NCBI GenBank assembly: GCA_027013815.1
Contig: JALWFY010000099.1
Coordinates: 1 to 40,772 of the forward strand
DNA length: 40,772 bases
Reading direction: 5' to 3'
From: Desulfohalobiaceae bacterium
GTDB lineage: Bacteria > Desulfobacterota > Desulfovibrionia > Desulfovibrionales > Desulfothermaceae
Below are positions 1-40,772 of this stretch, one piece after another (within the stretch, counting starts at the first letter, position 1; each line of letters starts with the position of its first letter). The notes below the pieces were generated by a model. The model made no database searches. It saw only the letters and a list, made by a program, of their open reading frames with translations, and had not been told where the DNA came from. A program made the translations under genes and the position numbers.

Positions 1-1510
1 TTGCCTCTTCTTCTGTTACTCCTGTTAAAAATAATGCCAAGACAACCTCTTCTATCCCCATTTGTTTGCCATATCTTCCTGCCTGTTCTATTCCCTTTTT
101 AAGCTTTGCCATGTTTTCAAAGCTCTTTATCTCTATTATTCCCATTTTTTCTCCACACCTTATATGCAGATCTACCTTGCCATTTCCTGTTGGAAACTCA
201 GGTACTATAACACAATAATCACTTATTGCATTCATAAGCCAGTGATATAGATGAAAATGACCTATTGCCTCATATATGTTTAAATCACTCCTCTTTGGCA
301 TCTCCTTAAATGGCTTTAACCCTTTTTCCTTCAATCTATTCAAATAATCCCTGTATCTCTCTATTAGTGCCCTTAAATTTAACCCCTCTCCTTCAAACAC
401 ATCTTCTAGTTCATCTCCTATCCTTAGGGCATATATTGGGACATCTTTGCCTATATATTTTCTTGATAATGAATTATATAGTCTTTGTTGAATAAATGGA
501 TTTGAAAATCTACATACCTTTATCTTTTTTCCCTTTAGATCCAGAGAATCTTCATAATCTATTATTCCATTCATATATAGATATGCTATTGCCTCATCAT
601 CTAAACTAAATTCTATATTCTGTTTGTTAAACAGATCTAGGACATAATCTATGTATTTACTTTGAGCCTTTTTTATTAAATTTAATACTGTATTATTCCA
701 CTCTATATGGATTGCATTGTAATATACCTCTTCCCACACATCCATATCAATAACTTTATCTTTTCCTGGATTGTATTTTTCTGTTAAGAGCTCTCCAAAC
801 CAGCATGTGAGTCCTGGCTGTCCTCTGGTGCTTTTATATACCGCTTCTATGGCTTGCTCCTCTATCTTCTGTCCGCTCTCTTCAATATATTGTTTATACA
901 AATCTTTTACTTCATCAAAGGTAAAATTATCTACCTTCATACTCCTCTGTATATTAAATGGACTTCCCCGCTCACTCTCTACCCCAAGCACTGCCCTGAC
1001 CCCTATTAGGGCAAGACCATGAAGGAGATAATTTCCCCTATTCAGGTATATATCCCTGAATCTTATTACAAGTTTATCTATCACTTTTGATGGTAAGTTA
1101 TCAAATTCATCTATAAACAGGATTACAGGTTTAGAAAAAATATTATCTCTAAAAAATAGTGATTGAAACTCCTCCCAACTATGTGGTTCTTCTATTTCAA
1201 GGTTAAATGTATTTTTAAAGAGATAAGGAACTTTTTTTAAAAATATTTCAGGTTCTTCCTCTTTTTTAATATCAACTCCCTGCATACTCATCATCCCAAC
1301 AATAAACTCATCCCCATATCTTTTTTCTATCTCTTTTTTTACTTCCCTCATGAGCCAGGTCTTTCCTGTTTGTCTTGGGGCCCAAAGTGTGAAATAATGA
1401 CCAAACTTTTCACCAATGAGTTGCTCTATACATTCTTCAATTAATTCCCTTCTTGGCACGCAAAAATGTATCTCACAGTCAACTGGCCCATATGAAAAAA
1501 ATCTCCTCAT
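1..1510 (-). CDS. AAA-type ATPase with C-terminal PD-(D/E)XK nuclease-like domain (partial, C-terminus beyond window)
   Basis: I translated the reverse strand from an ATG at 1510-1508. It is open for 503 codons to the window edge, so the C-terminus is missing. A purine-rich ribosome-binding site (AAAGGGGGGTGG) lies about 7 nt upstream. The N-terminal part has a Walker A of the form APRQTGKT (residues 44-51) and a Walker B VILFIDEFDN (about 128-137). The C-terminal part has GKVDLHI...GIIEIKSF, with D447, E460 and K462 spaced like a PD-(D/E)XK nuclease fold. This architecture matches the large family of uncharacterised AAA-ATPase-like/PD-(D/E)XK proteins that occur as scattered accessory genes in anaerobes. 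Their function is unknown; a mobile or defence-related role is only a guess. It lies downstream of the FHA gene on the same strand, separated by 205 bp containing an inverted repeat, so it probably has its own transcription unit. Confidence 0.85.
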   Translation of the reverse strand, partial: MRRFFSYGPVDCEIHFCVPRRELIEECIEQLIGEKFGHYFTLWAPRQTGKTWLMREVKKEIEKRYGDEFIVGMMSMQGVDIKKEEEPEIFLKKVPYLFKNTFNLEIEEPHSWEEFQSLFFRDNIFSKPVILFIDEFDNLPSKVIDKLVIRFRDIYLNRGNYLLHGLALIGVRAVLGVESERGSPFNIQRSMKVDNFTFDEVKDLYKQYIEESGQKIEEQAIEAVYKSTRGQPGLTCWFGELLTEKYNPGKDKVIDMDVWEEVYYNAIHIEWNNTVLNLIKKAQSKYIDYVLDLFNKQNIEFSLDDEAIAYLYMNGIIDYEDSLDLKGKKIKVCRFSNPFIQQRLYNSLSRKYIGKDVPIYALRIGDELEDVFEGEGLNLRALIERYRDYLNRLKEKGLKPFKEMPKRSDLNIYEAIGHFHLYHWLMNAISDYCVIVPEFPTGNGKVDLHIRCGEKMGIIEIKSFENMAKLKKGIEQAGRYGKQMGIEEVVLALFLTGVTEEEA

Positions 1511-1533
1511 TTATTTCCACCCCCCTTTAATAG

Positions 1534-1686
1534 ATTTTGGATTTTGAATTTTGGATTTTGGATTACTCATTTTAGATTAGACTGTAATGTTTTTATAACC
1601 TTGGTTAGAATAAAATTATAACTCTTTAATTAAATCTTCTTCCTCCATATTCTTCAATCCAAAATTCAAAATTCAAAATCCAAAAT
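1534..1686. repeat. 31-nt inverted repeat pair made of TTTTGGA heptads
   Basis: The left arm (1534-1564) and the reverse complement of the right arm (1656-1686) agree at 30 of 31 positions, counted by hand. The arms are separated by about 91 nt. Each arm is built from 7-nt steps (TTTTGGA, TTTTGAA). TTTAA occurs just outside both arms, which could be chance or a short target duplication. The element occupies the gap between the FHA gene and the AAA ATPase gene. It could be a small non-autonomous element or a long hairpin in RNA. It has no T-tract arrangement typical of a simple terminator. Confidence 0.8.
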
Positions 1687-1715
1687 TTAAAAAGCGGTGA
1701 TATATCCTGATAGTT

Positions 1716-3032
1716 TTATATCCTTTTAACCTCCCATATATTGTCTATAACATCTCCTGTTACTAGGGGGAATTTTTCCCCTGAGGTCAAATTCCACTTT
1801 TTTTGCCATAGCTCAGATGACAGGTCTACTGCAGATCCAATGCATTCAAGATATGGTACCCCTTTTTCAAATATAACAAAACATCCATTTATAACAGGAG
1901 CTTTTTGCATCACAAAGAACAGAGAATTTTTGTCTTTTTCTCCTTTTATCTTTAAATAAGAGTTGTCTGAGGATTTTGAGACCCTGAATTTTACAGATGA
2001 TCCAGCGCTTATAGTGTCTTTATCCTTAAGTTCAACTACATCTATAGGCTTTTCGTTCACAAAGGTCTGGTTCTTTGCCTCACTATTGTGTTCAAGATAT
2101 ATCTTTGAGTCTTTGCACTTTATCCATGCCTGGGGAGACCTGGAAAAATGGGGATCATATACCTCAAGCACACAATTTTTACCCCTTCCAAGGGACTGAA
2201 CAGGACCAGGGGCAAATCTCATGATCCTGCCATCTCCATTTATCTCAATCCCCTTAGAACTTATGGTCAAGGCTTCTGCTTTTTTGCGTGTTGATTTATT
2301 AATACAATTGAATAGGGAAGAATCTTTTAACTCCCTCACTTTTTCTACCTCTCGTCTATTTATGGCATCTTCTATCTCTGACCTATAAGATATTATTTTT
2401 TTATTTTTCATATAGTTATAACCTGCCAACAGGGCAACAAACAAAAAAGCCAATATGGAAATTAAAATAAAACCTTTTTTTATGGATTCAGGATATAGAC
2501 AAAAAATAGAGTTAGAGACTTCTGCTGTGCTTAAAATTTTACCTGTTGAAAGCTCAAATAATTTTCCCTGAAGATGGAAATTTCCATTTTTGTCAAAATA
2601 ATACTCTCCAGTTATAACATACTTTGCCCCAATCCCATAGCCTATGTCTGAGATGGTTTTGGGATTTAAAGCCTCACGATCGTATTCTTTATGTATTATC
2701 CTCTCCCATTTTTTATCCCTGATTATAACACTTTTTATGTGATTTTTCCCCTTTATCTCAACAATGGCCCTTTCCACTGCAAGGTCTATCTCTTTAGACA
2801 ACTCTATTTCCTCATGAGAAAGTCCTCTGTGAACCTTTTTCTCTGGTGTAAATAGATAAACCACAACCCTGTCCACATCTCTATTCAATCCTCTATCTAA
2901 TCGCTCAACAAATTCCTTCACTGTTTGATTTAACCTTTTAACTCTATAAGCATGCACAGGGGTATTTAATAAAAAAACACAAAAAAATTGAAAAATACTA
3001 AAAAAATATAGTAATTTTAAGTTGAACCTCAT
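1716..3032 (-). CDS. Membrane protein with FlgO/CsgG-like extracytoplasmic domain and cytoplasmic FHA domain
   Basis: This encodes 438 residues from the ATG at 3032-3030, which has AGGAG close upstream and is followed directly by a signal peptide/anchor (residues 1-28, ending VHA). A longer reading to 3158 would run through a repeat array, so I reject it. Residues about 40-172 resemble the alpha/beta fold of FlgO/CsgG/LpoB-type proteins (for example GAKYVITGEYYF); this is a weak similarity call. A transmembrane helix follows (about 187-205). Residues about 273-352 form an FHA domain: LGRG, then SRSPQ where SRxH is usual, then NQTFVN where NGT is usual, then LKDKDTISAG. FHA domains bind phosphothreonine peptides. 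The divergent neighbour is a PP2C phosphatase, so a Ser/Thr phospho-signalling role is likely. No kinase is encoded in the window. Substrate and process are unknown. Confidence 0.75.
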   Translation of the reverse strand: MRFNLKLLYFFSIFQFFCVFLLNTPVHAYRVKRLNQTVKEFVERLDRGLNRDVDRVVVYLFTPEKKVHRGLSHEEIELSKEIDLAVERAIVEIKGKNHIKSVIIRDKKWERIIHKEYDREALNPKTISDIGYGIGAKYVITGEYYFDKNGNFHLQGKLFELSTGKILSTAEVSNSIFCLYPESIKKGFILISILAFLFVALLAGYNYMKNKKIISYRSEIEDAINRREVEKVRELKDSSLFNCINKSTRKKAEALTISSKGIEINGDGRIMRFAPGPVQSLGRGKNCVLEVYDPHFSRSPQAWIKCKDSKIYLEHNSEAKNQTFVNEKPIDVVELKDKDTISAGSSVKFRVSKSSDNSYLKIKGEKDKNSLFFVMQKAPVINGCFVIFEKGVPYLECIGSAVDLSSELWQKKWNLTSGEKFPLVTGDVIDNIWEVKRI

Positions 3033-3111
3033 GTCCCTTTCTCCTAAAATAATTTTTGAAAAAATATTGCTATGAAACAGGAAAAAATGCAACAGGTTTG
3101 AGTTATAATAA

Positions 3112-3210
3112 GGCGAAGGGCTAATGGCTAATGGCGAATGGCTCCCCTTAGCCCTCAACCCTTAGCTTTTTGCCCTTAGCCTTTTGCCATTCGCCTTTAG
3201 CCTTTTATTA
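3112..3210. repeat. Heptad repeat array, GGCTAAT/GGCGAAT type, locus 1
   Basis: This is a run of degenerate 7-nt units. The left part (3112-3142) reads GGCTAAT, GGCTAAT, GGCGAAT. The right part (3146-3206) holds the same unit inverted (CCCTTAG, CCTTTTG, CCATTCG, CCTTTAG). The two halves are complementary and could form an imperfect hairpin. The array sits between the divergent FHA and PP2C genes and must overlap or adjoin their promoters. Related arrays occur near 4111-4196 and 23027-23104. Confidence 0.85.
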
Positions 3211-3230
3211 TAAAGTGAAGGACGTAAAAT

Positions 3231-3967
3231 ATGAATATAAAATGGGCAGGAGAAAGTAATAGGGGATATGTTAGAGAAAATAACGAGGACTTTTTTTGAC
3301 AGACGTTGATATGGGAGTGTGGATAATAAGCGATGGCATGGGGGGACATTCTATTGGTGAGGTTGCAAGCAAAACAGCAGTAGAGACTGTTTATAAGTGT
3401 TTGAAAGATGGTATTTCTTTATATGATTCAGTGTTATTTGCCCATGAAGAGGTAAAAAAACTCGCAGAAAATAGAGTTTTTTCAAGGCCACCTGGGGCCA
3501 CTATTTGTGTTTTAAAAATAGAAGATAAAACATGGGAGTGTGTCTGGGCTGGGGATAGCAGTCTTTGGATGTGGGATGGAAGAAAACTAAAAAAATTGAC
3601 TCAGGATCATACAAGGCCCTGGGATCTGGTTAGATGGGGCTCTATATCTGAAGAAGAGGCCCTAAATCACCCTGCAAAAAATGTGTTGACCAGATGTCTG
3701 GGTATGAAGGGAGAATTTGTCCCAGAAAGGATTGAAGGTAGATTTGACCCTGATAAATGTGCATTTGTGTTGACCACAGATGGGGCTATTGGTCATGAAT
3801 CTCCTAAGGCAATGGAGAAGTGCTTAAAAGATGCTAAAGACCCTGAATATGCAGTAAAAAAAATAATTGCTGCAAGCCTGCACGCAGGAGGAAGAGATAA
3901 TGTAACTGTTTTGGTGGTAGGATGGTGTGAGAGAAAAGGTATTTTAAAAAGAATTTTGGGTTTTTGA
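3231..3967 (+). pseudogene. PP2C-family Ser/Thr protein phosphatase, frameshifted at a T7 tract
   Basis: The natural start is the ATG at 3231, with AAGGA 9 nt upstream. It encodes a PP2C N-terminus ending in RENNEDFF (metal-binding NED motif) and then hits TGA at 3297-3299, immediately after seven Ts (3291-3297). The -1 frame continues as LTDVDMGVWIISDGMGGH and runs to TGA at 3965-3967. One extra T would fuse the halves into a normal bacterial PP2C of about 245 residues. Downstream motifs are DGMGG, TTDGAIGH and GGRDNVTVLVV, so the metal-binding aspartates are present across both halves. Such enzymes dephosphorylate phospho-Ser/Thr, and the divergent FHA protein is a plausible partner. The break could be a sequencing error, a real lesion, or a site of slippage. 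A start at the TTG at 3296 would lose the first metal ligand and is unlikely to give an active enzyme. Confidence 0.85.
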
Positions 3968-4110
3968 CTATCTGTATCACAATTTACAAGTCTTGGTCTG
4001 GCCCTGATGTATCAATGAAGACCAATTATACTCCAGGTCTCCTTTAAAGTCGGCATTCTCAAATATTTTAAGGCACCTACTTCTAAGCAGATATAGTAAT
4101 TGCAAAACTA

Positions 4111-4196
4111 AGGGCTACGAGTCCTTCCCCTTGCCCTTAGCCTTTTGTCTTTAGCCTTTCGCCTTTAGCCCTTAGCCTTCTATGCCCTTTGCCTTT
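4111..4196. repeat. Heptad repeat array, TTTAGCC type, locus 2
   Basis: From about 4134 the sequence can be cut into successive 7-nt units: CCCTTAG, CCTTTTG, TCTTTAG, CCTTTCG, CCTTTAG, CCCTTAG, CCTTCTA, TGCCCTT, TGCCTTT. GGGCTA near 4112 gives a short inverted portion. The array ends just upstream of the putative fliR promoter. An ATG at 4182 lies inside the last units and is probably not a start codon. Confidence 0.8.
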
Positions 4197-4214
4197 GATT
4201 CTCAACAAAGGAAA

Positions 4215-4230
4215 TGGCCCAGAACTTGCT
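4215..4230 (+). promoter_or_regulatory. Putative sigma-54 -24/-12 promoter of the fliR operon
   Basis: TGGCCCAGAACTTGCT matches the RpoN consensus TGGCAC-N5-TTGCA closely. It has GG at 4216-4217, exactly 10 nt, then GC at 4228-4229. The expected start of transcription is near 4241, next to the proposed fliR start codon. The site and the context (RpoN control of early flagellar genes) are good, but start mapping is absent. Confidence 0.5.
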
Positions 4231-4241
4231 GTCTCTCAGAT

Positions 4242-5018
4242 ATGGATATATTTGTGGTGAACTACGCCAAATTTTTGAGTTTTATATTGACCTTTATAAG
4301 GGTGAGCATTGTAGTCTTTTTGCTTCCTTTTTTTGGGGGTAAGGCTGCACCAAGTCTGATAAAGGCCGCTTTGTGTCTTGCTATGACAATTGGTCTCTGG
4401 CCGCACTTGTCCTTTGATCCCAAATATTTCCCTAATTCTGTATGGGGGCTCTTTATAATCGTGTTTGGGGAATTGATCTTGGGCATGGTACTCTCCCTTG
4501 CTATTAGATGTATTTTTTCTGCTGCACAAACAGCAGGACAGATAATTGGTTTTCAAATGGGTTTTTCTATGATGAATGTAGTAGATCCTCTAACAGGTAT
4601 ATCCATAGAACTTACTTCACAACTAACTTATATGGTAGCACTTTTGTTGTTTTTGTCTTTTAATGGTCATTTATTTTTACTAGCAGGTCTTGCCAAGTCC
4701 TTTGAATTGATACCCCCTGGTGCGCTTTTAATAAATCCAAAGGTCTTTCACAGTTTGGTTTATTTTTCCTCAGAGATATTTGTAATTGCAATAAAGATAG
4801 CTGCTCCAGTAATGGTTGCTGAATTACTAGTCAGTACTGGACTTGGAATAATTGCTAGGCTAGCCCCCCAGATCAATGTGTTGTTTGTAGGTTTTCCTAT
4901 AAAAATAGCAATAGGTTTTTTCTTTATGGGAGTCATGTTTGATTTAACGGCCTTTTACATAAGCCATGTAGTAAATAATATGGATGTACTATTTAAATCT
5001 CTTTTAATAGTAAAGTAA
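4242..5018 (+). CDS. fliR: Flagellar biosynthesis protein FliR
   Basis: This is 258 residues from the ATG at 4242, close to the usual FliR length of about 260. FliR is a membrane subunit of the flagellar type III export gate, working with FliP, FliQ, FlhB and FlhA. The sequence is a chain of hydrophobic segments. It contains the FliR-typical stretch AAQTAGQIIGFQMGFSMMNVVDP, given here only as a landmark (about residues 90-112), LLFLSFNGHLFLLAGL and APQINVLFVGFPIKIAIG. The gap to flhB is 15 nt, so they are cotranscribed. Start choice is uncertain. An ATG at 4182 lies in repeat DNA upstream of the likely promoter. GTG codons at 4254/4257 would fit a start after a short leader, because the predicted transcription start falls at about 4241. 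No strong ribosome-binding site is visible for any of them. fliP and fliQ are not in the window. Confidence 0.93.
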   Translation: MDIFVVNYAKFLSFILTFIRVSIVVFLLPFFGGKAAPSLIKAALCLAMTIGLWPHLSFDPKYFPNSVWGLFIIVFGELILGMVLSLAIRCIFSAAQTAGQIIGFQMGFSMMNVVDPLTGISIELTSQLTYMVALLLFLSFNGHLFLLAGLAKSFELIPPGALLINPKVFHSLVYFSSEIFVIAIKIAAPVMVAELLVSTGLGIIARLAPQINVLFVGFPIKIAIGFFFMGVMFDLTAFYISHVVNNMDVLFKSLLIVK

Positions 5019-5033
5019 ATAAGGTTTTTTATT

Positions 5034-6101
5034 ATGCCTCAAAAAGATCCAAGAAGGACTGAAAAGGCCACTCCTAGACGAAGGGAAAAAACAAGGGAAG
5101 AAGGTAATGTACCAAGGAGTGAAGAGATATCCAAGGTGGTGGTCCTGATCTCTGGAGTTATTGGACTTAGGATATTTTGTAAATTTATTTACAGGAATCT
5201 ACTTGGATTGTTTAATTTTATATTCTCTAATTTTAGAATGGATATAACAAAGAGTTCTACTTATTATTTGTTACAGTATTGTATGAAAAAACTCCTTATC
5301 CTTTTTTTGCCTGTAGTATTAATTATAGCAGTGGCAAGTTATATTGCAATACGTCTTCAGATAGGACATTTGGTAACCACTAAGGTGTTTAAGATAAAAT
5401 GGGAGACCTTCAATCCAGTTAAAAATTTGCAAAATAGACTTATGTCGCTTAGGACAGTTGTTGAGATTTCAAAAAATAGTTTTCAAGTATTGTTAGTTGG
5501 AATCGTTGCATATTTTGCAATAAAAGGACAAATGAAATATCTGCCCTCTCTTTTTTATGAAAATATATATGGGATTATCACTAATATGTTGTTGATTATC
5601 TATAAAGTGGCATGGATGTTATTTGTTCCACTTATAATTATAGCGATCATGCATCTGTTTTATACTAGATGGGATTATGAAGAGAATATAAAAATGACCA
5701 AACAAGAGGTAAAAGACGAACACAAACAATTATATGGCAGCCCAGAGATAAAAAGGGAACAGATGAAGAGAATGCAAAAGGTAGTTATGAGCAGGATGAT
5801 GCAGGAAGTCCCAAAGGCAGATGTGATTATTACAAATCCTACCCATCTAGCAGTAGCCCTTAGATATGATATAAAGAAGGCACCTGCACCTATGGTAGTG
5901 GCAAAAGGGGCAGGTCTTATAGCCAAGAAAATCAAAGAAATAGCACAAGAACACAATATCCCAATCAAAGAGGACAGACCTTTGGCACAGGCCTTGTATA
6001 AGAATGTAGAAGTAGGAGAAACAATTCCTGAGGAGTTTTATCAGGCAGTGGCATCAGTACTGGCCAGCTTAGAGAAATTTAGAAAAAGATATGGAAAATA
6101 A
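5034..6101 (+). CDS. flhB: Flagellar export switch protein FlhB
   Basis: FlhB, 355 residues, is the export-gate component that switches substrate class from rod/hook to filament. It has the usual basic N-terminus (EKATPRRREKTREEGNVPRSEE), four hydrophobic segments between about residues 35 and 215, and a cytoplasmic C-domain. The autocleavage motif NPTH is present at residues 268-271, followed by LAVALRYD. An AAGG ribosome-binding site lies about 9 nt before the ATG. It lies between fliR and flhA in the conserved order. The FliK protein encoded further along the window is its expected partner for the switch. Confidence 0.97.
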   Translation: MPQKDPRRTEKATPRRREKTREEGNVPRSEEISKVVVLISGVIGLRIFCKFIYRNLLGLFNFIFSNFRMDITKSSTYYLLQYCMKKLLILFLPVVLIIAVASYIAIRLQIGHLVTTKVFKIKWETFNPVKNLQNRLMSLRTVVEISKNSFQVLLVGIVAYFAIKGQMKYLPSLFYENIYGIITNMLLIIYKVAWMLFVPLIIIAIMHLFYTRWDYEENIKMTKQEVKDEHKQLYGSPEIKREQMKRMQKVVMSRMMQEVPKADVIITNPTHLAVALRYDIKKAPAPMVVAKGAGLIAKKIKEIAQEHNIPIKEDRPLAQALYKNVEVGETIPEEFYQAVASVLASLEKFRKRYGK

Positions 6102-6176
6102 AAAAGGGTTTTTGACAATCAATTGACAATAACCCTTGGTGATTTCCAAAAATTAATAAAGACGTGAGTCAAAAAT

Positions 6177-8279
6177 ATGGCAAAAGAAGCAGCTAGATTG
6201 CAATTTAATTTAACACAAATATTTAGACAAGGGGACCTACTCCTTGCAAGTGGGATTGCCCTGATCTTGTTTGTGATGTTAATCCCTTTACCTTCTATGT
6301 TTTTAGACATTATGTTGACCTTGAGTATTTCCTTTAGCATGGTGGTACTAGTGACTGCTATGTTTGTGGAATCCCCTCTGGATTTTACCGTATTTCCCTC
6401 AGTTGTGATGATTGCTACCTTATTAAGGTTGGCATTAAACGTTGCTACTACCCGTAGGATCTTGCTCTATGGCGATCAGGGATCAGCTGCTGCAGGTAAG
6501 GTTATTCAGGCGTTTGGTTTTTTTGTGGTAGGAGGAAACTATGTCATTGGTCTTGTGGTGTTTTTGATCCTGTTTGCCTTGAATAAAATGGTGATTGCAA
6601 AGGGTATGAAGAGGATTGGAGAGGTGGCAGCTAGGTTTACTTTAGATGCAATGCCAGGAAAACAAATGGCAATAGATGCAGATTTAAATGCAGGATTAAT
6701 TAGTGAACAAGAGGCAAGGGAAAGGCGTGAGGCTATTAGACGTGAGGCAGATTTCTATGGGGCAATGGATGGTGCAGGTAACTTTGTTGAAGGTGATGTA
6801 AATGCAGGGATACTCATTACCTTGATAAATATTATTGGTGGTTTTTTTATAGGAATTTTTCAAAAACATATGGACTGGGTAACTGCTGCTCAAACTTATA
6901 CTATATTGACAATAGGAGATGGGTTGGTCTCTATTATCCCCTCAATTATTATGTCTACTGCTGCTGGTTTTATTGTCACAAGGTCAGCAGATAAAGGGAG
7001 TTTGGGATATGAGTTGCTTGAACAGGTAACTATTAACTATAAGGCCCTGTTTATGGTGGCAGGGGTATTGGGAATTTTTGGTATGGTACCTGGATTACCT
7101 ACAGTTCCCTTTTTTCTATTGGCTGGCCTAATCTCTGTGTTAGGTGTGTTGTCTAAGAGACATGCATCTATGATAAGCTTACAGGACGAGGTCAAGGAAG
7201 AAGAAAAAGAAAAAATAGAGACACCAGAAGAGGTCAAATCACTCTTACCTTTGGACATACTTTCCCTTGAAATAGGATATGGGCTTATTCCCTTAGTTGA
7301 TGAAAACCAGGATGGGAATCTCCTCACAAGGATTCGTTCAATAAGGAGACAGATAGCCCTTGAGATGGGGGTAGTGATTCCTTCTATGCACGTTAGGGAT
7401 AATTTAAATCTTAAACCAAACCAATACGTTGTTCAAATTAAAGGGAATCCTGTTGCAAGCGCTGAGGTATTACCTGATCATTATCTTGCAATGGACCCTG
7501 GAAGTGCAAAGAAGAAAATCAAAGGGATCCAGACAAGGGAACCTGCATTTAATCTCCCAGCAATGTGGATAACAGAAGAACAAAAAGAAGAGGCCATATT
7601 GGCTGGATATACAGTAGTAGACCCAGCTACTGTCATAGCTACCCATTTAACTGAGATCTTTAAAAGGTATTTGCATGAATTTATTGGACGTCAGGAGACC
7701 CAAGACCTACTAGATACCCTGGCAAAACGTGCTCCAAAGGCAGTTGAAGACCTTGTGCCAGGGATACTTTCCCTTGGAGTTGTGCAAAAGGTGCTTCAAA
7801 ATCTTGTCAAAGAAGGGGTATCTATTAGGGATATGTTGACCATTGTGGAAACCCTAGCAGACTATGGTATGTCAACTAAAGATCCTGATCAATTAACAGA
7901 GTTTGTGAGGCAAAGGCTAGCCAGGACCGTTGTGACTCCGTATCTTGGAGAGTCTAATACATTATGGGTGATTTCCCTTGATCCAGCCCTGGAAAATCTC
8001 ATCCAAGAACATTTAAGACAGACAGAAACAGGTACTTATTATCTGTCTATGTCACCCCAACTTGCCCAGAAGATAATAAATGCCATATCTGATACCTTTG
8101 AAAAGGTTGAGGTAAAAGACGGTCATCCTGTGTTACTCACAGGGATACAAATAAGGCCTCACCTTGCAAAGCTAGTTACCAGGTTTATACCCCTACTCCC
8201 AGTTATTTCCCATGGAGAGATACCGCCAGATATAAAACTTGAATCTATTGGAATAGTGAGGTTGAATAATGCAAATTAA
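6177..8279 (+). CDS. flhA: Flagellar biosynthesis protein FlhA
   Basis: FlhA, 700 residues, forms the nonameric ring of the flagellar export gate and binds export chaperones with its cytoplasmic domain. The N-terminal half contains about eight membrane segments and the conserved FHIPEP-family loop (GEVAARFTLDAMPGKQMAID, about residues 146-165). The C-terminal cytoplasmic domain starts near residue 340 and contains the expected PAMWITEEQ and VVTPYL landmarks. Full length with no gaps. It follows flhB after 75 nt and overlaps flhF by 11 nt, so translation of flhF is probably coupled. Confidence 0.98.
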   Translation: MAKEAARLQFNLTQIFRQGDLLLASGIALILFVMLIPLPSMFLDIMLTLSISFSMVVLVTAMFVESPLDFTVFPSVVMIATLLRLALNVATTRRILLYGDQGSAAAGKVIQAFGFFVVGGNYVIGLVVFLILFALNKMVIAKGMKRIGEVAARFTLDAMPGKQMAIDADLNAGLISEQEARERREAIRREADFYGAMDGAGNFVEGDVNAGILITLINIIGGFFIGIFQKHMDWVTAAQTYTILTIGDGLVSIIPSIIMSTAAGFIVTRSADKGSLGYELLEQVTINYKALFMVAGVLGIFGMVPGLPTVPFFLLAGLISVLGVLSKRHASMISLQDEVKEEEKEKIETPEEVKSLLPLDILSLEIGYGLIPLVDENQDGNLLTRIRSIRRQIALEMGVVIPSMHVRDNLNLKPNQYVVQIKGNPVASAEVLPDHYLAMDPGSAKKKIKGIQTREPAFNLPAMWITEEQKEEAILAGYTVVDPATVIATHLTEIFKRYLHEFIGRQETQDLLDTLAKRAPKAVEDLVPGILSLGVVQKVLQNLVKEGVSIRDMLTIVETLADYGMSTKDPDQLTEFVRQRLARTVVTPYLGESNTLWVISLDPALENLIQEHLRQTETGTYYLSMSPQLAQKIINAISDTFEKVEVKDGHPVLLTGIQIRPHLAKLVTRFIPLLPVISHGEIPPDIKLESIGIVRLNNAN

Positions 8280-9327
8280 AACCTTTAAAGGCTATTCTAC
8301 CCATGAAGCCTTAAAAAGGATCAAGAAGGAAATGGGGGAGAGTGCTATTATCTTAAATAGTAGAAGTGAAGAAGTGAATGGAAAAAAGATATATACTATA
8401 ATGGCAGCCAGGGACTTAGGGGTGGAACAAGACAAGCAAGAGCAGGAAAAGAGGGCTATTGATAATGTTGAAAATAATGAGGTAGAAGAGAGGTGGTATC
8501 AGGAATGGAAGTATTTTAAAGAACAAATCTATTCATTGATCAAAGATTCTTTGGATATTCCCTCCCTGTCATCTAGGCAGAAGACAGCCATCAGACACCT
8601 GGAAATGGAAGGGGTGGGCCAGGATTTTATAATGAACCTCCTAGTCCTATTAAAGAGGAATGGAAGGTCTTTTATGAATATATTGAATAATATGATTAAG
8701 GTTATTCCATTTGATAGCCCAAAGTTCTCTGATAATTGTCACATTATGGTGGGACCACATGGGGTTGGAAAGACCGCCACTATATTAAAGCTTGCCTTGA
8801 AATACAAGAGGGAAAATAAGGGAGCCAGGATATGTCTAGTGAATGTAGATGGTTATCAGGGAAAGGGCAAGTTACTTTTAAAACACTATGCAGAACTTTC
8901 GGATTTTGAGTATAAGGAGATACATGGTTTAAAAGATGTAGCTGCCTTGCTCAGTGAAGCAAGTGAGTACGATAGGATATTTATAGATACCCCAGGTCTA
9001 AAAAGGGGCATGCATCTTGATTTGTGGTGGGAGAACTCACCTTTGAAATTAATAGAAAATTGTCATGTACACCTCGTGCTCAGCCCTGTGTATTCTAGGG
9101 AACAGGTGGATTATTATCTGTCTATGTTTTTATGTGACAGGCTATCTAGTCTTATATGGACAAAATTAGACGAGGCATGTATTTATGGAACCATGTTATA
9201 TACGGGATTTACGACCCAAATACCAATTTCTCTTTTTACTTATGGCGCTACTTTGAAGAATTCCATAGTGGTAGCAAGTGGACCTCTGTTGTGGAATCTG
9301 GTGTTTAAACACAAACTGCCATGTTAA
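8269..9327 (+). CDS. flhF: Flagellar biosynthesis GTPase FlhF
   Basis: FlhF is an SRP-family GTPase that marks the site of flagellar assembly, often the cell pole. It is 352 residues. The start MQIKTFKGYSTHEALKRIKKE is typical of FlhF. The NG domain carries a P-loop GPHGVGKT (162-169), a G2-like NVDGYQ region, G3 DTPGL (usually DTAGR) and G4 TKLDEA. The final region has LFTYGATL where LTNGQ-type signatures are common. These are mild deviations within the family. It overlaps flhA by 11 nt. Its usual regulator FlhG is the next gene. Confidence 0.95.
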   Translation: MQIKTFKGYSTHEALKRIKKEMGESAIILNSRSEEVNGKKIYTIMAARDLGVEQDKQEQEKRAIDNVENNEVEERWYQEWKYFKEQIYSLIKDSLDIPSLSSRQKTAIRHLEMEGVGQDFIMNLLVLLKRNGRSFMNILNNMIKVIPFDSPKFSDNCHIMVGPHGVGKTATILKLALKYKRENKGARICLVNVDGYQGKGKLLLKHYAELSDFEYKEIHGLKDVAALLSEASEYDRIFIDTPGLKRGMHLDLWWENSPLKLIENCHVHLVLSPVYSREQVDYYLSMFLCDRLSSLIWTKLDEACIYGTMLYTGFTTQIPISLFTYGATLKNSIVVASGPLLWNLVFKHKLPC

Positions 9328-9438
9328 TTACAATATTTACCTATTTCCTATTTGCCCTTTGTTTTTTGACAAACTTAGATTAAAGACTAAAATTAATTAA
9401 TGGCCCTTTTTAATATATCTCTATAAGTGATTTTCCCA

Positions 9439-9454
9439 AGGTTAACTACTTGCA
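9439..9454 (+). promoter_or_regulatory. Putative sigma-54 -24/-12 promoter upstream of flhG
   Basis: AGGTTAACTACTTGCA has GG at 9440-9441 and GC at 9452-9453 with 10 nt between. The -12 half TTGCA is perfect; the -24 half (AGGTTA) is weak. The distance from this GG to the AAGGAGG ribosome-binding site (26 nt) is the same as at the fliK site, which raises confidence a little. The rest of the 153-bp flhF-flhG gap shows nothing recognisable. Confidence 0.35.
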
Positions 9455-9480
9455 AAGAGTCAGACAAGGAGGACTTTTAA

Positions 9481-10341
9481 GTGAATTACCAGTATGCTTA
9501 TTCATCTTCTGAAAACAATCTTCCCTTAAATGGTCCTGTGGTGTGTAGTATAACGTCAGGAAAGGGAGGCGTTGGAAAGACCAATCTATCCGTTAATATT
9601 GCGTATTTACTTGGCCAAAAAGGCTACAAGACCATGTTGTTGGATGCAGATCTAGGACTGGGGAATGTGGACGTGTTGCTTGGGCTCAACCCAAGATTTA
9701 ATATATTCCATTTGTTGTCCAATGAGGTAAAATTAAAGAATATTATCTATAAGACCAAATATAATTTTAATATCCTGCCAGCCCCCTCAGGTGTGTGCGA
9801 TTTACTCTCTCTTTCCCCTGGTCAGAAACTTGAATTCTTAGAGGCCATGGATTCCTTAGAAGACGAAGTAGACTTTTTTTTAGTGGATACAGGGGCAGGT
9901 ATAAATGATAATGTGTTATATTTTAATATGGCTGCCCAACATAGGATAATAGTCTTGACACCTGAGCCTACCTCACTCACAGATAGTTATGCCTTGATTA
10001 AGGTCTTGCATTTAGATCATAAAATCAATAAGTTTTATATTATAGTCAATCTTTGCAGGGATTATAAAAATGCAAAGGATACCTTTAAAAGACTCTACCT
10101 TGCTTGTGATCATTTTCTAAAGGGTGTATCTTTGAATCTCTTGGGATATGTGCCAAGGGATATGAATGTGAGGCATTCAGTAACAGAGCAGGTCCCCTTT
10201 TGTTATAGGTATCCTGATACCTTGGCTACAAAGAGTTTAAAATCTATAGTAACTAATTTAGAGACCTTTAAAAATTATAAGATGGAGCTTGATGGCAACA
10301 TTAAATTCTTTTGGAAAAAACTCCTATTCCTCGGGCAATAG
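9481..10341 (+). CDS. flhG: MinD-like flagellar number regulator FlhG (FleN/YlxH)
   Basis: FlhG, 286 residues, is a MinD/ParA-type ATPase that limits flagellar number and stimulates the FlhF GTPase. The deviant Walker A is KGGVGKT at residues 28-34. It is followed by DADLGLGNVDVLLG (switch I), FLVDTGAGI and TPEPTSLTDSYALIK, all FlhG signatures. The start is a GTG at 9481 with AAGGAGG at 9466-9472. The first 20 residues, before VCSITSGKGG, resemble the short activation region that binds FlhF. The end overlaps fliA by 50 nt. Confidence 0.96.
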   Translation: MNYQYAYSSSENNLPLNGPVVCSITSGKGGVGKTNLSVNIAYLLGQKGYKTMLLDADLGLGNVDVLLGLNPRFNIFHLLSNEVKLKNIIYKTKYNFNILPAPSGVCDLLSLSPGQKLEFLEAMDSLEDEVDFFLVDTGAGINDNVLYFNMAAQHRIIVLTPEPTSLTDSYALIKVLHLDHKINKFYIIVNLCRDYKNAKDTFKRLYLACDHFLKGVSLNLLGYVPRDMNVRHSVTEQVPFCYRYPDTLATKSLKSIVTNLETFKNYKMELDGNIKFFWKKLLFLGQ

Positions 10342-11068
10342 TAAAATATCTGATTATTTAAGAGGAATATCCAAATGGAAAGAGATAGATAAGTCTTCTC
10401 AGGAAGAGATAATAAAGTCCCTTATTACCAAGGTGAAGATTATTGCCCATAGGATGAAAAACAAGCTTCCCTCTATCATAGAACTAGAAGATCTTATTTC
10501 TGCTGGGTGTGTTGGACTGATGGAGGGGCTTTCTAATTTTGATCCTTCACATAATGTAAAACTTGAGACATTTGTAGAAAACCGTATTAAAGGGGCAATG
10601 TTAGATGAATTGAGACGACAGGATTGGTTAAGCAGGGGATTTAGAAAAAATATCAAAATAGTTGAACTGGCCAAAAGGACATTAGAACAAAAGGTTGGTA
10701 GAGAACCCAATTTAGATGAAATTATAGAAGAAACAGGATTAAAACCCACGGAGGTAGAACATTGCCTTGAGATAATAAACAATAATTTATTAGTAGAATT
10801 AGATGTCATTAGTCAACTCCAGAGTTATAATGGACCAACAAATGGCCCTTTTGATATTTTGGTCAAAAAGGAATTTGTGTCTAGACTTAGTCAATATATT
10901 AATCAACTTACAGAAAAAGAACAGTTGGTCTTGTCCCTGTATTATGTGGAAGAACTCACTATGAAAGAAATAGCCGAGACATTGGATATTAGTGAGGGAA
11001 GGGTGTCTCAGCTACATTCTCAGGCAATAAAAAAGCTTAAGATAAGGATGAAGGATATAGAGGAATAG
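10292..11068 (+). CDS. fliA: RNA polymerase sigma factor FliA (sigma-28)
   Basis: FliA directs transcription of late flagellar, motility and chemotaxis genes. The protein is 258 residues. It contains region 2 (ELEDLISAGCVGLMEGLSNFD and FVENRIKGAMLDELRRQDWLSR, the latter a hallmark of the FliA/SigD group), region 3 (KVGREPNLDEIIEETGL), and region 4 with the helix-turn-helix LTMKEIAETLDISEGRVSQLHSQA. I chose the ATG at 10292 because GGAG sits 4 nt before it; a TTG immediately before is possible. It lies inside the end of flhG (50-nt overlap), so expression is coupled with FlhG. Confidence 0.97.
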   Translation: MATLNSFGKNSYSSGNSKISDYLRGISKWKEIDKSSQEEIIKSLITKVKIIAHRMKNKLPSIIELEDLISAGCVGLMEGLSNFDPSHNVKLETFVENRIKGAMLDELRRQDWLSRGFRKNIKIVELAKRTLEQKVGREPNLDEIIEETGLKPTEVEHCLEIINNNLLVELDVISQLQSYNGPTNGPFDILVKKEFVSRLSQYINQLTEKEQLVLSLYYVEELTMKEIAETLDISEGRVSQLHSQAIKKLKIRMKDIEE

Positions 11069-11069
11069 C

Positions 11070-11789
11070 ATGGCAGATAAAGAAAAGGAACTGGTTGAAT
11101 TAGATGCAAAAGAAGTGGATTCTGATATAGAGAAAGAGGGAGTGGATATTGATTCAAATACCCCTAAGCCAAAAGAGGAGCAAAAAGTTGAACTGGATCT
11201 AGACGATGCCCCTTTTTTGGAAGAAGAGGAGGATGAAGAAAAAGAACCAGAAAAAGAAGAAAAAGTAGATGAAGAAATAGAGGAGGAAAAGGAGACAGAG
11301 GAGGAAAAAGAAGAACCTCCTAAAAAAAAGAAAAAAATAATACTTATTGCTATAATAGCCCTTGTAGGCTTGCTTTGTGTTGCCCTGATTTTTTTCTTTA
11401 TAAGAGGGGGAAAGAAAGAGGAAGAAAAGAAAAAATTACCTCCAAAATCAGTTGCTGTAAAAGAAAAACCCCCTCCTCCTAAACCAAAGACATTTCAGTT
11501 GGCACTGCGTCCATTTTGGATAGATTATAAAATTAAAAATGGGCATAGATATCTACACCTTAGCTTGCTTGTGGAATATACAGATGGGAGATTGAATTGG
11601 GAGTTCAGGAGAAAGGGGATAGTGATTAGAGATGCAATTTATTATTATTTAAAAAACAAGGATTTTAGTTTTTTTCTAGACAAAAGGAATCTTTCTGTTT
11701 TAAAAAAAGAAATAATGACTATAATAGATCAGTATCTAGTTTATGGTAAGATAAAAAGGATATATTTACAAAACTATTTAATTGAATAG
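11070..11789 (+). CDS. FliL-like flagellar basal body-associated protein
   Basis: The protein has 239 residues. Residues 1-88 are extremely acidic and low complexity (Glu/Asp/Lys). A single membrane helix follows at about 90-112 (IILIAIIALVGLLCVALIFFF), then a Pro/Lys linker, then a C-terminal domain (about 140-239). That domain shows the FliL pattern: HLSLLVEYTDGRLNWEFRRKGIVIRDAI, then LKKEIMTIIDQYLVYGKIKRIYLQNYLIE. FliL surrounds the stator/MS-ring region and affects motor torque. The long acidic cytoplasmic tail is unusual for FliL. It starts 1 nt after fliA stops. The fold call is by pattern only. Confidence 0.75.
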   Translation: MADKEKELVELDAKEVDSDIEKEGVDIDSNTPKPKEEQKVELDLDDAPFLEEEEDEEKEPEKEEKVDEEIEEEKETEEEKEEPPKKKKKIILIAIIALVGLLCVALIFFFIRGGKKEEEKKKLPPKSVAVKEKPPPPKPKTFQLALRPFWIDYKIKNGHRYLHLSLLVEYTDGRLNWEFRRKGIVIRDAIYYYLKNKDFSFFLDKRNLSVLKKEIMTIIDQYLVYGKIKRIYLQNYLIE

Positions 11790-11804
11790 GTAAAATGGTG
11801 GATT

Positions 11805-12119
11805 ATGCCTGGGAACTTTGATTTTTCAGTCCTTATATCCCAGGTCCCTAGGGTACAAAAGATACATGGAGATATTCAACAGGCTCCACTCTCTAATCAA
11901 GAGAGCCTCCAAAGAGAGGTTGAAAAAAAACAGGAAAGAGAACATTCTGAGGTGGAATCTTCTTCCAAGGGCAGTGGATCTGATAAAGTTGGGGATAGTG
12001 GAGAAAAGGGGGGTAGTCGGGGACAAGGGGATAATAAAAGGAGAAAAGGAAAAGAAGAACAAGAGCAGGGTGTTAAAGCTGGATCAACGGGTGGTCATCT
12101 AATAGATATAGAGGTTTAG
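11805..12119 (+). CDS. Small charged hypothetical protein in flagellar operon
   Basis: I do not recognise this family. It has 104 residues and no membrane segment or signal peptide. The first 30 residues (MPGNFDFSVLISQVPRVQKI) look structured. The middle is a Gly/Ser/Glu/Lys-rich, probably disordered stretch. The protein ends with the short hydrophobic motif HLIDIEV. It lies 15 nt after the FliL-like gene and 7 nt before the next gene, so it is part of the operon. The overall design (short N- and C-terminal motifs joined by a flexible linker) suggests a small adaptor for flagellar assembly, but that is inference. Confidence 0.7.
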   Translation: MPGNFDFSVLISQVPRVQKIHGDIQQAPLSNQESLQREVEKKQEREHSEVESSSKGSGSDKVGDSGEKGGSRGQGDNKRRKGKEEQEQGVKAGSTGGHLIDIEV

Positions 12120-12126
12120 GGGGAGA

Positions 12127-12546
12127 ATGGATACTTCTAGTTGGATATTGGTTTTTTCAAGTGTGGTTGAGATTATATTGTTGGTAGTGGTTATAGTGCT
12201 ATTTCAACGGTTAAAGCGTTCAGAAGATTTTATTTTAAGGCTAAAAAAATCTCAAAAAGAACTTTTAGACAAATTGTCATTTAACGCCCAAATAGAAAAA
12301 GAATTAGTTAGAAGTTTTGAAGAGAGACAGAGGGAGCTTAGTGTACTGGATTCCAAACTGTCAGAAAAGATAAAACATGTAGAATCTTTGATAAAACAAA
12401 TAAATGAATTTTCATCTTCCCCAAAGGTACTTAGGGAGATAATCTTAAAGGGGCATGGAAGGGGTGAATCTAAGGAGGCCTTGAGCAAAAGGACAGGGCT
12501 TAGCATGGAAGAAATAGAATGGATCCTTGAACAGGAAGAGCTATGA
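12127..12546 (+). CDS. DUF2802-like membrane-anchored coiled-coil protein
   Basis: This is a 139-residue protein with a strong ribosome-binding site (AGGGGGAG) before its ATG. It has an N-terminal membrane anchor (about residues 6-27), a long charged coiled-coil region (about 28-100), and a small C-terminal helical module (GESKEALSKRTGLSMEEIEWILEQ) resembling a winged or helix-turn-helix tip. This layout matches DUF2802 proteins, which are repeatedly found next to flagellar fliA/flhF clusters in Proteobacteria. Function is unknown. It overlaps the next gene by 4 nt (ATGA). Confidence 0.75.
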   Translation: MDTSSWILVFSSVVEIILLVVVIVLFQRLKRSEDFILRLKKSQKELLDKLSFNAQIEKELVRSFEERQRELSVLDSKLSEKIKHVESLIKQINEFSSSPKVLREIILKGHGRGESKEALSKRTGLSMEEIEWILEQEEL

Positions 12547-12836
12547 GGGTTAATCGCAGACAAAGGTCTTCAAACCTGATCTATTTTTCTCCAGATGATG
12601 AACGAGTCAGTAAATTTAGAAAAAGGTTCAAAGTGGGGGACAAAATAAAGGCAAAAATATTAGAAATAATTGGCGAAAATCGCGCTATTATTTTAGTAGA
12701 CGGCGTAAAACTTATAGCCTATTTAAAGGAACATCTTTCAAGCGGAGGTGTTATTTACCTGGAAGTAAAACAATTATATCCCCATATTATCCTAAAACAA
12801 TCTAAAGAGAATAAGGGACTTAGTTTATATATTTGA
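12543..12836 (+). CDS. Small beta-rich protein, possibly a detached FliK-like N-terminal module
   Basis: There are 97 residues with no membrane segment. The core (about residues 28-85) reads FKVGDKIKAKILEI...RAIILVDGVKLIAYLKEHLSSGGVIYLEVKQLYPHIILK. This is a beta-barrel-like pattern seen in the middle of some FliK-type hook-length proteins and flagellar-operon hypotheticals. It overlaps the preceding gene by 4 nt and is 3 nt from dus. True fliK, with the C-terminal domain, lies about 1.9 kb downstream, so a functional link is possible. No enzyme motif is visible. Confidence 0.65.
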   Translation: MRVNRRQRSSNLIYFSPDDERVSKFRKRFKVGDKIKAKILEIIGENRAIILVDGVKLIAYLKEHLSSGGVIYLEVKQLYPHIILKQSKENKGLSLYI

Positions 12837-12839
12837 AGT

Positions 12840-13802
12840 ATGCCTGATTTTTTAATCTCACCTAAAAATCCCTGGCTTGCTCCCCTTGCAGGTTTTAGTG
12901 ACTTACCTTTTAGGCTTTTATGTAGAAAGTATGGATGTGATGTGGCTGAAACTGAGATGGTGAGTGCAAAGGGTCTATTCTACAACCTTGAACAAAATCT
13001 AAAATATATTTCCACCACAAAAGAGGACAATCCTTTAATAGTACAGATCTTTGGTAGTGATGCAAAGATTATTAGACGAGCAGTTGAGAATCTAAGGGAT
13101 CGTGGCTATAGATATTTTGATTTAAATGCAGGATGTCCAGTTAAAAAGGTCACAAAGACAGGGGCAGGTGCAGCACTTTTAAAAGATGTCTTGAATCTAG
13201 CACACATTCTAGAAGAAATGGCGTATGTTGCAGGTAGCAAAAATATAGGAGTAAAAATAAGGTTGGGATGGAATAGTGATAGCCTTGTTTATTTAGAAAT
13301 AGGACGTATAGTTGAAAGATTGGATATTGGTTGGCTGACCCTTCATCCAAGATATGCAAAACAGGGTTTTTCTGGACATGCAAATTGGGATTATATAAAG
13401 GAATTAAAGGAATATATAAATGTCCCTATTATAGCTAGTGGTGATTTGTTTACTCCAGAAGATGGGATAAAGTGTATTGAATATACTGGGGCGGATTCTT
13501 TGATGTTCGCTAGGGGCGCATTGAAAAATCCTGTGATATTTGCGCAATATAAAGGGTGTTATAAAAATAGATCAATTAGTGATCTAAATGGATATGAAAG
13601 GATACAGCTCATTAGAGATCATATGGATCTTATTAGAAAGTATGGAGGAGAAAAGAACCCTTTTTTTAAGATGAGGGGTATACTCAGTAGATATATTAGA
13701 GGATATTATAGGTCTAAGTTTTTTCGGGAAAAGGCAGTTAAGGTATCTTCATGGGAAGATATTGAATCTTTAATCCACTTGTTGGAGGAAGAAGTTAGAT
13801 GA
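12840..13802 (+). CDS. dus: tRNA-dihydrouridine synthase (Dus family)
   Basis: This 320-residue FMN enzyme reduces uridine to dihydrouridine in the tRNA D-loop. The N-terminal TIM barrel begins with PWLAPLAGFSDLPFR. The catalytic cysteine is C99 in NAGCPVKKVTKTGAGAALL. FMN/phosphate contacts include VKIRLGW, LTLHPRYAKQGFSGHANW, PIIASGDL and GADSLMFARGAL. The C-terminal helical tRNA-binding domain follows from about residue 245. The NAGCPxxKV form is DusB-like. The start follows the previous stop by 3 nt and lacks a strong ribosome-binding site, so translation is likely coupled. It overlaps ispH by 4 nt. Confidence 0.95.
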   Translation: MPDFLISPKNPWLAPLAGFSDLPFRLLCRKYGCDVAETEMVSAKGLFYNLEQNLKYISTTKEDNPLIVQIFGSDAKIIRRAVENLRDRGYRYFDLNAGCPVKKVTKTGAGAALLKDVLNLAHILEEMAYVAGSKNIGVKIRLGWNSDSLVYLEIGRIVERLDIGWLTLHPRYAKQGFSGHANWDYIKELKEYINVPIIASGDLFTPEDGIKCIEYTGADSLMFARGALKNPVIFAQYKGCYKNRSISDLNGYERIQLIRDHMDLIRKYGGEKNPFFKMRGILSRYIRGYYRSKFFREKAVKVSSWEDIESLIHLLEEEVR

Positions 13803-14653
13803 GAATAATTCGAGGGAAGAGGGCAGGATTTTGTATGGGAGTAGCCTTGGCTTTAAAGAAATTAGATCAAGCCATAAAGAGATATAGAGATTATAAAAAA
13901 ATATATACTTTTGGTCCTATTATTCATAATCCACAGGTCATTAATTTGTATAGAGAAAAAGGGGTAATCCCTACTGAGAATATATCTATAATTCAGCCTG
14001 GAGATGTGGTCATAATAAGGGCCCATGGAGTGCCAGTGCAAGAATACAAGAAAATAGAGGATAGGAGAGCACATATAATAGATGCCACTTGTCCAAAGGT
14101 AAAAAAGGCACAAAAATTAATAGAAGATTATTCAAAAGATGCCACCTTGCTTTTGTTTGGAGAAAAAGATCATCCAGAGGTAAAGGGGTTACTCAGCCAT
14201 GCCCAAGGTAAAGGTCTGGTTTTTTCTTCTATTAATGAACTAATGTCCGTAGAATTAGATAAAAATCAAAGATATTTTCTGGCATCTCAAACTACCCAGG
14301 ATAGGGAGGAATTTTCAAAAATAGTAGAATTTTTGTTAAGGGAGTTTGGGAAAAATTTTCCCATTCTGGATACCATTTGTGATGCCACAAGACTTAGGCA
14401 ACAAGAGGCTATAGATATTGCCAAAAAGAGTGATATAGTTATTGTAATTGGTGGATATAACAGTGGAAACACAAGGCGACTAGCTCAGGTGGTGCAGGGG
14501 GTTGGTAGGGTATATTATCACATCGAGACGTTGAGGGATTTGCCTAAAGAGGTATTAAAAGGAGCTGAAACCATAGGGATTACAGCAGGTGCCTCTACCC
14601 CTGATTACCTAATAGATGAGGTAGAACATGCTATCTTGGATCTAAGTAATTAA
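13799..14653 (+). CDS. ispH: 4-hydroxy-3-methylbut-2-enyl diphosphate reductase IspH
   Basis: IspH catalyses the last step of the methylerythritol phosphate pathway, making IPP and DMAPP. The protein is 284 residues. The three iron-sulfur ligands are C12 (GFCMG), C98 (DATCPKV) and C194 (DTICDATRLRQ). The active-site histidines are H43 (GPIIHNPQV), H76 (RAHGVP) and H125 (EKDHPEVKG). SQTTQ and GGYNSGNTRRL are also conserved. The start overlaps dus by 4 nt. Housekeeping dus-ispH sits between two blocks of flagellar genes on the same strand. Confidence 0.98.
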   Translation: MRIIRGKRAGFCMGVALALKKLDQAIKRYRDYKKIYTFGPIIHNPQVINLYREKGVIPTENISIIQPGDVVIIRAHGVPVQEYKKIEDRRAHIIDATCPKVKKAQKLIEDYSKDATLLLFGEKDHPEVKGLLSHAQGKGLVFSSINELMSVELDKNQRYFLASQTTQDREEFSKIVEFLLREFGKNFPILDTICDATRLRQQEAIDIAKKSDIVIVIGGYNSGNTRRLAQVVQGVGRVYYHIETLRDLPKEVLKGAETIGITAGASTPDYLIDEVEHAILDLSN

Positions 14654-14657
14654 TTTT

Positions 14658-14705
14658 TCTCCTCCTTGTGGCATGTTATTTGATAGTAGATACACAAGGA
14701 GGAGA
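14658..14705 (+). promoter_or_regulatory. Perfect 13-bp inverted repeat occluding the fliK ribosome-binding site
   Basis: TCTCCTCCTTGTG (14658-14670) is exactly complementary to CACAAGGAGGAGA (14693-14705), with a 22-nt loop. The right arm contains the whole AAGGAGGAG Shine-Dalgarno sequence of fliK, whose ATG is at 14708. In a read-through RNA from ispH the ribosome-binding site would be base-paired. No T-tract follows, so it is not a typical intrinsic terminator. Confidence 0.75.
14669..14684 (+). promoter_or_regulatory. Putative sigma-54 -24/-12 element in the loop upstream of fliK
   Basis: TGGCATGTTATTTGAT has a good -24 half (TGGCAT, GG at 14670-14671). The -12 half is TTGAT where TTGCA is the consensus, with correct 10-nt spacing. 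Predicted transcription start is near 14695, inside the right arm of the inverted repeat. A transcript from here would lack the left arm. The GG-to-AAGGAGG distance is 26 nt, the same as at flhG. Confidence 0.35.
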
Positions 14706-14707
14706 TT

Positions 14708-16300
14708 ATGAAATTTTTTCCTACCAATATAAATTTAAATATCCTTTCTAAAAAAGGACCTCAACTTCTAAAGTCAAATAAAGGTGTAATAAAATGTCCA
14801 TTTGATAATATATTAAATTTAATTGTGAATGGGCATGTAAAATTAACCCCCCTTTCATCTAATAAAGATAATAACAAAGGATCCTCTGAGGGATCTCTAT
14901 TAATACTGACCTTGCTCGTTATAAGACTTGTGGATGCCAATAAGTTATCGTCTTTAAAATTGAATATGAAAAATAACAAGGGTAATAAGCTAGAGATGTC
15001 CTTGATGGAGATTTTTAAACAAAATAAAAGCATTGATATGATTTTAAATGGGTTCAATAAACTTATACAACACTCTCCAAGGGCCCGGCAGCTAGTAGAA
15101 AAACTATCCAATTTATTAAAAAAACAAGACCCTAAATTTCAAAAGAGACTTAATAATCTTATTGAAAGAGATCTAATGAATATTAAATATAGCAACAAAA
15201 AATCCATTAAAGATATAAATCTATCTGATTTAGCTAAAGTGAATTTAGAACCACGATTATTAAAAAAAGAAAATAATAATATACATTTTAAATTATTACA
15301 AAACATAGAATTTGAATCACTACAAAACATAAAACATATATTAAATGACATAGATCAATATATTAGAGAACATTATTCTACCAAAGAATTAAAGAATATA
15401 AAGAAATTGATAGACAAATTAATTAATGAATTTAATCAGAACAAAGATATTATATCTACTGATTTAGAAAAGGCAAAAATTGATATAAAAAATGGTATAA
15501 AGGATAATGGATGTGAAAAAATAAATAAAGAAAATAAAAAATTTTTTAATAATATGATTGATTTAAAAAATTATAGTGAGCAACACAATATAAAAGTCTA
15601 TCGTATAATGGATAAGAATTTTGTGAACACAAATAAATCTTTAAATAAGGTTATGGATAAAAATATTGGCAATAAATTTTCAAATAAAAATACATCTGAT
15701 TCTAATAATACACCCCATGACAAAGACACAGTCATAAAAAAACAGGATATAAATATTAAATATTTTGAAGATAACATATTAAACAATATGTTAAATAATA
15801 AAGTACAGGATTTTAATTTAGAGATGCCAAGACTGAAGTTTAGGGATCAGGTATTGGAACAAATACAAAATGGGATATTGAGGAATCTAGGAGAAGGGAA
15901 AAGAGAGATCTCCCTTAGACTTCGTCCTCCTGAGCTAGGTGCTATGAAGATCATACTTCAAGTACAGGGCAAGGATGTGTCTGTGGTAATAAGGACAGAG
16001 AATCATGAGGTGGCAAATACTTTAAACCAACATATTGCCAATTTTGAAAAATCCTTGGAACATCAAGGTCTTAAATTAGTAAGGATTGAGGTTAGAAATG
16101 ACCTAGGGGGTGGACATGAGAATAGCTGGGCAGGGTTTCATGGTTTTAAAGGAGATCCAAATAATCAGGGTTCAAAGAGGCGTGGAAGGAGTTTTTTTAA
16201 ATTGGATATGATTGGTGAAAGAGATATCGAGGGTTTGGAAGCAAGGGGTGTTGGAAGGAATAATTTTCTGACCAAGAATGGTTTATATGTAGTAGCTTAA
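14708..16300 (+). CDS. fliK: Flagellar hook-length control protein FliK
   Basis: FliK is the exported molecular ruler that sets hook length and triggers the FlhB specificity switch. It has 530 residues. The C-terminal Flg_hook domain spans about 372-470 and contains the signature ISLRLRPPELGAMKI followed by VVIRTENHEVANTLNQHI. Residues about 60-365 are rich in Asn, Lys, Ile and Asp, with strongly A-rich codons compared with the ordered C-domain. They are presumably the flexible ruler part. The ribosome-binding site AAGGAGGAG lies in one arm of a 13-bp inverted repeat. flgD follows after 15 nt. Confidence 0.93.
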   Translation: MKFFPTNINLNILSKKGPQLLKSNKGVIKCPFDNILNLIVNGHVKLTPLSSNKDNNKGSSEGSLLILTLLVIRLVDANKLSSLKLNMKNNKGNKLEMSLMEIFKQNKSIDMILNGFNKLIQHSPRARQLVEKLSNLLKKQDPKFQKRLNNLIERDLMNIKYSNKKSIKDINLSDLAKVNLEPRLLKKENNNIHFKLLQNIEFESLQNIKHILNDIDQYIREHYSTKELKNIKKLIDKLINEFNQNKDIISTDLEKAKIDIKNGIKDNGCEKINKENKKFFNNMIDLKNYSEQHNIKVYRIMDKNFVNTNKSLNKVMDKNIGNKFSNKNTSDSNNTPHDKDTVIKKQDINIKYFEDNILNNMLNNKVQDFNLEMPRLKFRDQVLEQIQNGILRNLGEGKREISLRLRPPELGAMKIILQVQGKDVSVVIRTENHEVANTLNQHIANFEKSLEHQGLKLVRIEVRNDLGGGHENSWAGFHGFKGDPNNQGSKRRGRSFFKLDMIGERDIEGLEARGVGRNNFLTKNGLYVVA

Positions 16301-16315
16301 AGGAGGAGAAGAACC

Positions 16316-17017
16316 GTGAATTTGGGTTATATAGGAAAAGACCAACTACTAGGAAGGGCAGAGACAGATTTTAAAAAGGAAGAGAAACACACAGGGACCC
16401 AGAGTAAATTGGGAAGGGATGCATTTTTGAAATTATTGGTTACTCAACTTAAATATCAGGATCCAACTAGTCCTATGGACGATAAAGAGATGACTGCACA
16501 GCTAGCACAGTTTAGTAGCCTGGAATCTTTAAATAATATAGATAAGGGGATAGAAGATATTTCTTCTAAACTCGATGATAAGTCTATTTTTTCAGGAATA
16601 AATTTTCTCAATACAGAGATAAAGGCCCCAGGTCATGAAATTTCCAAACAAGGGAAAGATATTTCCAATGTTACTTATACATTAAAAGGAGATACAGCCA
16701 GGACTTATGTGAATATCTTTGATCAGTCAGGAAATATATTGAATACTGTGGAACTAGGGCCCAAAAAGGCAGGTTCTTATAGTTTTACTTGGGATGGAAA
16801 GGATTTTAATGGGAATAAGGCACCAGATGGGAAATACGTAGTTTCCTTTGGAGGAGAAGACAAAAATGGTAAATCAGTGCTTATTGATACTCAGGTGTAT
16901 GGGAAGGTAGTCGCTATAACTAAACGGGATAATAATATATATCTTAGACTGGCTGATGGAAGAGAGATAGCTATGGATCAGGTATCTGATGTAAGCACGT
17001 CAGATAATCATCAATAA
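16316..17017 (+). CDS. flgD: Flagellar hook assembly (capping) protein FlgD
   Basis: FlgD caps the growing hook and is needed to polymerise FlgE. It has 233 residues. The start is a GTG with AAAGGAGGAG upstream. The conserved N-terminal export/assembly region reads LGRDAFLKLLVTQLKYQDPTSPMDDKEMTAQLAQFSSLESL (about residues 32-72). The C-terminal part is a FlgD Ig-like/tudor pair with YSFTWDGKDFNGNKAPDGKYVV. It lies between fliK and flgE, the normal hook-operon order. Confidence 0.97.
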   Translation: MNLGYIGKDQLLGRAETDFKKEEKHTGTQSKLGRDAFLKLLVTQLKYQDPTSPMDDKEMTAQLAQFSSLESLNNIDKGIEDISSKLDDKSIFSGINFLNTEIKAPGHEISKQGKDISNVTYTLKGDTARTYVNIFDQSGNILNTVELGPKKAGSYSFTWDGKDFNGNKAPDGKYVVSFGGEDKNGKSVLIDTQVYGKVVAITKRDNNIYLRLADGREIAMDQVSDVSTSDNHQ

Positions 17018-17037
17018 AAATAAAAAGGAGGCAAACC

Positions 17038-18684
17038 ATGTCTTTGGGAGGAGCCTTATATTCTGGTACCAGTGGACTCAAGGTACATGGAGAAAAGATG
17101 AATGTAATAGGCAATAATCTTGCCAATGTGAGTACTATAGGGTTTAAAGCAAGTAGGATGGATTTTGAGGATGCATTATATCAATCAGTTACTACAGCCT
17201 CTGGTGCGGATCAAGTAGGGAGGGGCGCTGCTATAGGAACGATTCTAACTGATTTTTCTCAAGGATCTATGGAATCTACAAATGTATCCACTGACCTGGC
17301 TATTGGAGGAAAGGGTTTTTTTATAGTTTCTCCAAAGGGAGAAGATTTGGAATATTATACCAGGGCAGGGAATTTCAGATTTGATAAAGAGGGTTATTTG
17401 GTGGATCCCCATGGATATGTGTTGCAAGGTTGGCGAGTTGAATCTGAGAACAAGGCCCAGGCTGCATCAAGTACTTCATCTGCGAGTCAAGCAGGGACCT
17501 CTGTTCGTACAGTGGGTTCTTATGGAGATATAAGATTAGAGAATTTTCAATCTCCACCCCAGGCTACTCAATATGTTCAGATTATAGCCAATCTGAATTC
17601 ACAGAGTGAAGACAAGGCAGTGAGTTCAACAGATCCTTTTTTCTCCATGTATTCTTACTGGGACTCTAATTCTTCCAAGCCCCTAGGAGACAACTTATAT
17701 TCTTATCAAACTACTTTAAAGGTATATGATGAAAACGGTTCTCCCCATGACCTTACAATATATTTTGACAAGGTAGATAGTCATGCAACAAATACTACTT
17801 CAGGATACCAATATTGGGAATATATGGTCACTGTGCCCCCTGATGATGACAACAGGCTTTTTTGGCAAAATGCTACCGACACGACCAAAAAAGGTGTTCT
17901 TATGATAGGAAACTTGACCTTTGATAGTTCAGGACATCTAATAAGACAGTCTGCCTTTACTATAAAGGACAATGACACTACTACTCCTGATACCATTGAT
18001 TTAACAGATCCCAATAATCCAGGAGACTTGTCTAATTGGCAACCAGCGGACTTTAATATAGAAGGTTATCCAATACTCACTGCAAATTTTTTGGGGAATG
18101 CTGGGGCTGATGCCACTAATATGACCAATGCAAAGAATGTAGCTATAGACTTTGGTGCCTATAGCCAGTCACTTAGTTGGCAAAATGCCCCTGCTAATGC
18201 CAGTGTAATTGGTACTGATGCCAGTCAGCTACCAACGTTTGGAGACATGAAGAGTGGGGCACTTTCTGTTACTAGTTATAGTAGCCCTTCAACTACTTAT
18301 ACACAATCGCAAGATGGTTATCCTGCAGGAGACCTTGAGTCCATAGCAGTGAGTAGGGATGGGGTTATTACAGGACATTATTCCAATGGGCAGGTATTAG
18401 AACTTTATGCCCTTACCCTGGCAAATTTCAATAATACAGAAGGATTGAGACGGGAAGGAGGAAATTTATTCATAGAAACAAGGGATTCAGGTACTGCTTT
18501 AACTGGGCTCCCTGGCGCAGCAGGTCTTGGTACGATTTCTTCTAATTCATTGGAGCAATCTAACGTTGATATGGCTGAGGAATTTGTAAAGATGATAACT
18601 ACCCAAAAGGGTTTTCAAGCAAATAGCCGTACCATTACCACAACAAATAGCCTGTTAGATGAGGTTATAAGGCTTATAAGATAG
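17038..18684 (+). CDS. flgE: Flagellar hook protein FlgE
   Basis: FlgE forms the curved universal joint between rod and filament. It has 548 residues with a good ribosome-binding site (AAAAAGGAGG). The N-terminal rod/hook domain is typical (LYSGTSGLKVHGEKMNVIGNNLANVSTIGFK). The C-terminal D0 helix region ends LEQSNVDMAEEFVKMITTQKGFQANSRTITTTNSLLDEVIRLIR. Central residues about 130-430 are the variable surface domains, longer than in the E. coli protein (about 400 residues). It is last in the fliK-flgD-flgE unit. No clear intrinsic terminator follows it. Confidence 0.97.
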   Translation: MSLGGALYSGTSGLKVHGEKMNVIGNNLANVSTIGFKASRMDFEDALYQSVTTASGADQVGRGAAIGTILTDFSQGSMESTNVSTDLAIGGKGFFIVSPKGEDLEYYTRAGNFRFDKEGYLVDPHGYVLQGWRVESENKAQAASSTSSASQAGTSVRTVGSYGDIRLENFQSPPQATQYVQIIANLNSQSEDKAVSSTDPFFSMYSYWDSNSSKPLGDNLYSYQTTLKVYDENGSPHDLTIYFDKVDSHATNTTSGYQYWEYMVTVPPDDDNRLFWQNATDTTKKGVLMIGNLTFDSSGHLIRQSAFTIKDNDTTTPDTIDLTDPNNPGDLSNWQPADFNIEGYPILTANFLGNAGADATNMTNAKNVAIDFGAYSQSLSWQNAPANASVIGTDASQLPTFGDMKSGALSVTSYSSPSTTYTQSQDGYPAGDLESIAVSRDGVITGHYSNGQVLELYALTLANFNNTEGLRREGGNLFIETRDSGTALTGLPGAAGLGTISSNSLEQSNVDMAEEFVKMITTQKGFQANSRTITTTNSLLDEVIRLIR

Positions 18685-18692
18685 GCCTTTTC

Positions 18693-18721
18693 TTGACAAG
18701 GAGTCTATATTAGCTTAGATA
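18693..18721 (+). promoter_or_regulatory. Putative sigma-70 promoter of tRNA-Arg
   Basis: A perfect -35 box TTGACA (18693-18698) is followed after 17 nt by TAGATA (18716-18721), a weak -10 box; TATAAA overlaps at 18720. The predicted start is a few nt before the tRNA at 18732. Confidence 0.5.
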
Positions 18722-18731
18722 TAAATCCAAT

Positions 18732-18805
18732 GCGCCAGTAGCTCAGGAGGATAGAGCGTTGGACTACGAATCCAAAGGCCGGGGGTTCAAATCCTCCCTG
18801 GCGCA
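18732..18805 (+). tRNA. tRNA-Arg (anticodon ACG)
   Basis: This is a 74-nt cloverleaf. The acceptor stem GCGCCAG pairs with CTGGCGC, and the discriminator base is A. The D-arm is GCTC/GAGC. The anticodon stem TTGGA/TCCAA carries the loop CTACGAA, giving anticodon ACG, which is expected to be deaminated to ICG and read CGN arginine codons. The T-arm contains GGTTCAAAT. CCA is not encoded (TTA follows). A terminator hairpin follows within 15 nt. Confidence 0.97.
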
Positions 18806-18815
18806 TTAAAATTTT

Positions 18816-18857
18816 AAAAAGTTCCCAATCAAGTTCCTGGTTGGGAACTTTTTATTT
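18816..18857 (+). terminator. Rho-independent terminator after tRNA-Arg
   Basis: AAAAAGTTCCCAA (18816-18828) is perfectly complementary to TTGGGAACTTTTT (18841-18853), with a 12-nt loop and a T-rich 3' side. It ends the tRNA-Arg transcript. Because the stem is symmetrical with A-runs upstream it could also work from the other strand. Confidence 0.85.
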
Positions 18858-18909
18858 TGGGATTTTGTCCTTGTCTTCTTTTTTATTAATGGTTATTTTT
18901 TTTCCTTAT

Positions 18910-20099
18910 ATGAATAACAATGAGATACAAAAAAATATAGTCCTAAAAAAAAGATTAGAAGATTTTCAAGTACATGAGGTTGTAGATTTTGATATCCAAG
19001 AAACAGGGAATTTTGGGGTATATGTTTTAAAAAAGTGGGGCACCACTACCTGGGATGTAGTAAATGATATAAAGAAAAGGATTAGAAGGACATATAGGGA
19101 TATATCTTTTGTTGGTATCAAGGATAAACACGCTATTACTACACAATATATAACTATTTTAAACGGTCCAAAGAAAAATCTAAGGGCCAAAAATTATATC
19201 TTAGAGTATATGGGCCAGTCTGATGGTCCTATTCAAAGGACACACCTTAGGGGAAATAGGTTTAAGATAAAGGTAGAAGTAAAAGGAGGGATACCTGTTA
19301 ATTGGGTGTATGAACATGGGGACATGATCTCTCAATATGGGGTGGCGAATTACTATGATGATCAGAGGTTTGCCTCTGTAGATAAGGATGCAAGGTTCCC
19401 AATAAGGGAATTGATTTTAAAGAGATATGAAAAGGCACTTTATTATATTTTAGCGCAATCTTCTTATGGTGAGGCTAGGAAGACCAAAAGATTTAGGAGT
19501 TTTTTGCAAAAAAATTGGGGCTCTTTCTCGGAATGTGTTAAGCTCTCCCCTCCTGGGTGGGAAAAAAACGTCTTGACCTTGCTTGCAACTAAAAAGTCCT
19601 CTAATACCACATATAAAAAGGCACTATCAATGGTGCATAAAGAATATTTATTTTTTTTGTGTAATTCCTATCAGTCCTATTTATGGAACAAGGTGGTTTT
19701 GGAATTTTTGGAGTCATTGGGAGTTATCTCTTTGAGATTAAATGGAAAGGTATGTGATTTTGGATTTTATTTAACCCTTGATAAAGATACATTTAATTCT
19801 TTAAAACAAACCCATATACCTTTACCTGGCCCAAAGATTGATGTAGAGGAACCTCTTAAGGATTTTTTTATAATATACTAAAAAAAGAAGGGATTTCATG
19901 TATTGAACTGTTTAGGACCAGGATACCTGGGGCAGTATTTAAATCAAGTCTAAGGCCAATAATAGTATTTCCTAAAATCTATTCTTTAAAACCAGTAGGC
20001 ATGGGGAAATGGGTATGTGAGTTTTTTCTTCCAAAGGGGGCCTATGCAACACTCATAATCAAGCGGATTTTTGGATTATATGGAGGTATAAATGTCTGA
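18910..20099 (+). pseudogene. truD: tRNA pseudouridine synthase TruD, frameshifted at a T7 tract
   Basis: TruD makes pseudouridine 13 in tRNA-Glu. The start is the ATG at 18910; earlier in-frame codons overlap the tRNA terminator. The first part contains the catalytic motif GIKDKHA (D72). It runs to TAA at 19879-19881, ending EPLKDFFIIY. The -1 frame from the T7 tract at 19863-19869 continues as FFYNILKKEGISCIELFRTR and ends with the TruD C-terminal signature FFLPKGAYATLIIKR, stopping at TGA 20097-20099. The tail overlaps the next gene by 8 nt, as coupled genes do. One extra T gives a normal protein of about 396 residues. Changing the A7 tract at 19880 would not bypass the stop, so the lesion lies before it. 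It may be a sequencing error, a recent mutation, or slippage. Confidence 0.88.
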
Positions 20100-21210
20100 A
20101 AAATATAGTGTACTTATTGTAGAGAAGGATAGGAAGGTCTGTGGGCAACTTATAGACTTTTTAGAGAGCGAAGGCGATTTTCATATAATTAAGGTGATGC
20201 ATTCAGGGACAGGGGTTGAAGATATTTGTAAGTCAACAAAAATACACCTCATATTATTAGGGACTTCTATAGAAGAGAGCACTAAGCAGGGTATAAACTT
20301 TGCCAGGTTATTGTTTAAATTATACGGGATCCCTGTTGTATTTATTGCATCTTCAAAGGAAAAGGATCATATAAAAAGATTTGCCTTGGATTCATATGGA
20401 TATATTGTAAAACCATTTTCTCGAGATCAACTACTTTCCAGTGTCTATCTTGCCCTTCAAAAGGCAAGGCTTGAGAAAAGGCTACTAGAGGCACAAAAGT
20501 TAAGGGCACTTAGTATATTTGCTGCAGGGGTAGCCCATGATTTTAATAATATATTAGGAGCAATTATCGGGTATAGTGAGTTGATCAAGCTAAAGACTGG
20601 GGGAAATGACCAGGTAGGAAAATATGTGAATTTGATTTTAAAGGCGTGTATGCGAGGAAAACAGTTGATTGATCATTTGATGACCTTTAGTAGGCAGTTT
20701 GATCATACCAAAAAGTACAGTTTTCCCCTTCATATAATTTTAAAAGAGACCATAAAGTATGTTAAATCAGAGATGTTTGAAGATGTCTTGATATCAGAGG
20801 ATATTATCAAAGAGGGAGACCTTATTTCAGCAGATCCATCTAAGGTCCATCAATTATGTCTTAATTTGTTGGTAAATGCATGTGAGGCTGTAAAAGGCAT
20901 TAATGGTAGTGTGGCAGTTTCTCTAAAAAGGGAGAAGTGCCCTGTTACTATGGAAGACTTATTAGATTCACAGGAGTGTTTAGTTTTAGAGATAAAAGAT
21001 ACTGGGGAAGGCATGGACGAGGATGTAAGGGAAAGGATATTTGAGCCTTTTTTTAGTACAAAACAAGGGGCAACTGGGCTAGGACTTTCCGTGGTCCACG
21101 GGATAGTTACTGAGATTGGGGGAGAGATTTTTGTGGATTCAAAACCAGGAAAAGGGACTATTGTGAGGGTTATTTTGCCTGTGGCACAAGAAGGAGAAGC
21201 TTTATATTAA
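20092..21210 (+). CDS. Sensor histidine kinase with N-terminal degenerate receiver domain
   Basis: This is 372 residues with GGAGG upstream of the ATG. Residues 1-125 form a CheY-like receiver fold (YSVLIVEKD, VVFIASS, GYIVKPFS with K107). The phosphoacceptor aspartate after the third strand is replaced by glycine: LILLGTS, G57. A HisKA domain follows with H149 in AAGVAHDFNNILG, then an HATPase domain with N-box LNLLVNACEAV, DTGEGM, FEPFFSTK and GATGLGLSVVHGI. There is no membrane segment, so the kinase is cytosolic. The AHDFNN/GLGLS form is typical of PAS-type or NtrB-like kinases. No response regulator lies next to it. The signal and partner are unknown. Confidence 0.9.
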   Translation: MSEKYSVLIVEKDRKVCGQLIDFLESEGDFHIIKVMHSGTGVEDICKSTKIHLILLGTSIEESTKQGINFARLLFKLYGIPVVFIASSKEKDHIKRFALDSYGYIVKPFSRDQLLSSVYLALQKARLEKRLLEAQKLRALSIFAAGVAHDFNNILGAIIGYSELIKLKTGGNDQVGKYVNLILKACMRGKQLIDHLMTFSRQFDHTKKYSFPLHIILKETIKYVKSEMFEDVLISEDIIKEGDLISADPSKVHQLCLNLLVNACEAVKGINGSVAVSLKREKCPVTMEDLLDSQECLVLEIKDTGEGMDEDVRERIFEPFFSTKQGATGLGLSVVHGIVTEIGGEIFVDSKPGKGTIVRVILPVAQEGEALY

Positions 21211-21225
21211 AAGGGAGACTTTGTT

Positions 21226-22914
21226 ATGAAACAACAACTAGAGGTTCCACCAAATTTTATAAAGAATATTATAATTCAAGACCTAAGTAATAATAGGGTA
21301 AAAGAGATAGTAACTAGATTTCCCCCAGAACCAAATGGCTATCTCCACATTGGCCATGCCAAGTCAATATGCTTAAATTTTGGTTTAGCAAAAGAGTTCA
21401 ATGGGAGGTGTCACCTTAGGTTTGATGACACCAACCCCCTAAAAGAGGATGAGAAATATGTAAGTTCCATAAAGCAGGATGTAAGGTGGCTGGGATTTGA
21501 CTGGGGAGAACACCTCTATTTTGCATCTGATTATTTTGAAAAATTATTTGAATTTGCTGTGGAATTAATAAAGAGAAAAAAGGCCTATGTATGCGACCTA
21601 TCTCCTGAAGAGATTAGAAGGTACAGGGGTTCTTTAACAGAACCAGGGGTTGAAAGCCCTTATAGGGATAGGTCAGTGGAAGAAAATTTGGACCTCTTTT
21701 TTAGGATGAAGGCAGGGGAGTTTGAAGAAGGTTCAAAGGTACTTAGGGCAAAAATAGATATGAGTTCCCCCAATATTAATATGAGGGATCCTGTTATCTA
21801 TAGGATAATGAAGGTAGTCCATCACAGGACAGGGGATAAATGGTGTATATATCCTACCTATGACTTTGCCCATTGTTTGAGTGATGCCATAGAAGGAATT
21901 ACACATTCTCTATGCTCTCAGGAATTTGAAGACCACAGGCCCTTATATGACTGGTTTGTAAATGAATTAATAGATAATGAGCCAAAACCAAAACAAATAG
22001 AGTTTGCCAGGTTGAATCTCAGTTATACTGTGCTCAGTAAGAGAAAACTTATCCAACTGGTGGAACAAGGATATGTCTCAGGGTGGAATGATCCACGACT
22101 TCCAACCTTGGCAGGGCTTAGGAGGAGGGGATATACCCCAAGGTCAATTAGGAGATTCTGTGAATTAATTGGTGTTGGTAAGAGTGATTCTATGGTGGAC
22201 ATTGGGGTGTTAGAATATGCTGTAAGGGAGGATTTAAATAAAAGGGCAGAGAGGAGAATGGGGGTATTGGACCCAGTTAAAGTGACAATAATTAATTATC
22301 CTAAGGACAAAGAAGAGTTTTTAGAGGCAATTAATAATCCAGAAGATCTGTCAAAGGGTACAAGGCAGGTCCCTTTTTGCAGGGAGCTGTACATTGAACG
22401 CGAAGATTTTATGGAAGATCCTCCAAAAAAGTTTTTTAGGCTTGCCCCAGGAAGGGAAGTGAGGCTTAGGTATGCATATTTTATTAAGTGCATTGATGTT
22501 AAAAAAGATCCAGAGGGTAATATTGAGGAGATCATATGCGAGTATGACCCAGAAACAAAAGGGGGAAACTCGCCTGATGGGAGAAAGGTAAAGGCAACCC
22601 TTCACTGGGTCTCAGCAAGACATTGCATAGAGGCTGAGGTTAGGATGTATGATAGGCTCTTTATCAAACCCGATCCCACTGGGGATGAAAAAAATGGTAT
22701 TGATTTTAAGACATATCTCAATCCAGATTCCCTGATGATTATAAAGGAATGTAAACTAGAACCTAGTTTAAATAAGGTATCTATAGGCGACAAGTTCCAA
22801 TTAGAGAGAAAGGGATATTTTTGTGTAGACCCAGATTCTAAGCCTAATTCATTGATTTTTAACTTAATAGTCCCTTTAAGGGATAAGTGGGCAAGGATTG
22901 CAGCAAAGAAATAG
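21226..22914 (+). CDS. glnS: Glutaminyl-tRNA synthetase
   Basis: GlnRS charges tRNA-Gln directly with glutamine. It has 562 residues, close to the E. coli length (554). The class I motif HIGH is at residues 41-44 in [30 protein letters not shown] and the KMSKS-equivalent VLSKRKL (about residue 270) are present. [23 protein letters not shown] marks the GlnRS/eukaryotic-type GluRS group. The C-terminal beta-barrel anticodon-binding domain is complete. It follows the kinase gene by 15 nt. Confidence 0.97.
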
Positions 22915-23026
22915 AGAGGCTCATGTTTTTCTTGATGAGTGTTAGATTATTTGATAGTTAACGACTTTCTTTTGAGTAATGTATATCAAACTGAAGTTTC
23001 GAAAATTGCAGGTTAACATGAAAGAC

Positions 23027-23104
23027 GGCTAAAGGCACATGAGGCAAAAGGCTAAAGGTATATAGGGCAAGATGCGAATTCTTTCCTTTAGCCATTAGCC
23101 ATTA
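23027..23104. repeat. Heptad repeat array, GGCTAAA type, locus 3
   Basis: GGCTAAA, GGCACAT, GGCAAAA and GGCTAAA units (23027-23070) are followed by the inverted form CCTTTAG, CCATTAG, CCATTA (23085-23104). This is the same unit and the same inverted layout as the array at 3112-3210. It lies in the 272-bp gap between glnS and the ABC transporter operon. The rest of that gap (22915-23020) shows nothing I can name. Confidence 0.8.
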
Positions 23105-23186
23105 TATATAATGACTTAGGATTTAGAAAAAACGTAAATTTTTTTCACATTTTTGAAATAAAAAGCATATAAAAAGGGGGATGGTT

Positions 23187-23933
23187 ATGAAAAAATTATT
23201 GATTGGAGCTGTGTGTTTTGTTTTTTTGTTGGCCTCAAATAGTTTTGCAGGGGAAAAGACTTATATAAATGGTATTGATGCTAATTTCCCGCCTTTTTCC
23301 TATGTGGACAAAAATGGTAATCCAACTGGATTTGATGTACAGGCCATAAATTGGATAGCCAAAAAGATGGGATTTAAGGTAATACATAAGCCTATGGATT
23401 GGGATGGGATAATACCCAATCTCCTTGCAAAAAAGATCGATATGATTGCAGCAGGAATGAGTATTACCCCTGAGAGGGAGAAAGTAGTTAATTTTACTAT
23501 ACCCTATTGGGAGATCAAACAGGTAATGGTAGTTAAAAAGGGATCTAATCTCACAGTAGAGGATATTTTAAAGGGCAAAAAGATCCTTGGAGTCCAGAGG
23601 GGTACGTCAGAGGCCAAATGGTTGGAAAAGAATAAGAAAAAACATGGTTGGAATTTTCAATTGAGGTACTATGATTCTGCCCCATTGGCAGTGGTGGATT
23701 TGGTCAATGGAAGGATCGATGCTGCAGCTATGGACGATGCTCCAGCCTATGATGCTGCTAGAAAGAAACCAGTGAAAGTGATTGGTACTTTTGGCATGCC
23801 TGCTGAAAGATTTGGATATGCTGTAAGAAAACAGGATAAAAAATTATTGAACACATTGAACACAGGTCTAAGATTACTCATGAAGGATCCATATTGGCAA
23901 AAATTAATAAAAAAATATCATCCTGGTCGTTAA
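23187..23933 (+). CDS. Amino-acid ABC transporter, periplasmic substrate-binding protein
   Basis: This is 248 residues from the ATG at 23187; AAAAAGGGGG is correctly spaced for this ATG but too close to the one at 23181. The Sec signal peptide has about 20 residues, ends NSFA, and has no lipobox cysteine. The mature part is a SBP_bac_3 fold: ANFPPFSYVDKNGNPTGFDVQAI, then IPNLLAKKIDMIAAGMSITPEREKVVNFT and VVDLVNGRIDAAAMDDAPA. Such proteins bind polar or basic amino acids or glutamine. The exact substrate cannot be read from sequence. It is the first gene of a four-gene transporter operon. Confidence 0.93.
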   Translation: MKKLLIGAVCFVFLLASNSFAGEKTYINGIDANFPPFSYVDKNGNPTGFDVQAINWIAKKMGFKVIHKPMDWDGIIPNLLAKKIDMIAAGMSITPEREKVVNFTIPYWEIKQVMVVKKGSNLTVEDILKGKKILGVQRGTSEAKWLEKNKKKHGWNFQLRYYDSAPLAVVDLVNGRIDAAAMDDAPAYDAARKKPVKVIGTFGMPAERFGYAVRKQDKKLLNTLNTGLRLLMKDPYWQKLIKKYHPGR

Positions 23934-23944
23934 TTTAATAAAAT

Positions 23945-24613
23945 ATGACATATCCTTTTGAGGTTGTTATTTCAAGTCTACCTTATGTATTAGGTGGAGC
24001 CATGGTCACCATTGGTATTGTGGTGGGGGCCATGGCCTTAGGGCTTTTTATAGGAATCCCTTTGGCCTTGATTCAGGTTTACGGGAATAGGTTAATCAAA
24101 TATGTGGCAGATGTATATGTATGGTTTTTTAGAGGGGTTCCTGTATTAGTGTTATTGTTTTTATTTTATTTTGGATTATTTTCATTGATTGATCTTAATA
24201 TCACGGCATTTTGGGCTGCAGTATTGGTCCTAGGACTTAGGGGAGGGGCATACCAATCACAGATTTTTCGGGGAAGCATCTTGTCTATCCCTGATGGGCA
24301 ATTAAAGGCAGCAGAGGCCCTTGGTATGACTAATTGGCAGGGGATTGTCTATATAATACTCCCCCAGGCCATAAGAATAGCCTTGCCTGGTTGGTCCAAT
24401 GAATATTCTATTGTACTTAAAGATTCTGCTATTGCCTTTGTGTTGGGCACATCTGAAATCATGTCAAGGACACATTTTGTTGCGTCTAGGACGTATGAAC
24501 AACTCCCAATGTATATTTGTGCAGGGTGTATTTATTTTGTCCTTACCTGGATAGGGGTGTTTTTTTTGAGACGGTTTGAAAATAAATTAAAGATCCCAGG
24601 ATATAGTACATAA
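23945..24613 (+). CDS. Amino-acid ABC transporter permease (first)
   Basis: This 222-residue inner-membrane permease is of the HisM/GlnP family. The N-terminal hydrophobic helix is followed by VYVWFFRGVPVLVLLFLFYFGLF. The cytoplasmic EAA loop that contacts the ATPase reads EALGMTNWQGIVYIILPQAIRIALPGWSNE. It lies 11 nt after the binding-protein gene and directly abuts the ATPase gene. Confidence 0.94.
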   Translation: MTYPFEVVISSLPYVLGGAMVTIGIVVGAMALGLFIGIPLALIQVYGNRLIKYVADVYVWFFRGVPVLVLLFLFYFGLFSLIDLNITAFWAAVLVLGLRGGAYQSQIFRGSILSIPDGQLKAAEALGMTNWQGIVYIILPQAIRIALPGWSNEYSIVLKDSAIAFVLGTSEIMSRTHFVASRTYEQLPMYICAGCIYFVLTWIGVFFLRRFENKLKIPGYST

Positions 24614-25366
24614 ATGAGTATTGAAAATACAGAGGTTCTTCTAAAAGTTGAAGGTATTTCCAAGAGTTTTGGAGGAAAAAGGATACTTAAGGATGTCTCC
24701 TTATCTTTGAACAAAGGGGACTTAAAGGTCCTGATAGGTCCTTCTGGTGGAGGTAAATCTACACTCCTACAATGTATTAACCTGCTTATTACCCCAGACA
24801 AAGGGAAAATATTTCTAAATAACAGGGATGTTTCTTTTAATAAGAAAAAAGACGTCCTTGCCTTAAGACAGCAAATAGGAATGATATTTCAAGATTTTAA
24901 TCTGTTTGATCATTTAACTGCCCTAGATAATGTATCCATTGCCCTTAGAAAGGTAAAGAAGATGTCTAAAAAAGATGCATATATAAGGGCACAAATGGAA
25001 CTAGAAAGGGTAGGTCTTGGCGATAAGCTCCATCATTATCCAGCTGAATTGTCTGGAGGACAAAAACAAAGGGTGTCTATAGCAAGGGCGCTTGCCATGG
25101 ACCCACTTTTATTGCTTTTAGATGAGCCCACTTCAGCCCTTGACCCTGAATTAATCAGCGAGGTCCTAACTGTAATACGTGAACTCAGTAATTCAGGCAT
25201 GACTATGCTTATGGCTACGCATCAAATGGGGTTTGTTAAAAGTTTGGCCCAAGAAATATTGTTTATGGAAAATGGTAGGATTATTGAGCATGATACCCCA
25301 GAGAATCTGTTAAATAAGTCTAAGGTTAGGACTAGGACACAAGATTTTTGTTCTAAGTTATTATAG
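24614..25366 (+). CDS. Amino-acid ABC transporter ATP-binding protein
   Basis: This 250-residue ATPase is of the GlnQ/HisP family. It has Walker A GPSGGGKS, Q-loop IGMIFQDFNLFDHLTALDNV, signature LSGGQKQR, Walker B LLLLDEP, and H-loop MLMATHQMGF. The start codon follows the first permease's stop with no gap. The gene lies between two permease genes, so the complex is probably a heterodimer of the two permeases with an ATPase dimer. Confidence 0.96.
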   Translation: MSIENTEVLLKVEGISKSFGGKRILKDVSLSLNKGDLKVLIGPSGGGKSTLLQCINLLITPDKGKIFLNNRDVSFNKKKDVLALRQQIGMIFQDFNLFDHLTALDNVSIALRKVKKMSKKDAYIRAQMELERVGLGDKLHHYPAELSGGQKQRVSIARALAMDPLLLLLDEPTSALDPELISEVLTVIRELSNSGMTMLMATHQMGFVKSLAQEILFMENGRIIEHDTPENLLNKSKVRTRTQDFCSKLL

Positions 25367-25381
25367 ATTGGGGGATAGACA

Positions 25382-26053
25382 TTGTTCTTAGATGTCTCGT
25401 TTTATTTAAACCAGGTGATACCTGCTTTGAACAAAGGACTGATGGTCTCTTTGGCCTTGATATTCCCCTCTGCTACATGTGGCCTTATTATTGGTATTAT
25501 AATTGGTACTATGAGGGCATTTGGAAAGGGGCCTATATATGGATTTGCCACTGTATATGCCACTATTTTTAGGGGAACTCCCTTAGTAGTTCAGCTATTT
25601 ATTCTTTATTTTGGACTTCCAAACCTAGGTATTTATCTGAGTCCTTACCTAGCAGCAGTATTGGGGTTTACTTTATGTAGTGGTGCCTATCATTCAGAAT
25701 ATATTCGTGGGGCACTACTCTCCATAAAAAAAGGTCAAATCCTGGCTGCCCAGGCCTTGGGTTTTTCTACCTGGTCTAGCTTGACAAATATTATCTTGCC
25801 CCAGGCAATGAGACGTGCATTACCAGGTTGTGGTAATGAGATAATATATTTGATAAAGTATTCATCATTGGCGTATATAATCACTTGTATAGAACTGACA
25901 GGACAGGGAAAGATTATAGCCTCCATGACCTTTAGATTCTCAGAGGTATTTTTGGTTGTGGGGTTTTATTATCTTGTGATGGTCACCATTGCCACGTGGT
26001 TGTTGAAAAAATTAGAAGAAAGATTTTATGTGCCAGGATTTGGTAGTAGATAA
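25382..26053 (+). CDS. Amino-acid ABC transporter permease (second)
   Basis: This 223-residue permease is of the HisQ/GlnP family, paralogous to the first. Landmarks are YATIFRGTPLVVQLFILYFGLP and the EAA loop AQALGFSTWSSLTNIILPQAMRRALPGCGNE. The start is a TTG at 25382 preceded by GGGGGA; no better ATG is available nearby. It closes the transporter operon; psd follows after 34 nt on the same strand and may be cotranscribed. Confidence 0.93.
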   Translation: MFLDVSFYLNQVIPALNKGLMVSLALIFPSATCGLIIGIIIGTMRAFGKGPIYGFATVYATIFRGTPLVVQLFILYFGLPNLGIYLSPYLAAVLGFTLCSGAYHSEYIRGALLSIKKGQILAAQALGFSTWSSLTNIILPQAMRRALPGCGNEIIYLIKYSSLAYIITCIELTGQGKIIASMTFRFSEVFLVVGFYYLVMVTIATWLLKKLEERFYVPGFGSR

Positions 26054-26087
26054 GGATTAAATAAACTTAATTTTAAGGACATTTATT

Positions 26088-26741
26088 ATGAAAGTTTTAA
26101 AGGGTAGGTCATTTGGAATAGCAAGGGAAGGGGTTATATATATCTTGTTTTTTGCCCTTTGTTCCATTGTATTTGCATTGATTGAATACAAGTTTTTAGC
26201 CATTATTTCTTTGTTATTTACTTTTTTTACAATGAATTTTTTTAGAGACCCAGAACGTATTGCCCCAAAAACAGACCATGTGGTGGTTAGCCCAGCAGAT
26301 GGGAAGGTGGTAGATATATCTAAGGCAATAGATCCATTTACGGGTCAAAAGAAATCGAGGATATCTGTGTTTATGAACGTATTTAATGTCCATGTAAACA
26401 GGGCTCCTATTTCTGGAAAGATAGTGGAGATTAAGTATATTGAGGGAAAATATTTCAATGCGTCCCTAGACAAGGCCTCTGAGTTTAATGAAAGGAATCT
26501 AATTAGGTTATCCACACAAAACATGGATTTTACAGTGGTCCAGATAGCAGGTCTTATTGCCAGAAGGATTGTATGTTGGGTAAAAGAGGGAGAGGAGGTT
26601 CACGTAGGACAAAGAATAGGTATAATAAAGTTTGGTTCTCGGGTTGACCTTTATCTTCCTGAAGGCTATGAAATTAAGGTATTAAAGGGGCAAAAAGTGG
26701 TTGCGGGACAATCTATTGTTGCAGAGAAAAGTGGAACATAG
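26088..26741 (+). CDS. psd: Phosphatidylserine decarboxylase proenzyme, short (archaeal-type/PSD-A) form
   Basis: Psd converts phosphatidylserine to phosphatidylethanolamine. It is 217 residues. Two N-terminal membrane segments are followed by RDPERIAPK, VVSPADGKVVDI, and the PSD-specific SVFMNVFNVHVNRAPISGKI. The self-cleavage site that forms the pyruvoyl group is the GS in IIKFGSRVDLYLP, near the C-terminus. The length and site are those of the short Psd family rather than the E. coli LGST form. The last codons and stop lie in the first copy of a tandem repeat that fills the gap to pssA. Confidence 0.95.
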   Translation: MKVLKGRSFGIAREGVIYILFFALCSIVFALIEYKFLAIISLLFTFFTMNFFRDPERIAPKTDHVVVSPADGKVVDISKAIDPFTGQKKSRISVFMNVFNVHVNRAPISGKIVEIKYIEGKYFNASLDKASEFNERNLIRLSTQNMDFTVVQIAGLIARRIVCWVKEGEEVHVGQRIGIIKFGSRVDLYLPEGYEIKVLKGQKVVAGQSIVAEKSGT

Positions 26742-26920
26742 CCTCCTTTTAGGGCTTACGCCTATAGTAAGTATTTTATTCCTTATTAAATCTGGCCCAA
26801 AGGGCCAAGATAAAGTGGAACAAAGTTCCACTTTTAGGAACTTATGCCTTTTATAAGGATTTTATCAACAAAAGATGGCCTGAAAGGCCACTGTAAAGTG
26901 AAGTTTTGTTCACTTTAGGG
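26728..26920 (+). repeat. Structured tandem repeat (period 83-84 bp) between psd and pssA
   Basis: Copies begin at the GTGGAACA word at 26731 (end of psd), GTGGAACA at 26815, and the shorter GTGAAG at 26898. Copies 1 and 2 also share CTTTTAGG, CTTAyGCCT and a GGCC hairpin. Hairpins visible are TGGCCC-AAA-GGGCCA (26793-26807), AAAGTGGAAC-AAA-GTTCCACTTT (26812-26834), TGGCC-TGAAA-GGCCA (26876-26890) and TAAAGTGAA-6 nt-TTCACTTTA (26894-26917). The last ends just before the pssA ribosome-binding site. Stems are kept although bases differ between copies, which suggests RNA structure. Confidence 0.75.
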
Positions 26921-26928
26921 GAGGAGAA

Positions 26929-27717
26929 ATGAAGACAAAAAAACGTACACCAATTGGATATTATGTGCTACCCAATATGCTCACTACTGCCAGTATGTTT
27001 TCTGGATTTTTGGCGATTTTGTGGGCAATTTCAGGTAGATTTCATGATAGTGCTATGGCTGTCTTAGTTAGTTGTATATTTGATGGACTGGATGGAAAGG
27101 TTGCAAGACTGACCAGGGCGAGCTCTGATTTTGGTATTCAAATGGACTCCCTAGCAGACTTAGTTGCCTTTGGGGTGGCCCCTGCAATTATTGTATTTCT
27201 TTGGCAGATACATTTTTTTGGTAGGTTAGGGGTTGCTATTGCCTTTTTATATGTAGCTTGTGGTGCCTTGAGGTTGGCCAGATTCAATCTCATGGCAATG
27301 AAAAAGGACGTATATGACCCAAGGTTTTTTATGGGACTTCCTATACCTGCTGCTGCATGTTTTTTGGCAACTTTTATTCTGTTTTCAAAATGGGCCTCTT
27401 TTGACTTGATATTTTCTCAAAAGGGTTTGGCTGTTTTTTCCCTTGCTTCTACTTTTATCCTAGCACTGTTAATGGTAAGTAGAGTGAAATACTATTCTTT
27501 CAAGGACATGAGTATATTTAAGGCAAGACCATTCACCTCTTCTGTTTTAGTTGTACTCTTATTTGTCTTAGTGGGTTCAGAGCCCCATTTAATTAGCTTT
27601 TTATTCTTTTTCTTTTATACCATATCTGGTCCTGTTTATACATATATTTATCTGCCTCTGCATCATGGACGTCCATTGCTTAGGGGGCTTGCCCGTGGTA
27701 AGTCCTCTGAAGATTAA
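26929..27717 (+). CDS. pssA: CDP-diacylglycerol-serine O-phosphatidyltransferase
   Basis: PssA makes phosphatidylserine from CDP-diacylglycerol and serine, supplying the substrate of Psd. It is a 262-residue integral membrane protein. The CDP-alcohol phosphotransferase motif reads DGLDGKVARLTRASSDFGIQMDSLAD (about residues 51-76), with all the metal-binding aspartates. A strong ribosome-binding site GGGGAGGAG precedes the ATG and follows a hairpin. The psd-pssA pairing next to leu genes is a recurring gene order in Desulfovibrio, from memory. Confidence 0.96.
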   Translation: MKTKKRTPIGYYVLPNMLTTASMFSGFLAILWAISGRFHDSAMAVLVSCIFDGLDGKVARLTRASSDFGIQMDSLADLVAFGVAPAIIVFLWQIHFFGRLGVAIAFLYVACGALRLARFNLMAMKKDVYDPRFFMGLPIPAAACFLATFILFSKWASFDLIFSQKGLAVFSLASTFILALLMVSRVKYYSFKDMSIFKARPFTSSVLVVLLFVLVGSEPHLISFLFFFFYTISGPVYTYIYLPLHHGRPLLRGLARGKSSED

Positions 27718-27846
27718 TAACAATTACCGTCGTTGATTTTTTTGGTTTATTAGAAGTTTAGATTAGATTTAAATAAAAAATAAGGAGGCATCTACTTAAA
27801 TTTTAAGGATGTCTCTTTGAAGCTATCTAATATATGGAGGTCATAG

Positions 27847-29382
27847 ATGTCTTCTGAAAAGGTATATATTTTTGATACTACATTACGTGATGGAGAGCAG
27901 TCTCCTGGTGCAACTATGAACACTGAAGAAAAAAAGAGGTTGGCAAGACAATTAGACAGCCTTGGTGTAGATGTTATTGAAGCAGGATTCCCAGCAGCAA
28001 GTGAAGGAGACTTTGAAGCAGTGAGGGAAATAGCCAATATAGTAGAACATGCTCAAATAGCTGCTTTATGCAGGGCTACAGATGCAGATATTGACAGGGG
28101 GTGGGATGCAATAAAAGGAGCAAAATATCCAAGGATACATACTTTTTTGGCTACTTCTGATATACATATGCGGCATAAGTTGGGGATGAGTAGAGAAGAG
28201 GTTATTGCTGCAGTAAAAAAGGCAGTCTCAAGGGCCAGGGGATATACTCATAATGTGGAATTCTCTGCAGAAGATGCATCGCGTTCTGACTGGGAATTCC
28301 TAAGACAGGTGGTGGAGACAGCAATTGAAGCTGGGGCTACTACCATAAATATACCTGATACAGTAGGGTATGCACAGCCTGAGGAATTTGCTGACCTTAT
28401 TAGGTACTTGAGAGAGAGTGTCAAGAATATTGATAAGGCGGTAATAAGTGTTCATTGCCACAATGACTTAGGCCTAGCCACAGCCAATACCTTAGCTGCG
28501 TTAAGGGCTGGGGCAAGGCAGGTAGAAGTAACCCTTTGTGGCATTGGGGAAAGGGCAGGAAATGCGGCACTAGAGGAAGTTGTAATGGCCCTGCATGTGA
28601 GGGAGAGCTATTATGGACTCAAGACAGACATAAAAAAAGAAATATTATACCCTGCATGCAGACTTTTGTCTATGATAATTGGGATGCCTATCCCTGCATA
28701 TAAGGCTATAATTGGCGGAAATGCCTTTGCCCATGAAGCAGGGATACATCAGCATGGGATTATACAAAATAGGCTCACATATGAGATAATGACTCCTCAG
28801 TCTATAGGAAGACCACCTTCTGAGCTAGTGCTAGGTAAACATTCAGGTAGACATGCGTGTAAACAACAACTGGATTCCTTGGGTTATAAACTTAGTCCTG
28901 AACAACTTGAACTTGTATTTGAAGCAGTGAAGAGATTGGCAGACAAGAAGAAGCAGATTTTCTTAGAAGACTTAGAGGCCCTGGTCTTAGAAGAGGTCTA
29001 TAGGATACCTGATAAATATAAACTCAAGTATTTATGTTCTATTTCAGGGAATATGGCCATACCTACTGCGACGTTAAAAATGGAAGTAGATGGTCATGAT
29101 GAGCAAATTTCTGAATTTGGGGTAGGTCCTGTGGATGCAGTGTTTAATGCAATAAGCAAGTTAGTAGGGAGGCATCCAAAGCTTTTGAGATTTTCTATTA
29201 ATGCAATAACTGGTGGAACAGATGCCCAAGGTGAAGTTACTGTGAAATTAGAAGAGAGCAGTAAAACTGCAATTGGGAGGGGTTCTGATCCAGACATTAT
29301 TGTGGCCAGTGCAAAGGCTTATATAAATGCACTAAATCGACTGGCGCGAAAACAGGAGGATAAAGTATGGGCAAGGGTCTAG
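27847..29382 (+). CDS. leuA: 2-isopropylmalate synthase
   Basis: LeuA condenses acetyl-CoA with 2-oxoisovalerate, the first step specific to leucine. It has 511 residues. The catalytic barrel starts FDTTLRDGEQSPGATM, and the metal site includes HCHNDLGLA. GGNAFAHEAGIHQHGI is present. The C-terminal LeuA regulatory domain (about residues 375-500) is complete, so leucine feedback inhibition is expected. A TGGAGG site precedes the ATG. The 129-bp leader shows no Leu-rich leader peptide or clear attenuator. It overlaps leuC by 16 nt. Confidence 0.97.
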   Translation: MSSEKVYIFDTTLRDGEQSPGATMNTEEKKRLARQLDSLGVDVIEAGFPAASEGDFEAVREIANIVEHAQIAALCRATDADIDRGWDAIKGAKYPRIHTFLATSDIHMRHKLGMSREEVIAAVKKAVSRARGYTHNVEFSAEDASRSDWEFLRQVVETAIEAGATTINIPDTVGYAQPEEFADLIRYLRESVKNIDKAVISVHCHNDLGLATANTLAALRAGARQVEVTLCGIGERAGNAALEEVVMALHVRESYYGLKTDIKKEILYPACRLLSMIIGMPIPAYKAIIGGNAFAHEAGIHQHGIIQNRLTYEIMTPQSIGRPPSELVLGKHSGRHACKQQLDSLGYKLSPEQLELVFEAVKRLADKKKQIFLEDLEALVLEEVYRIPDKYKLKYLCSISGNMAIPTATLKMEVDGHDEQISEFGVGPVDAVFNAISKLVGRHPKLLRFSINAITGGTDAQGEVTVKLEESSKTAIGRGSDPDIIVASAKAYINALNRLARKQEDKVWARV

Positions 29383-30626
29383 TTCAAAAAATACTACAAA
29401 GATATACAGAAGAGGAAATTAAAGAGGTTGGTCAGATAATACCCTGTAAGGTATCTAAGGTACTTGCAAATGATATAACCGCTCCATTGGCCATAAAATC
29501 CTTTGAGAAAATGGGTGCTAGGGAGGTATTTGACAAAGATAGGGTTATACTTGTTTGTGACCATTTTACCCCAAATAAAGATATTGACTCAGCGGAACAG
29601 GTAAAGATGGTAAGGGAATTTGCAAAAAAAATGGGGATAGTGAATTATTTTGAAGGGGGAGATGTTGGAGTAGAACACGCATTACTTCCAGAGCTGGGAC
29701 TGGTGGCTCCAATGGATGTGGTAGTTGGTGCTGATAGTCATACATGTACCTATGGTGGGATAGGAGCGTTTGCTACTGGATTGGGAAGCACTGATATTGC
29801 TGCTGCAATGGTATTAGGAGAGACTTGGTTTAAGGTCCCATCGTCTATTTATGTGGATTTGCAAGGAGATTTGCAGACCTATGTTCAAGGTAAAGATATT
29901 ATCTTGAACCTTATTGGTTTGATTGGTGTAGATGGTGCCCTATATAAGGCCCTGGAATTTGGAGGGACTACCCTGTCTTCTCTAAATGTGGAGATGAGGA
30001 TGACCATAGCCAATATGGCCATTGAAGCAGGTGCAAAGGTAGGGTTATTTCCTGTGGATGATATTGCCATAGAGTATGTGAGAAAAAGGGGTATAAGGGT
30101 CGATTCTCCCTTGTTCCCAGATGAAGGGGCAGAGTATGAGAAAAAGATAGCTATTAATGTGTCAAATTTAAGGCCCCAAGTGGCATGTCCCCATTTACCA
30201 GAAAATGTGAAGCCAGTAGATGAGATAAGGGGAGTACATGTGGACCAGGTTGTGATTGGCTCTTGCACTAATGGAAGGATTACAGACCTGAGACAGGCGG
30301 CTGAAATATTGAAAAATAGAAAGGTGAAAAAAGGCGTTAGATTGATAGTGCTTCCTGCAACTCCAACTATCTGGAAACAGGCATTAAAAGAGGGACTTTT
30401 AGAGATATTTTTAGAGGCTGGGGCAGTTATTGGACCTCCTACCTGCGGCCCATGCCTTGGGGGACATATGGGGATCCTTGCCTCAGGAGAGGTGGCAGTT
30501 GCCACTACTAATAGGAATTTTAAGGGAAGGATGGGGAGTTTAGATAGTTTTGTATATTTGTCTAATCCATGGGTAGCTGCAGCTAGTGCAGTGGCAGGAG
30601 AGATTATAGATCCTGAAAAACTCTAA
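29367..30626 (+). CDS. leuC: 3-isopropylmalate dehydratase large subunit
   Basis: LeuC and LeuD form the iron-sulfur isomerase that converts 2- to 3-isopropylmalate. LeuC has 419 residues, the shorter form found in many archaea and anaerobes. The iron-sulfur cysteines lie in GSCTNGR and PPTCGPCLGGHMG. CDHFTPNKD, GADSHTCTYGGIGAFATGLGSTD and GLFPVDD are also typical. The ribosome-binding site AGGAGG and start lie inside the end of leuA. Confidence 0.97.
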   Translation: MGKGLVQKILQRYTEEEIKEVGQIIPCKVSKVLANDITAPLAIKSFEKMGAREVFDKDRVILVCDHFTPNKDIDSAEQVKMVREFAKKMGIVNYFEGGDVGVEHALLPELGLVAPMDVVVGADSHTCTYGGIGAFATGLGSTDIAAAMVLGETWFKVPSSIYVDLQGDLQTYVQGKDIILNLIGLIGVDGALYKALEFGGTTLSSLNVEMRMTIANMAIEAGAKVGLFPVDDIAIEYVRKRGIRVDSPLFPDEGAEYEKKIAINVSNLRPQVACPHLPENVKPVDEIRGVHVDQVVIGSCTNGRITDLRQAAEILKNRKVKKGVRLIVLPATPTIWKQALKEGLLEIFLEAGAVIGPPTCGPCLGGHMGILASGEVAVATTNRNFKGRMGSLDSFVYLSNPWVAAASAVAGEIIDPEKL

Positions 30627-30690
30627 TAGGTTATGTTTTTTTAGTTGTTGTTAAATAGGGGTAAGAAAATATATAATTGAGGTAAGTATT

Positions 30691-31191
30691 ATGGAAATTA
30701 GGGGAAAAGTCCATAAAGTTGGGGCTCATATCGATACAGATGCAATAATCCCAGCAAGGTATCTGGTTACAACAGACCCAGAGGAATTGGGGAAGCATTG
30801 TATGGCAGGAATGGACCCAAACTGGATACAGGGGGTGTCAAAGGGAGATATAATAGTGGCTGGGCCTAATTTTGGATGTGGGTCATCTAGGGAACATGCT
30901 CCTTTGGCTATTTTAGGTGCTGGGATCCCAGTGGTGGTAGCCCATAGTTTTGCTCGTATTTTTTATAGGAATGCATTTAATATGGGGCTTCCTTTGATAG
31001 AGGTAGGGGATTTGGTAGAAAACATAGATGAAGGAGATGAGTTGAGTATTGATCTGGTCAAAGGGGAGATGAGGAATTGGACCAAGGATGAGATGTACTC
31101 AATCCCCAACTTGCCAGAATTTATGTTGAAGTTATTAGATATTGGCGGTCTTGTGGAATATGTAAAGACAAAGATAAGGGATAAGGTGTGA
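30691..31191 (+). CDS. leuD: 3-isopropylmalate dehydratase small subunit
   Basis: This is the partner of LeuC, 166 residues, the short form that matches a short LeuC. It has the swivel-domain motifs [27 protein letters not shown] and [16 protein letters not shown]. The gap from leuC is 64 nt. AGGTAA before the ATG serves as a moderate ribosome-binding site. Confidence 0.97.
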
Positions 31192-31224
31192 AATTTAAGA
31201 AGAAAATATTAAGGAGTGATAACA

Positions 31225-32298
31225 GTGGAGTTTAATATCTGTGTCCTTCCTGGAGATGGAATTGGCCCTGAAATAATATCACAAGCAGAAAAGGTGATAA
31301 AAAGGGTTTCAGAGAAATTTTCCCATAATATTTTGTTAGAACATGCGTTAATTGGAGGTTGTGCCATTGATAAACATGGAGTTCCACTTCCCAATGAGAC
31401 AATTACAAAGTGTAAACAGAGTGATGCAGTATTACTTGGTGCAGTTGGGGGGCCCAAATGGGATAAGGTAGACCATGATATTCGTCCAGAGAAGGGGTTG
31501 CTTGGAATTAGGAAGGAATTAGGTCTATTTGCCAATTTGAGACCAGCTATGGTGTACGATGAATTAAGGGAGTCTTCATGTCTCAGACAGGACATAGTTG
31601 AAAAAGGTATAGATCTAATTGTAATAAGGGAACTTACAGGGGGGATCTATTTTGGGACACCAAAGGGTATAGAGACCAAGGATGGGGAACGGGTTGGATA
31701 TAATACTATGATGTATAGAGAGTTTGAGATAAGGCGAATAGTGAAATTGGCATTTGAGGTGGCACGTGGTCGCAAAAAGAGGCTGTGTTCTGTGGACAAG
31801 GCAAATGTCTTGGATGTGTCCAGACTCTGGAGAGAAGTAGTTGAAGATGAGGCAAAAAATTATCCTGATGTAGAACTTACCCATATGTATGTAGACAATG
31901 CAGCAATGCAACTTGTTCTCAATCCTTCTCAATTTGATGTAGTGGTCACGTCAAATTTGTTTGGGGATATACTGTCTGATGAGGCTTCTATTATAACTGG
32001 ATCCATAGGTATGTTACCTTCTGCCTCTATTGGAGAAGGGGGTCCAGGTCTATATGAGCCCATCCATGGTTCTGCCCCTGACATCGCTGGTCAGGACAGG
32101 GCAAATCCCCTGGCTACTATCCTATCAGTGGCAATGATGTTTAGATATTCATTGGGGCTAGAAATAGAGGCCAAGAGGATTGAGGATGGTGTCAATGAGG
32201 TCTTAAGGCAGGGTTACAGGACTCCTGATATTTATACCCCTGGCAAGGATATGGTATCCTGCTCCCAGATGGGAGATCTAGTTGTCTCATTAATTTAA
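31225..32298 (+). CDS. leuB: 3-isopropylmalate dehydrogenase
   Basis: LeuB oxidises and decarboxylates 3-isopropylmalate with NAD. It has 357 residues. It shows [40 protein letters not shown], the catalytic [18 protein letters not shown], and the NAD-binding [25 protein letters not shown] chose the GTG at 31225 because AAGGAG lies 8 nt before it; a GTG at 31216 would overlap that site. The operon order is leuA-leuC-leuD-leuB. Confidence 0.97.
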
Positions 32299-32384
32299 GA
32301 ATAGATAAAAATTCCCCAGCGATAGAATTATCATACTCAAACAATTGAAAAAAATTTTACTATTAACTAATTTTTTGTAAAGTC

Positions 32385-32413
32385 TTGTAAAAAAAGGCTT
32401 TGTGAGGTATAGT
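32385..32413 (+). promoter_or_regulatory. Putative sigma-70 promoter of the PEP-synthase-like gene
   Basis: TTGTAA (32385-32390), 17 nt, then TATAGT (32408-32413). Transcription would begin near 32420, giving a leader of about 60 nt before the AAGGAGG site at 32471-32477. This suggests that the gene is separated from the leu operon. Confidence 0.5.
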
Positions 32414-32482
32414 CCTTGTGAATCTAATATATAAAAGAGACCTTGTAATAAAGTATATTTTGTTAAGTATAAGGAGGCTTTG

Positions 32483-35400
32483 ATGGGCAAGGAAAAAGAA
32501 ACCAGTGGTAAATCCAGTGTGGATATAAAAGTTGCAGACAAGATAGAGACCAAGGTAGTTCCTTCAAAAGAGGACCTTAAGTTAAAGTTGGTTTTAAGTG
32601 GTAGTGAGATAGTATTATTGGGAAAACAAGGGGAATATTTAGTTGGGGGAAAGAATTATAATACTGCAATAATAAGTCAGTTAGAAGGTATCAGGGCGCC
32701 TCAATTTAGGGCCATCTCTGCTAATGCCTTTCACAAGCTCTTGGACGAGACTTATGTAAATGCCACTTTGATCAGAGAGACAGTGGACAGGGAATATGAA
32801 AATGTTGATTGGAATAGCGTGGAGGTAAATAGTGATCCTGAATTTTTGAGAAATTTTGTGCGCTCTATTGCAGCCAAGGTCAAAAAGCTTCAAGAACAAG
32901 AAGGACAACGCCTTATTAAGTTGAGAAAATTTATAAACAATGTGGTAGATGGTTTTGCTACTTCTCCAGAGGGGATTGATCAACTGAGGAAGCGGTCAGT
33001 GTTGGTACAGGTTGCTATACTTTCAGTGGATCTTCCAAAAGAGGTCAGAGAGGCAGTAAGTAAGGCATACAGAGACATTTGTAAAGATGTTGGAGAGGAG
33101 AATGTAAGGGTTGCAGTGAGGTCCTCGGCAGCTGGTGAGGACAGTGCAAAAAAGGCATTTGCTGGACTGCAAGATACATATCTTAATATTACTTCAGAAG
33201 AGGAATGTATAACTGCATATCAATGGGACTGTGCATCAGCTTATAATCTGCGTTCAATGACTTATAGAAGAGAGGCCATACTAGATGCAGTGGATCTAGC
33301 GGAAAGGACAGGGGATGACAAGATTGCTGAAAATGCCAAAAAAGAGTGGGCCATTGAGAATACGTCACTTTCTGTTTGTATAATGCGCATGATTAATCCA
33401 GTGATTTCAGGTACTGCATTTTCAGCAGACACTGCAACTGGATGTCGTGGGACTGATAGGAATGATTTAGTGTCTATTGATGCTAGCTATGGCCTTGGTG
33501 AAGCCGTGGTTTCTGGTATGGTGACCCCTGATAAATATTATGTATTTCAGAGGGATGATGGTCAGGAAGTAGTGATTAGGCAAATGGGGAAAAAAGACAG
33601 AAAGATTATATATAAAGAGGATGTGAGTGGTACTGTAGTGGTGAGTGTGCCAGAGGAAGAAATATATAGATGGTCACTTTCCCTTGCCCAGGCAGAAGAG
33701 GTCGCTAGGGGTGTTAGAAAGATAAGCCAGGCCTATGGTGGTATTATAATGGATACTGAATTTTGTATAGATGAATGGGACAGGTTGTGGTTTGTACAGG
33801 CCAGGCCAGAAACTAGATGGAATGTGGAGTTTGAAAAACATCCATATACTATTTATATGAAACGACTGGAAGTAGATCCCAAGGCCTTGGCCCATGCAGA
33901 TGTGTTACTCACAGGTAATGGGGCATCTAGGGGTGCTGGAAGCGGCAAGGTGAGATTTTTGCGTTCAGCACTGGAATTAAATAAAATAAATAAAGGGGAT
34001 ATTCTGGCTGCTGAGAGGACTGATCCAGATATGGTCCCAGGTATGAGGATAGCTTCTGCGATCCTGGCTAGTGCTGGGGGAGATACATCTCATGCAGCTA
34101 TAACTTCCAGGGAACTTGGTATCCCATCTGTTATAGGGATTAATAAGGTGGAATCCCTTCGTGCCTTAGATGGACAAGAGGTTACAGTAGATGGTTCCAG
34201 GGGAAAGGTATATAGAGGGGCCTTGCCCCTGGTGGAGGTAGGTGGTGAGATAGATGTATCTAAATTGCCACCAACAAAGACCAAGATAGGTCTAATATTA
34301 GCTGATGTAGGTCAGGCCATGTTTCTGTCTAGGCTGAGGTATTCTCCAGATTTTGAAGTGGGTCTGCTTCGTGCTGAATTTATGCTTGGCAATATTGGTG
34401 TGCATCCAATGGCCTTGGAGTCTTATGACAACGGGACATTGGAAAGTCATGTGCAAGAGAAGTTAAGAGAACTAGAGAACGAACTCACAAAAATAATAAA
34501 AGAACAACTAGATCTTGGGATATTGACCTTTGACCTTAACTTAAGAAAGTACGTGGGCATAATAAGTGGTCTTACTGACATGATAGAAGAATTGAGTGGT
34601 AAGGTCACTGCTGGTAAGGAAGAGGAATTGGCGGTTCAGAGAAAGATTAGGGAATGTGACAGGACCCTGGATTCTTATCTTGAAAATGCCACTCATTATT
34701 TAAATGAAATAAAGACCTCAACAGACATTAAAGAACACATAGCATATGTAATGGGATATTATGACAAATTATTACAACTTGGAGAGAGTTCTGAGACAAG
34801 ACAAGAGAGGGAAGAGATCTTGGATGAAATTTCCAGCCAATATCAGAGGGTGAAGGACGATCCTGAGGTGAGGCATGTAATAGAGAGGATAAAGAAGCTA
34901 AGGGAGGATGTGGCTCAAAAGGTTGGGCTTGCTCAAAGGATGGATGACGTAAGGAATCTTCCAAGAAAAATCGCTCACCATATAAAGAGTCATGGTTATA
35001 GGTCAGGTAAAGAATTATATGTGCAATCATTGGCTCAAGGGCTAGCCCTTTTTGCCATGGCATTTTACGGTAAAGAAATTATATACAGGACAACAGATTT
35101 TAAGACAAATGAGTACAGGAATCTTATGGGGGGGCTGCTTTTTGAACATGTGGAAGATAATCCCATGCTTGGATTCAGGGGGGTCTCTAGGAACCTTCAT
35201 GATTGGGAGATAGAGGCATTTAAGCTGGCAAGGGGTGCATATGGAGGAAAGAATCTTTGTCTCATGCTCCCCTTTGTAAGGACCGTGGAGGAAGCACGTT
35301 CTATGAAGAGGTACTTGGAACATGTACATAACTTAAAGAGTGGAGAGGATGGTCTAAAGATAATTCAGATGTCAGAAATACCCTCTAATGTTATCCTAGC

Positions 35401-36091
35401 AAAAGAGTTTATTCAAGAATTTGATGGATTTTCTATAGGGTCAAATGACATGACTCAGTTGGTACTTGGTACAGATAGGGATAATCCAAGGCTCAGGCGT
35501 GTATATGATGAAGAAGATCCAGCAGTTGTTTGGGCCATTCTTACTACTATATTCACTGGTCAAAAATATGGGAAAAAAGTGGGATTTTGTGGTCAAGGGG
35601 TTTCCAATAGCAAAATCATAAGGGGGCTTGTAGGTATTGCTGGTATAGTTTCAGCATCTGTTGTTCCAGATACCTATGCTCAGACCAAATATGATGTTTA
35701 TGAACTGGAAAAAGAGGAAATTCCAGTAAAGGAATTAGGTGGTTGGCTTAAACAGCAACATTTTGAAAGGTTGTGTAATTTATTAAAGGAAGAGGGATAT
35801 TCCCATATAATAAAACAAAACACCACTGCTTCAGATATAATGGAGTGGTATGAAGGGGAAATAAATAGGCTTAGTAAACAATTACAGAATAATCTTCAAA
35901 CACCTAAAGAGCAATTTTATAGGAATGAGTTAGAGTCTTTTAGGGAAAAGTTACACAAACCAGTGATATATGCAAATTGGGATTGGGATAAGACAGTTGT
36001 TGATGCCTTACATCAGGCTGGTTTTTCCACATTTGAAGAACAAGAAGAGGCATTAAAGAAACAAAGGGAAAAGTATTGGGGACTCTCTTAG
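32483..36091 (+). CDS. Phosphoenolpyruvate synthase-like protein, about 1200 residues
   Basis: This has 1202 residues from the ATG at 32483 (AAGGAGG 5 nt upstream), against about 790 for E. coli PpsA. The order is an N-terminal extension, an ATP-grasp/pyruvate-phosphate dikinase domain (GGKNYNT, VAVRSSAAGEDS near 210), a swivelling phosphohistidine domain (GGDTSHAAITSRELGIPSVIG with H537), and a PEP-utilising barrel (LLRAEFMLGN, GSNDMTQLVLGTDRDN near 986, catalytic-type CGQGVSNS near 1036). An insertion of about 180 residues (about 655-840), mostly charged helix, splits the barrel. A C-terminal tail of about 120 residues follows. The core residues support conversion between pyruvate + ATP and PEP. 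Similar long forms are known to me from Desulfovibrio. The exact reaction is not proven. Confidence 0.88.
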   Translation: MGKEKETSGKSSVDIKVADKIETKVVPSKEDLKLKLVLSGSEIVLLGKQGEYLVGGKNYNTAIISQLEGIRAPQFRAISANAFHKLLDETYVNATLIRETVDREYENVDWNSVEVNSDPEFLRNFVRSIAAKVKKLQEQEGQRLIKLRKFINNVVDGFATSPEGIDQLRKRSVLVQVAILSVDLPKEVREAVSKAYRDICKDVGEENVRVAVRSSAAGEDSAKKAFAGLQDTYLNITSEEECITAYQWDCASAYNLRSMTYRREAILDAVDLAERTGDDKIAENAKKEWAIENTSLSVCIMRMINPVISGTAFSADTATGCRGTDRNDLVSIDASYGLGEAVVSGMVTPDKYYVFQRDDGQEVVIRQMGKKDRKIIYKEDVSGTVVVSVPEEEIYRWSLSLAQAEEVARGVRKISQAYGGIIMDTEFCIDEWDRLWFVQARPETRWNVEFEKHPYTIYMKRLEVDPKALAHADVLLTGNGASRGAGSGKVRFLRSALELNKINKGDILAAERTDPDMVPGMRIASAILASAGGDTSHAAITSRELGIPSVIGINKVESLRALDGQEVTVDGSRGKVYRGALPLVEVGGEIDVSKLPPTKTKIGLILADVGQAMFLSRLRYSPDFEVGLLRAEFMLGNIGVHPMALESYDNGTLESHVQEKLRELENELTKIIKEQLDLGILTFDLNLRKYVGIISGLTDMIEELSGKVTAGKEEELAVQRKIRECDRTLDSYLENATHYLNEIKTSTDIKEHIAYVMGYYDKLLQLGESSETRQEREEILDEISSQYQRVKDDPEVRHVIERIKKLREDVAQKVGLAQRMDDVRNLPRKIAHHIKSHGYRSGKELYVQSLAQGLALFAMAFYGKEIIYRTTDFKTNEYRNLMGGLLFEHVEDNPMLGFRGVSRNLHDWEIEAFKLARGAYGGKNLCLMLPFVRTVEEARSMKRYLEHVHNLKSGEDGLKIIQMSEIPSNVILAKEFIQEFDGFSIGSNDMTQLVLGTDRDNPRLRRVYDEEDPAVVWAILTTIFTGQKYGKKVGFCGQGVSNSKIIRGLVGIAGIVSASVVPDTYAQTKYDVYELEKEEIPVKELGGWLKQQHFERLCNLLKEEGYSHIIKQNTTASDIMEWYEGEINRLSKQLQNNLQTPKEQFYRNELESFREKLHKPVIYANWDWDKTVVDALHQAGFSTFEEQEEALKKQREKYWGLS

Positions 36092-36111
36092 TAAGGGATG
36101 ATTTAAGGCTT

Positions 36112-36783
36112 ATGGGTTTTGATCTTAAGAAATTAAGAGAAAAGATGGTCCAGGAGCAGATAATTGAGCGTGGAATTACTGACAGACGTGTAATCCAGGC
36201 AATGTTAAAAGTAAAGAGACATGAATTTGTAGATGAGGCCCTGGCCTCCAGGGCCTATGGGGTTAGTTCACTTCCAATTGGTTATGGACAGACTATTTCT
36301 CAACCTTATATAGTGGCTAGGATGAGTGAGGCCTTGGAGGTTTTTCCTGGGGCTAGGGTCCTTGAGATAGGGACAGGATCAGGGTATCAAGCTGCAGTTT
36401 TATCTGAGATGGGGGCTGAGGTATACAGTGTGGAGAGGATAAAACCCCTATATATTGATGCACTAAATCGTTTGACTAGGCTTAGATATTTTAATGTAAA
36501 ACTTAAACTTTCAGACGGTACCTTGGGGTGGAGAGAATTTGCTCCTTATGATAGGATAATTGTAACAGCAGGTGGGCCGGATATCCCTTATTTACTTTTA
36601 GAACAACTCAGTGAACAAGGAATTATGGTGGTTCCCGTTGGTAGGGAAAAGAGGAAACAGTTTCTTATAAAGATAAGAAAAAATAACACTAAATATGTTA
36701 AGAAAAATTTAGGGCCAGTTCAATTTGTGGAACTGGTGGGAGAATATGGCTGGGAAAAGGGAGGAAACAGGGGCTATAATTGA
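36112..36783 (+). CDS. pcm: Protein-L-isoaspartate O-methyltransferase
   Basis: Pcm methylates isoaspartyl residues in damaged proteins with S-adenosylmethionine. It has 223 residues from the ATG at 36112 (TAAGG 4 nt upstream). An earlier in-frame TTG at 36076 would overlap the preceding gene and is less likely. Motifs are VKRHEFVDEALASRAYG, PIGYGQTISQPYIVARM, and the SAM-binding VLEIGTGSGYQAAVL. DRIIVTAGGPDIP is also typical. The stop overlaps the start of the next gene by 1 nt. Confidence 0.96.
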   Translation: MGFDLKKLREKMVQEQIIERGITDRRVIQAMLKVKRHEFVDEALASRAYGVSSLPIGYGQTISQPYIVARMSEALEVFPGARVLEIGTGSGYQAAVLSEMGAEVYSVERIKPLYIDALNRLTRLRYFNVKLKLSDGTLGWREFAPYDRIIVTAGGPDIPYLLLEQLSEQGIMVVPVGREKRKQFLIKIRKNNTKYVKKNLGPVQFVELVGEYGWEKGGNRGYN

Positions 36784-37364
36784 TGAATGTTCGAAATGTT
36801 GTTATAATAGAGTGTATTGTATTTTTGACTTTTGCCCTTTGTGTTAATGTATTGGGGGGTACTATTTATTTTTATAGAGACAAAGCTGGTGGCCTACATT
36901 TTACTGACCTGCCTGATTCAAGAAATTATAAACCATATATATCTGAATATTCCCTAATATCAAAACATAAGATTGTTGAACTTGCAAAAAAATATTGCAG
37001 GGAGCTTGGAGTGGATTATGCATTGGTTTTGGCCTTATTAAAAGTAGAATCTAATTTTAAGATACATGCAGTGTCTAGGGCAGGGGCACAAGGACTTATG
37101 CAAATTATGCCTATGACCCAAACAGATCTAAAGATATACTCTCCTTATGATCCAGATGAAAATCTAAGGGGGGGAATTGAATATTTAAAAAAGCTTTTGC
37201 AAAAATATAAAGATAAAAGACTGGCAATTGCAGCATATAATGCTGGACAAGGGGCAGTAGATAAGTATGGAGGAATCCCCCCATTTAAGGAAACCAAGAG
37301 ATATGTAAAAAAGGTCTTAGAAGAATATCATAAGTTCAAAGCAAGACTTATGGGGCAGAAATAG
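36783..37364 (+). CDS. Lytic transglycosylase (SLT family) with DUF4124-like N-terminus
   Basis: This has 193 residues. A signal peptide (about 1-26) is followed by a short DUF4124-like segment (TIYFYRDKAGGLHFTDLPDS). A soluble-lytic-transglycosylase/GEWL domain then spans about residues 62-170. The catalytic glutamate is in LLKVESNFKIHAVSRAGAQGLMQIMP, and IAAYNAGQGAV is also conserved. It cleaves peptidoglycan in the periplasm. Such small SLT enzymes often help insert envelope machines; the nearby pilT genes are suggestive only. It is translationally coupled to pcm (TGATG). Confidence 0.93.
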   Translation: MNVRNVVIIECIVFLTFALCVNVLGGTIYFYRDKAGGLHFTDLPDSRNYKPYISEYSLISKHKIVELAKKYCRELGVDYALVLALLKVESNFKIHAVSRAGAQGLMQIMPMTQTDLKIYSPYDPDENLRGGIEYLKKLLQKYKDKRLAIAAYNAGQGAVDKYGGIPPFKETKRYVKKVLEEYHKFKARLMGQK

Positions 37365-37411
37365 GATTTTTTTACAGGGGATTTATTTAACGGGATAAAA
37401 TGGAGGATGGG

Positions 37412-37948
37412 ATGTTCAATAGGGCTAATCAAGTGACATTGCTTAGAATTTTTGCGGTGCCTTTTATAGTGTTACTCTTGTATTTCCCCAATAGATTGAC
37501 CTGTTTTGTGGCTACTATTATCTTTATCCTTGCGTCATTTACTGACTTTTTAGATGGTTTTTTGGCTAGGAGGTATAATCTCACAAGCAATTTGGGAAAG
37601 TTTTTGGATCCATTGGCAGACAAATTGTTGATCATGTCCGCCCTTGTTATGCTGAGCTATTTAAGATGGGTCCCTGCTTGGGTGAGCATAGTTATTATTG
37701 GAAGAGAGATTTTGGTCACTGGACTCAGGGGTATAGCAGCAGAAAAGGGAATTGTTATATCAGCAGACAAGTATGGAAAATTAAAGACAGTATTTCAAAT
37801 AATAGCGATCTGCCCCTTGATCTTTCACTATCCCATAAAGGGATTTTATATAAGTATGTGGGGTATGATATTGCTCTATATTGCCCTTATCCTTACATTG
37901 TTTTCAGGGATTAATTATATGAATAAATTTTTAAAGGAAATAGTATAG
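37412..37948 (+). CDS. pgsA: CDP-diacylglycerol-glycerol-3-phosphate 3-phosphatidyltransferase
   Basis: PgsA makes phosphatidylglycerophosphate, the precursor of phosphatidylglycerol and cardiolipin. It has 178 residues from the ATG at 37412. GGAGG at 37402-37406 fits this start; the ATG at 37400 overlaps that site. The protein starts NRANQVTLLRIFAVP, and the CDP-alcohol phosphotransferase motif DFLDGFLARRYNLTSNLGKFLDPLADK has all its aspartates. It is an integral membrane protein with several helices. Confidence 0.95.
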   Translation: MFNRANQVTLLRIFAVPFIVLLLYFPNRLTCFVATIIFILASFTDFLDGFLARRYNLTSNLGKFLDPLADKLLIMSALVMLSYLRWVPAWVSIVIIGREILVTGLRGIAAEKGIVISADKYGKLKTVFQIIAICPLIFHYPIKGFYISMWGMILLYIALILTLFSGINYMNKFLKEIV

Positions 37949-37966
37949 AATTTTTTTGGAGGGACA

Positions 37967-39049
37967 ATGGCACAGATAGATGCTTTCTTTAAGATGATGC
38001 ACGATCTAGGTGCATCAGACCTGCATTTGTCCTCGGGTTCTCAGCCAATAATCCGTTTGCATGGAGATTTGCAAAGGGTAAAGTATAAGGTATTAGAGCA
38101 TGAAGAGCTAAAGAAGATGCTCTATGAGATCACTCCGGAGATAAAGGTAAAGGAATTTGAAGAGAGTGGTGATATAGATTTTGCTTATGAGGTCCCTAAT
38201 ATTGCCCGATATAGGGCGAATTATTTTTTACAGAGTAGAGGGATTGCAGCAGTTTTTAGAGAAATTCCCCAGAAGATTCTTACTATTGACGAGTTGGGAC
38301 TGCCTTCTATCCTTAAAAATCTTACCATGTTACCAAAGGGATTGGTACTTGTTACTGGTCCCACTGGGAGTGGTAAATCGACTACTCTTGCCGCAATGAT
38401 TGATTATGCCAATAGGAATAGGAAAGACCATATCCTTACAATAGAAGATCCAATCGAATTTGTACATCAGCCTATAAACTGTTTGGTTAATCAGAGAGAG
38501 GTTGGAAGGGATACAAGGAGTTTTAAAGCAGCCCTGAGGGGTGCTCTTCGTGAGGATCCAGATATAATCCTGGTAGGTGAAATGAGGGATTTTGAGACAA
38601 TAGCCTTGGCATTAGAGGCAGCAGAAACTGGACATTTGGTGTTTGGCACCCTTCATACAATATCAGCGTCTAAGACTATTGATAGAATAATTGAGGTGTT
38701 TCCTTCTGAGATGCAGGGGCAGGTAAGGTCTTCACTGGCAGATTCTTTAAGGGGAATTATTGCCCAAAACTTGTTTAAGAGGATAGATAAAAAGGGCAGG
38801 GTTGCAGCATTAGAGATCTTGATAGCAACACCAGCGGTAAGAAATTTGATTAGAGAAAATAAGATCTTTCAAATAAATTCAATGATTGAAACTGGTAAGA
38901 AATTTGGAATGCAGTCTTTGGATGATGCTATTATGAAACTCTTAGAAAAGGGTATAATAGACAGTGAACAGGCATATAATAAGGCAGTTAACAAGGAAAA
39001 ATTTAGACAATTTTTAATGGAACCTCCTAAGGATTTTACAGAAGTATAA
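37967..39049 (+). CDS. pilT: Type IV pilus retraction ATPase PilT
   Basis: PilT, 360 residues, is the hexameric ATPase that powers pilus retraction and twitching. The N-terminal PAS-like domain has the hallmark GASDLHLSSGSQPIIRLHGDL. Walker A is GPTGSGKST, the Asp box ILTIEDPIEFVH, Walker B DIILVGEMRD, and the His box GHLVFGTLHT. The C-terminal RNLIREN corresponds to the AIRNLIRE retraction motif. A good ribosome-binding site (GGAGGGA) precedes the ATG. No other pilus genes are in the window. Confidence 0.95.
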   Translation: MAQIDAFFKMMHDLGASDLHLSSGSQPIIRLHGDLQRVKYKVLEHEELKKMLYEITPEIKVKEFEESGDIDFAYEVPNIARYRANYFLQSRGIAAVFREIPQKILTIDELGLPSILKNLTMLPKGLVLVTGPTGSGKSTTLAAMIDYANRNRKDHILTIEDPIEFVHQPINCLVNQREVGRDTRSFKAALRGALREDPDIILVGEMRDFETIALALEAAETGHLVFGTLHTISASKTIDRIIEVFPSEMQGQVRSSLADSLRGIIAQNLFKRIDKKGRVAALEILIATPAVRNLIRENKIFQINSMIETGKKFGMQSLDDAIMKLLEKGIIDSEQAYNKAVNKEKFRQFLMEPPKDFTEV

Positions 39050-39114
39050 ATTATATATGTTCCTGAAAATAACAGGTTAAAACTAAAAAAGAGTATAATA
39101 GAGGGATATACCCC

Positions 39115-40302
39115 ATGTTAAGGTCTCAGCTAGATCACATGATAGGTCAGATATTAGATTTTGTTCCTAATACCTCAGATATCTTGTTTACAGTTGGTAA
39201 AAGGATTCAAATAGAATCCAATGGAGAACTTACAGATGTTTTTGTGGACCCTGATCCAGGTAACTTAGTTCCTTGGCAAATAGATTGTATTGTTGAGAGG
39301 TTATTAAATAGGAATATTAAGTTATATAAGGATCTTATTACCACTGGTTCCTGTGATTTATCATATGAGCTAAAGGGAAGGAGTAGATTTAGGGTAAATG
39401 TATTCAATCAAAAGGGATCGTTGGCTATTGTGATGAGAAAATTGTCCATGTATCCTCTTAGTATTGACGAACTAAAATTACCTGAAATTTTCTATAAAAT
39501 GGCAAAAGAGAAGTTTGGACTCATCCTGGTTACAGGTGCCACAGGTACAGGGAAGTCTACTTCTTTGGCTGCACTTGTTGATTATATTAATTCTACTCAA
39601 CGAAAACATATAATAACCTTGGAAGATCCAATAGAATTTGTCCATATGCATAAACTTGCAACGATAAATCAAAGGGAATTGGGTGTGGATTTTGATTCCT
39701 TTGCCTCGGGGCTTAGGGCAGCCCTGAGACAGGCACCAAAGGTTATCTTGGTTGGTGAGATACGAGATAGGGAGACCATGGAAATTGCCCTTGAGGCGTC
39801 AGAGACAGGACATCTTGTATTGGGGACATTGCACACAAGTGATGCAGGACAAACAGTTAACAGGATTATAGGGATGTTTGAGTTGGCAGAAGAGAGGCTA
39901 ATTAGGGGAAGGCTTGCAGAGAGTCTGAAATATGTGGTTTCTCAAAGATTACTAACTAAAAAGCAAGGTGGAAGGGTGGCTGCTTTTGAAATAATGGTAA
40001 ATAATATTAGGGTAAGGGACCTTATAATAAATGGAGAAAATGAGGAAAAGACCTTTTATAATATAATTGAAGCAGGTTCTGCTTATGGGATGGTTACTTT
40101 TGACCAATATATAGCTAAGTTGTTTGAAGATGGATTGATAACTGAAGAGATAGCAATGTTGAATGGTTCTGATAAATCTAGATTAGGACAGATGATAGAT
40201 AAGATTAAGCTGAGAAGAGGTGAAAAGGTCACAGACATTGACGGCCTGGAATTGGATTTGGATTATGAGAAAAGGGTTGGAGATAATGAGTTCGATATTT
40301 AA
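39115..40302 (+). CDS. PilT/PilU-like ATPase, second copy
   Basis: This is 395 residues, paralogous to the preceding PilT. Walker A is GATGTGKST, the Asp box IITLEDPIEFVH, Walker B KVILVGEIRD, and the His box GHLVLGTLHT. The N-terminal domain has lost the ASDLHL signature (TSDILFTVGKRIQ). The C-terminal retraction motif reads VRDLIIN. An acidic C-terminal tail of about 40 residues is extra. The divergence and tail resemble PilU, the accessory retraction ATPase, but PilU identity is not certain. Confidence 0.88.
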   Translation: MLRSQLDHMIGQILDFVPNTSDILFTVGKRIQIESNGELTDVFVDPDPGNLVPWQIDCIVERLLNRNIKLYKDLITTGSCDLSYELKGRSRFRVNVFNQKGSLAIVMRKLSMYPLSIDELKLPEIFYKMAKEKFGLILVTGATGTGKSTSLAALVDYINSTQRKHIITLEDPIEFVHMHKLATINQRELGVDFDSFASGLRAALRQAPKVILVGEIRDRETMEIALEASETGHLVLGTLHTSDAGQTVNRIIGMFELAEERLIRGRLAESLKYVVSQRLLTKKQGGRVAAFEIMVNNIRVRDLIINGENEEKTFYNIIEAGSAYGMVTFDQYIAKLFEDGLITEEIAMLNGSDKSRLGQMIDKIKLRRGEKVTDIDGLELDLDYEKRVGDNEFDI

Positions 40303-40375
40303 AGGGAAATATAAGATTGCTGACCTTTAATTATAATAATGAGGAATAGAAACTGAATAGATAGGTAGATATGCG

Positions 40376-40772
40376 ATGTTAATAGTGTGTGATAGATGCA
40401 ATAAACAATTTAAAATACCAGATGAAAAGCTCCCAAATGTTCAAAAATTTGCTATAAAATGTCCAAGTTGTGGGGAGAAAATTGTAGTAAACAGGGAAAA
40501 AGATGGGGTTGTACCTGAGGAAAAACAGGACCTATATCTAAATATAGAGCCAGAGATGTATCCTCCTGGGGAAGTAGTTGCTTTTGTATATTTATGTAAT
40601 GATGAGACATATAGTAATGTAGGAGATGTTTTAAGGGATAAAGGGTATATTATTAGCAGTGCAAAAAATATTGATGAGGCCGTAGCTAAGTTGCATATAA
40701 ATAGATATGACATGCTATTTTTTGAGGACAATAAAGAGGGAGATAGGATTAGGGAGATAGTGGCTGCATGGA
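40376..40772 (+). CDS. MJ0042-type zinc-ribbon protein (partial, 3' end beyond window)
   Basis: An ATG at 40376, with AGGTAG upstream, opens a frame of 132 codons running off the window. The N-terminal zinc ribbon reads MLIVCDRCNKQFKIPDEKL then CPSCGEKIVV, that is CxxC-x22-CxxC, the MJ0042/zinc_ribbon_5 type common in Deltaproteobacteria. The following segment (about residues 60-132) alternates strand and helix (VVAFVYLCNDE, GDVLRDKGYIISSAKNIDEAVAKL, YDMLFFED), which looks like a receiver-type or Rossmann-like fold. It may be a sensor or regulator. It follows the PilT paralogue by 73 nt. Confidence 0.8.
   Translation, partial: MLIVCDRCNKQFKIPDEKLPNVQKFAIKCPSCGEKIVVNREKDGVVPEEKQDLYLNIEPEMYPPGEVVAFVYLCNDETYSNVGDVLRDKGYIISSAKNIDEAVAKLHINRYDMLFFEDNKEGDRIREIVAAW

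Follow-up and report, generated by a model that had tools for sequence, protein, structure and literature searches.

A putative translational lock on read-through RNA before the flagellar gene fliK of a Desulfohalobiaceae bacterium, with a sigma-54-like promoter predicted to start inside the Shine-Dalgarno arm

The window analysed here is a 40,772-nucleotide stretch of DNA from a Desulfohalobiaceae bacterium, and the genes described below are all transcribed from its + strand. All genes from fliR through ispH are co-directional and upstream of fliK. The leftmost of these, predicted from open reading frames (ORFs) and Pfam matches, are fliR, flhB, flhA and flhF (4182–9327). They are followed by a packed run of flhG-like, fliA-like sigma factor and fliL-like genes, three small ORFs, dus and ispH (9481–14653; ORFs and Pfam), with gaps of no more than 15 nt from flhG to ispH. 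The last gene of the run is ispH (LytB; 13799–14653; Pfam LYTB, 7.6e-83), and fliK, encoding the hook-length control protein, lies at 14708–16300 (Pfam Flg_hook, 5.2e-18). To its right are flgD (16316–17017) and flgE (17038–18684), both assigned by Pfam and presumed to belong to the fliK operon. After flgE and a tRNA-Arg gene there is a terminator-like 14-bp hairpin followed by T-rich DNA (18815–18854, + strand), where the transcription unit likely ends. A PP2C-like gene is flanked by degenerate tandem repeats of 7 bp (CCCTTAG, GCCTTTA), located at 3119–3202 and 4133–4196, and the second set directly precedes fliR.

The 153-nt gap before flhG contains a strong sigma-70-like site (TTGACA-16-TAAAAT, 11/12; 9366–9393, + strand) that is a candidate promoter of the operon reading into fliK. 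A scan of the + strand found no terminator-like site between ispH and fliK. The close packing from flhG to ispH makes this run the likely source of read-through, such that fliK would receive RNA from an early flagellar operon that includes two housekeeping genes. The preliminary description of the locus had traced the incoming RNA to housekeeping transcription of dus and ispH; both genes are indeed included, but the main source appears to be the early flagellar operon and not just housekeeping transcription. One congener (G003) has the same upstream gene order over the part that its contig covers.

The region between ispH and fliK contains a perfect 13-bp inverted repeat (13/13 positions complementary), here called hairpin A (+ strand). 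It consists of a left arm, TCTCCTCCTTGTG, at 14658–14670, beginning 4 nt after the ispH stop codon, a 22-nt loop at 14671–14692, and a right arm, CACAAGGAGGAGA, at 14693–14705. The fliK Shine-Dalgarno (SD) sequence AAGGAGG (14696–14702) is entirely inside the right arm and 5 nt 5′ of the ATG at 14708, with the left arm as its anti-SD partner; the 13-bp hairpin over the fliK ribosome-binding site (RBS) proposed in the preliminary description is thus confirmed in its position. The 101-nt stretch with hairpin A has a predicted folding energy of -26.2 kcal/mol (z = -4.3), and none of 200 shuffles is equally stable. Two perfect repeats in the window combine arms of ≥13 nt with a loop of ≤40 nt (hairpin A and the hairpin after flgE), and ten runs of a first-order Markov simulation gave one in total. 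The predicted cost of opening the fliK SD is 21.1 kcal/mol, compared with a mean of 2.1±1.7 (sd) and a maximum of 5.2 kcal/mol for the 26 other genes of the window. Predicted folding also agrees with the proposal that a long read-through RNA, holding both arms, would bury the SD, as in locks of the phage T4 gene e and Bacillus subtilis sigG type. A search of Rfam assigns hairpin A to no known RNA family, its three matches all being at chance level.

A sigma-54-like promoter, TGGCATGTTATTTGAT (TGGCAT-GTTAT-TTGAT; 14669–14684, + strand), is present upstream of the SD. It has the GG-N10-GA arrangement with correct spacing, and the -12 box has A where the consensus has C. The -24 box shares T14669 and G14670 with the left arm of hairpin A, so that the element, earlier placed in the loop, is there but is not confined to the loop. 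The predicted transcription start is 14695±1, 12 nt past the -12 position, and falls inside the right arm; RNA made from it would not contain the left arm, in line with the earlier suggestion of a transcript starting near 14695. The pattern TGGYAYN5YTGMW matches the genome at 78 sites and the reversed pattern at 13, indicating that sigma-54-type sites are enriched, and RpoN (PF04552) is encoded in 4/4 genomes of the genus. No FlbD-like enhancer site (GGCA-N4-TGCC, with up to one mismatch) was found near fliK.

The promoter match is unremarkable by itself, and it is its fixed place before fliK that makes it more than chance: the joint pattern of -24 box, -12 box and fliK start is found in 35 of 348 Desulfovibrionales genomes, with 0 control matches. 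A set identified independently through flgD has the same element at approximately -41 from the fliK ATG, mostly with TTGA at -12. Across the order, the fliK promoter most often occurs without the left arm of hairpin A. This conservation argues that the promoter and its ~13–16-nt leader are ancestral, whatever the upstream content, and on this comparison the sigma-54-like promoter at its fixed distance from fliK is older than the hairpin A pairing. Nearly every fliK promoter of the order that was found independently has TTGA in place of the usual TTGC at -12, which suggests a weak or specialised promoter.

The short RNA from 14695 is predicted to form a second structure, hairpin B (14697–14722, + strand; -9.5 kcal/mol), in which 14697–14707 pair with 14712–14722, the SD pairs with fliK codons 2–5, and an AUGA loop holds the start codon. 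The predicted cost of opening the SD in the short RNA of the window is 8–9 kcal/mol, and the early expectation that this RNA would be freely translated is not supported. In all four species of the genus the long RNA is costlier to open than the short RNA (long/short: 20.4/8.2 in G000, 20.0/6.2 in G001, 15.0/8.1 in G002 and 17.3/3.8 kcal/mol in G003), with a predicted gap of 7–14 kcal/mol; the G002 excess varies with the stretch folded (10.6 vs 8.1, or 15.0 vs 8.1) and falls short of significance in the comparison with shuffles (p 0.11). By these predicted costs the SD is strongly hidden in the long RNA and mildly structured in the short RNA, in place of a contrast between hidden and freely translated. 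The T-run at the start of fliK (14714–14722; MKFFP, MQFFP, MQIFP), which takes part in hairpin B, is TTTTTTCC or ATTTTTCC in relatives, and TTT and ATT are kept even in genomes of 55–69% GC, which often favour TTC and ATC. TTT is used throughout this run across the order (product of TTT fractions 2.6e-6); A/U-rich gene starts are common, and the bias is given no weight for that reason.

The arrangement of ispH, hairpin and fliK is shared by three congeners, with arms CCCTCCTTGTGGCAT and GCAAGGAGGG, ACCTCCTTGTGGCAT and CACAAGGAGGT, and ATCCCTCCTTGTGGCAC and ACAAGGAGGGAT, forming ~10–12 pairs compared with 13 in the window. Complementarity, the loss of which in close relatives had been named at the outset as evidence against the lock, is thus kept in all three, with compensatory changes. 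The core CCTCCTTG/CAAGGAGG is invariant in the four species, and the spacing of the arms varies by at least 2 nt. The three outermost pairs are altered on both sides with pairing kept, except for one mismatch in G003 (pair +1: U-A, C-G, A-U, C-G; pair +2: C-G, U-A, mismatch in G003, U-A; pair +3: U-A, U-A, U-G, A-U); G001 has a mismatch at -9. In the four-sequence alignment 95.8% of cells are paired in register and at most 66.7% when one arm is slid, and with these four sequences shuffles equal the score in 20/500 cases and the both-side-changed pairs in 108/500. The ispH product of the window shares 68% identity with that of G002 and 63% with that of G003, which argues that retention of the arms is not due to recency. 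Compensatory change, as looked for in a lock of the T4 gene e or sigG type, is seen at three pairs in a small sample of four species, and with four sequences we regard the covariation support as good, not overwhelming. Nothing comparable to the fliK hairpin was found at the other sigma-54-like sites examined in the genus genomes, and the hairpin is on this ground rejected as a general feature of sigma-54 genes in these genomes. The ispH, flgD and rpoN matches of G001 contain stop codons, reflecting either a poor assembly or decayed genes, yet its hairpin is perfect over 12 bp.

Other genera of the order have hairpins of similar form built from different sequences. A read-through-only hairpin in G341 is formed by CTCTCCTTGGCAC and GTGCCAAGGAGA, its left arm consisting of the -24 box and bases upstream of it, and the variant hairpin of G345 has a left arm of the same origin. 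The -24 box TTGGCAC is itself part of the anti-SD arm in these two genomes, paired with GTGCCAAGGAG. The left arm derives from bases upstream of -24 in G036 and from the -12/+1 spacer in G016, G044, G050, G054 and others; all left arms of other genera are upstream of the predicted +1. When upstream regions are swapped between genera the native region buries the SD more (genus medians, p = 0.019; p = 0.035 without the window's genus). Genera g8 and g14 have no such hairpin and go in the opposite direction in this test, ruling out that every fliK of the order has one. Among 13 genera, excess burial is smaller the farther away the closest co-directional upstream gene lies (rho -0.57, p = 0.04; p = 0.12 when the window's genus is left out), a correlation that is exploratory because the upstream ORF distances were picked by hand from ORF lists. 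At this exploratory level, a number of other genera have similar hairpins, mostly those with a co-directional gene close upstream. A broader proposal, which we offer tentatively and consider possible but doubtful, is that read-through-only fliK hairpins have arisen repeatedly and independently across the order near such genes, with the sigma-54 start in the SD arm and the left arm taken from the -24 box or the -12/+1 spacer. If this were true, the promoter from which an RNA originates would set flagellar order at the level of translation.

Several other roles for the repeat have to be considered. In translational coupling, ribosomes finishing ispH would disrupt the left arm, fliK on read-through RNA would be translated solely in step with ispH, and the hairpin would act to block independent initiation at fliK and not to silence read-through. 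The left arm begins 4 nt past the ispH stop in the window, and in the congeners the distance is no more than ~10 nt; the footprint of a terminating ribosome usually spans such distances. However, the arm is wholly 3′ of the stop codon, so that no ribosome translates through it, the 54 nt from the ispH stop to the fliK start are long for reinitiation, and such hairpins also precede fliK where the upstream gene is different and farther away; we regard coupling as unlikely, while allowing it some weight. That hairpin A terminates or attenuates the ispH operon, together with the T-run of the first fliK codons, is improbable. The stable stem is followed by TTTTTT at 14714–14719, and the T-run persists throughout the order with TTT even where TTC is usual, but it begins 8 nt past the base of the stem and not directly after it, it is equally present in genera that have no hairpin at all, and the + strand scan detected no terminator at hairpin A. 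An intrinsic terminator is rejected by this geometry and the negative scans.

The arms could alternatively matter as DNA, as two half-sites bound by a regulator on either side of the sigma-54 promoter, with the RNA pairing incidental. Invariance of CCTCCTTG and CAAGGAGG in four species would fit, although constraint is expected in any case on the right half, which is the SD, and on the left half, which adjoins the -24 box; moreover, the outer positions change yet stay complementary, the arm spacing differs by 2 nt or more, and other genera have different left arms at other places, making half-sites quite improbable. Chance is a very poor candidate in our judgement, even though TTGG-type -24 boxes tend to pair with CCAAGGAG-type SD regions, weak hairpins are frequent and g8 and g14 have none: a functionless arm arising from partial complementarity of the -24 box and the SD accounts badly for 13 pairs in the window and ~10–12 in the congeners, for covariation outside both promoter and SD, and for an SD opening cost that is an outlier among all genes of the window. 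SD-sequestering hairpins are the common form of RNA thermometers; melting of the pairing by heat, opening the SD, had been raised as a possibility in the preliminary description. The SD of the long RNA has a predicted unpaired probability of 0.000 at 37°C, rising only to 0.003 at 70°C, so that it stays closed even at the higher temperature, and Rfam gives no thermometer match. An RNA thermometer is rejected by this predicted melting behaviour, and we consider it extremely unlikely.

We conclude that the repeat is probably a cis-acting translational lock, active solely on read-through RNA. The proposal draws on arms, a promoter-like element, gene order, conservation and covariation read from the sequence, and on predicted folds, energies and start site; read-through, repression and the purpose of the lock we infer from these. 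The RNA of the flhG-fliA-...-dus-ispH run would enter fliK with both arms, fold hairpin A and bury the SD. Sigma-54 RNA polymerase would start at ~14695, inside the right arm, giving an RNA in which hairpin A is impossible. This short RNA would be translated better than the long RNA but still not freely, given the weaker pairing of its SD with the beginning of the gene in hairpin B. Synthesis of the hook-length protein would in this way be tied to the sigma-54 stage of flagellar assembly, despite an early operon that runs into fliK. A point against the lock is that a ribosome terminating at ispH would overlap the left arm in part and could delay folding.

The mechanism is known in kind and new at this place; we found no relevant report of an RBS hairpin at fliK in the open-access literature. 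RNA that comes into IS10/Tn10 from outside forms a fold covering the start of the transposase gene, and its translation is poor. This fold of an incoming RNA over a gene start resembles that predicted at fliK, but IS10/Tn10 is a mobile element with an unrelated promoter type and fliK is a flagellar gene. In phage T4 the long early RNA of gene e, soc, 49 and I-TevI forms a hairpin sequestering the RBS, RNA from a later promoter, situated in the 5′ strand of this hairpin, is unable to fold it, and lysozyme synthesis is reportedly cut 100-fold by the hairpin (PMC3014915, PMC2988022). Predicted for fliK, as in gene e, are an RBS hairpin of the long RNA and a later promoter in its 5′ strand. The two differ in that gene e uses a phage late sigma whereas fliK is a bacterial flagellar gene with a sigma-54-like promoter, and in that the fliK short RNA keeps a second, weaker predicted hairpin. 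In Bacillus subtilis sigG a large hairpin is proposed to block the spoIIG read-through RNA and is unable to form in the PsigG RNA, and the short RNA has a second, small hairpin at the RBS that lowers translation 2–4-fold (PMC5942855). The two-hairpin logic within a sigma-factor cascade would be common to sigG and fliK, although sigG belongs to sporulation with a sigma-F/G promoter, and its small hairpin lies in the leader whereas that of fliK forms with coding sequence. A further comparison is the Desulfovibrio vulgaris operon DVU1445–DVU1443, which we take to be fliK-flgD-flgE. It is listed as a flagellar sigma-54 operon, the flagellar operons of D. vulgaris being under sigma-54 and an FlbD-like activator with the motif tGGcacg / tTGCt, and the available parts of these sources describe no RBS hairpin (PMC4641369, PMC3333781). 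Compared with D. vulgaris, the window lacks an FlbD-like site near fliK, and its -12 box reads TTGA.

Early bacterial operons often run into later genes, and a lock responding to where an RNA has its 5′ end would keep the order without a terminator. A case in the sigma-54 flagellar cascade, with compensatory change, would suggest that the device is more general than phages and spores. Further cases can be sought by scanning for promoters whose start site falls within an arm that carries an SD.
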